The notes beneath the pieces are model-generated. The model was not told where the DNA came from and did no database searches. It was given only the letters and a program-made list of their open reading frames with translations. Below are positions 1 to 64,000 of a stretch of 64,000 nucleotides of DNA, piece after piece. A program made the translations under genes and the position numbers. Source of the DNA: Clostridia bacterium (GTDB lineage: Bacteria > Bacillota > Clostridia > Oscillospirales > Acutalibacteraceae); the NCBI GenBank assembly GCA_017513195.1, contig JAFXGM010000018.1, positions 142,360 to 206,359 of the forward strand, written 5' to 3'. Within the stretch, counting starts at the first letter, position 1. Every line of letters starts with the position of its first letter.

Positions 1-732
1 GGGATTGGCAGTTATGGTGTCAAGAAAAATCATTTTAATATAATCAGGGATTGCGGTAGGACAAAGCTCCTTTAGTTTTCCAACAACTTTAATATAATCT
101 TCCTCGTCACCCATAAAGGATGAAGCCGGTTCAAATATGACCTTTGCCGAATCGGTGAAGTCAAGTGACTTAACGCATTTATCACCTTTTTCGTAATGTG
201 CCATATTCATACCGAGTACCTTACCAAACTCATATACAAAAAGCTCGGAGAACTGCTCTTTTTGGTTAGCAGATTTATAAATCCACCATTTTCCATTTTT
301 AAGCTTCCAACACTTTTCAAAGCTACCGATATTGGTCAGCTCCGGTGTTTTTGTATCCTTACGCTTTGCAGCAGAATTAAAACTCGAATAAAGTCCTCGT
401 AGAGCAAGATTGGAGAAATAGTCTTTATTAAAGCGAACATCTTCATATTTCAAGTCGCTGCCGATAGCCCTAACCCAATAGGTATCGGTAATAGTTGCGG
501 CGTTAACGTGAAGCACAGTTGAAACATCGTCTTTCTCAGCAAGTCGCAATGCCTTTTTGAGAAGTCTAGAGTTTGCTCTGTGTGAGTCAATAGCCCTTGT
601 TTCAAGCCAAGATTTAGCATCGTTTACACGCTTTAAATATAAAGGCAATAAATCGCTGTTCAATACTTTAAGCTCGTTATCTTTCCAAACAGCGACAACT
701 GTATCACGGCTTAAAACCTCAAAATCATTCAT
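1..732 (-). CDS. HipA-like serine/threonine kinase domain protein (3' end cut by window edge)
   Basis: The reading frame is open from an ATG at 732 to the window edge (244 codons) and has no stop. The visible part resembles the HipA-like kinase family found in Firmicutes. Around residues 141-156 lies WKLKNGKWWIYKS, which looks like the glycine/lysine ATP-binding strand. The last visible residues, IFLDTITANP, run straight into where these proteins carry the DRH..N catalytic loop, which would lie just outside the window. The SD AAAGGAG sits a few bases before the ATG. A 77-codon gene ends 75 bases upstream on the same strand, so the two are probably cotranscribed. No HipB-type HTH gene is visible. 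Known HipA kinases phosphorylate an aminoacyl-tRNA synthetase; the target here cannot be inferred. The family call is fairly sure, the toxin role is not. Confidence 0.7.
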   Translation of the reverse strand, partial: MNDFEVLSRDTVVAVWKDNELKVLNSDLLPLYLKRVNDAKSWLETRAIDSHRANSRLLKKALRLAEKDDVSTVLHVNAATITDTYWVRAIGSDLKYEDVRFNKDYFSNLALRGLYSSFNSAAKRKDTKTPELTNIGSFEKCWKLKNGKWWIYKSANQKEQFSELFVYEFGKVLGMNMAHYEKGDKCVKSLDFTDSAKVIFEPASSFMGDEEDYIKVVGKLKELCPTAIPDYIKMIFLDTITANP

Positions 733-807
733 AAACTTTTTCTCCTTTCTTTGTTTTTAATATATTATACACGATTTTATTTTAAAATTCAACTGTTAAG
801 CATTTAA

Positions 808-1041
808 TTATGTGTTAAACCCGTATCTTTGAAGTGTTGATTCGAAAATTGATAAATAAGTTGCTTTACCTTCTTTCCATTCTTCAAGAGCAAGTGTAAC
901 CTCATCGCTAACCTTCATTCCCTCAATTGAAAGCATTGCTTCAGAAAAAGAAAGACATTTCTCTTTTTTATTTATATTAAGTTTGTCCATACCGTTACAA
1001 AGTTTAAATAAATCTTGCTTTCGTTTCATAGCTTTATCCAT
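808..1041 (-). CDS. small protein resembling VbhA-type antitoxins, upstream of the HipA-like kinase
   Basis: This is a 77-residue, charged, soluble protein. I chose the ATG at 1041, not the in-frame GTG at 1059: the SD AGGTGA lies just before the ATG, and the GTG would coincide with the predicted transcription start. The C-terminal half (about residues 32-75) has the pattern SIEGMKVSDE, then EEWKEGK, then LQRYGF. This is like VbhA-family antitoxins: a helix ending in EG, a short linker, a YxxGE-like helix, and a last helix. VbhA inhibits Fic toxins through an [S/T]xxxE[G/N] helix; here the position of the Ser/Thr is Met while EG is kept. Its partner is a HipA-like kinase, not a Fic protein. 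It could also be an unrelated small regulator. The assignment rests on pattern only. Confidence 0.5.
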   Translation of the reverse strand: MDKAMKRKQDLFKLCNGMDKLNINKKEKCLSFSEAMLSIEGMKVSDEVTLALEEWKEGKATYLSIFESTLQRYGFNT

Positions 1042-1064
1042 TTTCTCGTCACCTACCACAGAAT

Positions 1065-1070
1065 ATTATA
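1065..1070 (-). promoter_or_regulatory. extended -10 promoter for the small gene/HipA-like operon
   Basis: Read on the minus strand there is TGG directly before TATAAT, an extended -10 element. Transcription would start near 1058, giving a leader of under 20 bases before the ATG at 1041. No good -35 is seen at the usual spacing. Confidence 0.5.
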
Positions 1071-1152
1071 CCATATTTTAACCTGCATTGCATTAGATTT
1101 TAGAAATTTGTAGGTTAATTTGATTCTTAATACCTAAGTTGTCGTAAAATGG

Positions 1153-1181
1153 CGAAAACCCGCTTAAACAACGGGTTTTCG
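1153..1181 (-). terminator. hairpin downstream of the truncated amidase
   Basis: A perfect 10-bp stem (CGAAAACCCG/CGGGTTTTCG) with a 9-base loop lies 38 bases after the amidase fragment. The minus-strand tail after it is only weakly T-rich, so termination may be partial. Confidence 0.5.
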
Positions 1182-1218
1182 GGATGTTTTATATTGAATT
1201 TTCACGGCAGTTTTGGAC

Positions 1219-1392
1219 CTAATCTATAGTATTAGTTAACCCGCCGTGGCCTGCGTCGATAATTATTGTTTTAGGTCTTGACACTTCGGCAGAAGTAGGT
1301 GCTATGGCGCTTTTTACATAACCAAAGGTAGCAACAAGGCAAATTATTACCAAAAGCACTAACTGCGGTGTAAATCTTTTCAGCATATTCAA
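1219..1392 (-). pseudogene. truncated N-acetylmuramoyl-L-alanine amidase (CwlD-like), N-terminal remnant
   Basis: The product starts with an N-terminal hydrophobic segment (about residues 8-28, signal anchor) followed by KTIIIDAGHGG, the first zinc-binding strand of Amidase_3 enzymes such as CwlD. Seven codons later comes a stop. The other two zinc ligands, the catalytic Glu and about 150-180 residues of the domain are missing, and only a hairpin follows, so it cannot be an active amidase. The best start is TTG at 1392, eight bases after AAGGAG; an ATG at 1386 is the alternative. The SD and signal anchor are intact, so the peptide may still be made. In spore formers CwlD makes the cortex muramic lactam; a complete copy may exist elsewhere in the genome. 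Confidence 0.6.
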
Positions 1393-1499
1393 AAGAAACA
1401 CTCCTTAAATTTTGCATCTGTAAATAATATGCTTTTTTTCTGCCGTTTATAATTGCATTTTATATATTGTGGTGTACCAAAGTATGTACAATGATATGT

Positions 1500-1853
1500 T
1501 TATCTGTTAAAATGAACATCACACAACTCTATGCCCAAAGCACCGTATTTTTCAATTTGTTCTTTGGAGTAATATTGCTCCATATCGGTGTAATGAGCGT
1601 TTTCAAGTTCATCTTTTGAATAACCGCATTTATCGAGCGGTAAGGCATTATAAAGTGCTTTAAAATCTGCAAATCTATGTAATGCTTTTACTTTAGCGGT
1701 TATTACGTCATTATTTTTAGTGCAATTAAATACGATGGTATCGCCAATTTTTATCTGCCGGCGCTTTTCATCATTAAGACGAAGCTCTATGGTTTTACTG
1801 CCGTCTGCAATTTTATAAAACGACTCTTGCCATAATTTCATATAGTGAGTCAT
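1500..1853 (-). CDS. ASCH domain protein
   Basis: This 117-residue protein is a single ASCH (PUA-like beta barrel) domain. The N-terminal helix and strand carry FYKIADGSKTIELRLND, the K-T-E/R pattern seen in this family, followed by IKIGDTIVFN, the G-D turn of the barrel. ASCH domains bind RNA or nucleotides, and some (E. coli YqfB) act as small amidohydrolases on N4-acetylcytidine using a Lys/Thr/Glu set. K, T and E are present here but I cannot confirm alignment to that triad. The start ATG overlaps the stop of the upstream GrpB-pyrophosphatase gene (ATGA), and its SD GAGGTG lies inside that gene, so translation should be coupled and the two proteins probably work together. Confidence 0.8.
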   Translation of the reverse strand: MTHYMKLWQESFYKIADGSKTIELRLNDEKRRQIKIGDTIVFNCTKNNDVITAKVKALHRFADFKALYNALPLDKCGYSKDELENAHYTDMEQYYSKEQIEKYGALGIELCDVHFNR

Positions 1854-2725
1854 TGAAGCACCTCAATAATAGTTCTATAGTACTTTTCCTGAAAATTGAT
1901 TACTTCGGCGATTTGTGCCTGATTAAAATTTATACCCTCCGGTGCGGCAATAAGCTTGTCCTCGACGTCGTTTTCTCGATGAGCTATGCCTATAATTTTA
2001 GCACTATATTCTTTTACAGGCTTATCAACGCCAAGCAGATAAACGTCTAACTCTTCCCCATCGCCACCTAAAACACCCGGTATATAACCGTAATTTATAG
2101 GGTAAGTCAGACTGTATTTTTCTTTATGGTGCAGGTAACCGATTGGCCTGTCAATTTTAATATCAACCAATTTGCCAAGGTAGGATTTTACAAGTGCCTT
2201 GCGCAGCGTAAAAATAATAAAATCGTGCTTGCCTTTAAGATATTTTTCTCTGCCGTTATCTACGGGTGCCTGTTTTGCAAGTGATACCTTTAAGTCTTCA
2301 TATTGCCTTGCTATATCGGGGTTATTGTTTAGGTAATCTCTAAAATTAATATAGTTAACCCAGTCCATACCGGCGTGCTTTACAACGTGTATAAAATGGG
2401 TTTGCTTGTCGCCTGTACCGTCATAAAGACTGCCGGATGCAAATAGTAATTGCGTACCAAGGTCAGAGTTCGGTCTATAATAAAAGCCTGCCGCTTTTAA
2501 CTGTTGCTCAAATTTAAGGACATCGTCAAAGCTGTCCACAACAATAGCAATATCAATTATCGGCTTTGCCTTTATGGTTTTAATGGCGGTACTGCCAACG
2601 TGCTGTATGTCTCGAATTACAGGACCCAATATATCTTTTAGGCGAGTGATGGTATTTTGCGCCTCAACTTCCCACTCGATTTGATGGTCATATAGCGTTA
2701 CCGTGCCACGTTTCAAACCTATCAT
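1850..2725 (-). CDS. GrpB-family nucleotidyltransferase-fold domain fused to inorganic pyrophosphatase-like domain
   Basis: The 291-residue protein has two parts. Residues 1-165 match the GrpB (UPF0157) family, with HVGSTAI then KAKPIIDIAIVV, the G-S and D-containing strands of the nucleotidyltransferase fold. Residues 175-291 match small family-I inorganic pyrophosphatases: YPINYGYIPG, GDGEELDVYLLG and EDKLIAAPEG, which hold the tyrosines, metal-binding aspartates and lysine of the active site. Both families usually occur as separate proteins. The clear SD AAAGGAGGG fixes the start. The next gene (ASCH) overlaps by 4 bases. A transferase joined to an enzyme that removes pyrophosphate suggests a nucleotidyl transfer pulled forward by PPi hydrolysis, but no GrpB substrate is known, so this is inference. 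Confidence 0.85.
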   Translation of the reverse strand: MIGLKRGTVTLYDHQIEWEVEAQNTITRLKDILGPVIRDIQHVGSTAIKTIKAKPIIDIAIVVDSFDDVLKFEQQLKAAGFYYRPNSDLGTQLLFASGSLYDGTGDKQTHFIHVVKHAGMDWVNYINFRDYLNNNPDIARQYEDLKVSLAKQAPVDNGREKYLKGKHDFIIFTLRKALVKSYLGKLVDIKIDRPIGYLHHKEKYSLTYPINYGYIPGVLGGDGEELDVYLLGVDKPVKEYSAKIIGIAHRENDVEDKLIAAPEGINFNQAQIAEVINFQEKYYRTIIEVLQ

Positions 2726-2833
2726 ATCAAGCCCTCCTTTTCACTAATTTATTTTACCATAACAAAATAATACTTGCAACTTTTTAAATTACAATTTATA
2801 ATGTTAGTACTTAAATATATTTTAGGAGTTTTT

Positions 2834-3382
2834 ATGGAGAAAAATGCTTCTGGCGCCGGTGTTTCTCTCGGCGGACTTTTTAGTACATCTGAAATTAAAA
2901 TCTTAATATGTTATATACTTAATGCTATCGATGAACCAATCCCTGTTGATATGGTAGCAAACGTGCTACATTACGAGGGTATTGCAAATGCATTTGAGGT
3001 TAGTGATGCCGTTGTGTCACTGTCATCAAGCGGTCAGATTAGGGCTGCTGACGAAAGCGAACAAATATACGAAATAACAAATAGCGGTCGCGATACTGCA
3101 AATACGCTTAAATCGTCACTTTCTTCCGTTGTAAAAGAACGCGCATATTTAGCGGTTATGAAAATGTTTGCAAAATATAAAAACGCAAAGGATAATCACT
3201 TTGAAATCACACACGAAGACGGTGCAACATATTTAAGCTGTTCTGCTATTGACGGTGGTAAACCGTTTATTACGGTAAAACTTCTTATAACCGATGAAGA
3301 ACAAGGAAATATTATTAGGGAAAGATTTTTAGAAAATCCGTCGGCTATCTACTCAAAAATAATTGAAATGCTAACACAATAA
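2834..3382 (+). CDS. DUF4364 family protein
   Basis: This 182-residue protein belongs to the DUF4364 family of Clostridia, which has an N-terminal winged-helix-like part and an alpha/beta C-terminus. Residues about 15-80 (SEIKILICYILNAIDEPIP onwards) look like a helix-turn-helix of the kind in PadR/MarR-like proteins; the C-terminal half alternates strands and helices. The start at 2834 has SD TAGGAG 5 bases ahead, so the longer frame from 2774 was rejected. It is monocistronic and ends in a strong bidirectional terminator shared with the opposing TIGR04086 gene. A DNA-binding role is inferred from the fold only. Confidence 0.8.
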   Translation: MEKNASGAGVSLGGLFSTSEIKILICYILNAIDEPIPVDMVANVLHYEGIANAFEVSDAVVSLSSSGQIRAADESEQIYEITNSGRDTANTLKSSLSSVVKERAYLAVMKMFAKYKNAKDNHFEITHEDGATYLSCSAIDGGKPFITVKLLITDEEQGNIIRERFLENPSAIYSKIIEMLTQ

Positions 3383-3388
3383 AAAATT

Positions 3389-3410
3389 AGGAGGGTAATT
3401 TTACCCTCCT
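3389..3410. terminator. bidirectional terminator between DUF4364 and TIGR04086 genes
   Basis: Stem AGGAGGGTAA/TTACCCTCCT with a 2-base loop (TT), flanked by A-rich sequence on the left and TTATTATAT on the right, placed between two convergent genes. Confidence 0.85.
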
Positions 3411-3413
3411 TTA

Positions 3414-3818
3414 TTATATAAATTTTTTGTGTTTGTCTTTGTTTACACCCATTATTCCGCCAACAATTGAGGAAAGCATAATTATAACAAAATGAAAAAA
3501 TGTATTTAGCGACAAACGATTACCAAAAACGAGCGATAACGCTGTTATTAAAACAAAAATAACAGCTCCTATAATTATGCCGATAAGATACCCTTTATCG
3601 CCAATTTTTTTGGCTGTATATCGGCTCGCAATAAAACTGCCAACTGCAAGACTTATAGTAGCAAACGGCGCAGAATATGCGCGGTCAATACTAAAAATAA
3701 GCAATAACGCCGCAAAAGCAAGCATTGATATAAGCGTTGCAACCACTCCCAAAACCGCGCCCATTATATAAGCAGACTTTTTGTTAATATTATCTTTTTT
3801 AGTAAATCCATCAGACAT
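3414..3818 (-). CDS. TIGR04086 family membrane protein
   Basis: This 134-residue integral membrane protein has four predicted transmembrane segments (about residues 16-42, 48-66, 76-96, 104-124) and short charged ends, the layout of the TIGR04086 family. This family commonly sits next to yajC in Clostridia, as here. Its function is not established. The SD GGAGGG is 5-8 bases before the ATG but is buried in the arm of a 10-bp hairpin between yajC and this gene, so expression may be limited by attenuation or by masking of the ribosome site. It is the last gene of the queA-tgt-yajC group. Confidence 0.8.
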   Translation of the reverse strand: MSDGFTKKDNINKKSAYIMGAVLGVVATLISMLAFAALLLIFSIDRAYSAPFATISLAVGSFIASRYTAKKIGDKGYLIGIIIGAVIFVLITALSLVFGNRLSLNTFFHFVIIMLSSIVGGIMGVNKDKHKKFI

Positions 3819-3824
3819 AAAAAT

Positions 3825-3855
3825 CCCTCCGCTTAAATCTTATTCAAGCAGAGGG
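3825..3855 (-). promoter_or_regulatory. hairpin containing the SD of the TIGR04086 gene (attenuator or terminator after yajC)
   Basis: Read on the minus strand, CCCTCTGCTT pairs with AAGCGGAGGG (one T-G pair, loop of 11), followed by ATTTTTATG. The 3' arm contains the SD and the T-run lies between SD and start codon, so it can act both as terminator for yajC and as a mask for the next gene. Confidence 0.55.
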
Positions 3856-3871
3856 TGTTTTTATTACCTAA

Positions 3872-4147
3872 TTATTTACTTGGTGTATCGTCGTGAACAG
3901 TAAGGTTTTGCTGCATAGCCCAACGTGCAACGGTAAGCTTGCTGTGGTCGCTTTTAGACTCGATAACCATTGAATCTTCTTTAAGAGAAATTACTCTACC
4001 GTAGATACCGCCGATTGTGAGTATTTCGTCACCAACCTGTAAGTTTTCACGCATAAGTTTTTCAGCTTTTTCCTTCTTTTTCTGAGGACGAATAAGGAAA
4101 AAGTAGAAAATTAAAATCATAGGAACAAGCATTATAATACCAGCCAT
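3872..4147 (-). CDS. yajC: preprotein translocase subunit YajC
   Basis: This 91-residue protein is YajC, the accessory subunit of the SecDF-YajC complex in the membrane. It has one N-terminal transmembrane helix (residues 3-20) followed directly by the family signature FLIRPQKKKEKA, and a soluble domain with LQVGDEILTIGGIYGRV. Length is normal. SD GGAGGT precedes the ATG. It lies 79 bases after tgt, in the common queA-tgt-yajC order. Nothing is unusual in the protein. Confidence 0.95.
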   Translation of the reverse strand: MAGIIMLVPMILIFYFFLIRPQKKKEKAEKLMRENLQVGDEILTIGGIYGRVISLKEDSMVIESKSDHSKLTVARWAMQQNLTVHDDTPSK

Positions 4148-4226
4148 TGAAATTTACCTCCAAAAATATGTTAACAAACTGTATTATACATAAAATACAA
4201 TATAATTGCAAGTATAAATTTATAAA

Positions 4227-5357
4227 TTAAATACGTTTGCCCAAAATAACCTCTTGCTCAGCCTTAAACTGCGCAAAACGTCCCTCATCAATTGCTTTTC
4301 TTATATCTGTCATAAGATTATTATAAAACCAAAGGTTGTGCAAAACCAATAGCCTTTGAGAAAGCATCTCGGTACTTTTAAGTAGGTGTCTAATATATGC
4401 TTTGCTGTAGCGCTGACATACAGGACAACCACAGTTTTCATCGATGGGTGTCATATCGTATTCATACTTTTTATTATTGATATTTATTATTCCCTTTGAT
4501 GTAAATAAATGTCCGTGACGAGCATTACGGCTCGGCATTACACAGTCAAAAAGGTCAACACCACGCTCTACAGCATTAAGAATATTAACAGGTGTACCAA
4601 CGCCCATAAGATAGCGGATTTTATTTTGCGGCATATATGGGGTTACATTTTCAATAACGTCATACATAACCTCCGCAGGCTCGCCAACAGCAAGACCACC
4701 TATAGCGTAACCGTCTAAATCAAGGTCGGCAATTTCTTTCATATGATTAATACGCAAATCGTTATAGGTACAGCCCTGATTTATGCCAAAAAGCATTTGC
4801 TCGCGATTTATAGTCTTTTCCATACTGTTAAGCTGTTGCATTTTGTCTTTGCAACGCTTAAGCCAACGCGTTGTGCGCTCACAAGAAGCCTTTGAATAGC
4901 TATACTCTGCAGGATTTTCAACGCACTCATCAAAAGCCATCGCAATTGTAGAGCCTAGGTTTGACTGAATTTGCATACTTTCTTCCGGACCCATAAAAAT
5001 ACGCTTGCCGTCGACGTGACTATGAAATGTTACACCCTCTTCTTCAATTTTGCGGAGTGATGCAAGTGAAAAAACCTGAAATCCGCCACTATCGGTAAGA
5101 ATTGGACCGTCCCAAGTAGTAAATGTATGAAGTCCGCCACAGTCACGCACAACCTCATCACCCGGCCGCACATGTAGGTGGTATGTGTTGCTGAGCATTA
5201 CCTGACAACCGATTTGTTTTAAATCCTCGGCAGATACTGCTCCTTTTATCGCGCCTGCAGTTGCAACGTTCATAAAAGCAGGCGTTTGAACAGTGCCGCG
5301 ATTGGTAACAAATTCGCCCCGTCGCGCACCATTTTTATCACTTATTAATTTATACAT
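4227..5357 (-). CDS. tgt: tRNA-guanine transglycosylase
   Basis: This enzyme exchanges guanine 34 of tRNAs with GUN anticodons for preQ1, the step before QueA in queuosine synthesis. The 376-residue protein shows the base-binding LTDSGGFQVFSL (about residues 88-99), the second half MGVGTPVNILNAVERGVDLFDCVMPSR with the nucleophilic Asp in LFDCV, and the zinc site CGCPVCQ...H near residues 310-340. All key residues are present. It starts 9 bases after queA, with SD AAGGAG, so both are on one transcript. No preQ1 riboswitch lies ahead of the operon. Confidence 0.96.
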   Translation of the reverse strand: MYKLISDKNGARRGEFVTNRGTVQTPAFMNVATAGAIKGAVSAEDLKQIGCQVMLSNTYHLHVRPGDEVVRDCGGLHTFTTWDGPILTDSGGFQVFSLASLRKIEEEGVTFHSHVDGKRIFMGPEESMQIQSNLGSTIAMAFDECVENPAEYSYSKASCERTTRWLKRCKDKMQQLNSMEKTINREQMLFGINQGCTYNDLRINHMKEIADLDLDGYAIGGLAVGEPAEVMYDVIENVTPYMPQNKIRYLMGVGTPVNILNAVERGVDLFDCVMPSRNARHGHLFTSKGIININNKKYEYDMTPIDENCGCPVCQRYSKAYIRHLLKSTEMLSQRLLVLHNLWFYNNLMTDIRKAIDEGRFAQFKAEQEVILGKRI

Positions 5358-5366
5358 AAAATCTCC

Positions 5367-6389
5367 TTAAGAAATAAACATTGCATCGCCAAAGCTAAAG
5401 AAACGATATTTTTCTTCTACAGCGAGTTTGTATGCATGCATTGTATTTTCATAACCCGCAAAAGCAGAAACCAACATTATGAGTGTACTTTCGGGTAGAT
5501 GAAAATTAGTAACCAAAGCATCCATACACTTGAAAGTATAACCGGGGTAAATAAATATGCCCGTATCATCACTACATTCACACATTTTACCGTGTTTTTG
5601 CGCAACACTTTCAACAGTGCGACAGCTTGTAGTACCAACACAAATTACCCTGCCGCCGTTTTCTTTTGTTTGGTTTATTGTGTATGCTGTTTCTTTTGAC
5701 ATAAAATAATGCTCGGTGTGCATTTTGTGGTCGGTAATGTCATCAACCTTAACAGGTCTAAATGTGCCAAGGCCAACATGCAGCGTAACATATACCACCT
5801 TTACGCCCTTCGACTTTATTTGCTCTAAAAGCTCGGGTGTGAAATGTAGTCCTGCAGTAGGTGCTGCAGCAGAGCCGAGCTCTTTTGAATAAACGGTTTG
5901 ATAACGCTCTTTATCGTTTAGCTTTTCTTTAATGTACGGTGGTAGCGGCATTTGTCCAACCTTATCGAGTGTAGCAAAAAACTCACCGTCACATTTAAAT
6001 TCAATTACACGATTACCGTCGGGTAAAACATCACGTACTATCGCAGATAATTCATCGCTAAATTTAAACTCACGGTCAATCTTTGCCTTTTTACCCGGAC
6101 CTGCCAAACATTCCCAAGTATAAAGGTCATATTGCTTAAGCAACACAAACTCAACCACAGCACCCGTGTCAGCTGCTGTGCCATATAAACGCGCCGGCAA
6201 CACACGTGTATTATTAAGCACAAGGCAATCACCCTCGTGTAAAAAGTCAGGCAGATTACTAAATGTGTCGTGATTTACCTCGCCTGTTTTTTTATCAAGA
6301 CGCAGCATCCGAGAAGAGTCACGCGGAAAAATTGGAGTCTGCGCAATAAGCTCTTCGGGTAAATCGTAATAAAAATCGCTTTTTTTCAT
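5367..6389 (-). CDS. queA: S-adenosylmethionine:tRNA ribosyltransferase-isomerase
   Basis: QueA transfers the ribosyl part of SAM to preQ1-tRNA to form epoxyqueuosine. The 340-residue length is normal. Signatures include [14 protein letters not shown] at the N-terminus, the [10 protein letters not shown] strand, [12 protein letters not shown] near residue 175, the [13 protein letters not shown] segment, and [19 protein letters not shown] near the C-terminus. It is the first gene of the queA-tgt-yajC-TIGR04086 unit and is divergent from asd; the 149 bases between hold both promoters. The SD before its ATG is weak (GGTAAA). Confidence 0.96.
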
Positions 6390-6433
6390 ATAATTTTACC
6401 AATAACTTTCTTGTTTTGTAGACATATTTTGAT

Positions 6434-6462
6434 TTGACAAATTATCGCCATAGTGATATTAT
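6434..6462 (+). promoter_or_regulatory. promoter of asd-dapA-dapB
   Basis: -35 TTGACA (6434-6439), 17-base spacer, -10 TATTAT (6457-6462) preceded by TGA (extended -10). The leader to the asd start is about 70 bases, too short for a lysine riboswitch. Confidence 0.75.
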
Positions 6463-6538
6463 AATTTAGATAATATTATATTGCAAAACTTTGTCAATAT
6501 CAATAGAAAGTTTTGTTTTTCTCTGGAGGTCTATAAAA

Positions 6539-7621
6539 ATGAAAAATTACAACGTAGGTATAATTGGTGCTACCGGTATGGTAGGTCAGCGCTTTGCTCT
6601 ATTACTTGCAGATCACCCTTGGTTTAAGGTTACTTGCCTTGCCGCAAGTCCTAGAAGTGCCGGCAAAACATACACCGAGGCGGTTGGTAATCGTTGGGCT
6701 ATGACTTCACCAATGCCCCAAAATTTAAAAGATATGCTTGTATACGACGCAGTTGCCGATATTGATACAATTGTTTCAAAGGTTGATTTTGTATTCTGCG
6801 CCGTTGATATGAAAAAGGATGAAATCAAGGCATTTGAAGAAATGTATGCCAAACACGAATGTCCTGTTGTTTCTAATAATTCGGCTCACCGTTTTACAGC
6901 TGACGTTCCCATGGTTATCCCCGAGCTTAACCCCGAGCATCTTGACGTAATTGATGCACAACGTAAACGTTTGGGCACAAAACGCGGTTTTGTTGCAGTA
7001 AAATCTAACTGCTCACTTCAAAGCTATGTACCGGCTCTTTTCCCACTTGATAAAGAGTTTGGCGTAGATAAGTGCCTTGTTTGCACATATCAGGCAATCT
7101 CGGGCGCAGGCAAAACATTTGAGCGTTGGCCCGAAATGGTAGATAACGTTATTCCATACATTGGCGGCGAAGAAGAAAAAAGCGAAAAAGAGCCTCTTAA
7201 AATTTGGGGTAAAGTTGAGGATGGTGAAATCAAACTTGCCGACTCACCTAAATTTACTGCTCAGTGCTTACGCGTTCCTGTTTCTGACGGACATATGGCT
7301 GCAGTGTTTGTAACTTTTAAAACTAAGCCTTCTAAAGAAGAAATTCTTAAAGTGTGGGAAAACTTCTCGGGTGTGCCACAAGAATTAGATCTTCCACACG
7401 CACCAAAGAAATTCCTTAACTACTTCACTGAGGACAATATGCCACAAACAAAAATGCACCGTGATCTTGAAGGCGGTATGGCAGTGTCTGTTGGTCGTTT
7501 GCGCGAAGATAGCCAGTACGACTACAAGTTTGTATGTCTTTCACACAATACTCTACGTGGTGCTGCAGGCGGTGCAGTGCTTCTTGCAGAATTACTTGCT
7601 GCAAAGGGTTATATGGACTAG
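6539..7621 (+). CDS. asd: aspartate-semialdehyde dehydrogenase (archaeal/fungal-type)
   Basis: Asd reduces aspartyl phosphate to aspartate semialdehyde, the branch point to lysine/DAP, threonine and methionine. The ATG at 6539 follows SD TGGAGG; the track from 6491 starts too early. The 360-residue protein has the NADP-binding GATGMVGQRF, a catalytic Cys in KSNCSLQ, TYQAISGAG, VIPYIGGEEEK and the active His in PVSDGHMA. The KSNCSLQ and PYIGGEEEK forms are those of the archaeal/fungal branch of ASADH, not the usual bacterial SNCTT form. It leads the asd-dapA-dapB unit. Confidence 0.93.
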   Translation: MKNYNVGIIGATGMVGQRFALLLADHPWFKVTCLAASPRSAGKTYTEAVGNRWAMTSPMPQNLKDMLVYDAVADIDTIVSKVDFVFCAVDMKKDEIKAFEEMYAKHECPVVSNNSAHRFTADVPMVIPELNPEHLDVIDAQRKRLGTKRGFVAVKSNCSLQSYVPALFPLDKEFGVDKCLVCTYQAISGAGKTFERWPEMVDNVIPYIGGEEEKSEKEPLKIWGKVEDGEIKLADSPKFTAQCLRVPVSDGHMAAVFVTFKTKPSKEEILKVWENFSGVPQELDLPHAPKKFLNYFTEDNMPQTKMHRDLEGGMAVSVGRLREDSQYDYKFVCLSHNTLRGAAGGAVLLAELLAAKGYMD

Positions 7622-7656
7622 TTTTTACTTTAAATAATTTTAATTGAGGTGTTTTT

Positions 7657-8547
7657 ATGAAGAAAAGAATTTTCACAGGCGCGGCCACCGCATTGGTTAC
7701 CCCTATGAACGCTGACGGAAGCGTAAATTTTGGACGTTTAAAAACACTTGTTGATGAACAAATAGACGGTGGTATTGATGCACTTGTTATCTGCGGTACT
7801 ACGGGCGAAAAATCCACACTGCGTTATGACGAGCATCTTCGCGTTATTGAAGAAGCGGTAAAAGCCGCTGGCGGTCGTGTGCCAATTATTGCAGGTACGG
7901 GTAGCAACGACACTGTATATTCAGTTGAGCTTTGTGAAGATGCGGCAAGCGTTGGCGCTGATGCGTTTTTAATGGTTACACCATATTATAACAAAACCTC
8001 ACAGGCAGGTCTTGTGGCGCATTATAACTACATCGCTGATAGGGTAAGCAAACCAATTATTTTATATAACGTACCATCAAGAACCGGTGTAAATATTAAA
8101 GCAGAAACATACAAAGAGCTTTCAAAACACAAAAACATTGTTGCAACCAAAGAAGCAAGCGGTGATTTATCGCTTGTTGCCGAAATTAAATATCTTTGTG
8201 GCGATGATTTAGACATTTATTCGGGTAACGATGACCAAACCGTTCCTATTATGTCTCTTGGCGGTATTGGTATTATATCGGTGCTTTCAAACATTGCGCC
8301 AAAGGTAATGCACGATATTTGCGAGCTTTATCTTAACGGTTACACACAGGCGGCCGCAGAGCTTCATTTAAAACATATCGGTCTTATGAATGCCATGTTC
8401 TGCGATGTAAATCCAATCCCTGTAAAAGAAGCCATGAATATGTTGGGACTGGGTGTTGGTCCTTGCAGAATGCCATTGTACCCCACCAGCGAAGCCAACA
8501 AGGCACTGCTAAAAGCAAAGCTTTCTGAATGTGGGTTTATGATTTAA
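7657..8547 (+). CDS. dapA: 4-hydroxy-tetrahydrodipicolinate synthase (first copy)
   Basis: DapA condenses aspartate semialdehyde with pyruvate. This 296-residue TIM-barrel protein has the substrate-binding GTTGEKST (residues 48-55; most DapA have GES or GEA), YYNKTSQAG, the tyrosine in ILYNVPSRTG, and the Schiff-base lysine in VATKEASGD (about residue 167). SD GAGGTG precedes the ATG. It follows asd by 35 bases and is followed by dapB after a palindromic repeat. A second dapA under lysine riboswitch control lies at 19696; this copy has no riboswitch. Confidence 0.93.
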   Translation: MKKRIFTGAATALVTPMNADGSVNFGRLKTLVDEQIDGGIDALVICGTTGEKSTLRYDEHLRVIEEAVKAAGGRVPIIAGTGSNDTVYSVELCEDAASVGADAFLMVTPYYNKTSQAGLVAHYNYIADRVSKPIILYNVPSRTGVNIKAETYKELSKHKNIVATKEASGDLSLVAEIKYLCGDDLDIYSGNDDQTVPIMSLGGIGIISVLSNIAPKVMHDICELYLNGYTQAAAELHLKHIGLMNAMFCDVNPIPVKEAMNMLGLGVGPCRMPLYPTSEANKALLKAKLSECGFMI

Positions 8548-8603
8548 AATCCCTCCACCGCCACAGCGGTCCCCCTCCCTTTAGACAAGGGAGGCTTATT
8601 TTG
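8547..8603. repeat. dispersed palindromic intergenic repeat between dapA and dapB
   Basis: Two adjacent hairpins: ACCGC/GCGGT (8557-8570) and CCTCCCTT/AAGGGAGG (8574-8594), framed by AAAATCCCTCC on the left and GGAGGCTTATTTT on the right. The composition (GC-rich, CCCTCC... GGGAGG ends) is unlike its AT-rich surroundings and looks like the short palindromic elements scattered in Clostridia genomes. Only one copy is in this window. It may also act as an attenuator ahead of dapB. Confidence 0.7.
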
Positions 8604-8636
8604 AAAAATTATATACATTTTGGATGTGAAAAATAA

Positions 8637-9392
8637 ATGGTAAATATTTTACTTTCAGGCGCTTGCGGCAAAATGGGAAATGCCGTAGCTCGTTGCTGTA
8701 AGGAAGACGAGAATTTAAAAATTATTGCAGGTGTTGACCGTGCAGAAATGTTATGTGACTTCCCTGTTTATAAATCTTTTGATGATGTAAATGTAGTTCC
8801 CGACGTTATAATCGACTTTTCACATATTTCGGTACTTGATAGTTTGCTAACATTTGCAATTAAAAATAATGTGCCTGTAATTCTTGCAACAACAGGCTAC
8901 AGTAATGAACAAATTGCAAAAATTAGAGATACAGCAAATAAGATTCCCGTATTCTTTACCGCGAATATGTCACTTGGTGTAAATCTACTTTGTTCACTTG
9001 CAAAAAGCGCTGCAAAGATTTTGGATGATAAATTTGATATAGAAATCATTGAAAAACATCATAATCAAAAGATTGACGCACCCTCGGGTACCGCTTTGAT
9101 GCTTGCAAATGCCGTAAATGAGGTTTTTGACGATAAATACACATACGAATATGACCGTCATTCAAAACGCCAGAAACGCTCGAAAAACGAGATTGGAATA
9201 CATGCCATTCGCGGTGGTACAATTGTTGGTGAACACGACGTAATATTCGCAGGTCATGATGAAGTTATTACCCTATCGCACTCGGCACAAAGCAAGGAAG
9301 TATTTGCAGCAGGTGCAGTAAAGGCAGCAAAGTTTATAGTAGGAAAACCTGTCGGTTTATATGATATGGGCAGTATTTTGAATTTAGGATAA
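8637..9392 (+). CDS. dapB: 4-hydroxy-tetrahydrodipicolinate reductase
   Basis: DapB reduces the DapA product with NAD(P)H to tetrahydrodipicolinate. The 251-residue length is normal. Visible motifs are the Rossmann glycine loop SGACGKMGNAV at the N-terminus, ATTGY, the catalytic EIIEKHHNQKIDAPSGTA (about residues 138-155) with the paired histidines and lysine, and RGGTIVGEHDV. The SD is weak (GGATGTGA) and a palindromic repeat separates it from dapA, so its level may be lower than dapA. It ends in a strong terminator. Confidence 0.95.
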   Translation: MVNILLSGACGKMGNAVARCCKEDENLKIIAGVDRAEMLCDFPVYKSFDDVNVVPDVIIDFSHISVLDSLLTFAIKNNVPVILATTGYSNEQIAKIRDTANKIPVFFTANMSLGVNLLCSLAKSAAKILDDKFDIEIIEKHHNQKIDAPSGTALMLANAVNEVFDDKYTYEYDRHSKRQKRSKNEIGIHAIRGGTIVGEHDVIFAGHDEVITLSHSAQSKEVFAAGAVKAAKFIVGKPVGLYDMGSILNLG

Positions 9393-9397
9393 AATTT

Positions 9398-9426
9398 AAG
9401 AACACTTGGGAAACCCAAGTGTTCTT
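9398..9426. terminator. bidirectional terminator between dapB and the 9429-9749 gene
   Basis: Perfect 13-bp stem AAGAACACTTGGG/CCCAAGTGTTCTT with loop AAA, then TTTTTA on the plus strand; serves the two convergent transcripts. Confidence 0.9.
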
Positions 9427-9428
9427 TT

Positions 9429-9749
9429 TTATTTTCTATAATAGGTATAATATGCTGTTACCACGTCATATCTACCCGTAACGCTGTTTTGTCCTTCGAC
9501 AGTAACACCGTCGCCGCTCATAAGTAAATAATACTTTGAGTCATTAACAGGACATACAAAAACATCAATAACGCCACAAATAATACGAATATTATCGTCC
9601 ACTACGGCTATTCTACCTGCTTTGCCGATAATATCATAGTTTATAGTACCGTCATTACGTTCAACACGTTTTGTAACGTATTTTACCTCTCTACCGTCAA
9701 AGGTTTTAAGCAACTGCTCGTTTTTGTTCTTTTTCTTAAAAAGTCCCAT
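9429..9749 (-). CDS. conserved-looking small protein of unknown function downstream of tyrS
   Basis: I do not recognise this 106-residue protein. It begins MGLFKKKNKN, a basic start with no signal peptide or membrane segment, and the rest is rich in beta-strand-forming stretches (REVKYVTKRVE, YDIIGKAGRIAVV, IRIICGVIDVFVC, YYLLMSGDGVTV), which suggests a small beta-barrel or sandwich. Its ATG overlaps the tyrS stop by one base (TAATG), so it is translated with tyrS and is the last gene of the nusB-to-tyrS operon. The tight coupling and shared terminator argue it is a real gene. Confidence 0.7.
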   Translation of the reverse strand: MGLFKKKNKNEQLLKTFDGREVKYVTKRVERNDGTINYDIIGKAGRIAVVDDNIRIICGVIDVFVCPVNDSKYYLLMSGDGVTVEGQNSVTGRYDVVTAYYTYYRK

Positions 9750-10972
9750 TATTCAACCACAAACTTAATGATTACTTTCTTACCCTTTTTAACGATAATG
9801 CCATCAGCAAAATCAGCGGGTGCGAAGGATTGTGACGGATTGGTAGCCTTTTCATCACCAACCGATACACCGCCCTGTGTAACAAGACGACGTGCTTCGC
9901 CGTTAGATGCAGCCATTCCGCCCTTAACCATTACAGACAAAAGACCGATTTTACCGTCAACAAAATCATCTGCAGTAAGGGTTACTGTTGGCATATTTTC
10001 GTGGCTTCCTGCACCTGCAAATACGGCACGTGCTGTTTCTTGTGCCTTGTTAGCCTCTTCCTCGCCGTGAACAAGCTTAGTAAGCTCGTATGCAAGAATT
10101 TCCTTAGCGGTGTTAAGCTGACTGCCCTCCCATGCATCCATTTCGTCAATCTGCTCGAGTGGCAAGAAAGTAAGCATACGGATACACTTAAGAACGTCGG
10201 CATCACCAACGTTGCGCCAGTATTGATAGAAATCATAAGGTGAAGTCTTGTTAGGATCAAGCCAAACTGCACCGCCAACGGTTTTACCCATCTTTTTGCC
10301 TTCTGAATTAAGAAGCAATGTAATGGTCATTGCGTGTGCATCTTTACCCAACTTTTTACGAATAAGCTCGGTACCACCAAGCATATTAGACCACTGGTCA
10401 TCACCGCCGAACTGCATATTGCAGCCATATTCGTTAAACAAATGATAAAAGTCGTAAGACTGCATTATCATATAGTTAAATTCAAGGAAAGAAAGACCCT
10501 TTTCCATACGCTGCTCATAACAACGTGCACGAAGCATATTATTTACCGAGAAATGCGCGCCAACTTCACGAAGCATATCAATATAGTTAAGCCCCAAAAG
10601 CCAGTCAGCGTTGTTAACCATAATTGCCTTATCGTCGCCAAATTCTATAAAGCGTTCCATCTGCTTTTTAAAGCAGTCACAGTTGTGCTGAATGGTTTCT
10701 GCTGTCATCATGCTACGCATATCGGTTCTGCCCGAAGGGTCACCAATGTATGCAGTACCGCCGCCGATAAGCACAACAGGTTTATTGCCTGCCATCTGCA
10801 AACGCTTCATAAGGCAAAGTGCCATAAAATGACCAACGTGAAGGCTGTCAGCAGTAGGATCAAAGCCAATATAAAAGGTTGCCTTACCGTTGTTTACCAT
10901 TTCTCTTATTTCTTTTTCATCTGTAACCTGCGCTATAAGACCGCGGGCTATAAGTTCTTCATAAATACCCAT
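9749..10972 (-). CDS. tyrS: tyrosyl-tRNA synthetase
   Basis: TyrS charges tRNA-Tyr. I chose the ATG at 10972; an in-frame TTG at 10993 lies within the SD AGGAG and is not the start. The 407-residue class I synthetase has the HIGH-type DSLHVGHF motif (about residues 43-50), the tyrosine pocket MQSYDFYHL and GGDDQWSN, the KMSKS-type loop KKMGKT, and a C-terminal S4 RNA-binding domain (LVTQGGVSVGDEKA). It begins one base after the recN stop, deep in an operon, and no T-box leader precedes it. Confidence 0.96.
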   Translation of the reverse strand: MGIYEELIARGLIAQVTDEKEIREMVNNGKATFYIGFDPTADSLHVGHFMALCLMKRLQMAGNKPVVLIGGGTAYIGDPSGRTDMRSMMTAETIQHNCDCFKKQMERFIEFGDDKAIMVNNADWLLGLNYIDMLREVGAHFSVNNMLRARCYEQRMEKGLSFLEFNYMIMQSYDFYHLFNEYGCNMQFGGDDQWSNMLGGTELIRKKLGKDAHAMTITLLLNSEGKKMGKTVGGAVWLDPNKTSPYDFYQYWRNVGDADVLKCIRMLTFLPLEQIDEMDAWEGSQLNTAKEILAYELTKLVHGEEEANKAQETARAVFAGAGSHENMPTVTLTADDFVDGKIGLLSVMVKGGMAASNGEARRLVTQGGVSVGDEKATNPSQSFAPADFADGIIVKKGKKVIIKFVVE

Positions 10973-10973
10973 T

Positions 10974-12635
10974 TTATTTTTTACTCCTATCAAGCAATTC
11001 CTTTGCAGAATTGTATAAATTTTCAGTAATTTCTGTACCCGACATTATACGGGCTATTTCACGAATTTGTGATTCATTATCAAGCGAAGTAACGCTTGTA
11101 TAAGTACGATCATTTGATACGCTTTTTTCAATAAGCAGATGGTTTTGAGCATATGCCGCTATTTGCGCTAAATGTGTAACACAAATAACTTGACGGCTGT
11201 CCGCTACCTTTTGCAGTTGCAAACCAACCTTGTCTGCCGCTCTGCCGCTTATACCCGTATCAATTTCGTCAAAGATAAGCGTATCAACGTCATCCTTATC
11301 GGCAAGCACGCTCTTAATTGCAAGCATTGTTCGAGATAGCTCACCGCCTGAAGCAATTTTGTGAAGCGGTTTTACACTCTCACCTGCATTGGCACTTATT
11401 AAAAACTCAACAGCATCACAACCGTGACGTGTATATCTATCACGATTAACGTTGATTATAAACTGTACGTTTGGCATATCAAGCAATCGCAGTACTTCAC
11501 TAACCTGTTGTGAGAATTTTTGTGCCGCTTTTTTACGTGTTTCGGTTAGCTTTTCACCAAGTGAAACAAGCCGCTCGGTCGAGGCATCGAGCTCTAAAGA
11601 TAATTCTTCTATACGCTTATCTGAACACTCTATTTTTTCAAGTTCCGCTTTAGCTTTAGCAAGAAACTCAATCATCTTCTGCTCATCGTCGCCGTATTTT
11701 AACATAAGGCGGCGTAGCGTGTCAAGCCTTTCACGTAACTTTTCAGCATCTAAATCACGATATTCTTCTGATTCAGTAAACGAACGAATATCGGCGCTTA
11801 TTTCATAAAGTTTTCCAATTATATCATCAAGCTTATTTGATATGGAAGATAATTCCTCGTTTTTAGCCGATTCAATATACTTTTGCGCATTTTTTGCAAG
11901 TGTCATAGCACCATCTGCATTTTCAGAACCATCAATACAAAAAGACGCGTCAGAAAGTGCGGTTAAAGTTTTTTCATAATTTTCAGCAATGGTGAGCTTT
12001 CGACGAATTTCATCAATTTCACCTACAGCAATATCGGCGTCCTCGAGTTCTTTAATCTGATATTGTAAAATATCAATCCGGCGCTGCTTTTCGCCCTCGT
12101 CGGTTTCTTGAGAATTTAGCTCGCGACGAACGTCATTAAAATGCTTAAATTCATTATAATATTCGGTAAGCTCTTTTTGATTTTCAGCAAGCAAATCAAG
12201 ATAGCAATAATAATTGTCCGGGTTAAGTAATCGCTGATTGTCGTGCTGACCGTGAATATTTATAAGATTTTTTGAAAGCTCTTTTAATATAGACGCTGTA
12301 GCTGGCCTACCATTTATTTTAATTGTACCGCCGCTAAGTGTCAGTGTACGCAAAACGAGCAGATTACCGTCATCATCAAGCTCGAAACCATTTTCTATAA
12401 TAAGATTCTTAGCTTCGTTTGACAAATCACAAAACAGTGCAGAAACCACAGCTTTTTCACAACCGGCTCTAATTAAATCCTTTGAAGTGCGTTCGCCTAA
12501 AACCGCGTTTATAGCATCAATTATTATTGATTTACCGGCACCCGTCTCACCTGTTAGTACATTAAAGCCTATATCAAAATCAATATCGGTTTTTTCTATT
12601 ACCGCTATGTTTTCTATATGCAAAGATTTTATCAT
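10974..12635 (-). CDS. recN: DNA repair protein RecN
   Basis: RecN is an SMC-like ATPase that acts early in double-strand break repair. The 553-residue protein has Walker A GETGAGKS (residues 29-36), a long central coiled coil (about 150-370, rich in E, K and L), the ABC signature ASGGELSR, and Walker B TLIFDEIDTGISG near residue 465, followed by the VTHLAQIAA switch region. It sits between argR and tyrS, the common order in Clostridia. The SD is AAGGTA. Length and motifs are all normal. Confidence 0.95.
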   Translation of the reverse strand: MIKSLHIENIAVIEKTDIDFDIGFNVLTGETGAGKSIIIDAINAVLGERTSKDLIRAGCEKAVVSALFCDLSNEAKNLIIENGFELDDDGNLLVLRTLTLSGGTIKINGRPATASILKELSKNLINIHGQHDNQRLLNPDNYYCYLDLLAENQKELTEYYNEFKHFNDVRRELNSQETDEGEKQRRIDILQYQIKELEDADIAVGEIDEIRRKLTIAENYEKTLTALSDASFCIDGSENADGAMTLAKNAQKYIESAKNEELSSISNKLDDIIGKLYEISADIRSFTESEEYRDLDAEKLRERLDTLRRLMLKYGDDEQKMIEFLAKAKAELEKIECSDKRIEELSLELDASTERLVSLGEKLTETRKKAAQKFSQQVSEVLRLLDMPNVQFIINVNRDRYTRHGCDAVEFLISANAGESVKPLHKIASGGELSRTMLAIKSVLADKDDVDTLIFDEIDTGISGRAADKVGLQLQKVADSRQVICVTHLAQIAAYAQNHLLIEKSVSNDRTYTSVTSLDNESQIREIARIMSGTEITENLYNSAKELLDRSKK

Positions 12636-12645
12636 ATTAAATACC

Positions 12646-13098
12646 TTACATCATTTTTTTAAGTTCGTTTGTAAGCTGTGATGCCTGTGCTTCGCTACGA
12701 GTTACTATAAACACAGTATCATCACCTGCTATTGTGCCAAGCATCATATCATTATACATAGTGTCAAGTGCTACGCATACGCTTGATGCCATACCTGACA
12801 TACATTTAACAACCACGTCATTGAGCGCATATTCAACGCTTGTAGCATAGCGTGAAAAAATTTCACGATAATGTGAAAACGCCTGCTTGTTGTTATCACG
12901 TCTTTCACTGCTGACATATCTATAATTCCCCGCAGCATCGTGTCCTTTGATAAGGCGAAGCTCTTTAATATCGCGCGATACCGTCGATTGAGTAACCTCA
13001 AAACCTTCTGCAAGGAGTAGGTTTTGCAAATCGTCTTGTGTAAGCACAATGTTATTAGCTATTAATTCAAGGATTTTTTGTTGTCTTTTTCTTTTCAT
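12646..13098 (-). CDS. argR: arginine repressor ArgR/AhrC
   Basis: ArgR binds arginine and represses arginine synthesis genes as a hexamer. The 150-residue protein has an N-terminal winged helix (residues 1-70) with VTQSTVSRDIKELRL as the recognition helix, and a C-terminal oligomerisation and arginine-binding domain with DDVVVKCMSGMASSVC-type residues and GTIAGDDTVF, which holds the Asp pair for arginine. Its start overlaps the nadK stop by one base (TAATG). No arg genes are in the window; the nadK-argR-recN order is typical for Firmicutes. Confidence 0.95.
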   Translation of the reverse strand: MKRKRQQKILELIANNIVLTQDDLQNLLLAEGFEVTQSTVSRDIKELRLIKGHDAAGNYRYVSSERRDNNKQAFSHYREIFSRYATSVEYALNDVVVKCMSGMASSVCVALDTMYNDMMLGTIAGDDTVFIVTRSEAQASQLTNELKKMM

Positions 13099-13949
13099 TA
13101 TTTACTGCTCCTAGCATCTCTAAATTTAAGTGATAAAGTTTTATAAAAAGAACGATCGTTTATTCTGACAAGTTTTACTGAATTTTTTGAATTTGAAATA
13201 TAAATTTCAGTAAATGGTTTAATAGGAACCACCTTTCGACCGTCTACCGATAAAAAGATATCGGTTCTTTTTTTAGAGTAAGCTTTTAATTTTATTTCCT
13301 TTTCTCCACCAATTAAAATTGGCTTTGCCGCTAATGAATGTGAGCAAATTGGTGTAAGACATACGCATTTCATAGTAGGATCAATTACAGGGCCGCCTGC
13401 CGACATTGAGTATGCTGTAGAGCCGGTTGGCGTTGCGGCAATTAAACCGTCAGCATGATAAGTTATGACGTCACCACCATCAACAGACGCTGTAACGTCA
13501 ATTATACGAGAAAGATAACCGCTGCTAATAACTGCATCGTTAAGTGCCTCATATTCGCCAATAACCTCGCCATTTTCTTTAACTGTGATGCTTAACATCA
13601 TACGCTCTTCAATGGTATATTCACCACTCGAAAGTTTGGAAAGCAGATTATATTCGTTTTGTTCAATATTTGCAAGATAACCTACCCTGCCTGCGTTTAT
13701 GCCAAGAACAGGTTTTCCATCCTGCGCTGCACGCTTTGCAAAACGAATAATTGTACCATCACCGCCGATAGTAATAATTATATCGGCAATTTTATATAGC
13801 TCATCAATTGGGGCATGTTCATAACCCGCACAGCAAATATCGTCAGGTAAATATGCGGTAATACCGCACTCTTTTAAAAATGACGCCATTTTTTCAACAG
13901 TTTCTGATGAACCGCGTTTATCAAGATTTGGAATTACGGCTACTATCAT
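13098..13949 (-). CDS. nadK: NAD kinase
   Basis: NadK phosphorylates NAD to NADP. The 283-residue protein carries the GGDGTIIRFAK motif (about residues 60-70) with the catalytic Asp, the NAD-binding LNDAVIS (about residue 137), and the family segment YHADGLIAATPTGSTAYSMSAGGPVIDP. Length is normal. It starts directly after the TlyA stop, with SD GGAGGG inside that gene, so the two are coupled. Confidence 0.95.
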   Translation of the reverse strand: MIVAVIPNLDKRGSSETVEKMASFLKECGITAYLPDDICCAGYEHAPIDELYKIADIIITIGGDGTIIRFAKRAAQDGKPVLGINAGRVGYLANIEQNEYNLLSKLSSGEYTIEERMMLSITVKENGEVIGEYEALNDAVISSGYLSRIIDVTASVDGGDVITYHADGLIAATPTGSTAYSMSAGGPVIDPTMKCVCLTPICSHSLAAKPILIGGEKEIKLKAYSKKRTDIFLSVDGRKVVPIKPFTEIYISNSKNSVKLVRINDRSFYKTLSLKFRDARSSK

Positions 13950-14759
13950 TTACACACCCTCCTTTAGCGCATTATATGATGCCTCAACCACTTCAACTGC
14001 GCTATAATCTGCAGTAGATGGTTCGTCATCCTTTTGAATGTAACAAAGATATTCAATGTTGCCTTCAGGACCCTTAATTGGTGAAAAATCAAGTCCTAAA
14101 AGTGAAAATTTATTTTCTTTTATTATGTTTATAATTTTTTCAATTACGGCAATGTGGACGTTTTTATCACGTACAACACCTTTTTTGCCAACGTTTTCCT
14201 TGCCTGCTTCAAACTGTGGTTTTATAAGACAAACAGCTCTTCCACCTTCACGTAATAGAGTACGCATAACAGGTATTATAAGCGATAAGGAAATAAACGA
14301 AACGTCAACAGATGCAAAATCAAGCTCATCCGGTACTTGCTCACGAGTAACGTATCTAAAATTAGTACGTTCAAGATTAATAACACGCTCGTCGGTGCGC
14401 AGTTTCCAAGCAAGCTGACCATAGCCTACGTCAATAGAATAAACCTTTTTGGCACCATTTTGAAGCATACAATCGGTAAATCCACCCGTTGATGCACCAA
14501 TATCGGCGCAGACGCATTCGGCGAGTGAAATCGCAAAGCTTTTCATAGCCTTTTCAAGCTTTAACCCGCCGCGACTTACATATTTTAGCGTTTCGCCACG
14601 CACCTCGATATTATCGTCGGGTTTTACAGTATCACCTGCTTTATCGCATTTTTGATTATTTACATATACGATACCCGACATAATTATTGCCTTTGCTTTT
14701 TCACGGCTTTCGGCAAAACCGCGTGAAACAAGAGCACAATCCAATCTTTCTTTTCCCAT
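13950..14759 (-). CDS. tlyA: TlyA family rRNA (cytidine-2'-O)-methyltransferase
   Basis: This 269-residue protein has an N-terminal S4 RNA-binding domain (residues 4-65, RLDCALVSRGFAESREKAK...GIVYVNNQK) and a C-terminal FtsJ-like methyltransferase with the SAM loop DIGASTGGFTDCML (about 88-101) and the DVSFISLSLIIP motif. TlyA methylates 16S and in some species 23S rRNA at the subunit interface; in mycobacteria this is needed for capreomycin sensitivity. Its ATG overlaps the dxs stop by one base. The dxs-tlyA-nadK-argR-recN order is common in Clostridia. Confidence 0.93.
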   Translation of the reverse strand: MGKERLDCALVSRGFAESREKAKAIIMSGIVYVNNQKCDKAGDTVKPDDNIEVRGETLKYVSRGGLKLEKAMKSFAISLAECVCADIGASTGGFTDCMLQNGAKKVYSIDVGYGQLAWKLRTDERVINLERTNFRYVTREQVPDELDFASVDVSFISLSLIIPVMRTLLREGGRAVCLIKPQFEAGKENVGKKGVVRDKNVHIAVIEKIINIIKENKFSLLGLDFSPIKGPEGNIEYLCYIQKDDEPSTADYSAVEVVEASYNALKEGV

Positions 14760-16588
14760 TATTTACCTACAATTTCTATCATTGACTCAGTGTCAAGTTT
14801 GTATTTTTTTAGTGCTGACTGTATGGTAGATGCACCAACAAATTCATCATTTATGGCATTGACGCAATACTTACCATCAAAGCCTTTTTTAAGCAACCGA
14901 CAAGCGATATGCTCGGCAATACCGCCCGATAATATACCTTCTTCGAAGAAATATATCTCTTTATATCTTGAGAGCAAGTTAATAACTTCCTCACCTATTG
15001 GGTAAATGCGGTTTAGCTTAATAACGTCAGTGTTTTCTAAAGACTTTTGTGCTTCTACAGCATTAGAGAATATTCTACCGTAGGTGATTATCGCCTTGTC
15101 GCCGTTATGTGACAATACCGTACAATCACCACTGATTTCACCGTCAAAATTTTTGTTTTCGCAACCGCGTGGATAACGTATAACACTTAATTCTTTTTTT
15201 GTAGAAGTTTCGGTTATTAACCTTTTTAGTTCATTGTAATAACACGGTGAATAAATATTGACATTTGGTATGGTAGATAGGTATGCAACGTCAAATACAC
15301 CTTGATGGCTTTCTCCATCATCACCTACAATTCCTGCACGGTCAACAAGCAGCTTTATAGGCACGTTAGCAATAGCTGCATCATGCAAAATCTGGTCATA
15401 GCCGCGTTGTAAAAATGTAGAATACACGGCAAAATACGGCACCATTCCGCCCGAAGCGAGCCCCGCCGCAAAGGTAACTGCGTGCTGTTCGGCAATACCT
15501 ACGTCAAAGAATCTTGACTTATATTTTGATGCAAAAGCTTTGAGTCCCGTTCCTTCTGTCATAGCGGCTGTAATTGCACATATTTTTTTATTGCTTGCCG
15601 CAAGTTCACACAACGTTTCACCTGCAATATCCGAATAGGTTTTAATGCTTACGGAGTCTTTACCCTTATCAATGTCAAAGGAAGATACGCCGTGATAATC
15701 TTTTGGACTGTTTTCGGCATAGGCATAACCCTTGCCTTTGGTAGTTACAACGTGCACAAGTGTTGGACGATTATAACTTTTTGCAATGGTAAAAAGTTGT
15801 TCCATCGCTTCAATATCATGGCCACTCACCGGTCCTAAATAATTGAAGCCCAAGCTCGTAAAAATGTTATTCTTATATACGATTCTTTTGAATAATTCTT
15901 TTATAGAAAAAATGAAATTATGAACCGGTTTACCAATAAGTGGAATTTTGAGTAAAAACGTACTTATGGCAAACTTCATTTTATGATAACCCTTGCGGTT
16001 ACGCATTTTGGTAAAGGCACGCGGCATAGCACCAACATTGCGTGAAATCGACATTTTATTGTCGTTTAACACAACAATAAAATTGCCCTTTTTAGCGCCA
16101 GCATTGTTAAGCGCTTCATAAGCCATACCGCCGGTCATTGCGCCATCACCGATAACCGCAATGGCACTTCCTCCGTCAAGCATAGATTTTGCCTTATATA
16201 TGCCATACGCTGCTGAAATAGAATTACTGCTATGCCCCGTAACAAATGGGTCATGCTCGCTTTCAGCAGGACGCATAAATCCCGAAATGCCATTTTCTTG
16301 ACGAAGAGTTACAAAGCTTTCTTTTCTACCGGTAAGCAGCTTATGAGCATACGACTGGTGACCAACATCAAAGATAATGGCATCCTTAGGAGAAGAAAAA
16401 ACACGATGCAAAGCAACAGTAAGCTCAACTGCACCAAGGCTTGATGCCAAGTGCCCACCGTTTTTGGAAACAACGTCAATAATTTCATTGCGCAATTCAT
16501 CGCAAAGAAGACTAATTTCGTCACTATTTAATTTTTTAATATCGTCTGGAGAATTTACGTCCCTTAAAATTTTATATTCCAAAATCAA
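14759..16588 (-). CDS. dxs: 1-deoxy-D-xylulose-5-phosphate synthase
   Basis: Dxs joins pyruvate and glyceraldehyde 3-phosphate, the first step of the non-mevalonate isoprenoid route, using thiamine diphosphate. Motifs are DVGHQSYAHKLLTGR near residue 73, the ThDP/metal site GDGAMTGGMAYEALNNAG (about 147-164) with the LNDNKMSIS part, and in the second half the catalytic EQHAVTFAAGLA. Length 609 is slightly short for the family but complete. The start codon appears to be TTG at 16588 with SD GGGAT; another TTG two codons later is possible. ispA lies just upstream, so one operon supplies isoprenoid precursors. Confidence 0.95.
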   Translation of the reverse strand: MILEYKILRDVNSPDDIKKLNSDEISLLCDELRNEIIDVVSKNGGHLASSLGAVELTVALHRVFSSPKDAIIFDVGHQSYAHKLLTGRKESFVTLRQENGISGFMRPAESEHDPFVTGHSSNSISAAYGIYKAKSMLDGGSAIAVIGDGAMTGGMAYEALNNAGAKKGNFIVVLNDNKMSISRNVGAMPRAFTKMRNRKGYHKMKFAISTFLLKIPLIGKPVHNFIFSIKELFKRIVYKNNIFTSLGFNYLGPVSGHDIEAMEQLFTIAKSYNRPTLVHVVTTKGKGYAYAENSPKDYHGVSSFDIDKGKDSVSIKTYSDIAGETLCELAASNKKICAITAAMTEGTGLKAFASKYKSRFFDVGIAEQHAVTFAAGLASGGMVPYFAVYSTFLQRGYDQILHDAAIANVPIKLLVDRAGIVGDDGESHQGVFDVAYLSTIPNVNIYSPCYYNELKRLITETSTKKELSVIRYPRGCENKNFDGEISGDCTVLSHNGDKAIITYGRIFSNAVEAQKSLENTDVIKLNRIYPIGEEVINLLSRYKEIYFFEEGILSGGIAEHIACRLLKKGFDGKYCVNAINDEFVGASTIQSALKKYKLDTESMIEIVGK

Positions 16589-16606
16589 AACATCCCTGGA
16601 AAAATA

Positions 16607-17482
16607 TTAGTAATTACGTTCAAGTAAATATGCCGCTATGCCTTTAAGGTTTTCTTTGTTACCGTCAAAGTGTTCAAGACATTCATAAGCTTCATCAGTA
16701 TATTTTTTAGCAAGCTCGCGACAATACTCAACACCAAGTCTTACGGCAATGGTATCCTTATTGTTCTTCTCATCGCTACCTACAGGCTTACCAAGTGTTT
16801 TGCTGTCGCTAACACTATCAAGAATATCGTCAATAATTTGAAAAGCAATGCCGACCTTCTCGCCAAATTTTTCAGCAATGCTTACAAGCTCATCATCGGC
16901 ACCGGCAAGTATGCAACCAATAGCACATGCGGTTTTAAGAAGTGCTCCTGTTTTTAGGCGATACATCTCGAAAAGCACGTCATCGTCAGCACCCTTAACA
17001 TCTGACATATCAATAACCTGTCCGCCAATCATACCGCCAACCCCTGCGCTTGCAGCAAGATGCGCCAACGCTTTAACAACGCGTTCTGGCTCAACACCCA
17101 GTGTTTTTGATGCTACTGAAAACGCTTCGGTAAGTAGTGCATCACCGCAAAGCAGTGCTGTGCTTTCACCGTACGCCTTATGGCAAGATGGTTTACCTCG
17201 ACGCATATCATCGTTGTCCATACAAGGCATATCGTCGTGTACAAGTGAATAAGAATGTATCATTTCAAGCGCGCAAGCAAAATTATAAGCACAATCATCG
17301 TCTTTACCGCAAAGCTTATAAAATTCTAAAAGCAATACAGGTCTTATGCGTTTACCTCCGTTTAGTGTTGCATATCGGCACGCACTTATAATTTCATCAT
17401 ATAGCTGACCGTTTTCAGAAAGAAGTATGTCGAGTCGGGCATCAAGCTTTGCCTGATACTCTTTAAGCAGTGAATCAACCAT
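16607..17482 (-). CDS. ispA: polyprenyl (farnesyl/geranyl) diphosphate synthase
   Basis: This all-helical 291-residue enzyme condenses IPP with allylic diphosphates. It has both aspartate-rich motifs: DDMPCMDNDDMRRG (first, about residues 84-97) and the second DDILD near residue 220, plus GGKRIRPVL early on. The residues before the first DDxxD suggest a short-chain (C10-C20) synthase, most likely farnesyl diphosphate. The ATG at 17482 has SD AAAGGAG and overlaps the xseB stop by 8 bases; the frame extends further but without a better start. Confidence 0.92.
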   Translation of the reverse strand: MVDSLLKEYQAKLDARLDILLSENGQLYDEIISACRYATLNGGKRIRPVLLLEFYKLCGKDDDCAYNFACALEMIHSYSLVHDDMPCMDNDDMRRGKPSCHKAYGESTALLCGDALLTEAFSVASKTLGVEPERVVKALAHLAASAGVGGMIGGQVIDMSDVKGADDDVLFEMYRLKTGALLKTACAIGCILAGADDELVSIAEKFGEKVGIAFQIIDDILDSVSDSKTLGKPVGSDEKNNKDTIAVRLGVEYCRELAKKYTDEAYECLEHFDGNKENLKGIAAYLLERNY

Positions 17483-17684
17483 TGTCCTCGCTCTCCTTTT
17501 CGGTAAGAGTAATAATTTTTTGTTTGGCACTTTCTAAGTACTCAGAGCAATCCTTTGAAAGCTTTACTCCCTTTTCAAAAAGGGCAATAGACTCATCAAG
17601 TGTGATTTGCTCGTTTTCAAGACTTGCTGCTATTTTTTCAAGTTCTTTTATTGATTTTTCAAAATCAAAATCTTTTGAAAGCAT
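17475..17684 (-). CDS. xseB: exodeoxyribonuclease VII small subunit
   Basis: This 69-residue protein has the XseB pattern: FEKSIKELEKIAASLENEQITLDESIALFEKG, two helices forming a hairpin, and a C-terminal charged tail. XseB binds XseA to form the single-strand-specific exonuclease VII. It lies 11 bases after xseA with SD GAGGTA and overlaps ispA. Confidence 0.93.
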   Translation of the reverse strand: MLSKDFDFEKSIKELEKIAASLENEQITLDESIALFEKGVKLSKDCSEYLESAKQKIITLTEKESEDNG

Positions 17685-17695
17685 AAAAATTACCT

Positions 17696-18898
17696 CTATT
17701 TACATTTTTTATCGGTAATAGTACAGTCAATATTACCGTCATAAAACTCAACAGTTATATTATCGCCAACATTTAGTTTATCGGTATTTGTTATATATTT
17801 GTTATCTTTTGACACGGCAGAAAATCCGCGAGCCATAACCTTTAGTGGACTGAGCGCATCAATTCTTGACGCTAAACCAGAAGCCGAATTAGCATTTTTT
17901 TGCAAAATAAATTTAATTCGGTTTTCCATTTTATCAAAAATACGGTCAACGTCTATCTGCTTATTTTGCACAACGCGTGAAACATTTGTAGGACTAACCT
18001 TACTGTCTAACGAATTAAGTTTATTATAGTAAAAATCATATTTGTATGTGATTTTACTTTTTAACAAATTGGTTATCGAGTCTATATGATTTTTTAGTTC
18101 TCTCATATCGGGAACGGCCAGTTCAGCCGCGTGCGATGGTGTTGATGCACGAATGTCGGCAACAAAATCAGAAATAGAAAAATCAGTTTCGTGTCCCACA
18201 GCAGAAATGACCGGAAATGGTGATTCGTATATCTTGCGCGCAAGGGCTTCATCATTAAAGCAGTGTAAATCCTCGGCACTGCCACCACCACGACCAATAA
18301 TGATAACGTCAATATCATTAAGTGCGTAAACACGATCAAGTGTTTTTATCATATCGCTAGCCGCCATATCGCCCTGAACAAGTACAGAACACATTACAAT
18401 CTCACACGCAGGATAACGTGTATTGGTAATGTTTAAAATATCACGCACAGCGGCACCCGTATCAGAGGTAATAACCGCTATTTTCTTTGGAAATCTCGGT
18501 AACGGTCTTTTACTTGTAACGTCAAACAAGCCTTCTTTTTCAAGCTTTTCTTTAACCTGTTTGAATTGAAGCGCCAAATCGCCCTCACCTATAGGATGCA
18601 TTTCCTCGGCGTAAAACTGATATTGACCATCTTTTTCATATATAGATACCCTACCCTTAATCACAACGGCAAGGCCATCTTCTACCTGAAACCTAACTCG
18701 CGATGCACTGCTTCGAAACATAACGCAACGTATTGAAGCGTTTTGATCTTTAAGCGTAAAGTACCAATGCCCGCTTGAAAAATGATTTTTAAAATTAGAA
18801 ATTTCGCCACTTACGTTTACGAACGTAAGACGAGGATCATTTTCCACAAGCGATTTTACATAGGTGTTTAGCTGTGAAACGGTGATTGTGTTAAGCAT
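17696..18898 (-). CDS. xseA: exodeoxyribonuclease VII large subunit
   Basis: XseA is the catalytic subunit of exonuclease VII. The 400-residue protein has an N-terminal OB fold (residues 1-100, VSGEISNFKNHFSSGHWYFTLKD), the catalytic domain with VIIIGRGGGSAEDLHCFNDE (about 190-209) and SAVGHETDFSISDFVADIRASTPSHAAE, then a coiled-coil region that binds XseB. It overlaps the nusB stop by 8 bases. Normal length; nothing odd. Confidence 0.95.
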   Translation of the reverse strand: MLNTITVSQLNTYVKSLVENDPRLTFVNVSGEISNFKNHFSSGHWYFTLKDQNASIRCVMFRSSASRVRFQVEDGLAVVIKGRVSIYEKDGQYQFYAEEMHPIGEGDLALQFKQVKEKLEKEGLFDVTSKRPLPRFPKKIAVITSDTGAAVRDILNITNTRYPACEIVMCSVLVQGDMAASDMIKTLDRVYALNDIDVIIIGRGGGSAEDLHCFNDEALARKIYESPFPVISAVGHETDFSISDFVADIRASTPSHAAELAVPDMRELKNHIDSITNLLKSKITYKYDFYYNKLNSLDSKVSPTNVSRVVQNKQIDVDRIFDKMENRIKFILQKNANSASGLASRIDALSPLKVMARGFSAVSKDNKYITNTDKLNVGDNITVEFYDGNIDCTITDKKCK

Positions 18899-19283
18899 CT
18901 TTGCATACGGTTGATAAAATACCGTTTATAAATGATGCATCCTCTTTGGTTGCATATTTTTTTGCAAGTTCAACAGCTTCGTTTATTGATACAGAAACCG
19001 GTATTTCGTCGTAATATTTAATCTCATATATTGCAAGACGTAAAATTGCAAGGGCTGTTTTAGTGATACGTTTAATACTCCAACCCACTGCATTATTAGA
19101 AATTATCTCGTCAATCGCTTCAATATTTTCATACACACCAAAAAATACTTTTTTGATGTATTCATCGGCTTGAATATCACGGATTTCCTCTGCTAAAGAG
19201 AGCACGTCTTGTAATGAATCGTCGTTAAATTCTTTTTCAAAAACAAGAATAAACGCTTCTTCACGAGCTTTTTTGCGTGTCAT
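18891..19283 (-). CDS. nusB: transcription antitermination factor NusB
   Basis: NusB binds boxA RNA with NusE (S10) in rRNA antitermination. The 130-residue all-helical protein starts with TRKKAREEAFILVFEKEF and contains the family core WSIKRITKTALAILRLAIYEIKYYDEIPVSVSINEAVELAKKYATKEDASFINGILS. It is the first gene of the long operon through tyrS, driven by the promoter at 19323-19351. Confidence 0.95.
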   Translation of the reverse strand: MTRKKAREEAFILVFEKEFNDDSLQDVLSLAEEIRDIQADEYIKKVFFGVYENIEAIDEIISNNAVGWSIKRITKTALAILRLAIYEIKYYDEIPVSVSINEAVELAKKYATKEDASFINGILSTVCKDA

Positions 19284-19322
19284 AATGCACCAACCTTCAT
19301 AAAATCATATTTATACCGATAC

Positions 19323-19351
19323 ATTATACTATATAATACTATATATTTCAA
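19323..19351 (-). promoter_or_regulatory. promoter of the nusB-to-tyrS operon
   Basis: On the minus strand: -35 TTGAAA (19346-19351), 17-base spacer, -10 TATAAT (19323-19328). The leader to the nusB ATG is about 35 bases. Confidence 0.7.
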
Positions 19352-19409
19352 GGCAAAAAGGCAAAAAATATTCATTTTTTATGAATATATGCATAAAACC
19401 AATTTTGTG

Positions 19410-19438
19410 TTGACAAATATTTTGCTTTGTGCTATACT
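19410..19438 (+). promoter_or_regulatory. strong promoter of the lysine riboswitch-dapA-ddh unit
   Basis: -35 TTGACA (19410-19415), 17-base spacer, -10 TATACT (19433-19438) preceded by TGC (extended -10). The transcript starts near 19445, exactly where P1 of the riboswitch begins. Confidence 0.85.
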
Positions 19439-19444
19439 TTTTTC

Positions 19445-19607
19445 AAATGATAGAGGCGCATTGTGTCAAAAGTATCATGCATAAAAGGTTGCCAAAGCCG
19501 CATGAAAAAGGGGCCAATGCCGAAGCGGATGTTGTGGCATACATCTGGCTGGCAACTCAGATAATATCTGTTTTGCTGTCGCATAAAATGCGGAGTGCTA
19601 TTCATTC
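19445..19607 (+). promoter_or_regulatory. lysine riboswitch aptamer (L box)
   Basis: Diagnostic conserved stretches occur in order: GATAGAGGCGC (19449-19459), AAAGTATC, AAAAGGGGCC, GCCGAAGCGG, TCTGGCTGGCAA, GCTGTCGCA and GGAGTGCTAT (19592-19601). P1 forms between AATGATAG at the 5' end and CTATTCATT at 19598-19606. The 3' strand of P1 (TGCTATTC) can instead pair with GGATAGCA (19645-19652), the 5' arm of the terminator. Lysine binding would fix P1 and free the terminator; without lysine the antiterminator forms. This represses dapA-ddh when lysine is plentiful. Confidence 0.95.
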
Positions 19608-19645
19608 TGAAATTGATATGTATAAATTGTACTTTGTTTTCGGAG

Positions 19646-19681
19646 GATAGCAGCATTTTATTTGCCGCTATCTTATTTTTT
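19646..19681 (+). terminator. lysine riboswitch expression-platform terminator
   Basis: GATAGCAGC (19646-19654) pairs with GCCGCTATC (19664-19672), one A-C mismatch, followed by TTATTTTTT and then the dapA SD GGAGG. Confidence 0.9.
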
Positions 19682-19695
19682 GGAGGAAACACATT

Positions 19696-20583
19696 ATGAA
19701 AAATACTGTATTTTTAGGTGCGGCAACCGCCATTATCACACCACTAAATGAAAAAGGAATAGACTTTGCTGCTTTTGGAAAACTAATCGAGTGGCAAATA
19801 GCCGAAGGCATTGATGCAATAGTTGTTGCAGGCACTACCGGCGAAGGCTCTACCCTTACTGACGAAGAACATAAGGCAGCAATCAAATTTTGCGTTGATA
19901 CGGTAGCAGGTCGCGTACCGGTTATTGCAGGCACCGGCTCTAATGATATTGCATACGCAATTTCTCTTACAAAATACGCTTGTGAGGTTGGCGCCGATGC
20001 AATGTTGCTTGTAACTCCCTATTACAACAAAGCTACACAAAACGGACTAATTAAATCCTTTACCGCTGTAGCAGACGTAAGCACAAAGCCTTGTATTTTA
20101 TACAACGTTCCAAGCAGAACGGGCTGTAATCTAAAACCTGAAACCTGTGCTGTTCTTGCAAAGCATCCAAATATTGTGGCAATTAAAGAAGCCAGCGGCG
20201 ACATTTCACAGGTGGCAGCTATTTCTCGCCTTTGTGGTGATAACCTTGATATTTACTCGGGTAACGACGACCAAATTGTTCCCGTAATGTCGCTTGGTGG
20301 TAAGGGTGTAATTTCTGTGCTTTCTAACCTATTGCCACGTGAAACTTCACAAATGTGTCATGCATATCTTACGGGCAACGTTGATACAGCGCGTGATATG
20401 CAGCTTAAATATTTACCACTTATTGATTCGCTTTTCTGTGAAGTAAATCCAATACCCGTAAAGGCTGCTATGTCGGCTATGGGCTATTGCGATAACTACC
20501 TTCGTCTGCCACTTACACCAATGGAAGATGCAAACGAGCAGAGATTGCTTACAGATATGCATGAAGCTGGTATAAAATTTTAA
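19696..20583 (+). CDS. dapA: 4-hydroxy-tetrahydrodipicolinate synthase (second copy, lysine riboswitch-controlled)
   Basis: This 295-residue DapA has the full active site: GTTGEGST (about residues 47-54), YYNKATQNG, ILYNVPSRTG with the catalytic Tyr, and the Schiff-base Lys in VAIKEASGD. It is a paralogue of the dapA at 7657, clearly similar throughout but diverged. SD TGGAGG precedes the ATG. It is the first gene after the lysine riboswitch terminator and is followed 17 bases later by ddh, so this copy serves lysine-regulated DAP synthesis by the dehydrogenase route. Confidence 0.94.
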   Translation: MKNTVFLGAATAIITPLNEKGIDFAAFGKLIEWQIAEGIDAIVVAGTTGEGSTLTDEEHKAAIKFCVDTVAGRVPVIAGTGSNDIAYAISLTKYACEVGADAMLLVTPYYNKATQNGLIKSFTAVADVSTKPCILYNVPSRTGCNLKPETCAVLAKHPNIVAIKEASGDISQVAAISRLCGDNLDIYSGNDDQIVPVMSLGGKGVISVLSNLLPRETSQMCHAYLTGNVDTARDMQLKYLPLIDSLFCEVNPIPVKAAMSAMGYCDNYLRLPLTPMEDANEQRLLTDMHEAGIKF

Positions 20584-20600
20584 TCAAAGAAGGTCCTTTT

Positions 20601-21578
20601 ATGAAAATTGCAATCTACGGTTATGGTAATTTAGGTCGCGGTGTAGAATGCGCTGTAATAAACTCTGTCGATGCTGAGCTTTTTGGCGTTTTCACCCGTC
20701 GCGCACCCGAAACAGTTAAGACTGTAAGCGGTTGTAACGTTTACCACGTTGACGATATCTTAAATTACAAAGATGATATTGACGTTGTAATTATTTGCGG
20801 TGGTAGTGCTACCGATTTACCTACAATGACCCCTGACCTCGCAAAAAGCTTTAACGTTGTAGATAGCTTTGACACCCACGCTAATATTCCGCAACATTTT
20901 AACAATGTTAATGATGCTGCAAAAGGCACTAATCACACTGCTCTTATTTCGGGCGGTTGGGATCCGGGTATGTTTTCAATTAACCGTTTATATGCTTCTG
21001 CTGTATTGCCCGACGGCAAGGATTATACCTTTTGGGGCAAAGGCGTTAGCCAAGGTCACTCTGATGCAATACGCCGCATTGACGGAGTTAAAGATGCAAA
21101 GCAATACACAGTACCGATTGATGAAGCATTAAACGCAGTAAGAAGTGGCTTACAGCCCGAGCTTACCACACGCCAAAAGCATTTACGCGAATGCTTTGTA
21201 GTGGCAGAAGATGGTGCCGATAAAGCGCGCATTGAAAACGAAATTAAAACAATGCCCAATTACTTTGCTGATTATGATACAATAGTTCACTTTATCAGTG
21301 AAGAAGAACTAAAACGTGACCACGCAGGAATTCCTCACGGTGGGTTTGTTATAAGAACAGGCAAAACCGGTATAAATCACGAAAACAGTCACGTTATTGA
21401 ATATAGTTTAAAGCTTGATTCTAACCCTGAATTTACCGCAAGTGTGCTTGTTGCATACGCAAGGGCTATAAATAAGCTTTATAATCGTGGTGATTACGGC
21501 TGCAAAACCGTATTTGACATTGCACCTGCCGATTTATCTCCCCTAACTAATGAAGAATTAAGAAAAACAATGCTATAA
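20601..21578 (+). CDS. ddh: meso-diaminopimelate D-dehydrogenase
   Basis: Ddh converts tetrahydrodipicolinate, ammonia and NADPH to meso-DAP in one step, by-passing the acylated intermediates. The 325-residue protein begins with the NADP-binding IAIYGYGNLGRGV and has VFTRRAP after the second strand (the NADP phosphate pocket), VDSFDTHANIP, SGGWDPGMFS and GKGVSQGHSDAIRRIDGV, all family signatures. SD AAGGTCC precedes it. Together with the upstream dapA and with dapB at 8637 the window has three of the four enzymes from aspartate semialdehyde to meso-DAP by this route. Confidence 0.95.
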   Translation: MKIAIYGYGNLGRGVECAVINSVDAELFGVFTRRAPETVKTVSGCNVYHVDDILNYKDDIDVVIICGGSATDLPTMTPDLAKSFNVVDSFDTHANIPQHFNNVNDAAKGTNHTALISGGWDPGMFSINRLYASAVLPDGKDYTFWGKGVSQGHSDAIRRIDGVKDAKQYTVPIDEALNAVRSGLQPELTTRQKHLRECFVVAEDGADKARIENEIKTMPNYFADYDTIVHFISEEELKRDHAGIPHGGFVIRTGKTGINHENSHVIEYSLKLDSNPEFTASVLVAYARAINKLYNRGDYGCKTVFDIAPADLSPLTNEELRKTML

Positions 21579-21581
21579 ACT

Positions 21582-21614
21582 AAAAACGTCGTGCAAAAAG
21601 TACGGCGTTTTTTT
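21582..21614 (+). terminator. terminator after ddh
   Basis: Stem AAAACGTCGT/ACGGCGTTTT (one T-G pair) with a run of seven T after the stem, directly behind the ddh stop. Confidence 0.85.
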
Positions 21615-21618
21615 ATAC

Positions 21619-21647
21619 TTGTTTTAAATTTTGATTTGTTGTATAAT
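21619..21647 (+). promoter_or_regulatory. promoter of tdk
   Basis: -35 TTGTTT (21619-21624), 17-base spacer, -10 TATAAT (21642-21647). Leader of about 25 bases to the tdk start. Confidence 0.6.
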
Positions 21648-21679
21648 AATTATGTAATGAATCTGAAGGGGCAATTAAT

Positions 21680-22312
21680 ATGTCAAAGCTTTATTTCAAA
21701 TTTGGTGCAATGGGTTCCTCAAAAACTGCTAATGCACTTATGACAAGATTTAATTATCTTGAAAAAAATCACAGTGTTTGGCTCATTAAACCGCAAACCG
21801 ATACACGTGACGATTACATCGACGAAAGCGGAAAAATTGTAACGGTTGTTAAATCAAGAATAGGTTTAGAAGCGCCCGCAAACGTTATTAAAGATAACGC
21901 CGATATTACCGAGCTTTTTAAAACCGCAAATGCTGATATTGTAATAAATGATACCGTTGTTAAAACACAAAAAATTGACGTTATTATATGTGACGAATGT
22001 CAATTTTTCACCGAAGACCAAATTGACCAATTAAAATATATTGCCGAAAATGAAAACGTTCCTGTTATTTGCTTTGGACTGCGTTCCGATTTTAGAACAA
22101 AGTTGTTCCCCGGCAGTAAGCGTCTTTTTGAAATTGCCGACAGTATTACCGAAGTAAAATCAATTTGCGAATGTGGTAAAAAGGCAATTGTAAACGCGCG
22201 TTTTGACGGAAATGGCAATATAGTTACAGACGGTGCACAGGTCGAAATCGGCGGCAACGAAAAATATAAGAGTATGTGCTGGTCATGCTGGCAAAAATTG
22301 ATAAATAAATAG
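21680..22312 (+). CDS. tdk: thymidine kinase
   Basis: Tdk phosphorylates thymidine for salvage. The 210-residue protein is of the type II (bacterial/vaccinia) family: P-loop GAMGSSKTANAL (residues 8-19), VIICDECQFF as the Walker B and catalytic Glu region, and a zinc site from CECGK (about 160) and CWSCW near the C-terminus. SD GAAGGGG precedes the ATG. It has its own promoter and terminator. Confidence 0.95.
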   Translation: MSKLYFKFGAMGSSKTANALMTRFNYLEKNHSVWLIKPQTDTRDDYIDESGKIVTVVKSRIGLEAPANVIKDNADITELFKTANADIVINDTVVKTQKIDVIICDECQFFTEDQIDQLKYIAENENVPVICFGLRSDFRTKLFPGSKRLFEIADSITEVKSICECGKKAIVNARFDGNGNIVTDGAQVEIGGNEKYKSMCWSCWQKLINK

Positions 22313-22316
22313 TTTT

Positions 22317-22347
22317 ACAGGGGATTTAAATCCCCTGTATTATTTTT
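22317..22347 (+). terminator. terminator after tdk
   Basis: Perfect palindrome ACAGGGGATTT/AAATCCCCTGT followed by ATTATTTTT. Confidence 0.9.
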
Positions 22348-22355
22348 GTATTTTG

Positions 22356-22384
22356 TTGACAAATAATATAAATAGTGGTAAAAT
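22356..22384 (+). promoter_or_regulatory. promoter of glyA
   Basis: -35 TTGACA (22356-22361), 17-base spacer, -10 TAAAAT (22379-22384) with TGG ahead (extended -10). Confidence 0.75.
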
Positions 22385-22434
22385 ACTAAAGATTATAATG
22401 GTGTATTATATTACCAAAACAAAGGAGAATAAAT

Positions 22435-23676
22435 ATGAACTTTTTTGACGAACTTAAAAATTATGACAGCGAAGTTTTTGCCGCTTGTGACGCAGAGCTA
22501 AACCGTCAACAAGGCAATATTGAGCTTATCGCTTCTGAAAATATTGTATCAAAGGCAGTGCTTCTTGCCGCAGGCGGAGTGCTTACAAATAAATATGCTG
22601 AAGGTTACCCCACAAAACGTTATTATGGCGGCTGTCAGTGTGTTGACGTTGTTGAAGATATTGCTCGCGAGCGCGCTAAAAAGCTCTTTGGTGCAGAGCA
22701 CGCAAACGTTCAGCCGCACAGCGGCGCAAACGCAAATTTGGCTGTTTTCTTTGCCTTACTAGAGCCGGGCGATACCGTTATGGGTATGAATTTGCAGCAA
22801 GGCGGTCACCTTTCTCACGGTTCACCTGTTAATATTTCGGGCAAATATTTTAATATTGTACCTTACGGTGTTGATGACACTACCGAAGCAATCGACTATG
22901 AAAACGTTCGCAAAATTGCTTTAGAATGCAAGCCTAAAATGATAATTGCGGGTGCCAGCGCATACTCAAGAACAATTGATTTTAAAAAGTTCCGCGAAAT
23001 CGCTGACGAGGTAGGCGCTTACCTTATGGTAGATATGGCACATATTGCAGGTCTTGTAGCTGCAGGTCTTCACCCGTCCCCTGTTCCTTATGCTGACGTT
23101 GTAACAACAACCACACACAAAACACTTCGTGGCCCACGCGGCGGTATGATTTTATGCCGTGAAGAGCTTGCAAAACAAATTGACAAGGCAGTATTCCCCG
23201 GTACACAGGGCGGTCCATTGATGCATATAATTGCGGCAAAAGCTGTGGCACTTGGCGAAGCGCTTACCGATGAATTTAAGGCATATCAGACTCAAATTGT
23301 TAAAAATGCCGCTACACTTGCCGATGCACTCAAGAAAAATGGTATTGAGTTGGTATCAGACGGCACTGATAATCATCTTATGCTTTTAAAGCTTACTAAC
23401 TTTGATATAACCGGTAAAGAGCTTGAGCACCGTCTTGACGAGGTTCACATTACCGCAAATAAAAACACAATTCCAAACGATCCTAACAGCCCATTTGTTA
23501 CAAGCGGTTTGCGTATTGGTACCCCCGCTGTTACAGCACGTGGTTTTAAGGAAAAAGAAATGCTTCTTATTGCTGATTGGATCAAAGATATTATCACCGA
23601 TTTTGACGCGAATAAAGAGCGTATTACCGCTGAGGTTCAGGCTCTTTGCGCACAGTTCCCTATATATAATGACTAA
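22435..23676 (+). CDS. glyA: serine hydroxymethyltransferase
   Basis: GlyA interconverts serine and glycine with tetrahydrofolate, using PLP. The 413-residue protein has the N-terminal [26 protein letters not shown], the [11 protein letters not shown] stretch, [14 protein letters not shown], and the PLP-lysine motif [15 protein letters not shown] (about residues 222-236). SD AAAGGAG is 7 bases ahead. The P-type ATPase gene follows after 18 bases and may share the transcript. Confidence 0.97.
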
Positions 23677-23694
23677 TTTTAACGGAGTGATAAT

Positions 23695-26274
23695 ATGATT
23701 TGGCACAGTTCAGAAACAAATGACGTGCTATCAGAGCTTGGAGTCACTAAAGAAAACGGTCTTGCTAATAGTTTGGCTCTTGAAAGACTTGAAATTTATG
23801 GCAAAAACACAAGATCAACAAGCAAAAAGACAAGCTTGCTTACACGTTTTTTATCTCAAATAAACAGTAAAATAGTATATTTTTTAACTGCAATAGCTAT
23901 AGCCTGCTTTATTGTAAACATTATATATGACAAAAGTGATTTTTACTTTCCAATACTAATTGTTGCCATTGTAGTTATTAACGCATTTATTAGCGCATTG
24001 CATCTTCATAAGTGTGATGAAGCGCTTGATGCAATACAAAATGCCGCAAATCCTGATGTTACGGTTATTCGTGACGGCAGTGAAAAGGTAATTTCATCCG
24101 ACCTTTTAGTCCCCGGCGATATAATGGTGCTAAAAGAAGGCGATTATATTACTGCCGATGCAAGAATTATTGAGTCAGACGGTTTACGTTGCAACGAAGC
24201 AATACTGTCCGGCGATGTTATTCCTGTAGATAAAGCCGCAGACACAATTGTAGAAGATATAACGGTTGTAAGTGCTCGTAAAAATATGGTTTTTGCAGGA
24301 TGTAACGTTGTTCACGGTACTGCACGTGTTGTGGTTGTTGAAACAGGTTTATGCACTGAAATTGGAAAACAAACCGATATTAGTCATCAAACCAATTCCG
24401 AAACACTGCCAATCACCGAAACCCTTGCTAACAGTGGAAAAATAATTAATATTGCAATTCTTGCATTTTGCATTTTAGCCTTCATTATAGGTATTATTCA
24501 AAACTTTAATTCTCGCGATCCATTTGCAACAATTACCCTATCGGCTCTTATGAATTCTGTTGCACTTGGAATAACCGCTATGCCTGAAAGCTTACCGGCA
24601 ATCTCCACAATTGTTCTTGCACTTGGTATCAAGCGCATGATTTATGATAATATTGTTATCAAAAACACGAAAGCGCTTGAAATAATCGGTAAAACCGAGG
24701 TTATTTGTGTTGATAAAACCGGAATTCTTACCAAAAACAATATGGTGCTTAACTATATTTTTGATGGTGAGCAGCTAACCGAGTTATCAGACGAAGCATT
24801 AAGTGATAAAACTGCCGGAGTTTTGCAGCTTGCTACTGCTTGTTCTATGCTTCAAAACGATTCAACAGAAAGTTGCATAGAAAACGCTTGTATAAAATAT
24901 CTTTCGTTATCACGAGAAGATGTAAGTAACCTATTCCCCCGTCTTTCGTCTATTCCGTTCGATAGTATTAGAAAGACAATGACAAGTATAAATATGATAA
25001 GCGGTAAACCGGTTGCTATTGTTAAGGGTGCACCCGAAATTGTAATAGAAAAGTGTAACATTGCCCAAAAGGATAAATTGTTAGAGCTGTGCAATTCTTT
25101 GGCAGAAAAATCCTACCGCGTTCTTTGCGTAGCAATAAAACCGCTTGATGAAATTCCGTCCAACCCTAATCCTGAAGAAATAGAAAACGAGCTTAATTTT
25201 GTTGGTTTATTGGCACTTAACGATCCTCCACAATCGGATACTGTTGAAGCTATTAGCACCTGTAATCTTGCCGGTATTAATACAATAATGATTACGGGCG
25301 ACAATATTCTTACAGCCAAAGCTGTTGCTCGCAGAATTGGTATTCTTACCGACGACAGTCAGGCTATTACCGGTTCTGAACTTGATAAACTGTCAGACGA
25401 TGAGCTTGCAAATTCTATTGAAAAATACACCGTTTTTGCCAGAATTACACCTAATGATAAGATTAGAATTATCAAAGCATGGCAAAGCATTGGCAAAATA
25501 GTTACTGTAACAGGTAATGACTTTGAAGATGCTGATGCTTTAAATGCTGCTGATATAGGTTGCAGTCTAGGTCAATATGGTGCAGATGCTGCCAAAGGAA
25601 ATGCTGACGTAATTATTAAAAACAAAAAGTTTATGACGGTTGTAAGCGCAATTCGCGAAAGCCGTTCGCTGTTTAACAACGTTAAAAAATCAGTAACCTA
25701 TTTGCTTGCTTGCAATTTTGGTGAAATTATTGCATATATTTTAGGTATGTTAATCTTCGGGCTTCCTCCCCTTGCTGCTGTTCAACTACTGTGGATAAAC
25801 CTGCTTACCGACAGCACTTGTGTAATTTCTTTAACCGTTGAAGGTTCTGAAGAAAACGTAATGCACAAAAAGCCACTTGCATTAACAGGGCATTTATTTA
25901 GTCGTAACGCACTGCTAAACATGCTAAGCGACTCACTGGTTATTGCGACATTAACACTTATATCATTTGCTTTCGGCGGACAATCAATGGCGTTTGCCAC
26001 ATTGGTAATGATACAGGTATTCCATTCATACAATATGAAAACCCAGCAATCACTTCTTAAAGCAGATTTTAAAACCAATAAATTTATGAACTTCTCATCT
26101 GTTTTAGTACTATTTATTTCAGTATTTTTAGTGCTGACTCCCGCGGGTATGGTATTTGGTCTTGAAACACTAAGTGTGGGTTCATTCTTGTTAAGTTTAC
26201 TTTTGTCGATTATTATAATTCCAATTAGTGAATTCAAGAAAATCTGGATGCAAAAAATTATTGCAAAGCAATAA
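23695..26274 (+). CDS. P-type (P2-like) cation ATPase with altered catalytic motifs
   Basis: The 859-residue protein has the whole P2-type ATPase layout: N-terminal cation ATPase domain, M1-M4, actuator, phosphorylation and nucleotide domains, M5-M10. The phosphorylation site CVDKTGILT (D340), KGAPE, TGDN and the FARITPNDK lysine are kept. Ion-site residues are also kept: MPESLP in M4 (E298), CNFGE in M5 and INLLTD in M6. Two catalytic motifs are changed: the actuator TGES is SGDV (172-175) and the hinge GDGVND is GNDFED (607-612), so the Mg-binding Asp and the Asn are replaced. The frame is open throughout, so this is not a sequencing artefact. It is probably a Ca2+ or related transporter with altered cycling, or a sensor-like derivative. 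It follows glyA by 18 bases. Confidence 0.85.
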   Translation: MIWHSSETNDVLSELGVTKENGLANSLALERLEIYGKNTRSTSKKTSLLTRFLSQINSKIVYFLTAIAIACFIVNIIYDKSDFYFPILIVAIVVINAFISALHLHKCDEALDAIQNAANPDVTVIRDGSEKVISSDLLVPGDIMVLKEGDYITADARIIESDGLRCNEAILSGDVIPVDKAADTIVEDITVVSARKNMVFAGCNVVHGTARVVVVETGLCTEIGKQTDISHQTNSETLPITETLANSGKIINIAILAFCILAFIIGIIQNFNSRDPFATITLSALMNSVALGITAMPESLPAISTIVLALGIKRMIYDNIVIKNTKALEIIGKTEVICVDKTGILTKNNMVLNYIFDGEQLTELSDEALSDKTAGVLQLATACSMLQNDSTESCIENACIKYLSLSREDVSNLFPRLSSIPFDSIRKTMTSINMISGKPVAIVKGAPEIVIEKCNIAQKDKLLELCNSLAEKSYRVLCVAIKPLDEIPSNPNPEEIENELNFVGLLALNDPPQSDTVEAISTCNLAGINTIMITGDNILTAKAVARRIGILTDDSQAITGSELDKLSDDELANSIEKYTVFARITPNDKIRIIKAWQSIGKIVTVTGNDFEDADALNAADIGCSLGQYGADAAKGNADVIIKNKKFMTVVSAIRESRSLFNNVKKSVTYLLACNFGEIIAYILGMLIFGLPPLAAVQLLWINLLTDSTCVISLTVEGSEENVMHKKPLALTGHLFSRNALLNMLSDSLVIATLTLISFAFGGQSMAFATLVMIQVFHSYNMKTQQSLLKADFKTNKFMNFSSVLVLFISVFLVLTPAGMVFGLETLSVGSFLLSLLLSIIIIPISEFKKIWMQKIIAKQ

Positions 26275-26279
26275 AATTT

Positions 26280-26310
26280 AAACCCCTTTGTGAAACTCAC
26301 AAAGGGGTTT
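26280..26310. terminator. bidirectional terminator between the P-type ATPase and mgtE
   Basis: 14-bp stem AAACCCCTTTGTGA/TCACAAAGGGGTTT with loop AAC, between two convergent genes. Confidence 0.9.
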
Positions 26311-26317
26311 GTTATAT

Positions 26318-27697
26318 TTAAAGAACTAAAACTGCCGCTATACCAAAATATATAAGTAAAGATACAGCATCAAGAATTGTGGTAACGAGTGGGCTTGCCA
26401 TAACAGCAGGGTCTAAGCCAATTTTTTTAGCAATAATAGGAAGTGCTGCACCAAGCATTTTTGCAACAATTATAACACAAATAAGGGTTATGCAAATGGT
26501 TGCCATTTCGACAATCTCGGTCCCTGTGTCAAACGTGTGTAACCACAAATAATCAACAAGATAGAGTTTTATAAAATTGACAATTCCAAGAACAATACCT
26601 ACAATAACAGATACACGAAGTTCTTTCCAAATTACCTTTAAAATGTCTTTAAACTCAATATCTCCAAGGCTTAAAGCACGTATTACCGAAACAGAAGTTT
26701 GACTACCTGCGTTACCGCCTGTACCCATAAGCATTGGTATAAATGCTACAAGCGCAATGCACTGTGCTAACTTTGCCTCAAAAGTAGAAATAATAGCACC
26801 TGTAAAGGTAGCCGAAATCATAAGGAATAAAAGCCACGGTATACGTGATTTAAAGGTTTCAAAAACGCCTGTTTTAAGATATGTTTTTTCACCCGGCAAA
26901 ATAGCAGCCATTTTTTCAATATCTTCGGATGCCTCTTCTTGAATAACATCAATAGCGTCATCGACGGTTACTATGCCGACAAGTCTTCCCTCTTTATCGA
27001 CAACGGGAAGGGCTAACATATCGTAACGCTCAAACATAGCGGCAACTTCTTCCTTGTCGTCAAGGGTATGAGCACTAATAACGTTTTCATCCATCAAATC
27101 GCCGACTATTTCATCTCTTCCGCTTAAAACCAAATCGCGAAGCGAAATTGTACCAAACAGCTTACGGCGACTACCAATAACGTAACATGTATATATTGTT
27201 TCGGTATTGATTCCCTTTTTTCTAATACGGTCTATCGCTTCCTCCACCGTCATTGTCCTTTTAAGATCAATATATTCGGTGGTCATAATACTACCCGCGC
27301 TATCTTCCGGGTATGCGAGCAGTTGATTTATCATGCGGCGGGTGTTTGCATCGGTATTCTTTAAAATACGCTTTGCAACGGTAGCAGGCATCTCTTCAAC
27401 TATATCTGCCGCATCGTCCATGAATAACTCATCTAATACTTCACGTAATTCGTTATCACTAAAAGCATTTACCAAAATTTCCTGCTTATCGCTATCAAAT
27501 TCTACAAAAACCTCAGCGGCAAGCTCTTTAGGTAGTATACGAAATAACACGGGTATTTCTTTGTCTTTTGCCTCGTCGAAAATTTCGGCAATATCGGCAG
27601 GTTGCATTTCTGAAAGTATTTGCTTTAATTGAACAAAACGTTTCTTTTCAATCAAATCAAAAATTTCTTCTTCAAGCTCAAGTAGTTTTTCGTCCAT
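26318..27697 (-). CDS. mgtE: magnesium transporter MgtE
   Basis: MgtE is a Mg2+-gated Mg2+ channel. The 459-residue protein has the N-terminal MgtE domain (residues 1-130, with repeated LxxPAD/LxxE helices), two CBS domains (about 135-255; TVEEAIDRIRKKG, GIVTVDDAIDVIQEEA), the plug helix, and five membrane helices with FIPMLMGTGGNAGSQTS, the pore region, and a conserved Asp in IGLDPAVMASPLVTTILDA. SD GGGAGG is close to the ATG. No M-box riboswitch fits in the 94-base leader. Confidence 0.95.
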   Translation of the reverse strand: MDEKLLELEEEIFDLIEKKRFVQLKQILSEMQPADIAEIFDEAKDKEIPVLFRILPKELAAEVFVEFDSDKQEILVNAFSDNELREVLDELFMDDAADIVEEMPATVAKRILKNTDANTRRMINQLLAYPEDSAGSIMTTEYIDLKRTMTVEEAIDRIRKKGINTETIYTCYVIGSRRKLFGTISLRDLVLSGRDEIVGDLMDENVISAHTLDDKEEVAAMFERYDMLALPVVDKEGRLVGIVTVDDAIDVIQEEASEDIEKMAAILPGEKTYLKTGVFETFKSRIPWLLFLMISATFTGAIISTFEAKLAQCIALVAFIPMLMGTGGNAGSQTSVSVIRALSLGDIEFKDILKVIWKELRVSVIVGIVLGIVNFIKLYLVDYLWLHTFDTGTEIVEMATICITLICVIIVAKMLGAALPIIAKKIGLDPAVMASPLVTTILDAVSLLIYFGIAAVLVL

Positions 27698-27721
27698 AAC
27701 GCAACCTCCCTTTTAAGAATT

Positions 27722-27749
27722 AAAACCCTATCTTTAAGGACAGGGTTTT
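27722..27749 (-). terminator. hairpin between spoVAD and mgtE
   Basis: AAAACCCT/AGGGTTTT stem extended by a TC/GA pair after a mismatch. It follows spoVAD on the minus strand and probably ends that transcript ahead of mgtE. Confidence 0.6.
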
Positions 27750-27791
27750 ATCGTTATTGTAATTATAATGTTTTTGACTTAAAATGTCAAT

Positions 27792-28805
27792 TCATATCTT
27801 TATGTTTATTAAATGTGATATTCCGGGTATCGTTTCACCCTGTAAAGATGACGTTGGTGACATAAGCGCACCTGTAGACATAAATAAAATGTTTTTAAAA
27901 TCTCCCGATTCAAAGCGGTGCATCACAAATGAATTAAGCACCGCCGCACTACAACCACATCCAGAACCACCTGCATGAACATCTTGTCTGTCACGATCGA
28001 ATATAATAAGCCCACAATCACTGTGGCGACAGCGGATATCGATTCCGTCACCTTCAAGCAATTCATAAAGTAAATCAGTGCCGACTTTACCCAAATCCCC
28101 CGTAATTACTAAATCATAATCGTGCAAAGTCGTGTTTGTATCTTCTAAAAAATGTTTTATAGTAGAAGCAGCGGACGGGGCCATTGCGGCACCCATATTG
28201 TTGGTATCGGTGATACCTAAATCTTCAATTTCACCAAAGCAAACCTTGTCAATATACGGTTTTCCCTCTAACCTTTCACTAGATAAAACAGTAGCGCCAG
28301 AGCCTGTAACTGTCCACTGCGCTGTTTGAGGACGAACCGCGCCATACTCAAGCGGAAAGCGGTATTGCCTCTCTGCTGAACAAAAATGCGATGAGGTAAC
28401 TGCCGCTGTAATATCGGCGGCACCACTGTCTATCATAATTGATGCAAGCGAAAGTCCCAAAGTCATTGTAGAGCAAGCACCATAAAGTCCGATAAGAGGT
28501 ATTCCCTTTGAACGCAAGCCAAAATACGAGCCGATACACTGGTTTAAAAGGTCACCTGCAAATATCATTTTAATATCGTTTTCGTTAACATTTGCCTTTC
28601 TCATGGCGGTTTCAAGTGCAATTTTTTGTAGCAGACTTTCAGCCTTTTCGTAACTGTCCTCACCAAAACGGCTGTCGTCATCATGGGCGTCAAATTCGTG
28701 CCCTATAGGTCCTTCATATTCTTTTTTGCCTACAACCGAACCGTAACCTATAATATGCGGTTTGTTTTCTAAAATTATTGTGCGTTTTCCTATTCTTTTT
28801 GCCAT
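27792..28805 (-). CDS. spoVAD: stage V sporulation protein AD
   Basis: SpoVAD is a thiolase-fold protein of the SpoVA complex that moves dipicolinic acid into the forespore. The 337-residue protein begins KRIGKRTIILENKPHIIGYG and contains GPIGHEFDAHDDDSRFGEDSYEKAES, LLGA-like IGLYGACSTMTLGLSLAS, and the C-terminal GGSGCGCSAAVL stretch, all typical. Length matches the B. subtilis protein (338). The neighbours usually found with it, spoVAC and spoVAE, are not adjacent; spoVAC is at 43297. Its SD lies in the arm of a 10-bp hairpin. Confidence 0.95.
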   Translation of the reverse strand: MAKRIGKRTIILENKPHIIGYGSVVGKKEYEGPIGHEFDAHDDDSRFGEDSYEKAESLLQKIALETAMRKANVNENDIKMIFAGDLLNQCIGSYFGLRSKGIPLIGLYGACSTMTLGLSLASIMIDSGAADITAAVTSSHFCSAERQYRFPLEYGAVRPQTAQWTVTGSGATVLSSERLEGKPYIDKVCFGEIEDLGITDTNNMGAAMAPSAASTIKHFLEDTNTTLHDYDLVITGDLGKVGTDLLYELLEGDGIDIRCRHSDCGLIIFDRDRQDVHAGGSGCGCSAAVLNSFVMHRFESGDFKNILFMSTGALMSPTSSLQGETIPGISHLINIKI

Positions 28806-28808
28806 AAT

Positions 28809-28834
28809 ACTAACCTCACTTTTTTGAGATTAGT
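28809..28834 (-). promoter_or_regulatory. hairpin that encloses the spoVAD Shine-Dalgarno site
   Basis: Minus strand ACTAATCTCA pairs with TGAGGTTAGT (one T-G pair, 6-base loop). The 3' arm holds the SD GAGGT, ending 3 bases before the ATG. There is no T-run after it, so it is not a terminator; masking of the SD is likely. Confidence 0.5.
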
Positions 28835-28849
28835 ATTTACAAACAAAGA

Positions 28850-28879
28850 AAAAATAACCCATTTTAGTGGGTTATTTTT
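28850..28879 (-). terminator. terminator after the M14 peptidase gene
   Basis: Perfect stem AAAAATAACCCA/TGGGTTATTTTT with a 6-base loop; it overlaps the last codons and stop of the peptidase gene and is followed by TTTCTTTG on the minus strand. Confidence 0.8.
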
Positions 28880-29906
28880 GGGTTAAATATTCTATTAGAG
28901 ATTTAAACAAAATTAAATGATGATTATATATTTCATCATAGTTATACCCTACACCATTTTGGTAGTCAGCAAGGCCCTGATTGCTTTCATAAGTCACGCA
29001 CGGTTCGCCGCACAGTTGTGTCACGGCGGATGGCAGATTAAACGATACGGGTGGATTTTTGTTTTCACCGTAATCAAAATTTGTATTTGGCGTATATAAT
29101 TCAAGCTCTTTTTCTTGGCAGTTACGCTTTAAAATTTGCTCAAAATCGGCTACTGTTTGCTTAATTGCAAGCGGCGCGTATGCAGGGCCTAGTATATGAT
29201 TTTTACAATTGGTGCCGCCGTGCAACAACACTGTAAAATCGGGTACATACTGCTCGCAAACTTGGAAAAGTGCCTCGGTTTCATTAGCCTTTTTGCCAAA
29301 GAAATTATCGTGCATTAAATTGACGCCGTCATCATTAAAATAACCGCCCAAATAATCAACATAATCTTTTATTGGATGTTTTTGTTTGCACTCGGGCCAA
29401 CCGCAAAGCGTGCCGTCTGCCCAAGTGCCTTGATTATAGTAACGCAAATCGTTAAAGCTTTTGCCCACAAAACTGTCAAACGGAATATGAGAGCGACCGT
29501 CTGGGTTTATGCAAGGAATTATTAAAAGATTAATTTTATCACATAATGATTTTAAATCGAAAAATTCTTTGCCCGCAAGGTCACAACCGCTTTCTATAAT
29601 ATTTATGAGATTAAGCAATGCCGCTGTACCCTCAAATTCTCCGCCGTGAATACATCCTACAAGCAAAAGCGTAGGCACATAATTTGTTGAGGTTTTATCG
29701 GCAAAGCAGCACTTGTTTTTTCCGCCCAAGGCAGAAGATAAATTAGCCGTGCGATTAAAAACATTTTCATCGCCATATCTAAACATATAAACCTGTCTGC
29801 CACACGCAGAAAAACAAAGTGTTTTTACTGCGGCTTTTTTAACCGATTTTACTGTGTTTTCAACGTCGGCAAGACTTGTTTTATAGTATTTTGGTACGTT
29901 GTTCAT
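28872..29906 (-). CDS. M14 family zinc carboxypeptidase-like protein
   Basis: The 344-residue protein has the M14 zinc-binding HxxE in LVGCIHGGEFEGTAAL (about residues 78-93), the substrate-binding INPDGR (about 135-140), and a later histidine in VLLHGGTN (about 228), the third zinc ligand. No signal peptide is visible, so it should act in the cytosol. M14 enzymes cut C-terminal residues from peptides, including cell-wall muropeptides, or deacylate small molecules. It starts directly after the GH78 stop (no gap), so the two are translated from one transcript. The substrate is unknown; a role on a glycoside or glycopeptide taken up with rhamnose is an inference. Confidence 0.8.
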   Translation of the reverse strand: MNNVPKYYKTSLADVENTVKSVKKAAVKTLCFSACGRQVYMFRYGDENVFNRTANLSSALGGKNKCCFADKTSTNYVPTLLLVGCIHGGEFEGTAALLNLINIIESGCDLAGKEFFDLKSLCDKINLLIIPCINPDGRSHIPFDSFVGKSFNDLRYYNQGTWADGTLCGWPECKQKHPIKDYVDYLGGYFNDDGVNLMHDNFFGKKANETEALFQVCEQYVPDFTVLLHGGTNCKNHILGPAYAPLAIKQTVADFEQILKRNCQEKELELYTPNTNFDYGENKNPPVSFNLPSAVTQLCGEPCVTYESNQGLADYQNGVGYNYDEIYNHHLILFKSLIEYLTQK

Positions 29907-32354
29907 TTATTTTATAACATACTCCCCTGCTGTTAGTTCAAATATCATCTTTCCGTCTTTGATTTCGCCGCCTAAAGCCTTGGCAGTAAAATCAATATCA
30001 TTGATTGTAACTGATTTTTGAGTTTTTGAAAGTGGAAATTCAACTTGTGCTGTACCGTCAGGAATAACAATGTGCCACACAAACTGGTTTTCTTCATAAT
30101 GCCACTCACTTACAATACCGCGGTACGAAGCTTTAACACTTGTAATTCGCTTTTGACTATCAGGTGATGGTGATAAAATAAAATGCTCATCAAAACCGCC
30201 GTTTTCGGGGTCGGGTCTAATACCCGCCATATAAGCATACATCCACTCGGCAACCGCACCGTAAGCGTAATGATTAAACGAATTCATTTTAACATCGCCA
30301 AAACCGGTGGCTTTGGTGTAAGAATTCCAACGCTCCCAAACGGTAGTAGCACCCTGTTTTACGCTGTAAAGCCAAGATGGATCCGCATCTTGCAAAAGAA
30401 GAGTATACGCCAAATCATTAAGTCCCACTTTAGCAAGTGTTTGATTAAGCACACCCGTACCAACAAAACCGGTTGATAGTGTGTAGTTATTATCTATTAT
30501 CTTTTGTTCGAGCTTTTTGATGGTTTTTTCACGCATTTCGCCGTCAAACATATCAAAACACAGTGGCAGCAAATACACTGTCTGACTATTTTCTGTCAAC
30601 TTGCCATCCACCACATACTTTTCAAAATAGTAATCCAGTATTTTTTTACGCAGATCAGTATAATACTCTTCTCTATCTTTTTTGCCTAAAATATTAGAAA
30701 ATTTTTGCATTATAACGGCGTTATTGTAATGATAACAAATCGATATATATCGCTTATCGGTTGGCTCATAGCTTAGCCAGTCGCCATACCACGCCTTAGC
30801 TCCATCCAAACCAAAATTTCGGTCAATATAATCCATATATGCTTCCATAGCTTCATAATTATCACGGACTACAGTATCGTCACCGTACATAAGCCATATT
30901 TTATACGGAATTATAACACCGGCATCACTCCACGCGGTGCTGCCACAAAAATTCTTTTCAAAAACGGCTGGGCAAATATCGGCATAAGCACCGTCGCGTT
31001 CATTTTGTGAATCACGCATATCACCAAGATATTTACTGAGGAACTTATACGTATCGGCAATATATGACGCCGCGCCGCAAAAAATTTGCGTGTCACCAGT
31101 CCAACCGAGGCGCTCATCACGTTGGGGACAATCGGTAGGTATGCCAAGATAATTACCACGCATACCTCGCACAATGTTTTGATAAAGCTTATTAACCATT
31201 GAATTAGAGCACTCAAAGTTACCAATATATTCCATGTCGGCGCCCAAAACCTCGGCGGTAATACACTCAATGTTTATATCTTTATCGGCCGTGATTTCCA
31301 TATATCTGAAGCCGTAAAATGTGTGTAAAGGTTTAATTATATTAAGCTGACGGCGGCTGCTTGTAGATGCCGCTACATAGTTAAAACGTGCAAGCGCCGA
31401 GCGATAGTTTGCTATATAAAGGCTACCCCTTGGCCCGTCATTGCCGCGTGATTTATCGCCACTATCGTTTAACATTTCGGCAAAGAGGCATTTTATGTTT
31501 GTACCGTTAAGGGCATTTATTGCAAGCGACGGACGACCGACAATATCTGCGCCAAAATCAAGCACCATTGTCTGCCCTGCTTTTAGCGTTATGCACTCGC
31601 AATTATCACCGACCGCTTTTTTTAATGTCTTTATCTCGCCGAAATCAGTACCATTGTTTTTTACTCCACGATAAACAACTGCACTTTTAGGCGCAATATA
31701 CTCGGTAACACAAACCTTTTCACCCTCAAAATCTACGACTTCACAAGTGTAGTCGGTGAATTTTTCTGCCTTTGTCCAAGTTGTGCTTTCTATATATACA
31801 CAAGGGTCTTTTATTGTAGCATCAAACCACTCGCCGTTCCAAATATCTGCATAAAGTACAGGGCCTGCAACTGCTGTATTCCAATTCTCGTCAGTTGCAA
31901 TAATATCGATTTTTCCATCCTTGTATGCTATCTCTATTTCAGCACAAATTGCGGTCTTTTTATAGCCGTAATAACCATTTGAAATGCGACCTGACCACCA
32001 CCCCGATGAAATGCGTGCGGCAAAGGTGTTTTCGCCTTTCTTTTTAAGGTAAGGCAAAATATTATATTCATACTCGAAAACGCGATGCTTATAATCGGTC
32101 CAAAGAGGTGTTAGTTCGTCATTTCCGACACAGTTACCGTTTAAAATCGCCTCAAAATTGCCGAGCGAGGTTATACGCAATGTTGCTGTTTTAACATTAT
32201 TGTTAACGGTAAATTGCTTCATAACAGTAAGCAATCCACCTTGCGAAATAATATCGTTATCTCTTGTATTTAAAATTTTACCAAATTCATTTTTTTCTAA
32301 ATGATAAAAATCGTCTCGCATTTGTGGGCTTGAAATAAATATACCCTTTTTCAC
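29907..32354 (-). CDS. alpha-L-rhamnosidase, glycoside hydrolase family 78
   Basis: This GH78 enzyme releases terminal rhamnose from plant or bacterial glycans and glycosides. I chose the GTG at 32354, preceded by AAAGGG; the promoter places transcription start near 32377, so an ATG at 32372 is possible but earlier starts are not. The N-terminal 350 residues are beta domains typical of the family. The (alpha/alpha)6 barrel carries DCPQRDERLGWTGDTQIF with the general-acid Glu, GDWL, and the second acid in GATTVWERWNSY near residue 690, then a C-terminal beta domain. No signal peptide is present, so it is intracellular. M14 peptidase follows directly; a GH43 gene is divergent. Confidence 0.93.
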   Translation of the reverse strand: MKKGIFISSPQMRDDFYHLEKNEFGKILNTRDNDIISQGGLLTVMKQFTVNNNVKTATLRITSLGNFEAILNGNCVGNDELTPLWTDYKHRVFEYEYNILPYLKKKGENTFAARISSGWWSGRISNGYYGYKKTAICAEIEIAYKDGKIDIIATDENWNTAVAGPVLYADIWNGEWFDATIKDPCVYIESTTWTKAEKFTDYTCEVVDFEGEKVCVTEYIAPKSAVVYRGVKNNGTDFGEIKTLKKAVGDNCECITLKAGQTMVLDFGADIVGRPSLAINALNGTNIKCLFAEMLNDSGDKSRGNDGPRGSLYIANYRSALARFNYVAASTSSRRQLNIIKPLHTFYGFRYMEITADKDINIECITAEVLGADMEYIGNFECSNSMVNKLYQNIVRGMRGNYLGIPTDCPQRDERLGWTGDTQIFCGAASYIADTYKFLSKYLGDMRDSQNERDGAYADICPAVFEKNFCGSTAWSDAGVIIPYKIWLMYGDDTVVRDNYEAMEAYMDYIDRNFGLDGAKAWYGDWLSYEPTDKRYISICYHYNNAVIMQKFSNILGKKDREEYYTDLRKKILDYYFEKYVVDGKLTENSQTVYLLPLCFDMFDGEMREKTIKKLEQKIIDNNYTLSTGFVGTGVLNQTLAKVGLNDLAYTLLLQDADPSWLYSVKQGATTVWERWNSYTKATGFGDVKMNSFNHYAYGAVAEWMYAYMAGIRPDPENGGFDEHFILSPSPDSQKRITSVKASYRGIVSEWHYEENQFVWHIVIPDGTAQVEFPLSKTQKSVTINDIDFTAKALGGEIKDGKMIFELTAGEYVIK

Positions 32355-32383
32355 AAAAACACGCCCTTTCATATAACAATAAG

Positions 32384-32412
32384 ATATTACCATAAATATA
32401 TTGCTTTTTCAA
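32384..32412 (-). promoter_or_regulatory. promoter of the GH78-M14 operon
   Basis: Minus strand -35 TTGAAA (32407-32412), 17-base spacer, -10 TAATAT (32384-32389) preceded by TGG. It lies in the 91-base gap to the divergent GH43 gene, so both genes may be co-regulated. Confidence 0.7.
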
Positions 32413-32445
32413 TCGTTTAATATTAAAATATATATGGTGATTTTT

Positions 32446-33291
32446 ATGAAACTTAGTGAAATAAATATTCGCGATCCTTTTATATTGCCTTTTGATAATA
32501 AATATTACATGTACGGCTCGAGAGTTGGTGTTCAAACGGGATTTGACGTTTATGAAAGCACCGACCTTGAAGAATGGAGCAAGGCAAAAAGTGTTTTTGA
32601 AATAACTAACGATTTTTGGGCTACTACCGACGCCTGGGCACCCGAGGTGCATTTTTACAAAGGTAAATTTTATATGTTTGCCTCTTTTAAGTCGCCTAAC
32701 ACCTGCCGTGGCACACAAATTCTTGTAAGCAATACGCCTGACGGTAAATTTGTACCGCTTACAAAAAAAGCCATTACACCAAGCGATTGGGAATGTCTTG
32801 ATGGCACTTTTTATATTGATAAAAACGGTAATCCGCACATTATATTCTGTCACGAATGGGTACAGATTGAAAACGGAACCGTGTGTGAAATGCAGTTATC
32901 CCCAGATCTTACTTATGCAATAAGCAAACCAAGAATTCTTTGGAGTGCAAAAGACTATAAAGACGTTTGTATAGTTGGCAAAGATATTAAAGGATACGTT
33001 ACCGATGGACCGTTTTTGTATCGCAACCATAACGATAAACTTTTGGCTATATGGTCATCATTTAACAAAAACGGATATACCGCTCTAGTATCGCAAAGTG
33101 ATAACGGTGATATTAATGGTAATTGGAGTGTTTGCAAAACACCGCTTTCGGCGGTTGACGGCGGTCACGGTATGATATTTAAGGCATTTGACGGTAAAGA
33201 TTATTTTATAATGCACAAGCCCAACACAGCCACTCTTGAACGACCGGTAATTACCGAACTTAAAGAAAATAACGGAAATATATTTGTATAA
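32446..33291 (+). CDS. glycoside hydrolase family 43-type five-bladed propeller enzyme
   Basis: The 281-residue protein begins with INIRDPFILPFDNKYYMYG, the GH43 pattern with the catalytic-base Asp in RDPF, and continues with blade motifs EVHFYKGKFYMFAS, LDGTFYIDKNGNPHIIF and VTDGPFLYR. The last segment corresponds to the EGP general-acid motif of classical GH43 with Asp in place of Glu, a form I recall in some subfamilies. GH43 enzymes act on arabinose, xylose or galactose links. There is no signal peptide. The start at 32446 has SD GGTGA. It is divergent from GH78, which suggests a shared oligosaccharide substrate. Confidence 0.82.
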   Translation: MKLSEINIRDPFILPFDNKYYMYGSRVGVQTGFDVYESTDLEEWSKAKSVFEITNDFWATTDAWAPEVHFYKGKFYMFASFKSPNTCRGTQILVSNTPDGKFVPLTKKAITPSDWECLDGTFYIDKNGNPHIIFCHEWVQIENGTVCEMQLSPDLTYAISKPRILWSAKDYKDVCIVGKDIKGYVTDGPFLYRNHNDKLLAIWSSFNKNGYTALVSQSDNGDINGNWSVCKTPLSAVDGGHGMIFKAFDGKDYFIMHKPNTATLERPVITELKENNGNIFV

Positions 33292-33295
33292 ACAA

Positions 33296-33328
33296 AAAAG
33301 AGGATTGACGTTAAGTTAATCCTCTTTT
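33296..33328. terminator. bidirectional terminator between GH43 and the radical SAM gene
   Basis: AAAAGAGGATT/AATCCTCTTTT stem with an 11-base loop; the right arm lies within the end of the opposing radical SAM gene. Confidence 0.8.
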
Positions 33329-34188
33329 AAATATTTATTTAAATAATTAAGCACCATCTTTTTATCTGCTGACCATAGCGGTGCTATTAGGTCACGCTTG
33401 GCACCGTCGCCGGTTATTCGATGAACAACTATTTCGGGCGGTAAAACCGATATACATTTTTTTAGAATTTCTGCATAATTTTCGAGCGTTAAGCATTCGA
33501 ATTTGCCATTTAAATATTCACGTTCTAAATCGGTGTTTTTTAGCACGTGAAGAAGATGAAATTTAACGCCACACGTACCCGCCACTACGGCGTCAAGTGT
33601 GGTTTTGACAGCATCATCAGCCGACTCATTAGGCAAACCTATTATTATGTGGGTTACAACGTCAATTTCTGCACTTTTAAGCCTTTTCACAGCATCAAAA
33701 TACACACTATTTCTATAGCCACGCCTAATATACTCGGCAGTTTTTTCGTTTGTAGTTTGCAAACCTAATTCAACGCTTACAGGTTTAATTTTGTTTATAT
33801 CTTTTAGAAGCTCGATTACATCATCAGCTAAACAGTCAGGTCTAGTACCGATAGATAACCCAACAATATAGTCCGGTTTAATCGCATCATAGTATATCTT
33901 TTTAAGTTTTTCAATAGGTGCGTAGGAGCCCGTAAAGGACTGAAAATATGCAATATACTTGCCTTTATTTATTTTCTTTTCTACCTTTTGCTTTGCTTTT
34001 TCGAGTTGTTCGGATATGTTGGTACCTCTTACAGCAAATTCGCCACTGCCCAATGCCGAGCAAAATATACAGCCGCCGCTGCCTACCGTTCCGTCGCGAT
34101 TTGGGCAAGTGAAACCGCCATCAAGCGATAATTTATATACTTTACAACCGAATTTTTCCTTGTAATAATCATTAGCGGTCTTATACAT
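33316..34188 (-). CDS. TIGR01212 family radical SAM protein
   Basis: The 290-residue protein has the cluster-binding pattern C-x10-C-x2-C (CPNRDGTVGSGGCIFC, residues 28-42), the family form that replaces the common CxxxCxxC, followed by a TIM-barrel with VGLSIGTRPDCLADD, VELGLQTT and a GLPNE strand. This is the TIGR01212 group (B. subtilis YtqA, E. coli YhcC), related to Elp3-type radical SAM enzymes. Its substrate is not established. The SD GGGGTG precedes the ATG. It is a single gene, convergent with GH43. Confidence 0.92.
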   Translation of the reverse strand: MYKTANDYYKEKFGCKVYKLSLDGGFTCPNRDGTVGSGGCIFCSALGSGEFAVRGTNISEQLEKAKQKVEKKINKGKYIAYFQSFTGSYAPIEKLKKIYYDAIKPDYIVGLSIGTRPDCLADDVIELLKDINKIKPVSVELGLQTTNEKTAEYIRRGYRNSVYFDAVKRLKSAEIDVVTHIIIGLPNESADDAVKTTLDAVVAGTCGVKFHLLHVLKNTDLEREYLNGKFECLTLENYAEILKKCISVLPPEIVVHRITGDGAKRDLIAPLWSADKKMVLNYLNKYLKED

Positions 34189-34212
34189 ATTTTCACCCCC
34201 CTATAAAAATCA

Positions 34213-34241
34213 AGCGGCATCAGCCACAAGCAGATGCCGCT
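34213..34241 (-). terminator. terminator after the small membrane protein gene
   Basis: Stem AGCGGCATC/GATGCCGCT (11-base loop) then TGATTTTT on the minus strand. Confidence 0.8.
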
Positions 34242-34253
34242 AAAATTACTTAA

Positions 34254-34490
34254 TTATTTTAAAACCTTCAAATAATCAAGAATTGCAATAACTATTCCGC
34301 CAAGTAAGTAAATCTCTACAAGAGCACCAACCAAACCAACGAGTATGTTTACTACCGGAATGTGTGCAAGTAGGAAAAGCACAAAGCCTATTACTGCACC
34401 AGCAACAAAATATATAAGAATTTTGATTACAAGTGCTGCAACGTCAGCCGCACCAAATGAAAACGGAAAAAGTTTCTTTAGTGTATCCAT
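34254..34490 (-). CDS. small membrane protein, unknown function
   Basis: The protein from the ATG at 34490 is 78 residues (the frame extends upstream, but AAAGGA lies 9 bases ahead of this ATG). After MDTLKKLFPFSFGAADV it has two transmembrane segments, about residues 22-42 and 48-72, rich in G, V and I. I do not know its function; proteins of this form are common in Clostridia. It is monocistronic, with its own terminator. Confidence 0.65.
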   Translation of the reverse strand: MDTLKKLFPFSFGAADVAALVIKILIYFVAGAVIGFVLFLLAHIPVVNILVGLVGALVEIYLLGGIVIAILDYLKVLK

Positions 34491-34593
34491 ACCAACAAAT
34501 CCTTTCATAAAAATATATACATATTTTACAATCAAATACATATTTTGTCAATAAACATTCTTTATTTTTCTTTCTGTTTTTATAGAAAAATCC

Positions 34594-34622
34594 TTGAAGT
34601 AGTAATTCTAATATCATATAAT
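34594..34622 (+). promoter_or_regulatory. promoter of the DUF2752 gene
   Basis: -35 TTGAAG (34594-34599), 17-base spacer, -10 TATAAT (34617-34622). Confidence 0.65.
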
Positions 34623-34653
34623 AATAGTAATGAATGCATAAGGATTTGTAAAA

Positions 34654-35010
34654 ATGAAAAAGTCAATTTTAAAAATCTATTCTGTTATTTTAATAATTGG
34701 AATTGTATACTTTATAATCTTAAAAACAACAAACATTTCCATTCCCTGCGCTTATTACTCTATGACGGGTATGCTTTGCCCCGGCTGTGGTATTACAAGA
34801 ATGTTTTTAAATATGAGCAAGCTAGAATTTGCCGACGCATTCTTTTGTAATCCGGTTGTTTTTGTACTAATGTTTGTATGGATTATAATTTCGGTGCTTT
34901 GCTTTATTGGAAAACCAAAATTTATATCAAATAGTAAGTTCTTATTTACAATAATGTATATTTCAATAGTTTCTTTGGCTTTTTTCGGCATTATTCGAAA
35001 CTTCGCTTGA
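34654..35010 (+). CDS. DUF2752 family membrane protein
   Basis: The 118-residue protein has the DUF2752 signature MLCPGCGITRMF (about residues 40-51) between an N-terminal transmembrane helix (5-26) and two more helices (66-88, 94-114). The CPGCGxTR motif is the diagnostic feature of the family, whose function is unknown. SD AAGGAT precedes the ATG. The promoter of the next gene overlaps its last codons. Confidence 0.88.
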   Translation: MKKSILKIYSVILIIGIVYFIILKTTNISIPCAYYSMTGMLCPGCGITRMFLNMSKLEFADAFFCNPVVFVLMFVWIIISVLCFIGKPKFISNSKFLFTIMYISIVSLAFFGIIRNFA

Positions 35011-35036
35011 CAAAGGAACGCACGATATTGTATTAT
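35007..35036 (+). promoter_or_regulatory. promoter of the zinc-ribbon/DUF4190 gene
   Basis: -35 TTGACA (35007-35012), 18-base spacer, -10 TATTAT (35031-35036). The -35 overlaps the stop codon of the DUF2752 gene. Confidence 0.6.
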
Positions 35037-35071
35037 ACTCATATAAAATATTATTTGTGAGGGATTTTTTA

Positions 35072-35482
35072 ATGATATGTAAAAATTGCGGTTTCGACAA
35101 CAACGATCAGGCACAGTTTTGTGTTTCTTGCGGTACTCCATTAGAACAACCAGTTGAACAACCGAACTATCAACAACCAACTTATCAACAGCAGCCATAT
35201 AACAACGTTTATAATCAATATCAGCAACCGGCAAAAGTTCCCGGCAAAGGATTTGCTATTACAGCTATGGTGTTAGGCATCATTTCTTTATGTTGCGTAC
35301 ACGTTATAGTTGGTATTTTAGGCATTATTTTTGGCGGCGTTGCTAAATCTAAGGGTTATCGTGGCGGTATGGCTACTGCAGGTATTGTATGTGGTATTAT
35401 TGGCGTCGCACTTTGGCTTATTTATGTTGTTTTCGTGGGTGAAATTTACACCGAAATGCTTGAAGAATTAATGTACTACTAA
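35072..35482 (+). CDS. zinc-ribbon protein with Q/Y-rich linker and DUF4190 membrane domain
   Basis: The 136-residue protein starts with a zinc ribbon (MICKNCGFDNNDQAQFCVSC, two CxxC pairs at residues 3-6 and 17-20), then a linker rich in Gln, Pro and Tyr (about 25-55), then two membrane helices of the DUF4190 type (GFAITAMVLGIISL...GVAKSKGYRGGMATAGIVCGIIG). This arrangement is frequent in Gram-positive genomes, with no known role. The ATG at 35072 follows SD TGAGGG; the GTG 15 bases earlier is within the SD. Confidence 0.85.
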   Translation: MICKNCGFDNNDQAQFCVSCGTPLEQPVEQPNYQQPTYQQQPYNNVYNQYQQPAKVPGKGFAITAMVLGIISLCCVHVIVGILGIIFGGVAKSKGYRGGMATAGIVCGIIGVALWLIYVVFVGEIYTEMLEELMYY

Positions 35483-35492
35483 TTATATATAG

Positions 35493-35520
35493 GCCTTGCT
35501 GTAACTGGCAAGGCTTATAT
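35493..35520 (+). terminator. terminator after the zinc-ribbon gene
   Basis: GCCTTGC/GCAAGGC stem with an 8-base loop, then TTATATTATTTTA. Confidence 0.7.
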
Positions 35521-35542
35521 TATTTTACAAGGAGCGATATAA

Positions 35543-36247
35543 ATGCAGTTTAAGGATTCCAATAAATTAAAGGCTATAACATTTAGCTATGACGATGCTG
35601 TTACACAAGACATTGAATTTGTGGAACTATTAAATAAATATAATCTCAAAGGCACGTTTAACATTAATTCCGAATTGCTTGGTAGAAACGATATGCTCAT
35701 ACGCGAAAACAAGCGCGTAGCGCACTATAAGCTTCACAAAAGCGATGTTAAGGGTATTTATGATGGTCACGAGGTTGCTGTGCATACACTTACGCACCCC
35801 CACCTTCCGCCGCTTGAAGATGCCGAGGTTATACGTCAGGTAGAGCAAGACCGACTTAACTTATCCGACATTGTAGGTTATGAGGTTATTGGTATGGCGT
35901 ACCCAGGTGGAGGAGTTAACAACGACGACCGCGTTGCCGAAATTATAAAAAATAATACAGGCGTTAAATATAGTCGCACAACAACTTGTACCGATAATTT
36001 TGATTTACAAGACAATTTATATCGCTTTAACCCTACCGCGTATCATCTTCATTTTGACAAGTTAATGGAGCTTGGTGAAAAATTTGTAAATATGACACCC
36101 GATAAGCCACAGGTATTTTACGTTTGGGGTCACTCATACGAATTTGATTTTTACAGTGATTATCGCGTAAAATTTGAAGAGTTTTTAAAACTTATATCTA
36201 ACAAAGACGATATATTTTACGGGACAAATAAAGAAGTGCTACTATAG
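35543..36247 (+). CDS. polysaccharide deacetylase family (NodB-like) protein
   Basis: The 234-residue protein has the NodB-domain motifs in order: ITFSYDDA (motif 1, usually TFDDG, metal and base Asp pair), HTLTHPHL (motif 2, the HxxxH metal ligands), MAYPGGG (motif 3 region) and YVWGHSYEF (motif 5 His). No signal peptide or membrane anchor is visible, so it should act in the cytosol, unlike peptidoglycan deacetylases. Substrates may be N-acetyl sugars in oligosaccharides. SD AAGGAG precedes the ATG. The lipoprotein gene follows after 33 bases without a terminator between. Confidence 0.87.
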   Translation: MQFKDSNKLKAITFSYDDAVTQDIEFVELLNKYNLKGTFNINSELLGRNDMLIRENKRVAHYKLHKSDVKGIYDGHEVAVHTLTHPHLPPLEDAEVIRQVEQDRLNLSDIVGYEVIGMAYPGGGVNNDDRVAEIIKNNTGVKYSRTTTCTDNFDLQDNLYRFNPTAYHLHFDKLMELGEKFVNMTPDKPQVFYVWGHSYEFDFYSDYRVKFEEFLKLISNKDDIFYGTNKEVLL

Positions 36248-36280
36248 CATTTAGTTCATATTATTTAGGAGGAAATTAAA

Positions 36281-36877
36281 ATGTCAAAAAAATCTTTACT
36301 CTCAATATTTCTAACCATTGTTTTGTTATTTAGTTTATGTGGCTGCTTCAGTAATTCTAACGAAAATATTGTCACCAATTCTAATGTCACAATTTCACAA
36401 GATGAAAGTAGTATCTTAGAAAGTGATCCAACCGTAAGTGATGCCGAAAATACCGTAGAATCCAAAGATGAAATGAAAATTGAAAACGAGGATGAATCTC
36501 CACTTATAGAAGACGAACACATACATAGTTTTACCGATGCAACCTGCACAAAACCTAAAACTTGTGCATGCGGTGCTACCGAGGGAATTGAAAACGGACA
36601 CAGTTGGAAAGATGCAACCTGCACAACGCCTAAGACATGTACTGTATGTGGTAATACTAGCGGTTTAACTGCCGGTCACAATTATTCAAATGGTAGTTGT
36701 ATAACCTGCGGAAAAGAAGATCCTGATTTTAATAATGTAACAATGGTTTGGATTCCAACCAATGGCGGTACCAAATATCATACACATTCAGGATGTAGTA
36801 ATATGATTGACCCTATAGAGGTTACACAATCCGAAGCAGAATCACAGGGATTTACGCCTTGTAAAAGATGTCATTAA
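36281..36877 (+). CDS. lipoprotein with cysteine-rich repeats and C-terminal SxCSNM module
   Basis: The 198-residue protein has a lipoprotein signal peptide with lipobox LCGC (cleavage before Cys23), an acidic linker (residues 25-85), and two related repeats, FTDATCTKPKTCACGATEGI and WKDATCTTPKTCTVCGNTSGL, each preceded by H and followed by GH. A third, shorter copy is YSNGSCITCG. The C-terminus (VWIPTNGGTKYH to CKRCH) is a module seen at the end of many secreted clostridial proteins. It should sit on the outer face of the membrane. Metal binding by the Cys/His pairs is possible. SD AGGAGG is close to the ATG. Confidence 0.85.
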   Translation: MSKKSLLSIFLTIVLLFSLCGCFSNSNENIVTNSNVTISQDESSILESDPTVSDAENTVESKDEMKIENEDESPLIEDEHIHSFTDATCTKPKTCACGATEGIENGHSWKDATCTTPKTCTVCGNTSGLTAGHNYSNGSCITCGKEDPDFNNVTMVWIPTNGGTKYHTHSGCSNMIDPIEVTQSEAESQGFTPCKRCH

Positions 36878-36887
36878 TTATTAAAAT

Positions 36888-36916
36888 GCTTGACCTATTT
36901 GGTCAAGCGTTTTTTT
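36888..36916 (+). terminator. terminator after the cysteine-rich lipoprotein
   Basis: GCTTGACC/GGTCAAGC stem with loop TATTT, then seven T. The same stem sequence recurs at 38738-38766 on the other side of the next gene. Confidence 0.9.
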
Positions 36917-36940
36917 AGAGCACCAACCTACAACACACAC

Positions 36941-36969
36941 TTGCAAAAATATATTTATAAGAGTATACT
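36941..36969 (+). promoter_or_regulatory. promoter of the six-hairpin glycosidase gene
   Basis: -35 TTGCAA (36941-36946), 17-base spacer, -10 TATACT (36964-36969). Confidence 0.65.
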
Positions 36970-37001
36970 AACGATAGTTACAATCTATGGGAGGAAATGC
37001 A

Positions 37002-38729
37002 ATGAAGCACTCATACAGTGATGGCGCAATTATTTGCCAAGGTTTGTTTCACGAAAAGGTTAAGTATAATGTTTCTAATGAAAAAATCAGCGTCGTCTTC
37101 AATGGTAGTGGAGGCATAATTGGTTACGCCGAAGCGGACACAGCCGAGTATCTAAACAGGGGTTTTTGCAGTTGGTATGTTAACGGTCAGTTTATTGATG
37201 TGTTTTCTAAAAAAACTGTGAAAATGCTGGGCAGAAAACAGACGGTATCTATTGAAACACCGGTTGGAATTCTTCGTTCAGAGTTGTTTCTTGATAGCTC
37301 TCACGCCGGTGTATTTGCGGTGTATCAGGTGTTAGAGCGTAAGGGTGATGCGAATATCACCGTTGGCTGTACCTATGACAATATTCAAAAGTTGCGACTT
37401 TTTTCGGATGGAAAAACCGAGATAGAATCCGACAACGGCTCTGTTTATTTTCATCTTCCTGTTGGTACTGATAAAATTACTGCTTATATTACCTTTGAGA
37501 ATCTCAGCGACTTTGACGTTGCAAAAGAATACACCATAGCACAAAACGAATATATGCAAGAGCTTGCTTCCATCTCTGTTCCCGAAGGGCTTAATGAAAT
37601 GGAAAAGGCATTGTTTTACAGCACCTATTTTTGTGCACTTGAAAACTATAAGGTTAAGGGCGATTTCCGTTGTTTTATGGCAGGACACCGATATTTACTG
37701 CCTATGCGAACATATTATCGTGATTCTTATTATACGGTACTGCCTATGTACAACGGTAAAACCAATATGGTAAAAGAGCAAATACTGACGTTGTCAAAAG
37801 GCATCTCATCCGACGGTAACTGCCCCTCTGCAGTAAAAGCGGACTACAGCGCATGGTGGGGCAACCATTATGACAGTCCCTCTTTCCTTGCTATGATGCT
37901 GTATGACTATATTCACTACACAAAGGACACAGACTTTTTAAACACTCTTGTTGACGGCGTGACCATATATGAAAAGGCGGCCGCCGCCGTAAACAAGCTT
38001 TCTACCTTTGCTGATGACACGGGTCTGCTTTACAAAGACGGTCTATACAACAAGCGTGATTGGGCGGATGAAGTCAATCGCAACGGCTATGTTACCTACA
38101 ACGAAATCCTCTATGCACGAGCACTGTTTTGCCTATCTAAAATGGCGGCTATTTTAGGCAAAGATGCGGACGCTTCTATGTATGAAAGATGGTTTCAAAA
38201 GGTTAAGGAAGCCATCAACCGTGAGCTTTGGGACGAAAATCTTGGTTATTATATTAACTATAAAAGCCCTGAACACACCGAGCGAAATCTTTCTATTGAT
38301 ACGGTGTTTGCCTGTATTTTTGGTATTGCTGACGACAAAAAAGCTATACGAATGCTAAAAAATATGGAACTGCTTCTCGAGAGCAGTAATAATCCCGCCA
38401 TTAAGTGTAAAGACTTTGGCGTTATGTCGGTTTACCCGTTTTACGTGGGGGCAAAAGCCGCTTGTAATAAATCTACCCAACCATATAATTACCACAACGG
38501 CGCTAACTGGCCCTACCTGTCTGCAATGTACGCCTATGCCAAACGCAAGTACGGTATGGAGTACAAGCACGCACTTGAAAGCTGGTTTGAATATAACATT
38601 GACAAAGGTAATTATACCCCCATTGAGTATTTTTCTCCCTTATGCGAGGACGGCTCGTTGCTACAAGCATGGTCTAGTGCCGCGGCTTTTGTTTTAGATG
38701 AAAAACTAAGCCTCGATTTTTGGGATTAA
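37002..38729 (+). CDS. six-hairpin (alpha/alpha)6-barrel glycoside hydrolase
   Basis: The 575-residue protein has an N-terminal beta-sandwich (residues 1-190) and an (alpha/alpha)6 barrel (200-570). Barrel landmarks include MRTYYRDSYYTVLPMY, the RDWADEVNRNGYVTYNEILYARAL helix, YHNGANWPYLSAMYAYAKRK and AWSSAAAF. They resemble amylo-alpha-1,6-glucosidase/GH63/GH78-like enzymes, but I cannot fix the family. Acidic candidates for catalysis are D in YYRDSYY and E in the YNEIL or PIEYFS segments. The ATG at 37002 follows SD GGGAGG. No signal peptide. The second half of the gene is richer in G and C than its neighbours (about half of the bases at 37801-37900), and the gene is flanked by matching terminator stems. 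Confidence 0.75.
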   Translation: MKHSYSDGAIICQGLFHEKVKYNVSNEKISVVFNGSGGIIGYAEADTAEYLNRGFCSWYVNGQFIDVFSKKTVKMLGRKQTVSIETPVGILRSELFLDSSHAGVFAVYQVLERKGDANITVGCTYDNIQKLRLFSDGKTEIESDNGSVYFHLPVGTDKITAYITFENLSDFDVAKEYTIAQNEYMQELASISVPEGLNEMEKALFYSTYFCALENYKVKGDFRCFMAGHRYLLPMRTYYRDSYYTVLPMYNGKTNMVKEQILTLSKGISSDGNCPSAVKADYSAWWGNHYDSPSFLAMMLYDYIHYTKDTDFLNTLVDGVTIYEKAAAAVNKLSTFADDTGLLYKDGLYNKRDWADEVNRNGYVTYNEILYARALFCLSKMAAILGKDADASMYERWFQKVKEAINRELWDENLGYYINYKSPEHTERNLSIDTVFACIFGIADDKKAIRMLKNMELLLESSNNPAIKCKDFGVMSVYPFYVGAKAACNKSTQPYNYHNGANWPYLSAMYAYAKRKYGMEYKHALESWFEYNIDKGNYTPIEYFSPLCEDGSLLQAWSSAAAFVLDEKLSLDFWD

Positions 38730-38737
38730 AGTAAAGC

Positions 38738-38766
38738 AAAAGGCTTGACCATTTGGTCAAGCCTTT
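38738..38766. terminator. bidirectional terminator between the six-hairpin glycosidase and lysR
   Basis: AAAGGCTTGACC/GGTCAAGCCTTT with loop ATTT, between convergent genes; the core stem is the same as at 36888-36908. Confidence 0.9.
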
Positions 38767-38768
38767 CT

Positions 38769-39677
38769 TTATTCGTTTATATAATCTTTAGCCGTTAGAT
38801 TCAACATTTCAATAAATTTATTTGTTAATTCAGATATATTTCTATCGGTGCGCAAAATATACCCTATTGTGTAATAGTCTTCGCTTTCAAGCGGTATGCT
38901 TATTATTCTTCCCTCATTAAGCTGAGAAGGCATAATGCCCGTTCCCACTGTATAACAATCGGTAGAAAGCAACGCGTTCATCAAAGTTGCTCTGTCGTTG
39001 ATTGCAATGTGTTTGTTACTATGGATATCAACTATCTCTTCTGCAAAAAATGATACGTTATGATCCCCTTGTTCATAAGTAACGTACGGATATTTTTCTA
39101 AATCCTTTAATGTAATTAAAGACTGATTTGAAAGAGGATGATTGTTGCGTACAAAAACGTGCGGAAACGCCTCTAAAAAAGGAGTGAATTGCAAATCCCT
39201 CTTGCTTAAATATCGCTTCATAATGCCGATATCATTAGCTCCTATTGCAATTATACCAATATCGCAATAAGAGGTTTCAACCTGATGTATAACGTCATAG
39301 GTTTTCATTTCGGTTAATGAAAAATCAAAAAACTCTTCTTTGGTTTCATCAACCAATTTTCCAAAAATATCCGCTACAAAATCATAGTGCTGTGTAGCAA
39401 CATATAAACGCTTGCTTAATTTTTTTTGGGTATATCTATTAACAATAAAATCATTTTGTTCTGCAATATGTCTAGCATATCTTACAAACTCGGCACCTTC
39501 TTCGGTCAAATATACACCGTTGCCCGAACGTTCAAAAATCTTAATATCAAGTTCTTGTTCTAACTGTCTTACACTAACCGACAGACTTGATTGTGCTATA
39601 AACAATTGCTTTGCCGCTTCATTAAAGGAACCACATTCTGCAATTTTCAGGACGTATTTACACTGTGTTATAGTCAT
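38769..39677 (-). CDS. LysR family transcriptional regulator
   Basis: The 302-residue protein has the N-terminal LysR winged helix (residues 1-60: TITQCKYVLKIAECGSFNEAAKQLFIAQSSLSVSVRQLEQEL) and a periplasmic-binding-protein-like effector domain (about 90-295). SD AAAGGAT precedes the ATG. It is the last gene of tdh-kbl-UPF0126-lysR, separated by 20 bases from UPF0126, so it may regulate that operon. LysR proteins often regulate a divergent gene, but here it is cotranscribed with its likely targets. The ligand (threonine, glycine or related) is inferred from context only. Confidence 0.92.
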   Translation of the reverse strand: MTITQCKYVLKIAECGSFNEAAKQLFIAQSSLSVSVRQLEQELDIKIFERSGNGVYLTEEGAEFVRYARHIAEQNDFIVNRYTQKKLSKRLYVATQHYDFVADIFGKLVDETKEEFFDFSLTEMKTYDVIHQVETSYCDIGIIAIGANDIGIMKRYLSKRDLQFTPFLEAFPHVFVRNNHPLSNQSLITLKDLEKYPYVTYEQGDHNVSFFAEEIVDIHSNKHIAINDRATLMNALLSTDCYTVGTGIMPSQLNEGRIISIPLESEDYYTIGYILRTDRNISELTNKFIEMLNLTAKDYINE

Positions 39678-39697
39678 ATTTTTATCCTTTCACAACA

Positions 39698-40345
39698 CTA
39701 ATTCTTTAAATTGATTTTCGGCAACTTCCAATGATATTTTGCCGCCAGAAGCCTTATAACTACTATTATAGGTATTGAAACAATAAGTGCAACAATTTTA
39801 TTACCGTTTATTCTAATCAAATAATATATAGTGCTACCAATAATGGATGCCAAGGCATATATATGTTTTTTTAAAACGTATGGTGTGCTGTCTACCAAAA
39901 TATCACGTATTATGCCACCGCCAATTCCCGTAAGCATTCCCATTGATATTGAAAATATTGCCATATCATAAAAACCTAATTCACATGCCATTTCGGTACC
40001 AATTGCCGAAAAGGTTGCAAGACCCACCGCATCAAAAAAATTGTTGATGCTTTCTATACGTTTTTCAAAAGATTCAAACTTGTTAGCATTGAAATATGAT
40101 ATAACAAAAACAACGATAGCTGTTATGGCAGCAACAATTAACACAATAACGTTAGAAAAAATGTTTGGAGGAAATTTGCCCAAAAACAAATCTCTCATTA
40201 TTCCTCCGCCGACCGCGGTAATGCTTCCGACAAGCACCACACCAAATAAGTCTAAGCTTCGTCTTACTGCAATCAACGCACCTGAAATTGCAAAGGCAAT
40301 AGTGCCTATAAGTTCCATAATATAAATTATTACTGTTTCATTCAT
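39698..40345 (-). CDS. UPF0126 (PF03458) membrane protein, TRIC-like channel or glycine transporter family
   Basis: This 215-residue membrane protein has two repeats of three helices, with the twice-repeated signature GSITAVGGGIMRDLFLG and GMLTGIGGGIIRDILVD (about residues 40-56 and 128-144). The family is annotated as trimeric intracellular cation (TRIC) channel-like, and Pfam names it glycine transporter. Here it lies between kbl, which makes glycine from threonine, and lysR, in one operon. That context favours movement of glycine or a related amino acid, either export of excess or import. No clear SD precedes it, so its level may depend on coupling to kbl (17 bases upstream). Confidence 0.88.
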   Translation of the reverse strand: MNETVIIYIMELIGTIAFAISGALIAVRRSLDLFGVVLVGSITAVGGGIMRDLFLGKFPPNIFSNVIVLIVAAITAIVVFVISYFNANKFESFEKRIESINNFFDAVGLATFSAIGTEMACELGFYDMAIFSISMGMLTGIGGGIIRDILVDSTPYVLKKHIYALASIIGSTIYYLIRINGNKIVALIVSIPIIVVIRLLAAKYHWKLPKINLKN

Positions 40346-40362
40346 AATCTATTTAATATGGA

Positions 40363-41544
40363 TTAAAGTCCCATTTCATCCTTTACTTCTTTAAAGCATT
40401 TTACGATATATGTTATATCTTCTTCGCTGAGCGCCGCAGACATCTGGGTTCTTATTCTTGCTTTGCCGCGAGGAACAACAGGATATGAAAACGCAACCAC
40501 ATAAACGCCTTTATCCATCATGCGTTTAGCCATTTCAACAGCCTTATGCTCATCATAAAGCATAACCGGAATAATGGGTGTGCCGCCATCAATAACGTCA
40601 AGACCAATTTCTTTTATTTTGGTTGCAAATAATTTTGTGTTATTAAACAGCTTTTCACGGATAGACAGGTCATTTTCTAACATATCTAAAACCTTAATTG
40701 AACCTGCAGTAACGGCGGGCGCTAATGTGTTTGAGAAAAGATATGGACGCGAACGCTGACGAAGCAGGTCTATGATTTCTTGTCTACCGGAGGTGAAACC
40801 ACCCGACGCGCCACCAAGAGCCTTGCCAAAGGTTCCGGTAATAATGTCTACTCTACCGCTAACACCACAATGTTCTGCTGTTCCTCGGCCTGTATCACCC
40901 ATAAAACCAACGGCGTGACTGTCGTCAACCATAACTAGTGCATCATACTCATCGGCAAGGTCGCAAATACTTTTAAGATCAGCAACGATACCATCCATAG
41001 AAAAGACACCATCCGTTGCAATAAGCTTTATGCGACAGTCCTTTGCTTCCTCAAGCTTTGCGCGTAAATCATCCATATTGTTGTTTTTATAACGGAATCT
41101 TTTTGCTTTACAAAGACGAACACCGTCAATAATGCTTGCGTGATTAAGTTCATCACTTATAACAGCATCTTCTTCGGTAAGGAGTGTTTCAAACAAACCA
41201 CCGTTTGCATCAAAGCAAGAAGAATAAAGAATTGTATCTTCGGTACCCAAAAAAGTGCTTAATTTATTTTCTAACTTCTTATGTAATTCTTGTGTACCAC
41301 ATATAAATCTAACAGAAGAAAGACCGTAGCCATAGCTGTCATAGCTCTCTTTTGCAGCGTTTATAACATCGGGATTATTACCAAGACCTAAATAGTTATT
41401 AGCGCACATGTTAATAACTTGTTTACCATCCGAAAGTTTTACCTTTGCCCCCTGTGGTGTGGTTATAATCTTTTCGTTTTTGGTAAGACCTTCTTTTTCA
41501 ATTGTTTCACAAGTTTCTTTAAAATATTTAAGTGCAGTTTTCAT
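40363..41544 (-). CDS. kbl: glycine C-acetyltransferase (2-amino-3-ketobutyrate CoA ligase)
   Basis: Kbl cleaves 2-amino-3-ketobutyrate with CoA to glycine and acetyl-CoA; PLP-dependent. The 393-residue protein of the alpha-oxoamine synthase family shows [14 protein letters not shown], the [17 protein letters not shown] stretch, [12 protein letters not shown], the [16 protein letters not shown] aspartate/histidine segment and the PLP lysine in [14 protein letters not shown] (about residues 240-253). SD AAGGAG precedes the ATG. It follows tdh by 11 bases. Confidence 0.96.
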
Positions 41545-41555
41545 AATGTTTCTCC

Positions 41556-42590
41556 TTAATCTAATTTTGTCCAGTCAAGAATAACCTTGCCGCATTTACC
41601 GCTGTTCATAGCTTCAAAACCTTTTTCATATTCGGTTATATCTAATCTGTGGGTAATAATGTTTGAAATATCAAGGCCGCCCTGAAGCATTGCAGACATT
41701 TTGTACCAGGTTTCATGCATTTGTCTGCCATAAATGCCCTTAATTATAAGACCGTTGAATATAATTTTTGACCAATCTATTTTGGTATCACTCTTCAATA
41801 GACCAAGCAAAGCAATTCTACCGCCGTGAATCATGCAATCAATCATAGAGTTAAATGCAATCTCACTACCAGACATTTCAAGACCTACGTCAAAGCCCTC
41901 TTTAATGTCGATTTCCTTCATAAAATCTTTCAATTCCGTTTTAGCGGTATTAACTGTATATTTTATACCAAGTTTTTTTGCAAGTTCTAATCTTTCGTCG
42001 TTAATATCTGTAATAACTACGTGTCTAGCACCAACGAATTTACAAACGGCTGCAGCCATAATACCTATTGGACCGGCACCTGTAATAAGAACATCTTCAC
42101 CCGTAAGGTCAAAAGAAAGTGCGGTATGTACTGCATTTCCAAACGGATCAAATATTGAGTACATCTCTTCAGGAATATCTTTTTCGCATCTGCGTACGTT
42201 TTCTTGAGGAATAACAAGGTATTGAGCAAAAGCACCATCACGGTTAACGCCAACACCAACGGTATCCTTACACAAGTGACCATTACCGGCAAGGCAGTTT
42301 CTGCATTTACCGCAAACAATATGACCTTCACCGGAAACAATATCACCAATTCGCCAGTTTTTTACATTGGCACCAAGTTCTACTATTTCACCAACGTATT
42401 CGTGACCTATAACTCGTGGTGTCTCAATTGTTTTTTGTGACCACTCATCCCAATTGTAAATGTGCAGGTCTGTACCGCATATAGCGGTTTTATGTATTTT
42501 TATTTTTACATCGTTGTCCGAAATCTGCGGTTCAGGAACATCCTCAAACCAAAGACCTTTTTGTGGATATTTTTTAACAAGTGCTTTCAT
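41556..42590 (-). CDS. tdh: L-threonine 3-dehydrogenase
   Basis: Tdh oxidises threonine to 2-amino-3-ketobutyrate with NAD. The 344-residue zinc MDR enzyme has the catalytic zinc ligands in [15 protein letters not shown] (Cys38 region) and GHEYVG, the structural zinc cysteines [14 protein letters not shown], and the NAD loop [12 protein letters not shown] (about 168-179). It is the first gene of tdh-kbl-UPF0126-lysR. Threonine is thus converted to glycine and acetyl-CoA, and glycine can enter the one-carbon pool through glyA at 22435. Confidence 0.96.
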
Positions 42591-42680
42591 GACAGTATAC
42601 CCCTTTTAATTTTGTTTCAATAATATTTTATCATTACAATATAAAAAAGGGTAATATTTAAAAACTATCAATATCGTTCA

Positions 42681-42709
42681 AATAAAATATATCCCTATGC
42701 TGCTGTCAA
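42681..42709 (-). promoter_or_regulatory. possible promoter of the tdh operon
   Basis: Minus strand -35 TTGACA (42704-42709), 17-base spacer, -10 TTTATT (42681-42686, weak match), with a leader of about 80 bases. The weak -10 would fit an activated promoter. Confidence 0.4.
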
Positions 42710-42736
42710 TATAGGACACAGTGATTTGCAAAAATA

Positions 42737-42765
42737 TTTACATTAAAACAGTAGTGTGTTATAAT
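42737..42765 (+). promoter_or_regulatory. promoter of the 42790-43266 gene
   Basis: -35 TTTACA (42737-42742), 17-base spacer, -10 TATAAT (42760-42765). Confidence 0.65.
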
Positions 42766-42789
42766 AAAATAAAGTGAGGTGTGACACAA

Positions 42790-43266
42790 ATGGATAGATT
42801 AGATTTTGATAATCGGTTAGATAAAATATTATCCGAAGCCGAAGCTCTTATTCCAAGCGAAGCATTACCTGATTTACCCTTTATGCCCGAAGCACCTGAT
42901 GTTCACGATTATTATCGCTTTGAACTTGATTTATGGGACAAAGGCGAAGAAATCAGACAACTCATTTTGGAAAGCAAGAAAAAGCCCAATATCGACCAAA
43001 TAAAAAGAATTTGTAATATTTGTACCAATCCATTTGCCAAACGTGGCAGGCGAAGTTTTGTTATGCTTTTAGGTAAAAAGTGTTATGCGGAATATGCCCC
43101 TATTATTGCGTCATTCTTATCTGACGATGATATAGATGGACACGTTGTTGATACATTGTATAAAATGGGAACACCCGACTATGTTGCTCAAATTCAACCT
43201 TTGACTAAGCACAACCGTACTTGGATTAGAAATATCGCCAAAAAATATATCAACAAATACAGTTAA
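42790..43266 (+). CDS. unknown protein with HEAT-like C-terminus
   Basis: I do not recognise a family for this 158-residue protein. It is soluble, with an acidic N-terminal half (MDRLDFDNRLDKILSEAEAL...). The C-terminal half (about 85-155: RRSFVMLLGKKCYAEYAPIIASFL, DIDGHVVDTLYKMGTPDYVAQIQPL) shows the spacing of two HEAT/armadillo-like helical pairs. The ATG at 42790 has SD GAGGTG; the GTG at 42781 lies within it. Good promoter and terminator support expression. Confidence 0.65.
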   Translation: MDRLDFDNRLDKILSEAEALIPSEALPDLPFMPEAPDVHDYYRFELDLWDKGEEIRQLILESKKKPNIDQIKRICNICTNPFAKRGRRSFVMLLGKKCYAEYAPIIASFLSDDDIDGHVVDTLYKMGTPDYVAQIQPLTKHNRTWIRNIAKKYINKYS

Positions 43267-43296
43267 AACGGCATCGGTTTTCGATGCCGTTTTTTG
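43267..43296. terminator. bidirectional terminator between the 42790 gene and spoVAC
   Basis: AACGGCATCG/CGATGCCGTT with 5-base loop, then TTTT on the plus strand. Confidence 0.9.
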
Positions 43297-43740
43297 TTAG
43301 AATAAGGTTGTTACCCAATAAATAACCCCATAAATCACACTCGCCACTGTGCCGTACATAATCACAGGTCCTGCTATGGTGAATATTTTGGCACCTACGC
43401 CTAAAATATATCCCTCGTTTTTAAATTCTATCGCAGGTGATACAACCGCGTTTGCAAATCCGGTTATCGGCACCAACGTGCCCGCCCCTGCTTTACGTGC
43501 GATTTTGTCAAAAACACCAAGTCCTGTAAGCAGTGCCGCTATAAAAATTATTGATACCGGCACCGCCATTTTAACAACCTTTTCAGATAATTCTAATGAC
43601 GTATAAAACTCGGTAAGCAACTGACCTATAACACAAATGGCACCGCCCACTATATATGCCCAAACAAAATCTTTTGCTTTGGGTGATGGTGGCGATGCCT
43701 TTTTTGTCATCTCATTATATTTTTTCTTGTCAGGCAACAT
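43297..43740 (-). CDS. spoVAC: stage V sporulation protein AC
   Basis: SpoVAC is the mechanosensitive membrane subunit of the SpoVA complex, which passes dipicolinic acid across the inner spore membrane. The 147-residue protein from the ATG at 43740 has about four transmembrane segments and the highly conserved core GTLVPITGFANAVVSPAIEF...GYILGVGAKIFTIAGPVIMYG (about residues 83-128). I chose 43740 for its SD AAAGGGAAG; the frame extends to 43800 inside the upstream gene. It follows the 232-residue-frame membrane protein gene. spoVAD lies about 15 kb away and spoVAE is not seen. Confidence 0.95.
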   Translation of the reverse strand: MLPDKKKYNEMTKKASPPSPKAKDFVWAYIVGGAICVIGQLLTEFYTSLELSEKVVKMAVPVSIIFIAALLTGLGVFDKIARKAGAGTLVPITGFANAVVSPAIEFKNEGYILGVGAKIFTIAGPVIMYGTVASVIYGVIYWVTTLF

Positions 43741-43765
43741 ATAATCCACTTCCCTTTCGGGATTA

Positions 43766-44419
43766 TTATTTGCCCTCGGTTTTAGATTTATTCTTTTCAA
43801 CGTTTTCGGTGTCTTTAAACATTTTTTTAGGGTTATAGTCTTTTAGGAATTTTTGCCAGTCCTCTTCACTTAACTTTTCACCGTTTTCGGTGCCGTACTG
43901 CTTATATAGGCCATCAACCAACATATCATAAATACGATTGGTTTTTATTCTTGCGCGAATTAAGATAAAAATAAGCGCTACAACCAATAGCATAATTATG
44001 TATGACGGTACCGAGCCGATATAATAGCTTGACTTATACCCAAGACCAACCTTTGTGCAGGTTCTAAAGCAAGAAATTGCAACGGGTAAAATGGCTACTG
44101 TAAGGCCTAAAAAGTACTTGCTCTTTTTTGATAAAATAAGTGTTACAATAAGCAAGAAAAAGCACGCAAGCAATGTGTAATATTCTGACGTATAAACAAA
44201 GTAGTCATTATTAACAGCAAAAAGCGAAAACTCCTCTGACTGTGCTTTAAACAACAGACTCATACAAAACAAAAACGTCCATATAATCATACAAATTGTA
44301 AAAAAGTTAATAAACTTACACAGTCTTCTAACAAGTGTAGATTTTTCATCGGCATAGCTGATGCCATATTTGTATTTATATTTTTCAACATACTCTAAAA
44401 TGTTTGCGTTCTTTTTCAT
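43766..44419 (-). CDS. membrane protein of unknown function upstream of spoVAC
   Basis: From the ATG at 44419 (SD GGTGAT) the product is 217 residues. It starts with a hydrophilic stretch (MKKNANILEYVEKYKYKYG...), has four membrane segments (about residues 35-58, 75-92, 96-118, 130-155) and a charged cytoplasmic tail of 60 residues rich in K, D and E (EEDWQKFLKDYNPKKMF...). I do not recognise a family. It is 25 bases ahead of spoVAC on the same transcript, so a role in the forespore or spore membrane is possible. Confidence 0.7.
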   Translation of the reverse strand: MKKNANILEYVEKYKYKYGISYADEKSTLVRRLCKFINFFTICMIIWTFLFCMSLLFKAQSEEFSLFAVNNDYFVYTSEYYTLLACFFLLIVTLILSKKSKYFLGLTVAILPVAISCFRTCTKVGLGYKSSYYIGSVPSYIIMLLVVALIFILIRARIKTNRIYDMLVDGLYKQYGTENGEKLSEEDWQKFLKDYNPKKMFKDTENVEKNKSKTEGK

Positions 44420-44457
44420 ATCATCACCAGAAAATATTATACACCAAACAACTTTAC

Positions 44458-44487
44458 TTGACAAGTGTTTATTAAAGATAATATAAT
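44458..44487 (+). promoter_or_regulatory. promoter of trmL
   Basis: -35 TTGACA (44458-44463), 18-base spacer, -10 TATAAT (44482-44487). Confidence 0.7.
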
Positions 44488-44504
44488 GTTAAACGGTGAT
44501 TTTT

Positions 44505-45014
44505 ATGGCAAAAATAAATATAGTAATGGTAGAGCCCGAAATACCACAAAACACGGGCAACGTTGCGCGCACCTGTGCCGCTACGGGCGCAAGGCTGCAT
44601 CTTGTAAAGCCCATGGGCTTTACCCCTGATGACAAAAAGCTAAAACACGCGGGTCTTGATTATTGGAAATATCTTGATATTACCTATTACGAAAACCTTG
44701 CTGACTTTTTCGAAAAAAATAAGGGTGGCAACTTCTTTTACTTTACAACCAAGGGGCGTCACACCCACTCCGACCACAATTACCCCGATAATTGTTTTTT
44801 GCTTTTTGGCAAAGAAAGCAAGGGTTTGCCCGAAGAACTTTTACTGCAAAACCCCGACTACTGCGCTCGGATACCAATGCAAGGCGAAATACGAAGCCTC
44901 AATCTTTCTAACTCGGTGGCTATTGCTGTTTACGAGGTATTGCGTCAGTGGGACTACCCCGCTTTAGAAAATTTTGGTCAATTGCACAATTACAAATGGG
45001 AAGATAATATATAA
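44505..45014 (+). CDS. trmL: tRNA (cytidine(34)-2'-O)-methyltransferase
   Basis: TrmL methylates the ribose of nucleotide 34 in tRNA-Leu. The 169-residue SPOUT protein has IVMVEPEIPQNTGNVARTCAATG at the start, the knot motif LLFGKESKGLPEELL (about 98-112) and the last knot strand MQGEIRSLNLSNSVAIAVYEVLRQ. The ATG at 44505 follows SD GGTGA; the ATG at 44496 lies before it and lacks one. It is a single gene with its own promoter, divergent from the spoVAC unit. Confidence 0.95.
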   Translation: MAKINIVMVEPEIPQNTGNVARTCAATGARLHLVKPMGFTPDDKKLKHAGLDYWKYLDITYYENLADFFEKNKGGNFFYFTTKGRHTHSDHNYPDNCFLLFGKESKGLPEELLLQNPDYCARIPMQGEIRSLNLSNSVAIAVYEVLRQWDYPALENFGQLHNYKWEDNI

Positions 45015-45031
45015 TTTTATATTTTTATATA

Positions 45032-45059
45032 TTGAATTTTTTGGAAATTGTGGTAAAAT
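45032..45059 (+). promoter_or_regulatory. promoter of pgk-tpiA-gpmI
   Basis: -35 TTGAAT (45032-45037), 16-base spacer, -10 TAAAAT (45054-45059) with TGG ahead. A TATAAT at 45067-45072 with a poor -35 is an alternative. Confidence 0.5.
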
Positions 45060-45101
45060 ATAATTGTATAATTTTTAACAATCTCGAAAGGATGTATTAA
45101 A

Positions 45102-46313
45102 ATGAGTCTACTTAACAAAAAAACAGTTGATGACATTAACGTAAAGGGCCAAAAGGTTCTTGTTCGTTGCGATTTTAACGTTCCGCTTAAAAACGGCGTT
45201 ATCACTGACGAAAACAGAATCAACGCTGCTCTTCCAACAATCAAAAAGCTTATTGCTGACGGTGGTCAGGTAATTCTTTGCTCACACCTTGGTAAGCCAA
45301 AGGGCGAGCCAAAGCCAGAGCTTTCTTTGGCTCCTGTTGCTGCTTGCCTTTCAGAAAAATTAGGTCAGCCGGTTGTATTTGCTGCTGACGATAACGTTGT
45401 AGGCGAAAATGCAAAGGCTGCAGTAGCTGCTATGAAAGATGGCGATGTAGTTCTCCTTCAGAACACACGTTACCGCGCAGAAGAAACCAAAAACGGCGAG
45501 GCATTCTCTGCAGAGCTTGGTTCACTTGCTGATATATTTGTAAACGATGCATTTGGTACTGCTCACCGTGCACACTGCTCAACCGTTGGTGTTGTTTCTC
45601 ACGTAAAAGAGGCTGTTGCAGGTTACCTTATCGGTAAAGAGCTTCAGTACCTTGGCAACGCAGTTGAAACCCCTGTTCGTCCTTTCGTTACCATTCTTGG
45701 TGGTGCAAAGGTTGACAGCAAGCTCCCTGTTATTGAAAATCTTCTTACCAAGGCTGATACACTTATTATCGGTGGCGGTATGGCTTATACCTTCCTTGCT
45801 GCAAAGGGTTACGGCGTTGGTACATCACTCATTGATGAAACCAAGATTGACTACTGCCGCGATATGATGGCAAAGGCTGAGGAAAAGGGCGTTAAAATTC
45901 TTCTTCCTATCGACTGCACAATTACAAAGAGCTTCCCAGACCCAATTGATGCTCCTATAGACATCGAGGTTGTAGATGCTGATAAGATTCCTGCAGATAT
46001 GATGAGCCTTGATATTGGCACCAAGACTGCTGAGCTTTACGCAAACGAAGTTAAGGGTGCTAAAACTGTTGTTTGGAACGGACCTATGGGCGTATTTGAA
46101 AACCCAATCTTGGCAAAAGGCACAATGGCTGTAGCTAAGGCTATGGCAGATACCGACGCTGTTACAGTTATCGGTGGTGGCGACTCTGCAGCTGCAGTTA
46201 ACATCTTGGGCTTTGGCGACAAGATGACCCACATCTCTACAGGCGGCGGCGCAAGCCTTGAATTCCTCGAAGGTAAGGAACTCCCAGGTATTGCAGCACT
46301 TAACGATAAATAA
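45102..46313 (+). CDS. pgk: phosphoglycerate kinase
   Basis: Pgk makes ATP from 1,3-bisphosphoglycerate. The 403-residue protein has [15 protein letters not shown] (residues 17-31), [35 protein letters not shown], and the hinge/nucleotide site [13 protein letters not shown] and WNGPMGVFE with GGGDSAAAV near the C-terminus. Normal length. The SD GAAAGGAT precedes the ATG. First gene of pgk-tpiA-gpmI; gap is not adjacent. Codon choice and GC are typical of highly expressed genes here. Confidence 0.97.
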
Positions 46314-46378
46314 TTAAAATAAATTTTAGGCGGCTCGGGTTTCCCCTGCCGCCAAATTTTAGGTATAGGAGAATTATT

Positions 46379-47146
46379 ATGAACAAAGCAAAAAGACAGG
46401 CTATTATTGCCGGTAACTGGAAAATGAACAAAACCCCTGCTGAAACTACAGCACTTATTAACGAGATGAAACCACTCGTAGCAGACGCTGATTGTGAAGT
46501 TGTACTTTGCGTACCTTTTATTGACATCGCTGCTGCTGTAGAAGCTGCAAAGGGCTCTAACATTAAAATTGGCGCTGAAAACGTACACTTTAAAGCATCA
46601 GGCGCATACACAGGCGAAATCTCTGCCGAGATGCTTACAGCCGCTGGCGTTGAATATGTTGTAATCGGTCACAGCGAGCGCAGACAGTATTTTGGTGAAA
46701 CAGACCAGACTGTTAACCTTCGCACACTTGCTGCTGTAAACGCAGGCCTTAAGGCAATTGTTTGCGTTGGTGAAACACTCGAACAGCGCGAGCTTGGTTA
46801 TACCGAAACACTTCTTAAATACCAGACAAAGATGGCTCTTACAAACGTAAGTGCAGAACAGCTTAAAAACATTGTTATAGCTTACGAGCCTGTTTGGGCT
46901 ATTGGTACGGGTGTTACTGCTACTGCTGACCAGGCTGACGAAGGCAACGGCTATGTTCGTGCCGCTATTGCTGAAGTTTATGGCGCAGAGGTTGCAGAAA
47001 CCGTTACCATTCAGTACGGCGGTTCTATGAACGCAGGCAATGCTGACGAATTGGTTGCTAAGGTAAACGTTGACGGTGGTCTTATCGGCGGCGCATCACT
47101 TAAAGCACAGGATTTCTCAGTTATAGTTAAAGCTGCAAGCAAATAA
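46379..47146 (+). CDS. tpiA: triosephosphate isomerase
   Basis: TpiA interconverts DHAP and glyceraldehyde 3-phosphate. The 255-residue barrel has AGNWKMNKT with the catalytic Lys, [14 protein letters not shown] with the catalytic His, [11 protein letters not shown] with the catalytic Glu and the mobile loop, and [29 protein letters not shown] for phosphate. All present. SD ATAGGAG precedes the ATG. It follows pgk by 65 bases and precedes gpmI by 15. Confidence 0.97.
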
Positions 47147-47161
47147 TCAGGAGATTTTATA

Positions 47162-48676
47162 ATGAAAAAACCCGTTGTTTTATGTATAATGGACGGTTTT
47201 GGTATTCGTGACGTAAATGACGGCAACGCTATTTACACTGCTAAAACCCCTAATCTTGATAAGTTTTTTAGCGAAAATCCTTTTACCACAATCGGTGCTT
47301 CAGGTCTTGACGTAGGTCTACCTGACGGTCAGATGGGTAACAGTGAGGTTGGTCACACTAACATTGGCGCCGGCCGTGTTGTTTACCAAATGCTTGTTAA
47401 GATTACAAAAGATATTAACGAAGGCAAGTTCTTTGATATTGAAGTTCTTAAAAATGCAATTGAAAACTGCAAGAAAAATGACAGTTCACTCCACCTTATT
47501 GGTCTTCTTTCTGACGGTGGTGTTCACAGCCATATTGAGCATCTTTACGGTCTACTCGAAATGGCAAAGAAAAACGGTCTTACCAAGGTTTACGTTCACT
47601 GTCTTATGGACGGCCGTGACGTTTCTACCACAAGCGGTATCGGCTTTATCAAGGATTTGCAAGACAAAATGTTAGAGCTTGGCGTTGGTAAAATTGCTAC
47701 TGTTATGGGCCGTTACTACGCTATGGACCGTGACTTTGCTTGGGACCGTGTAGAAAAGGCTTATGCCGCTATGGTTTATGGTGAAGGCGTTCAAACAAAT
47801 GATATACTCTCAACTATGACCGAGTCTTACTCAAACGACGTTACTGACGAATTTATTGTTCCTACCGTTGTTGATAATGAGGGTATGATTAAGGCAAACG
47901 ACAGCATTGTATCGTTTAACTTCCGTCCCGACCGCGCACGTCAGTTTACAAGAACATTTGTTGACCCTGACTTTGACGGATTTGAGCGTAAAAACGGTTT
48001 CTTCCCTGTAAATTATGTATGTATGACACAGTACGACGAAACTATGCCAAACGTAAGCGTTGCTTATCCGCCCGAAGAGCTTAAGATGACACTTGGTGAG
48101 TATCTTGCAAGCAAGAATATGACTCAGCTTCGTATAGCCGAAACACAAAAATACGCTCACGTTACCTTCTTCTTTAACGGTGGCGAGGAAAAAACCTTTA
48201 AGGGCGAGGACCGTGTGCTTATTCAGTCACCCGATGTTCCTACCTTTGACCTACAGCCCGAAATGAGTGCATACCCCGTTTGTGATGCTGTGTGCGATAA
48301 GATTCGTTCAGGCAATTACGATGCAGTTATTCTTAACTTTGCTAACTGCGATATGGTAGGTCACACAGGCGTATTTGATGCCGCTGTAGCCGCTGTAGAG
48401 GCAGTTGACGAGTGTGTTGGTCGCGTTGTTGAAGCAACACGTGAAATGGACGGCGCAGTAATTATTACAGCCGACCATGGTAATGCCGACTGTATGGTTG
48501 GTGAAGACGGTAATCCATTTACCCCACACACCACAAACCCCGTTCCCTTCTGCGTAGTTGGTTACGACTGCGAATTACGCGAGGGCGGCAGACTTGCCGA
48601 CATTGCACCGTCAATGCTCAAAATCTTAGGTCTACCCCAACCCGCTGAAATGACTGGTGAGTCGATTATTAAATAA
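47162..48676 (+). CDS. gpmI: 2,3-bisphosphoglycerate-independent phosphoglycerate mutase
   Basis: GpmI interconverts 3- and 2-phosphoglycerate with two Mn2+. The 504-residue protein has the metal Asp in VVLCIMDGFGIRD, the phosphoserine nucleophile in LPDGQMGNSEVGHTNIGAGR (about residue 61), HCLMDGRDV, FRPDRARQ, NCDMVGHTG and TADHGNAD, which complete both metal sites. SD CAGGAG precedes the ATG. It closes the glycolytic operon. Confidence 0.97.
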   Translation: MKKPVVLCIMDGFGIRDVNDGNAIYTAKTPNLDKFFSENPFTTIGASGLDVGLPDGQMGNSEVGHTNIGAGRVVYQMLVKITKDINEGKFFDIEVLKNAIENCKKNDSSLHLIGLLSDGGVHSHIEHLYGLLEMAKKNGLTKVYVHCLMDGRDVSTTSGIGFIKDLQDKMLELGVGKIATVMGRYYAMDRDFAWDRVEKAYAAMVYGEGVQTNDILSTMTESYSNDVTDEFIVPTVVDNEGMIKANDSIVSFNFRPDRARQFTRTFVDPDFDGFERKNGFFPVNYVCMTQYDETMPNVSVAYPPEELKMTLGEYLASKNMTQLRIAETQKYAHVTFFFNGGEEKTFKGEDRVLIQSPDVPTFDLQPEMSAYPVCDAVCDKIRSGNYDAVILNFANCDMVGHTGVFDAAVAAVEAVDECVGRVVEATREMDGAVIITADHGNADCMVGEDGNPFTPHTTNPVPFCVVGYDCELREGGRLADIAPSMLKILGLPQPAEMTGESIIK

Positions 48677-48688
48677 TTTATAAAGGCA

Positions 48689-48729
48689 ACAGACCTCATT
48701 CTTTGTTTAAGTATGAGGTTTGTTTTTTT
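48689..48729 (+). terminator. terminator after gpmI
   Basis: ACAGACCTCAT/ATGAGGTTTGT stem (one G-T pair, 13-base loop) followed by TTTTTT. Confidence 0.85.
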
Positions 48730-48806
48730 GAATAATAAATAAAAAAGAATAAATAATAAAAATTGAATTTTACTTTGCAAAACAACAAAAATTTTAGAAC
48801 AAAATA

Positions 48807-48830
48807 CGGACTAATCAAGTGATTAGTCCG
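48807..48830 (-). terminator. terminator after the PASTA lipoprotein (copy 1 of a repeated palindrome)
   Basis: CGGACTAATC/GATTAGTCCG, loop AAGT. On the minus strand it is followed by TATTTTGTTCT. The same stem recurs at 49261-49288 on the other side of the gene. Confidence 0.8.
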
Positions 48831-48884
48831 TGGTTAATTTTTTGTTGTATTACAACTTATAAATATAAAACCAAAATCATAATT

Positions 48885-49193
48885 TTAAGCACCCTTACTA
48901 ATATAAATGGTTATACTATCGCCTTCTTTAAGTTTCTTACCCTCACTAATCGATTGGTAGCAAACAACACCTGCGTCATACTCGTTACTATTTATGTAAT
49001 CAAGTTTTATTTCAAGAAGACCGTAAGTAACCACTTCATGATTCTTGAACTCTTCAAAAGTCATTCCAACAAAGTTTGGACATTCAATTACATCCGCTTG
49101 GTTTGAATCAAGTTTTGACGCAAAAATATAAGAACATCCCGAAAAACTAAAAACTATAACAAAAATTAAAATAAAAGATAAAAATTTTTTCAT
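48885..49193 (-). CDS. PASTA-domain lipoprotein
   Basis: The 102-residue protein has a lipoprotein signal peptide with lipobox FSGC (about residue 20) and one PASTA domain (about 38-101): CPNFVGMTFEEFKN at the start and VVCYQSISEGKKLKEGDSITIYIS at the end. PASTA domains of PknB-like kinases and penicillin-binding proteins bind muropeptides or beta-lactams; here the domain stands alone on a lipid anchor, so it should sit outside the membrane near the cell wall. It lies downstream of rpoC, flanked by two copies of the same terminator stem. The function is not known. Confidence 0.85.
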   Translation of the reverse strand: MKKFLSFILIFVIVFSFSGCSYIFASKLDSNQADVIECPNFVGMTFEEFKNHEVVTYGLLEIKLDYINSNEYDAGVVCYQSISEGKKLKEGDSITIYISKGA

Positions 49194-49260
49194 AAATTTA
49201 CCACCCCTTTAATTATAACATAACAAAATAATAATGCAAATAAATTTTTGTTATAAAAAA

Positions 49261-49288
49261 CACGGACTAATCGTTTGATTAGTCCGTG
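49261..49288 (-). terminator. terminator of rpoBC (copy 2 of the repeated palindrome)
   Basis: CACGGACTAATC/GATTAGTCCGTG, loop GTTT, then TTTTTTAT on the minus strand, directly after the rpoC stop. Confidence 0.9.
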
Positions 49289-49302
49289 TTTAATTATGCA
49301 TT

Positions 49303-52300
49303 TTATTCTGCTACAGCTTCCTCGACCATCATATCGGTTTCGATTGCTTCTACTTCCTCTGCGATTGGTTCGGGGTTAATGTCGGGGTGCTTCATACCTG
49401 TACCTGCAGGAATAAGCTGACCGATAATAACGTTCTCCTTAAGACCAAAGAGTGAGTCTTCCTTACCCTTGATAGCGGCTTCGGTAAGAACACGTGTAGT
49501 CTCTTGGAAGGATGCTGCAGACATAAATGATTCTGTAGCCAAAGATGCCTTTGTAATACCAAGCAAGGTATGAGCATAGGTTGCGAATGAAAGACCTTCT
49601 TCACCTGCGTCAATACGAGCCTGAACGACAGCATTAGCATCTGCAATTTCCTTATACTCATAAGAGCTGCCTGCCAAAAGATTGGTAGAGCCTGCATCAA
49701 CAATTCTGAGTTTGCGCATCATCTGACGAACAATAACCTCAATGTGCTTATCGTTGATATCAACACCCTGTGTACGATATGCATTTTGAATTTCAGCAAT
49801 AATATATTCCTGAACTGCCTCGTGACCCTGAGCCTCCAAAATATCTTGTGGATATTTTGCACCCGGAACAAGTAAATCGCCGGCTTTTACATAATCGCCA
49901 TCGTTTACAAGTGTACGTGAGCCATAAGGAATAACAATCTTCTGTTCGGTTGCTGTCTCATCATTTGTGATAATAATCAAGTTGCTACGTTTTTCTTCAC
50001 GGAAAGTAACTCGACCATCAATCTTAGCAATAAGACCGCAAGCCTTAGGTTTACGTGCTTCAAAGAGTTCTTCAACACGTGGAAGACCCTGTGTAACGTC
50101 GGCAACGTCACCACCCGCAACACCACCGGTATGGAAGGTACGCATCGTAAGCTGTGTACCAGGCTCACCGATAGACTGAGCTGCAACTATACCAACTGCT
50201 TCACCAACAGTAACAGGCTTGTTGGTAGCAAGGTTAGCACCATAACACTTCTGACATACACCGTGATGGCTGTGACAGGTAAGAATTGAACGAATCTTGA
50301 TACGCTCGATACCTGCGTCAACAATGCGCTTAGCATCTTCTTTAGACATCATGTGGTCATTTGTGCAGATAACCTCACCTGTTTCAGGATGAATTGCGTT
50401 TTCTAGTAGATAACGGCCAACAAGACGTTCCTCGAGTGATTCGAGCAAGTGATTGCCGTCTTTAATGTCAAATACTTCAAGACCTTCATCGGTACCGCAA
50501 TCGAGGTCACGAACAATAACGTCCTGTGAAACGTCAACAAGACGACGTGTAAGATAACCGGAGTCAGCGGTACGAAGCGCTGTATCGGCAAGACCCTTAC
50601 GCGCACCACGAGATGAAATGAAGTATTCCAAAATGTTAAGACCTTCACGGTAGTTAGCACGAATTGGAACTTCGATGACCTTACCTGCAGTATTTGCAAT
50701 AAGACCACGCATACCTGCAAGCTGACGAATCTGGCTCATAGAACCACGGGCACCAGAGTCTGCCATCATAAAGATTGGGTTAAACTCGTCAAGGTTACCC
50801 CTAAGGGCGCCGGCGATATCCTCGGTAGCGTTGTTCCAAATTTCGATTACGTGACGGCTACGCTCATCATCACTGATAAGACCGCGACGATAGTTCTTTG
50901 TAATAGCGTCAATCTTCTTTTCAGCCTCGGCCAAAATTTCCTTCTTTTCGGGTGGAATAACAGCATCAATAACAGCAACTGTAATAGCACCCTTTGTAGA
51001 ATACTTAAAGCCGGTAGCCTTTACCTTATCAAGAACGATTGATGACTCACTTGTACCGTGGGTATCAATACAACGCTCAATAATTTTACCAAGAGCCTTC
51101 TTGCCAACCTTATTTTGAACGATGTCATCGTTAGATTCAATAAATTTCTTGCTTGGGTCTTTAACAGTAAAGCACCATTCAAGCTCAAACTCATTTTCAG
51201 CTTTGCTGCGATCAACAAAGCCCAAATCCTGAGGAATTGATTCGTTAAAGATAAGGAAACCAACTGTACACCAAACAAGTGCTGACTTACCTTCGGCGTT
51301 AGTCATACGAACGCGAATAGGCGCGTGAAGACCAATAACACCGTCGTTATAAGCCATCATAGCTTCATCTTTATCGCGGAACACCTTATTTGCGCCCGGT
51401 TCTTCTGACTTAACAAGTGTTAAGTAGTAACAACCAAGTACCATATCCTGTGTAGGAACCGCAACAGGCTTACCGTCAGCCGGTTTGAGAAGGTTGTTAG
51501 CAGCAAGCATAAGGAAACGTGCTTCTGCCTGAGCCTCTGCTGAAAGTGGCACGTGAATAGCCATCTGGTCACCGTCAAAGTCGGCGTTGTATGCGGTACA
51601 TACAAGTGGATGAAGTTTAAGTGCCTTACCCTCTACAAGTACGGGCTCAAACGCCTGAATACCAAGTCTGTGAAGTGTAGGAGCACGGTTAAGAAGAACA
51701 GGATGTTCTTTTATAACGAGCTCAAGCGCATCCCAAACCTCTGCAGAAGCGCGCTCTACCATCTTACGAGCGGTCTTGATATTTGTAACCGACTTGGTTT
51801 CAACCAAGCGTTTCATAATAAATGGTTTAAACAGCTCAAGTGCCATTTCCTTTGGCACACCGCACTGATACATTTGAAGTTCAGGTCCTACAACGATAAC
51901 CGAACGGCCAGAGTAGTCAACACGTTTACCAAGAAGGTTCTGACGGAAACGACCCTGCTTACCCTTAAGCATATCAGAAAGTGACTTAAGCGCACGGTTG
52001 TTAGGTCCTGTAACAGGCTTGCCGCGACGACCGTTGTCTATAAGAGCGTCAACAGCTTCCTGAAGCATACGCTTTTCGTTACGTACGATAATTTCAGGAG
52101 CGCCAAGTTCCATAAGTCTTTTTAGACGGTTGTTACGGTTAATAACACGACGATAAAGGTCATTAAGGTCACTTGTTGCGAAACGTCCACCGTCAAGCTG
52201 TACCATAGGACGAAGATCGGGTGGAATTACCGGAATAACGTCAAGAACCATCCATTCAGGCTTTTGACCTGATTGACGGAATGCTTCAAGCACTTCAAGA

Positions 52301-52944
52301 CGCTTAAGAATTCTAACGCGCTTTTGACCGCTGGTACCATCGTCTTCAAGCTCTTTACGAAGATTTTCGCAAATGTTATCAATATCGTTGCCGATTTCTA
52401 CAAGTAATTCCTTAATTGTTTCGGCACCCATACCGGCCTTAAATGCGTCTTCATATTTTTCACGCATTTCGTGATACTGCTTCTCGTTAAGAATTTGCTT
52501 CTTTTCAAGTGGTGTATCACCCGGGTCGGTAACAATGTACTGTGAGAAATAAAGTACGTGCTCAAGAGCTTTTGGTGATACTTCAAGAACGGTTGCCATA
52601 CGTGAAGGAATTGTCTTGAAATACCAAATGTGTGATACAGGAGCAGCGAGTTCAATGGTACCCATTCTTTCGCGGCGAACCTTTGCACGTGTTACTTCAA
52701 CACCGCAACGTTCACAAACCTTGCCCTTGTAACGAATTCTTTTATACTTACCGCAATGACATTCCCAGTCCTTAGTAGGTCCAAAAATGCGTTCGCAAAA
52801 TAGACCGCCGGTTTCTGGCTTTAATGTACGGTAGTTAATGGTCTCGGGTTTGGTAACCTCACCATAAGACCAGCTTCTGATTTGTTCGGGAGAAGCGAGA
52901 CCGATTTTTATAGATTCAAATGATAAATTCTTTTCTTCTGACAT
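49303..52944 (-). CDS. rpoC: DNA-directed RNA polymerase subunit beta'
   Basis: RpoC forms the catalytic core with RpoB. The 1213-residue protein has the N-terminal zinc site [23 protein letters not shown], the clamp helices, the Mg2+ motif [16 protein letters not shown] (about 453-468), the trigger-loop region [13 protein letters not shown], and a second zinc site from CGT...[13 protein letters not shown]. No intein and no large insertion. SD GGAGGG precedes the ATG, 19 bases after rpoB. Gram-positive type, ending in the acidic tail [16 protein letters not shown]. Confidence 0.98.
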
Positions 52945-52963
52945 AATCTCTCACCCTCCGTAA

Positions 52964-55900
52964 TTATTCTTCTGAACTATCAAAGTCAGAGTATTCATTG
53001 ATGTCTGCGATTTCCTCGCCGTTTTCGTCTTGGAAACCAAAGCCTTCAAAGTTACCATCGTTTACCAATGTTTCGTTAAATGCCTCATCATCGGCAACTA
53101 TTGGCTTTGAAAGGCCGATATCGTCATCATCGTCAAACGTTTGCTTAAGGTCAACCTCAACGCCGTCTTTATCAAGAACGCCGATAGCAAGACCGAGTGA
53201 CTGAAGTTCTTTAATAAGAACCTTAAAGGACTCAGGAACGCCTGCCTTAGGAACGTTTTGACCCTTAACGATTGCTTCGTAAGTCTTAACACGACCAACA
53301 ACGTCGTCAGACTTAACGGTAAGAATTTCCTGCAAGGTGTAAGCTGCACCGTAAGCTTCAAGTGCCCAAACTTCCATTTCACCGAAACGCTGACCACCAA
53401 ACTGTGCCTTACCACCGAGAGGCTGCTGAGTAACGAGTGAGTATGGACCGGTTGAACGAGCGTGAATCTTATCGTCAACCAAGTGATGAAGCTTGAGATA
53501 GTACATATAACCAACGGTTACCTTGTTATCAAACGGTTCACCGGTACGACCGTCATAAAGCTGTACCTTACCGTCCTCTGACATACCAGCCATCTCGAAG
53601 CACTTACGAATATCAGACTCGTGTGCACCGTCAAATACAGGTGTTGCAATGTTCCAACCCAAAGCCTTAGCTGCGTAACCTAGATGAACTTCGAGAACCT
53701 GACCGATATTCATACGAGAAGGAACGCCAAGTGGGTTAAGAACTATATCAAGTGGAGTACCGTCCGGCAAGAATGGCATATCTTCGCTAGGTAATATGCG
53801 GGAAACAACACCCTTATTACCGTGACGACCAGCCATCTTATCGCCGACAGAAATCTTACGTTTTTGTGCAATATAGCAACGTACAACCAGGTTAACGCCG
53901 GGGCTGAGCTCTGAAGAATTTGAACGGTCAAATACCTTTACGTCAACGATTGTACCATATTCACCGTGAGGTACACGAAGTGAAGTATCACGAACCTCAC
54001 GTGCCTTTTCACCAAAGATTGCACGAAGAAGTCGCTCTTCAGCGGTAAGCTCGGTTTCACCCTTAGGTGTTACCTTACCTACAAGTATATCGCCTGCCTT
54101 AACCTCGGCACCGATACGAATAATACCGCGTTCGTCAAGGTCTTTAAGTGCGTCATCACCAACGTTTGGAATGTCACGTGTAATTTCTTCAGGTCCAAGC
54201 TTGGTGTCACGACATTCGATTTGATATTCTTCAATATGGATTGAAGTGTAAATATCTTCACGAACAAGACGCTCATTAAGTAAAACAGCGTCCTCGTAGT
54301 TATAACCTTCCCAAGTCATAAAGCCGATAAGAGCGTTACGACCAAGAGAAATTTCACCATTGCTTGTAGCAGGACCGTCTGCAATAACCTGCTTTTCTTC
54401 TACAGTGTCACCTACTGATACGATTGGCTTTTGGTTAATACAGGTACCATGGTTAGAACGCAAGAACTTAATGAGGTTATATTCATCAATTTCACCGTTC
54501 TTTGCACGAATTTTAATAATATCAGCGCTAACATAGGTTACAACACCCGGACGTTTTGCCAATACAACAACGCCTGAGTCCACAGCTGCTTTATATTCCA
54601 TACCGGTAGCAACGATTGGGTTCTCTGGCTTTAATAGAGGCACAGCCTGCTTCTGCATGTTAGAGCCCATGAGCGCACGGTTGGTATCATCGTTTTCAAG
54701 GAATGGGATCATAGCTGTTGCTACAGATACAACCATCTTTGGTGATACGTCCATAAAGTCAGCACGTGAAGCTTCAACCTCGCTATAATTATCACGAATA
54801 CGAGCGTTAATCTTTTTATTAACAAAGAAGCCGTTTTCGTCAAGAGGTTCGTTAGCCTGTGCTACAACGTAATCGTCCTCTTCGTCAGCGGTCATATAAA
54901 CAACCTCGTCCAAAACCTGACCGGTGGATTTGTCAACACGACGGAAAGGAGCCTCTATAAAGCCGTACTTGTTAATCTTTGCATAGGTAGCAAGATAAGA
55001 AATAAGACCGATGTTAGGACCTTCAGGTGTCTCGATAGGACACATACGGCCATAGTGTGTATAGTGAACGTCACGCACTTCAAATGATGCACGATCACGA
55101 GAAAGACCGCCAGGACCAAGTGCTGACAAACGACGCTTGTGAGTAAGCTCGGAAAGTGGGTTTGTCTGATCCATAAACTGTGAAAGTGGTGATGAACCAA
55201 AGAACTCTTTAATAGCAGCAACAACAGTACGAATGTTTATAAGTGACTGTGGTGTAATGCTTTCAGCATCCTGTGCTTGAAGGCTCATCTTTTCACGAAC
55301 AACACGTTCCATACGTGTAAAGCCGATACGGAACTGGTTTTGTAAAAGCTCACCTACTGAACGAATACGACGGTTGCCAAGATGGTCAATATCGTCGACT
55401 GTACCTACTTCGTAAGGAAGACCAAGGAAGTAGTTTACGCTTGCGAAAATATCGTCAAGAGTAATGTGATTAGGAACAAGAACGGTTGCATTGTCAATAA
55501 TTGCAGCCTTTAACTCTTCCTTATCGCTGAATTCTTCCATCAACTCTTTAAGAACCGAATAAGAAACCTTTTCGTTAATGCCCTCTTTATCAAGTTCAGC
55601 AAGCTCTTCGGCTGTAAAGTCGACAAAGTCGCCAAGATTAACCATGCCGTTTGAAAGCACCTTAACCTCGTTTACATTGCCCTCTGCATCCTGAATCTTG
55701 ATATAAGCCTCCATTATACCCTTACGTTCAATGCTATCTGCTACTTCACGGGTAATAACGGTATCTACGTCAACAAGAATCTCGCCCGTTTCAGGATCAA
55801 CAATTGGACGAGCAGCTACCTTGCCGCGAATACGTGCAGCAATAGCAAGCTTTTTGTTGTACTTGTAACGACCAACGCGAGAAAGATCATAATGACGAGC

Positions 55901-56698
55901 GTTAAAGAACAACTGATCTAAATATGATTTTGCAGCCTCAATGGTTACAGGCTCGCTTGGGCGGATCTTTTTGTAAACCTCTACCAATGCATCTTCTACG
56001 CTCTTGGTTTCATCTGCTTCAAGTGTCTTGCCAAGGCGCTCACCGTCGCCAAGAAGTTCACGAATTTGTTCATTAGTACCAAGACCAAGCGCACGAATAA
56101 ACGTTGTAACAGGAAGCTTTCTGTTTTTGTCTATACGAACGTAAAGAACATCGTTTATGCTTGTTTCATACTCAATCCAAGCGCCGCGATTTGGAATAAT
56201 GGTAGATGAAAATAACTTTTTACCGGTTTTTTCCTCTATCTTTTTAGCAAAATAAACGCCGGGAGAACGAACTAACTGTGAAACAATAGCACGTTCAGCA
56301 CCGTTGATAACAAAGGTACCTGAATCTGTCATAAGCGGAAAATCGCCCATGAAAACTTCACTTTCTTTGATTTCACCGGTTTCATGATTTGTAAGTCTTG
56401 CAGTTACACGAAGAGGTGCCGCGTATGTTGTATCACGTGACTTGCATTCGGTAACGCTGTACTTTGGTTGTTCGTCAATACGATAGTCGATAAAAGTAAG
56501 CTCTAGATTGCCGCTGTGATCGGTAATTGCAGGCATATCCTTGAATACTTCCATCAAGCCTTCGGTGACAAACCAATTGTATGAATCCTTCTGAATTTCA
56601 ATGAGGTTAGGCATATCAATAACTTCATTGATTTTAGAGAACGTCATACGAGTGTTTTTACCCAACTGGACAGGTTTTACCATGTTGTTTGGCTCCAT
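52964..56698 (-). CDS. rpoB: DNA-directed RNA polymerase subunit beta
   Basis: The 1244-residue protein is complete, with [21 protein letters not shown], the rifampicin region [20 protein letters not shown] followed by [40 protein letters not shown] and the C-terminal [17 protein letters not shown]. The rifampicin-contact Gln, Asp, His, Arg and Ser (E. coli 513, 516, 526, 529, 531) are all wild type, so the enzyme is predicted sensitive; E. coli Gln510 is Pro here. An acidic tail ends the protein. rplJL does not precede it; it has its own perfect consensus promoter and a leader of about 130 bases. Confidence 0.98.
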
Positions 56699-56730
56699 AG
56701 GTTTTCAATCACTCCTACTTTAATAATCGC

Positions 56731-56750
56731 GATATTTCACAAGAAATATC
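56731..56750 (-). promoter_or_regulatory. hairpin in the rpoB leader
   Basis: Perfect stem GATATTTC/GAAATATC with a 4-base loop, about 33 bases ahead of the rpoB ATG. It has no T-run, so it is not a terminator. A role in rpoB control is only a possibility. Confidence 0.4.
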
Positions 56751-56836
56751 TGCCAATAATTTGTGGGATTTTTGCCTTAAAAACTTCATCCAATCCGTCA
56801 CAAAGGCGCAAACTCCCCCATCATTAGTAATTTCAT

Positions 56837-56865
56837 ATTATATACCCATAAAATCTAGATGTCAA
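56837..56865 (-). promoter_or_regulatory. consensus promoter of rpoBC
   Basis: Minus strand -35 TTGACA (56860-56865), 17-base spacer, -10 TATAAT (56837-56842): a full match to the sigma-A consensus. Confidence 0.9.
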
Positions 56866-56896
56866 GCGGTTTTAGGAATTTTTTTGCAAAAAATTA

Positions 56897-56923
56897 CTGC
56901 AAAGACAAATTTTGCCTTTGCAG
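56897..56923 (-). terminator. terminator after the U32 peptidase gene
   Basis: CTGCAAAG/CTTTGCAG stem, then TAATTTTTTT on the minus strand. Confidence 0.85.
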
Positions 56924-56939
56924 CAGAAAAAATTTTTTA

Positions 56940-58985
56940 TTAAATTAAATCACGATAATATAAATTTCTTGTGTAATCACCCGTTGGTTTTTTGCCACTA
57001 TAATACATATTTATTATATCACTTTCTTGCGCTTGTGTTTCGTTTGTAAAGTATAGCAACAGATAATCGACGGGCGGTATTTCGTCAAGTCTATCGCCCA
57101 TATAAAGTGGTGCCGAATTAAGTAGCTCGCTATAGCCTTGCCTACACATAACAGGAAACTCTATACCCTTGCGGTCAACAAGCATGCCCATTTTGTCACA
57201 CTCGGCACAGGTTCTGCCATTTTTGATTGGACAGTTGCGCGTAAGCATAAGCGGTAGTCTGCCGTAAGCAAAGATACCGACGGGTGACAGAGAACCAATA
57301 CTTTTAATTTCTTTAACCGAAATTTCAGCCGACAACGTTTGTATATCAACGCCAATATCATTAAGTGTTTTAATAGTTTGATTATTGTTTGCGTTAAGAC
57401 CTACGGCACCGATAACCTTAAATCCTAAAGACTTTGCGATTGCTACCGCAGAAAGATTACCGCAATAAGCGGCAGTTATACCCTGCTGTTTTAAACATTC
57501 AAGTCTTTTTATAACCACTGCTTCGTTACCGATATATCTCGGCAGTTCGGCAATAATTTCTACCCCGTCAATTTGTGGCATTTCACATTCATACGGCAAT
57601 ATTATTGTTTTAATACAACCTAGTTTTTCCGGTATTTGCTCTACACTTGAAAATCGGGCAATAAACTGCTTTTTACCATTTAGGCTATTCATACCATCAA
57701 AATTGGGCACGGTATATTCGTTTAAGTTAACTTCAGCTCTTTTTTTGTCAAGCTGTTCTATTGCATCGCGACGAAGCGCATTAAGAGCCGATGCCGCTAC
57801 AAAAAGTCCATCATCAAGGTTAAGTGTTATATCTTTACAAAAATACGGTGTGTTACCAAGCTTGGTAAGATTATCAATAACTGTTTGTTTTTCTAATGCC
57901 TTGGTTTTTGCCGCTTGCGGTATATCACCACTAACCGTAACCGTATTTTTATCATCGCTTACGATAAGCATCATAGGCTTGTCAGCTAAAATTTGGGCAT
58001 CAATTTTAATAGATACACTTTGTCTTTCAGCTCGATACAATTCATGCAGATAGCTGTATGTATCCCCTGCCGCTATAACATCGTCTTTTGTACGAATACC
58101 AAACATATCTCGACCTAAATTGCCATTATAATAACCATCGGTAAATCCCGAACGAGAAAATACGTCTTGTAACGTTTTGAATAGTTTTGCATCTATAAAT
58201 CCGTTATCTACCGCCTGTCTGCAAGCGGCGGTTGCGGCCGAAACGTACTCGGGGCGTTTCATTCTACCCTCTATTTTAAGGGATGCCACGCCCATTTCTT
58301 TTAGTTCGTTTATATATTCGTAAAGGCATAAATCTTTAAGACTTAAATCATAACCCGTACCATTTTGTGCCTTAAAAGGCAAACGACAAGGGCCTGCGCA
58401 AAGACCGCGGTTTCCACTGCGTGCACCAAGTACCGATGATAAAAGGCACTGCCCCGATACACTCATACAAAGCGCACCGTGAACAAAGACTTCGACCTCA
58501 ATACCTGTTTCATTTGCCGTCGCACAAAACTGTTGCAATTCTTGCTTGCTCATTTCACGCGATACAACAACACGTGTAAAGCCTAATTCTTTTAACAATT
58601 TAAGGCACGCAGGTGAATGAACGGTCATTTGCGTTGATGCGTGTAGCTGTAAATCGGGTATGTGTTTATGAATTAAAGAAGCTAAACCTAAATCAGAAAT
58701 AATAACAGCGTCCACACCGCATTTGTAAGCTGTAAGCGCCACATCAAATGCCGCTTGAAGCTCTGACTGCTTTATCATTATATTAAGTGCAAGATACACC
58801 TTTACCCCACGAATGTGACAGTAACGGACAGTATCAATTATATCGTTATCGTCAAAGTTGTCGGCATTACGTCGTGCCGAAAACTGCTTGGCACCAATAT
58901 ACACCGCATCGGCGCCACTGCGCACAGCCGCCGCCAAAGACTCGGGACTGCCAACGGGCGCTAAAACCTCAGGATTAAAAGCCAT
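56940..58985 (-). CDS. U32 family peptidase (with DUF3656-type C-terminal half)
   Basis: The 681-residue protein starts at the ATG at 58985; the GTG at 58994 lies in the SD AGGTGA. It has the U32 N-terminal barrel: LAPVGSPESLAAAVRSGADAVYIGAKQFSARRNADNF, the HASTQMTVHSP segment, the cysteine cluster VFVHGALCMSVSGQCLLSS, then GNRGLCAGPCRLPF and SLKIEGRMKRPEYVS. The C-terminal part (about 390-680) ends with a second Cys set (NCPIKNGRTCAECD). Large U32 proteins of this form include RlhA-like rRNA hydroxylases and protein or RNA modifying enzymes; true proteolysis is doubtful. It is probably a single-gene unit. Confidence 0.9.
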   Translation of the reverse strand: MAFNPEVLAPVGSPESLAAAVRSGADAVYIGAKQFSARRNADNFDDNDIIDTVRYCHIRGVKVYLALNIMIKQSELQAAFDVALTAYKCGVDAVIISDLGLASLIHKHIPDLQLHASTQMTVHSPACLKLLKELGFTRVVVSREMSKQELQQFCATANETGIEVEVFVHGALCMSVSGQCLLSSVLGARSGNRGLCAGPCRLPFKAQNGTGYDLSLKDLCLYEYINELKEMGVASLKIEGRMKRPEYVSAATAACRQAVDNGFIDAKLFKTLQDVFSRSGFTDGYYNGNLGRDMFGIRTKDDVIAAGDTYSYLHELYRAERQSVSIKIDAQILADKPMMLIVSDDKNTVTVSGDIPQAAKTKALEKQTVIDNLTKLGNTPYFCKDITLNLDDGLFVAASALNALRRDAIEQLDKKRAEVNLNEYTVPNFDGMNSLNGKKQFIARFSSVEQIPEKLGCIKTIILPYECEMPQIDGVEIIAELPRYIGNEAVVIKRLECLKQQGITAAYCGNLSAVAIAKSLGFKVIGAVGLNANNNQTIKTLNDIGVDIQTLSAEISVKEIKSIGSLSPVGIFAYGRLPLMLTRNCPIKNGRTCAECDKMGMLVDRKGIEFPVMCRQGYSELLNSAPLYMGDRLDEIPPVDYLLLYFTNETQAQESDIINMYYSGKKPTGDYTRNLYYRDLI

Positions 58986-59009
58986 ATCTTTCACCTACCT
59001 AAAACAAAA

Positions 59010-59039
59010 AAATGGAGTAGGAATTGCCCTACTCCATTT
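59010..59039 (-). terminator. terminator after the alpha/beta hydrolase gene
   Basis: AAATGGAGTAGG/CCTACTCCATTT stem, loop of 6, then TTTTTTTGTTTT on the minus strand. It also lies ahead of the U32 gene. Confidence 0.85.
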
Positions 59040-59075
59040 ATTATATATGAAACTTAGAAAAAATTAAAGTGTTTT

Positions 59076-59816
59076 TTAGTTTGCCAAAATAAAATCTGCT
59101 ACTGTTTGTCCAAATCCGCCGTCACCGTCTTGGGTTTCGGCTTCAACATAGGCGCAATGGTTACCGTGCATAAGCTTGTGTGTAATCTTGTCACTATGAC
59201 CAAAATGCTTTAATGTTGTAATGAGCAGCTGTGTTTGCTCGAAGCGGTTAAACATATCATTATCAGACACAATAATCAGCATTGGTGGGTACTCGCTATC
59301 AACACCAACATAATATAGCGGTGCTCTTTCGTCAACAATAACACGCTTGCCGTCAATGCCGCTTTTTTGCAGCACGTTAAAGTGGGCTGTCGGCTGACCT
59401 GCATCATGCACAAAGCCCGCAATATCCATAACATTTATATTATGGCGAGCTAAATATTCCTTATTAAAGCAAAGCAGTTGTGACATATATCCGCCCGCTG
59501 AGCTACCACCAACATATATACCGGTAGATTTACCGTAATTATCAATGTTTCTAAATACCCAAGCAACTGACTCGGCAACATCAAGCAAAAAATCGGGATA
59601 TTTTGCCTGCGGGTACATACGATAGTTTACACTTACTGCCGCTATACCACGGTTTGCCAAATACTCGCAAAAGAATTTAACGTCCGACTTATCGCCTGCT
59701 TGTATACCACCGCCGTGAAAATAAACAAAGGTTTTAAACTGCTCAGTATCTGGCAGATAAATATCTAAACACTGTTTAGTCTCTTTATTATAACAAACAT
59801 CAAGAAATTTTTTCAT
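59076..59816 (-). CDS. alpha/beta hydrolase (esterase/lipase, HSL-like)
   Basis: The 246-residue protein begins at the ATG at 59816 (SD AAGAGGTG). It has the HGGG oxyanion motif (VYFHGGGIQAG, about residues 33-43), the nucleophile motif GGSSAGGY (about 105-112), an acid in IIVSDNDMFN and a histidine in LMHGNHCAYV, so the Ser-Asp-His triad is complete. No signal peptide, so cytosolic. The HGGG form is that of hormone-sensitive-lipase-like carboxylesterases. The substrate is unknown. Confidence 0.88.
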   Translation of the reverse strand: MKKFLDVCYNKETKQCLDIYLPDTEQFKTFVYFHGGGIQAGDKSDVKFFCEYLANRGIAAVSVNYRMYPQAKYPDFLLDVAESVAWVFRNIDNYGKSTGIYVGGSSAGGYMSQLLCFNKEYLARHNINVMDIAGFVHDAGQPTAHFNVLQKSGIDGKRVIVDERAPLYYVGVDSEYPPMLIIVSDNDMFNRFEQTQLLITTLKHFGHSDKITHKLMHGNHCAYVEAETQDGDGGFGQTVADFILAN

Positions 59817-59884
59817 TTTAAACACCTCTTAAATTCTTCGCCTAATTATATCATTTTGGCAAATAAATGTAAAGCAGTAAAACA

Positions 59885-59912
59885 AAAATCCCCTGCATTT
59901 GCAGAGGATTTT
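59885..59912 (-). terminator. terminator after the degV gene
   Basis: AAAATCCCCTGC/GCAGAGGATTTT stem with one C-A mismatch, loop ATTT, then TTTTGTTTT on the minus strand. Confidence 0.8.
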
Positions 59913-59918
59913 ATTATT

Positions 59919-60785
59919 TTATCTTTCATTTGCAAGGAAAAAGAGAGCCAAAGTTCCGGGACCGGAATGTGAGCCGATTACAGGACCTACATAAGTTATA
60001 ACTTGCACCTTAGCACCGCTATTTTCCTTTAACATGTCGGCGAGTGTGTTTGCATCATCAATACAATCACCGTGCGATATAAACACAACACCGTCTTTTT
60101 TATCAAGTGCAGTTTCCGCATATAAATCGGCAATTGCCTTAAGCGCCGCTTTACGACCGCGAACCTTTGATACGCTAATAAGCTTTCCGTTATTGTCCAT
60201 CCTCATAACGGGCTTAATATTAAGCATACCACCTACAAGCGCTGTGGTTGCACTAATACGACCGCCTGCTTTTAAATATTTAAGGTCATCTACCGTAAAC
60301 CAATGGCAAACCTTAAGCTTGGTGTCTTCGGCAAAGCTTGCAACCTCATCTAACGTAGCGCCCGCTGCTTTTTTATCTACAGAAAGTTTTACAAGCAGTC
60401 CATAGCCTGCCGAAGCACAAAGCGTATCAACAACTACTACCTTGCTGCCCTCATATTCGGTCATAATTTCTTCTGCCGCTTCGCGAGCAAAATTACACGT
60501 AGCCGAAAGTCCTGATGAAAAACCAAGATACAAAATATCGTATCCTTCTTTTACAATGCTCTCAAACGCGTCGTAAAATTTGCCCATATTCGCGGCAGAG
60601 GTTTTAGGCAAGGCACCGTTTCTCATTTTTTTATAAAATTCGTGCGCAGGAATTTCGTGGTCAGAATATTCTTTTGTGTCGCCACCAAACACAAGGCTAA
60701 GGCTACAATATTTTACGCCCCACTCATTTAATAAATCGCACGAAATATCGCACGCAGAATCTGCAAATATTATGTAATCACGCAT
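59919..60785 (-). CDS. DegV family fatty acid-binding protein
   Basis: DegV (FakB-like) proteins bind a fatty acid that FakA phosphorylates for membrane lipid synthesis. The 288-residue protein has ADSACDISCDLL near the start, the fatty-acid phosphate residues TSAANMGKFYDAFE and LYLGFSSGLSATCNFAR (about 88-104), FTVDDLKYLKAGGRIS and the C-terminal GPVIGSHSGPGTLALFF with the conserved SH.GPG. Length is normal. SD AAAAGGAG precedes the ATG. It is a single-gene unit. Confidence 0.93.
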   Translation of the reverse strand: MRDYIIFADSACDISCDLLNEWGVKYCSLSLVFGGDTKEYSDHEIPAHEFYKKMRNGALPKTSAANMGKFYDAFESIVKEGYDILYLGFSSGLSATCNFAREAAEEIMTEYEGSKVVVVDTLCASAGYGLLVKLSVDKKAAGATLDEVASFAEDTKLKVCHWFTVDDLKYLKAGGRISATTALVGGMLNIKPVMRMDNNGKLISVSKVRGRKAALKAIADLYAETALDKKDGVVFISHGDCIDDANTLADMLKENSGAKVQVITYVGPVIGSHSGPGTLALFFLANER

Positions 60786-60956
60786 AGAAATAAGCTCCTT
60801 TTGATGAATGTGTTGATTTCAAAACCATAACACTATTATTTTATTAAAGCGTCCCATAAAATACAATCTATTAAGCGCAAAACCCACTCTACCCAAAATT
60901 CTTATCTCTCTACTCACAGTAGAAACACAGTGTTTATGCGATTTCAAAACGCAAAA

Positions 60957-60983
60957 AGCGGCAAGGAATAACTCCTTGCCGCT
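60957..60983 (-). terminator. terminator after the Gfo/Idh/MocA gene
   Basis: AGCGGCAAGGA/TCCTTGCCGCT, loop of 5, then TTTTTGCG on the minus strand. Confidence 0.9.
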
Positions 60984-60990
60984 AATAAAT

Positions 60991-61965
60991 TTATCTATAA
61001 ATAATATTTGCTTCTTTTTTGATTTTGTCCATACAAATGTGAACACTTTCGGTAATTTTGCTGTTTTGTTCATATTCATCAAGTCGCTTGCCATTTATAA
61101 AATCATAAAACGCTGATGCTTCATACCCCATTAAAGTTTCTTTGGAAAGATTATAAAATAAAGGTGTTTTTTTACCCTGCTTTACAAGATAGGCATCTTG
61201 ATAGTAAACTGCGGTTTCCATAATTATTGAACCACTGTCACCAACAATTTCGGTGGGCGCAACACTTTGTCCCGTTTTACTGTATGTAAGACTTGCGATA
61301 AATTTATCGTATTCAAAAATAGCTACACCTCCGCCATCGGCACCGTTTTTCAAAAAGCTTGCCGAAGCTTTGATATTGTTAGGTTCACCAAACAAATCTA
61401 TCGCGGCATATACACAATACACACCCAAATCCATAAGAGTACCGGCGTGCAAAGACATATCAAATATATTGACGTGCTCGCCGTTCATAAAACGGTCATA
61501 ACGCGACGAACGCTGACAATAGTCAATTTTTACCATCGATATATTGCCGATTTCTTTCAAAGCATTCTTTATAAGTCGGCGACTTGAATTATAGATTGGA
61601 ATAATTGCTTCCATATATATTATTCCCTTTTCGTCTGCGAGCGACTTTAATCGTTTATATTCGGCGGCCGAGGTTGTTATAGGCTTTTCGCATATAACGT
61701 GCTTGCCTGCGCGCAGCAATACCTCACTTTGCTCTGCGTGAAAGGAATTTGGTGAAGCTACGTAAACCGCATCTATATTTTCATCTTTAGCTAGATTCTC
61801 TAAAGACGTATAAACCTTATTGCACCCGAATTTTTTAGCAAACGCAAGACCTGTGTTTGAGTTACGCGAACAAACTGCTGCTAAACGGAATTGTCCGGTA
61901 GCATTTGTACCCGTAACAAACTGTTCTGCAATAAAGCTTGTACCAATTGTTGCATATTTTAACAT
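60991..61965 (-). CDS. Gfo/Idh/MocA family oxidoreductase
   Basis: The 324-residue protein has an N-terminal Rossmann fold (YATIGTSFIAEQFVTG, then AVCSRN as the second strand) and the family signature HVICEKPITTSAAEYKRL (about residues 88-105) with the catalytic Lys in EKP. The C-terminal half is the beta-sheet substrate domain. These enzymes oxidise or reduce sugars or sugar derivatives with NAD(P). The substrate cannot be told. SD GGGTGA precedes the ATG. It is a single gene ending in a strong terminator. Confidence 0.92.
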   Translation of the reverse strand: MLKYATIGTSFIAEQFVTGTNATGQFRLAAVCSRNSNTGLAFAKKFGCNKVYTSLENLAKDENIDAVYVASPNSFHAEQSEVLLRAGKHVICEKPITTSAAEYKRLKSLADEKGIIYMEAIIPIYNSSRRLIKNALKEIGNISMVKIDYCQRSSRYDRFMNGEHVNIFDMSLHAGTLMDLGVYCVYAAIDLFGEPNNIKASASFLKNGADGGGVAIFEYDKFIASLTYSKTGQSVAPTEIVGDSGSIIMETAVYYQDAYLVKQGKKTPLFYNLSKETLMGYEASAFYDFINGKRLDEYEQNSKITESVHICMDKIKKEANIIYR

Positions 61966-62077
61966 TTTATCACCCTACTTTACCATTATTTTATCTTATC
62001 AGGCATACAAATTCAATAAAATTAACCGTTAAATCAAAATATTTTTTAAAAATCTTTTGATTTTCATAAAAAAATAT

Positions 62078-62105
62078 TTGTAAAATAGACAAAATATGAT
62101 ATAAT
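62078..62105 (+). promoter_or_regulatory. promoter of mscL
   Basis: -35 TTGTAA (62078-62083), 16-base spacer, -10 TATAAT (62100-62105). Confidence 0.55.
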
Positions 62106-62133
62106 TATAAAAAATATTTTTTGAGGTGTCAAA

Positions 62134-62616
62134 ATGAAAAAATTTTTAAACGAATTTAAAACATTTGCACTTCGTGGTAATGTTATCGACTTGGCAGTCG
62201 GCGTTATCATAGGCGGTGCATTCCAAACAATCGTAAAGTCAATGGTTGACGATCTTATCATGCCATTCGTTGGTCTTGCAACAGGCGGCATTAACTTTAC
62301 AGACCAATTTGTCGTTTTAAGGTTGGCAGAAGGCGTTGAAGCAGGTACAAAATATGCTTCTTTAACCGCCGCTAAAGAAGCCGGTGCTACAGTTTTTGCA
62401 TACGGATCATTCATTACTGCAGTAATCAACTTCATCATTATGGCTATTGTTATTTTCCTTTTTGTAAAGGGTATCAACAATCTTCATAAGCTCGGCAAAA
62501 AGAAAGAGGAAGAAGCACCTGCTGCTCCAACAACCAAGGTTTGCCCATTCTGCAAAAGCGAAATTGCTATTGAAGCAACACGTTGCGCACACTGTACTTC
62601 CGAACTTAAGGAATAA
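62134..62616 (+). CDS. mscL: large-conductance mechanosensitive channel with C-terminal zinc ribbon
   Basis: MscL opens when membrane tension rises and releases solutes. The 160-residue protein has the N-terminal amphipathic helix and TM1 ([20 protein letters not shown], residues 11-30), an extracellular loop, and TM2 (about 90-113), as in the family. A zinc ribbon is added at the C-terminus (VCPFCKSEI...RCAHCTSE, about 136-157), with two CxxC pairs after the usual cytoplasmic helix. The zinc ribbon occurs in other Firmicutes MscL. SD GAGGTG precedes the ATG. Confidence 0.95.
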
Positions 62617-62632
62617 TTACATATAAACAAAA

Positions 62633-62673
62633 AAAAGAGCGGTAATTCTAAAGAATAGAATTACCGCTCTTTT
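62633..62673. terminator. bidirectional terminator between mscL and tspO
   Basis: 18-bp stem AAAAGAGCGGTAATTCTA/TAGAATTACCGCTCTTTT with a 5-base loop between convergent genes. Confidence 0.95.
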
Positions 62674-63149
62674 CAATTTAATAAGTATATTGCCAAATTT
62701 AAATACCCTGCAAATGTAAGCCAAATTAAATATGGTATTTGCAAAATTCCTGCTAGTTTTGATATTTTATAAAACTTAATAATCATTGCAAGCACAAATC
62801 CCCACAAGGCCAAAAGCACTATAAATGCTATTAAATACGCACGCATATTAAAAAATATCGGCGACCATATAAAATTCAAAAATAGTTGTATTGCATAAAT
62901 TGTAAATGCCTGTTTCTTTTCAAATATTGCAGCATTACTGTTCCACACTAAATAAAATGATACACCCATTAAAGTGTAAAGTATGGTCCATACCACAGGA
63001 AAAATCCATCCCGGTGGTGAAAGTAGTGGAGTTTCAATTCTTGAATACAGGTTCATATTTTCACTTGTTATCAAAGCAGATAATCCACCCACAATAAGCG
63101 GAATCGCAATGCTTATTAAAAATCTTTTTAGATTAAATTTAAAAACCAT
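62673..63149 (-). CDS. TspO/MBR family membrane protein
   Basis: The 158-residue protein has five transmembrane helices and the TspO motifs PGWIFPVVWTILYTLMGVSFY (about residues 47-67), AIQLFLNFIWSPIFF and LQIPYLIWLTFAGYLN. TspO proteins bind porphyrins, heme and other tetrapyrroles or help with stress responses. The ATG at 63149 has its SD inside a hairpin arm. The physiological role here is not known; no tetrapyrrole genes lie nearby. Confidence 0.92.
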   Translation of the reverse strand: MVFKFNLKRFLISIAIPLIVGGLSALITSENMNLYSRIETPLLSPPGWIFPVVWTILYTLMGVSFYLVWNSNAAIFEKKQAFTIYAIQLFLNFIWSPIFFNMRAYLIAFIVLLALWGFVLAMIIKFYKISKLAGILQIPYLIWLTFAGYLNLAIYLLN

Positions 63150-63152
63150 AAT

Positions 63153-63189
63153 AACACCTCATAATATTTTATGTAGTTATGAGGTGTTT
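63153..63189 (-). promoter_or_regulatory. hairpin enclosing the tspO Shine-Dalgarno site
   Basis: Minus strand AACACCTCATAA pairs with TTATGAGGTGTT over 12 bp (13-base loop). The 3' arm holds GAGGTG, ending 3 bases before the ATG. On the minus strand no T-run follows, so SD masking is more likely than termination, though it could also end the holin transcript. Confidence 0.5.
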
Positions 63190-63210
63190 TATTATATTAA
63201 CTATTAAAAA

Positions 63211-63402
63211 TTATCGAACTTCCGGTAAACCCTTAATGCAAGTTAGCATTGTAACCACACCCGACAGTGCACACGCGCTAAGTACGCCTAACCAATCAAC
63301 GTCGGTAATGCCGATGGTGTTTGTGCCAATAAGCGCAATCGCCGTTTCAGCCATTGTCTTGACAGTGCGAACTGCAGCTGCTTTAATCCATTTCTTTGTC
63401 AT
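63211..63402 (-). CDS. phage holin (r1t/LLH-like type)
   Basis: From the ATG at 63402 (SD AGGAGAG, which overlaps the stop of the endolysin gene) this is a 63-residue protein with two transmembrane segments (about residues 15-30 and 38-55) and a basic N-terminus MTKKWIKAAAVRTVKTMAETAIA. The size and the TKKWxKAAxxRxxKTMAxTAIA pattern match r1t-type phage holins, which open the membrane for endolysin. It directly follows an amidase endolysin, so the pair is a lysis module. Confidence 0.8.
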   Translation of the reverse strand: MTKKWIKAAAVRTVKTMAETAIALIGTNTIGITDVDWLGVLSACALSGVVTMLTCIKGLPEVR

Positions 63403-63413
63403 ACAATCTCTCC

Positions 63414-64000
63414 TCATTTCAATAATTCATTTACTCTTTTTTGTATTTCTGCGTAATTGTATCCGGCTTTTGCAAGTTTTAGTTTTCGTGGAATGCCGTT
63501 ACCCCACAAGCCTTTTATTACTTCCCTAGCAATTTCTTCATTGCTTTTTTTCGAAGTTACGACAGGTTTTGTCGATTCTTTTACAGCGATCTTAAAGCAA
63601 CCAAGTATCTCCTTTGCAAGCTTGTCCATTTCGGTATTAAACTTTTTAATGTCCTCAGTGTTAGAAATAAAGCAGCATTCAAGTAACCTATAGTTATAAC
63701 CCTTATCCGCCGCTCGTCTTACGTTTGCGAGGTCAGTTCTGCCAACAATTGTTTTGGCACGACCCGGAAACATTGTAGATATCATCGTGGCAAGCGCATC
63801 GTCATATTCATCCGCTTTAAAATTAGCGTTAATAATAACGTGACCACCACGTGCTTTTGTGTTTTTGCTACTATCTATATGCAATTCCAGTATCAAACAA
63901 TCATTTGGTACCTGACATTTACCAATAATATTACTGCGATATGAGTTAAGATTAAAATCGCTTAGTATTACATAGTCGCCACCGTATTCTTTAACCTTTG
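63414..64000 (-). CDS. N-acetylmuramoyl-L-alanine amidase endolysin (5' end outside the window)
   Basis: The frame is open from the right edge (195 codons visible) to 63414. It holds the second part of an Amidase_3 catalytic domain (ELHIDSS and GGHVIINANF, with the metal His), ending near residue 130 of the visible part, and then a CW_7-like wall-binding repeat at the C-terminus (SNEEIAREVIKGLWGNGIPRK...AEIQKRVNELL). This is the architecture of clostridial phage endolysins. The holin follows. Neither start nor upstream genes are visible, so a prophage, a tailocin or a lone lysis module cannot be told apart. Confidence 0.85.
   Translation of the reverse strand, partial: KVKEYGGDYVILSDFNLNSYRSNIIGKCQVPNDCLILELHIDSSKNTKARGGHVIINANFKADEYDDALATMISTMFPGRAKTIVGRTDLANVRRAADKGYNYRLLECCFISNTEDIKKFNTEMDKLAKEILGCFKIAVKESTKPVVTSKKSNEEIAREVIKGLWGNGIPRKLKLAKAGYNYAEIQKRVNELLK

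Follow-up and report, generated by a model that had tools for sequence, protein, structure and literature searches.

Can a P-type ATPase in which both the TGES loop and the GDGVND loop are altered still work as a pump? These two motifs are treated as near-invariant in P-type ATPases, and both are replaced in a protein encoded in a 64,000-nucleotide stretch of DNA from a gut Clostridia bacterium, the whole of which is called the window below. With modest confidence, we read this protein as an active P2A-type cation pump in which the E2P and Mg2+ loops have been rebuilt within one uncultured lineage of Clostridia.

The gene and its altered loops

The gene, its two altered loops and the motifs that are kept are located as follows:

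23695..26274, + strand: gene for a P2A-type ATPase of 859 aa whose actuator and P-domain loops are altered (ORF, Pfam, LMCA1 match)
24208..24219, + strand: SGDV, residues 172-175, replacing actuator TGES, Glu to Asp at 174 (LMCA1 alignment, homologue alignment)
24583..24594, + strand: PESL of M4 (MPESLP), with Glu298, ion site (motif reading)
24712..24723, + strand: DKTG, with the phosphorylated Asp340, intact (motif reading and alignment)
25024..25038, + strand: KGAPE, with the nucleotide-binding Lys444, intact (motif reading)
25294..25305, + strand: TGDN at 534, P-domain motif, intact (motif reading)
25513..25530, + strand: GNDFED, residues 607-612, replacing GDGVND, with D608N, Asn to Glu at 611 and Asp612 kept (LMCA1 alignment, homologue alignment)
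25711..25725, + strand: CNFGE of M5, residues 673-677, with Asn674 and Glu677, ion site (motif reading)
25795..25812, + strand: INLLTD of M6, residues 701-706, with Asn702, Thr705 and Asp706, ion site (motif reading)

The open reading frame at 23695-26274 (+) starts with ATG, has a GGAG seven bases upstream and encodes 859 amino acids without an internal stop. Five Pfam models score above their gathering scores (PF00690, PF00122, PF13246, PF00702 and PF00689), with the domain names E1-E2_ATPase, Cation_ATPase_N and _C, Cation_ATPase, and Hydrolase. The P-type superfamily model TIGR01494 is passed with 215.6 bits against a cut-off of 62.3. The top NCBIfam profiles are TIGR01522 (PMR1-type, 437 bits) and TIGR01116 (SERCA-type, 408 bits), and none of the Ca2+ equivalog cut-offs is reached (437/798 for TIGR01522, 408/703 for TIGR01116 and 345/507 for TIGR01517). 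Among solved structures, the best sequence match is the Listeria pump LMCA1 (6zhf; HMMER, 449 bits over residues 13-842). The altered ATPase is the one P2A pump of its own genome (1.88 Mb, 97.79% complete), where further matches all lie on one contig and show 22-39% identity over pieces.

In the HMMER alignment to LMCA1, SGDV stands opposite TGES and GNDFED opposite GDGVND, and both loops and their flanks are free of gaps. The loop changes are therefore real and not an alignment slip; an alignment artefact was considered and rejected, since neither loop has a gap against LMCA1. Alignment to this solved pump restores no canonical residues at the altered positions. The superfamily hallmark TGE(S), with its catalytic Glu, is absent (SGDV, Asp174), and GNDFED departs from GDGxND, with its Mg-binding Asp, while retaining the first Gly and the last Asp. 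Position 174 is Glu and position 608 is Asp in every one of the 74 canonical homologues aligned. We take Asn608 to be the equivalent of the SERCA Mg-ligand Asp703, Glu611 that of SERCA Asn706 and Asp612 that of SERCA Asp707. SERCA Asp703 is named as a Mg2+-linked residue of the TGDXND motif in the available part of a published account (PMC11208427).

All six P2A ion-site residues are present (E298, N674, E677, N702, T705 and D706), and the site appears Ca2+-like by its residues. The first-pass annotation had described a full-length protein without frame breaks, with SGDV at 172-175, GNDFED at 607-612, and DKTG, KGAPE, TGDN and the M4, M5 and M6 ion residues intact. The reading frame, the loop coordinates and the motif positions agree with it. 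It was also right that the Mg-binding Asp and the following Asn are replaced, by Asn608 and Glu611 in the LMCA1 alignment. Its statement that the catalytic Glu is removed stands only in part: Glu174 is indeed replaced, but by Asp, so that a carboxylate stays, and Glu is found there in five of the nine members of the close clade described below.

Distribution and ancestry of the altered copies

Of 70 genomes of the genus, 64 carry an orthologue: 61 match at E<=1e-200, and G029, G044 and G046 have it as fragments lying at contig ends. Among the matches listed, the altered copy is the sole P2A pump in 43 of 61 genus genomes, which speaks for a working pump; 12 carry altered and canonical copies, three a canonical copy only, and three neither. 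This second, canonical P2A copy of the genus (L079-L088, L090-L095), found in 15/61 genomes, 12 of which also have the altered one, again among the matches listed, is of the same family and has TGES and GDGVND intact where covered; within the range L079-L095, L082 and L089 are altered-type fragments and L095 is a C-terminal fragment. Rows of at least 690/859 residues came from 58 of the 64 gene-bearing genus genomes, two of them truncated at a contig end, and the other six comprise four copies cut at contig ends and two with an in-frame TAG. The latter are L065 and L071, from genomes 64 and 79% complete.

Sampling was widened to 300 genomes of the family and 295 of the order, and a profile of the altered clade was run on overlapping samples of the order (295), family (300) and class (245), motifs being read in the fetched loci rather than in every match. 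Beyond the genus, three more genera of its family carry altered copies, in 3, 2 and 1 genomes respectively; the lone altered row of the third, L164, is doubtful, with a long branch and an unsure place. The other P2A loci fetched outside the genus have DKTG, TGES (one TGEC) and GDGVND (one GDGIND).

For the alignment, 24 duplicate ORFs and nine short pieces with fewer than 690 residues aligned (L078, L065 twice, L082, L089, L071 twice, L095, L096) were left out, giving 139 rows. These include three altered rows that are truncated at a contig edge yet exceed the limit (L067, L077, L154). In a tree of 138 rows, the 139 minus a second, distant L055 hit, the 64 altered rows form one clade; its deepest forks are supported at 88-91, and the group of 58 genus rows at 100. 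This clade is nested among canonical P2A pumps, the next row being the canonical L169. A mixture-model tree of 51 representatives, which omits the altered motif columns, two further motif stretches and L164, recovers the genus and two other genera as a clade (SH-aLRT 99.6; genus 100). When L164 is kept, in a tree of 72 rows of which eight are canonical, the altered rows are separated from these eight with a support of only 77. Since the altered rows group together in the trees, loosening of both loops appears to be confined to one clade in this family, on present sampling. A lone degenerate copy, one of two outcomes that the first-pass annotation had named as refuting its reading, was rejected: the orthologues are genus-wide and form one clade.

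Single loop letters have changed many times within the altered clade. The window protein belongs to a close clade of nine members (with L131, L035, L140, L132, L008, L036, L141 and L010). Residue 174 is Glu in five of these (SGE[IV]) and Asp in four (SGD[VIT]); the sister L131, 82% identical to the window protein, reads SGEI and keeps Glu174. Position 608 is Asn in 8/9 and Ser in 1/9, with Asp608 in none, and position 611 is Glu in 8/9 and Lys in 1/9. All nine have the six ion-site residues, the nine phosphorylation residues, DKTG, and Glu or Asp at 174. As to whether SGDV/GNDFED marks a clade, a question that the first-pass annotation had raised, the exact letters define none, but SG[DE]x with GNx (one GSx) marks this nine-member clade.

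Residue variation in the altered clade

All 64 altered rows differ from GDGVND, and TGES is still present in three (L011, L033, L060). Of 170 columns that are at least 95% fixed in the 74 canonical rows, 67 stay so in the altered rows and 103 fall below 95%. Those still fixed at this level include D340, K341, T342, G343, K444, T534, G535, D536, K589 and D612. Glu174 is kept in 28/64 altered rows (with Asp in 17), Asp608 in 44/64 and Asn611 in 4/64, while Thr344 has become Ile or Val in 58/64 and Pro614 Asp or Glu in 53/64. The six-residue ion site is complete in 53/64 altered rows versus 71/74 canonical rows, and all nine phosphorylation and nucleotide residues tested are present in 60/64 versus 73/74. 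The fewest changes needed on the 72-row tree are seven for keeping or losing the ion site, ten for Glu174 and four for Asp608, and about 18 changes of letter are counted at position 174.

Ion-site residues are lost in 11/64 altered rows and in 0/9 members of the close clade. Because these 11 losses require about seven changes, transport has not been selected for in every branch. L069 (301-2910) and L147 (9114-11723) lack E298, N674, E677, T705 and D706 and keep the nine phosphorylation residues; these two are candidate non-pumping P-type ATPases.

Several single-site substitutions are recorded here in their own right. In L033 (1510-4089, - strand), NKTG replaces DKTG, with Asn at the phosphorylated position and TGES intact. 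Lys stands at the position of ion-site Glu298 in three relatives (L062, L077, L136). Outside the genus of the window protein, K589 is Arg in L105, L153 and L154, and Asp608 is Thr in L155 and L156.

The main alternative to a pump is a phosphorylating non-pump, that is, a membrane sensor or regulator in which Asp340 is phosphorylated and kept so, signalling ion or energy status. The contrast between the almost fixed phosphorylation residues and the dephosphorylation Glu (28/64) and Mg Asp (44/64), which are not fixed, is what such a protein would show, and L069 and L147 retain their nine phosphorylation residues without five of the six ion residues, at a pairwise dN/dS of 0.058 with dS saturated. 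For the window protein, however, we consider this reading unlikely, though the least so of the alternatives: the ion site is complete in 53 rows of the 64 and throughout the close clade, and, as described below, a carboxylate at 174 or 175 is almost always present.

The loop changes might instead accompany a shift in substrate from Ca2+ to another ion or a small molecule. The wider clade has E298K, E298A or E298T in seven rows, and the window protein lies under every NCBIfam equivalog cut-off that it matched, as such a shift would have it. Still, the close clade keeps all six Ca2+-type residues and the top profile remains that of the PMR1-type Ca2+ ATPase, at 437 bits, so we regard a change of substrate as very unlikely.

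Carboxylates in the two loops

Glu or Asp is found at 174 or 175 in 61/64 altered rows, 57/58 in the genus; the three rows with no acid at either position are L031, L105 and L153. An either-or pattern of acids like that of 174/175 occurs in only 2/852 neighbouring column pairs. Counting acids at 174, 175, 608, 609, 611 and 612, exactly three are present in 74/74 canonical rows, while the altered rows have two in one row, three in 32, four in 30 and five in one. The presence of an acid at 174 or 175 in 61/64 rows, together with these counts at six loop positions, suggests a continuing requirement for a carboxylate close to the phosphate.

In the raw table, rows without Asp608 have an acid at 174 in 20/20 cases versus 25/44 with it, and an acid at 611 in 17/20 versus 12/44. 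Dependent-rates tests, which allow for kinship, gave p=0.04 for 174 with 175, 0.20 for Asp608 with an acid at 174 and 0.24 for Asp608 with an acid at 611, for acid positions that were picked after viewing the data. Independent-pair tests of these acid associations had three to five pairs each, and none was significant. Compensation of Asp608 by acids at 174 or 611 was thus not borne out by either the independent pairs or the dependent-rates test.

These residues bear on another alternative, that the Asn608/Glu611 site uses Mn2+ or another divalent ion as cofactor, with the rest of the cycle ordinary. Its attraction is that Asp608 is absent throughout the nine-member close clade (replaced by Asn in eight and by Ser in one), that eight of the nine have Glu611, and that the wider clade has the same raw association of an acid at 611 with loss of Asp608. 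That association fails the kinship-aware test (p=0.24), and a changed metal cofactor is in our judgement quite improbable.

Selection on the altered gene

Pairwise dN/dS (NG86) was 0.035-0.09 in ten altered pairs versus 0.032-0.076 in nine canonical pairs; the pairs were hand-picked, and several dS values are above 1 (1.93 for the window protein and L131) and hence rough. In the four altered pairs with dS <1, dN/dS was 0.035-0.065. Similar changes run through a group of related bacteria under strong selection, and the altered ATPase is therefore probably a functional variant rather than a defective copy.

The opposite case is that of a relaxed, decaying gene, an old pump losing its function and intact by chance. 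Such a gene would account for NKTG in L033, for the in-frame TAG in L065 and L071, and for the 103 of 170 canonical-fixed columns that fall below 95%. It sits poorly with a dN/dS essentially within the canonical range in the ten altered pairs and with rows of at least 690/859 residues from 58 of the 64 genus genomes with the gene, and we judge decay to be the least probable of the explanations, at the margin of what need be entertained.

Genomic surroundings

Three further features lie around the ATPase gene:

22356..22384, + strand: promoter-like TTGACA-17-TAAAAT before glyA, 11/12 consensus letters (consensus match)
22435..23676, + strand: glyA, named from its translation and so called in the first-pass annotation, the upstream neighbour, 18 bases before the ATPase start (translation reading)
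26279..26311, + strand: terminator-like hairpin of 15 pairs after the ATPase (longest of seven; shuffle mean 4.3)

The 18-base spacing, the promoter-like match before glyA and the hairpin after the ATPase suggest that glyA and the ATPase gene may form one transcript, as far as consensus matches can indicate. The TTGACA-17-TAAAAT promoter is a lead only, because the region holds 21 such promoter-like sites against a shuffle mean of 14.0.

With genes named from their translations, glyA precedes the ATPase in the window and in all six other close-clade loci scanned, and an mgtE-like gene on the opposite strand follows it in the window and in 5/6 of those loci. In 9/11 other genus loci, the ATPase follows a block of leuS, HAD-type phosphatase and endonuclease IV. 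No constant gene partner hinting at function emerged from the window and the 17 further genus loci; with glyA in one branch and a leuS-containing block in another, this argues against the phosphorylating sensor or regulator. An Rfam scan of 12 sources gave no metal riboswitch at gathering score, which counts against the changed metal cofactor. The search returned solely a lysine riboswitch before dapA and one tRNA. The riboswitch (RF00168, 83 bits, 19443-19608, +) precedes a dapA-like gene at 19696 and is ordinary; it is likewise present in L034, L036, L037, L140 and L141.

A proposed pump model for the altered ATPase

An active, re-tuned pump is the simplest reading because of Asp174, Asp612 and the new acids at 609 and 611. 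In this model, ATP would phosphorylate Asp340 in the usual way. Mg2+ would be held by Asp340, Asp612 and probably the new acids at 609 or 611, which would replace Asp608. Hydrolysis of the phosphoenzyme would be aided by the carboxylate of residue 174, an Asp in the window protein and a Glu in its sisters, or by that of residue 175 in other branches. The altered loops would be the pair that comes together above the aspartyl phosphate in E2P, and the expected outcome is a changed, probably slower, E2P turnover or a changed Mg2+ dependence, with transport kept. The sequence, the clade, the purifying selection and the conserved phosphorylation and ion residues of the nine-member clade are observed, whereas activity, transported ion, function of the new acids and kinetics are our inference.

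Between pump and non-pump, the data favour a pump for the window protein and a non-pump for some relatives; where a branch has lost its ion site, a role other than pumping becomes the likelier one. A broader proposal is that a gut Clostridia lineage turned a Ca2+ pump into a phospho-sensor selected for autophosphorylation and not for turnover. The E2P hydrolysis machinery would then have been freed to vary, the phosphorylation core would have stayed nearly fixed, and the ion site would have been dismantled in some branches (L069, L147, L153, L135). We put this forward as speculative and rather unlikely, and retain the re-tuned pump as the reading of the window protein.

With dozens of species whose two loops differ although purifying selection is strong, the clade offers a ready natural mutagenesis series, which could show what dephosphorylation and the Mg site require and which changes depend on each other. 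If it is true that some members no longer pump, they would exemplify, in bacteria, the conversion of a transporter into a regulator.

Comparison with known systems

Among the literature matches listed, there is no biochemistry on the altered group and no comparable bacterial group; subscription papers fall mostly outside this scope, which leaves absence unproven. The best profiles are those of the PMR1- and SERCA-type P2A Ca2+-ATPases (TIGR01522, TIGR01116), and the window ATPase lies under their equivalog cut-offs. Its canonical neighbour L169 is also below both (660 and 633 bits). Against the PMCA-type cut-off of 507, the window ATPase fails (345) whereas L169 passes (515).

The DKTG, TGD, M4 and M6 motifs of the Listeria Ca2+-ATPase LMCA1 (lmo0841; PDB 6zhf and 9euq) align with those of the window ATPase. 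LMCA1 has TGES and GDGVND where the window ATPase has SGDV and GNDFED, and at the M5 position LMCA1 has Ala in place of Glu677. According to the available parts of the sources, the TGES loop of LMCA1 catalyses dephosphorylation (PMC11977196), and the TGES Glu is the in-built phosphatase of P-type ATPases (PMC11977196, PMC10654040). Mutants of this loop are described in similarly partial texts: Drs2p E342Q, at the TGES Glu, did not restore growth and lost specific ATPase activity (PMC4230938), and the MgtA TGES mutant E215A complemented partially when overexpressed, with growth significantly below wild type (PMC10925321). For the soluble catalytic domain of PfATP4, the accessible text reports that one of the two Mg-site Asp residues is dispensable and that activity falls when both are changed; this soluble construct hydrolyses ATP even without its phosphorylated Asp (PMC12152296). 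The TGES Glu is thus regarded as critical, and the Drs2p result and the reduced growth of MgtA E215A tell against an active pump; the partial complementation by MgtA E215A and the tolerance seen in PfATP4 are precedents in its favour.

The genus also offers its own comparison, in the canonical copy with both loops intact. To our knowledge, the nearest known P-type fold without TGES and GDGVND is TMEM94/ERMA, the activity of which is disputed. In the parts of the reports at hand, this eukaryotic ER protein has a P-type fold without TGES and with GSSANL in place of GDGVND, and its Asp is reportedly required for Mg2+ uptake (PMC13322241), whereas another group finds no ATPase activity (PMC12134183). 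Compared by that partial description, ERMA has a DKQG loop (PMC13322241) and an occluded nucleotide pocket; the window ATPase has DKTG in place of an ERMA-like DKQG, and its TGD and Lys444 are intact.
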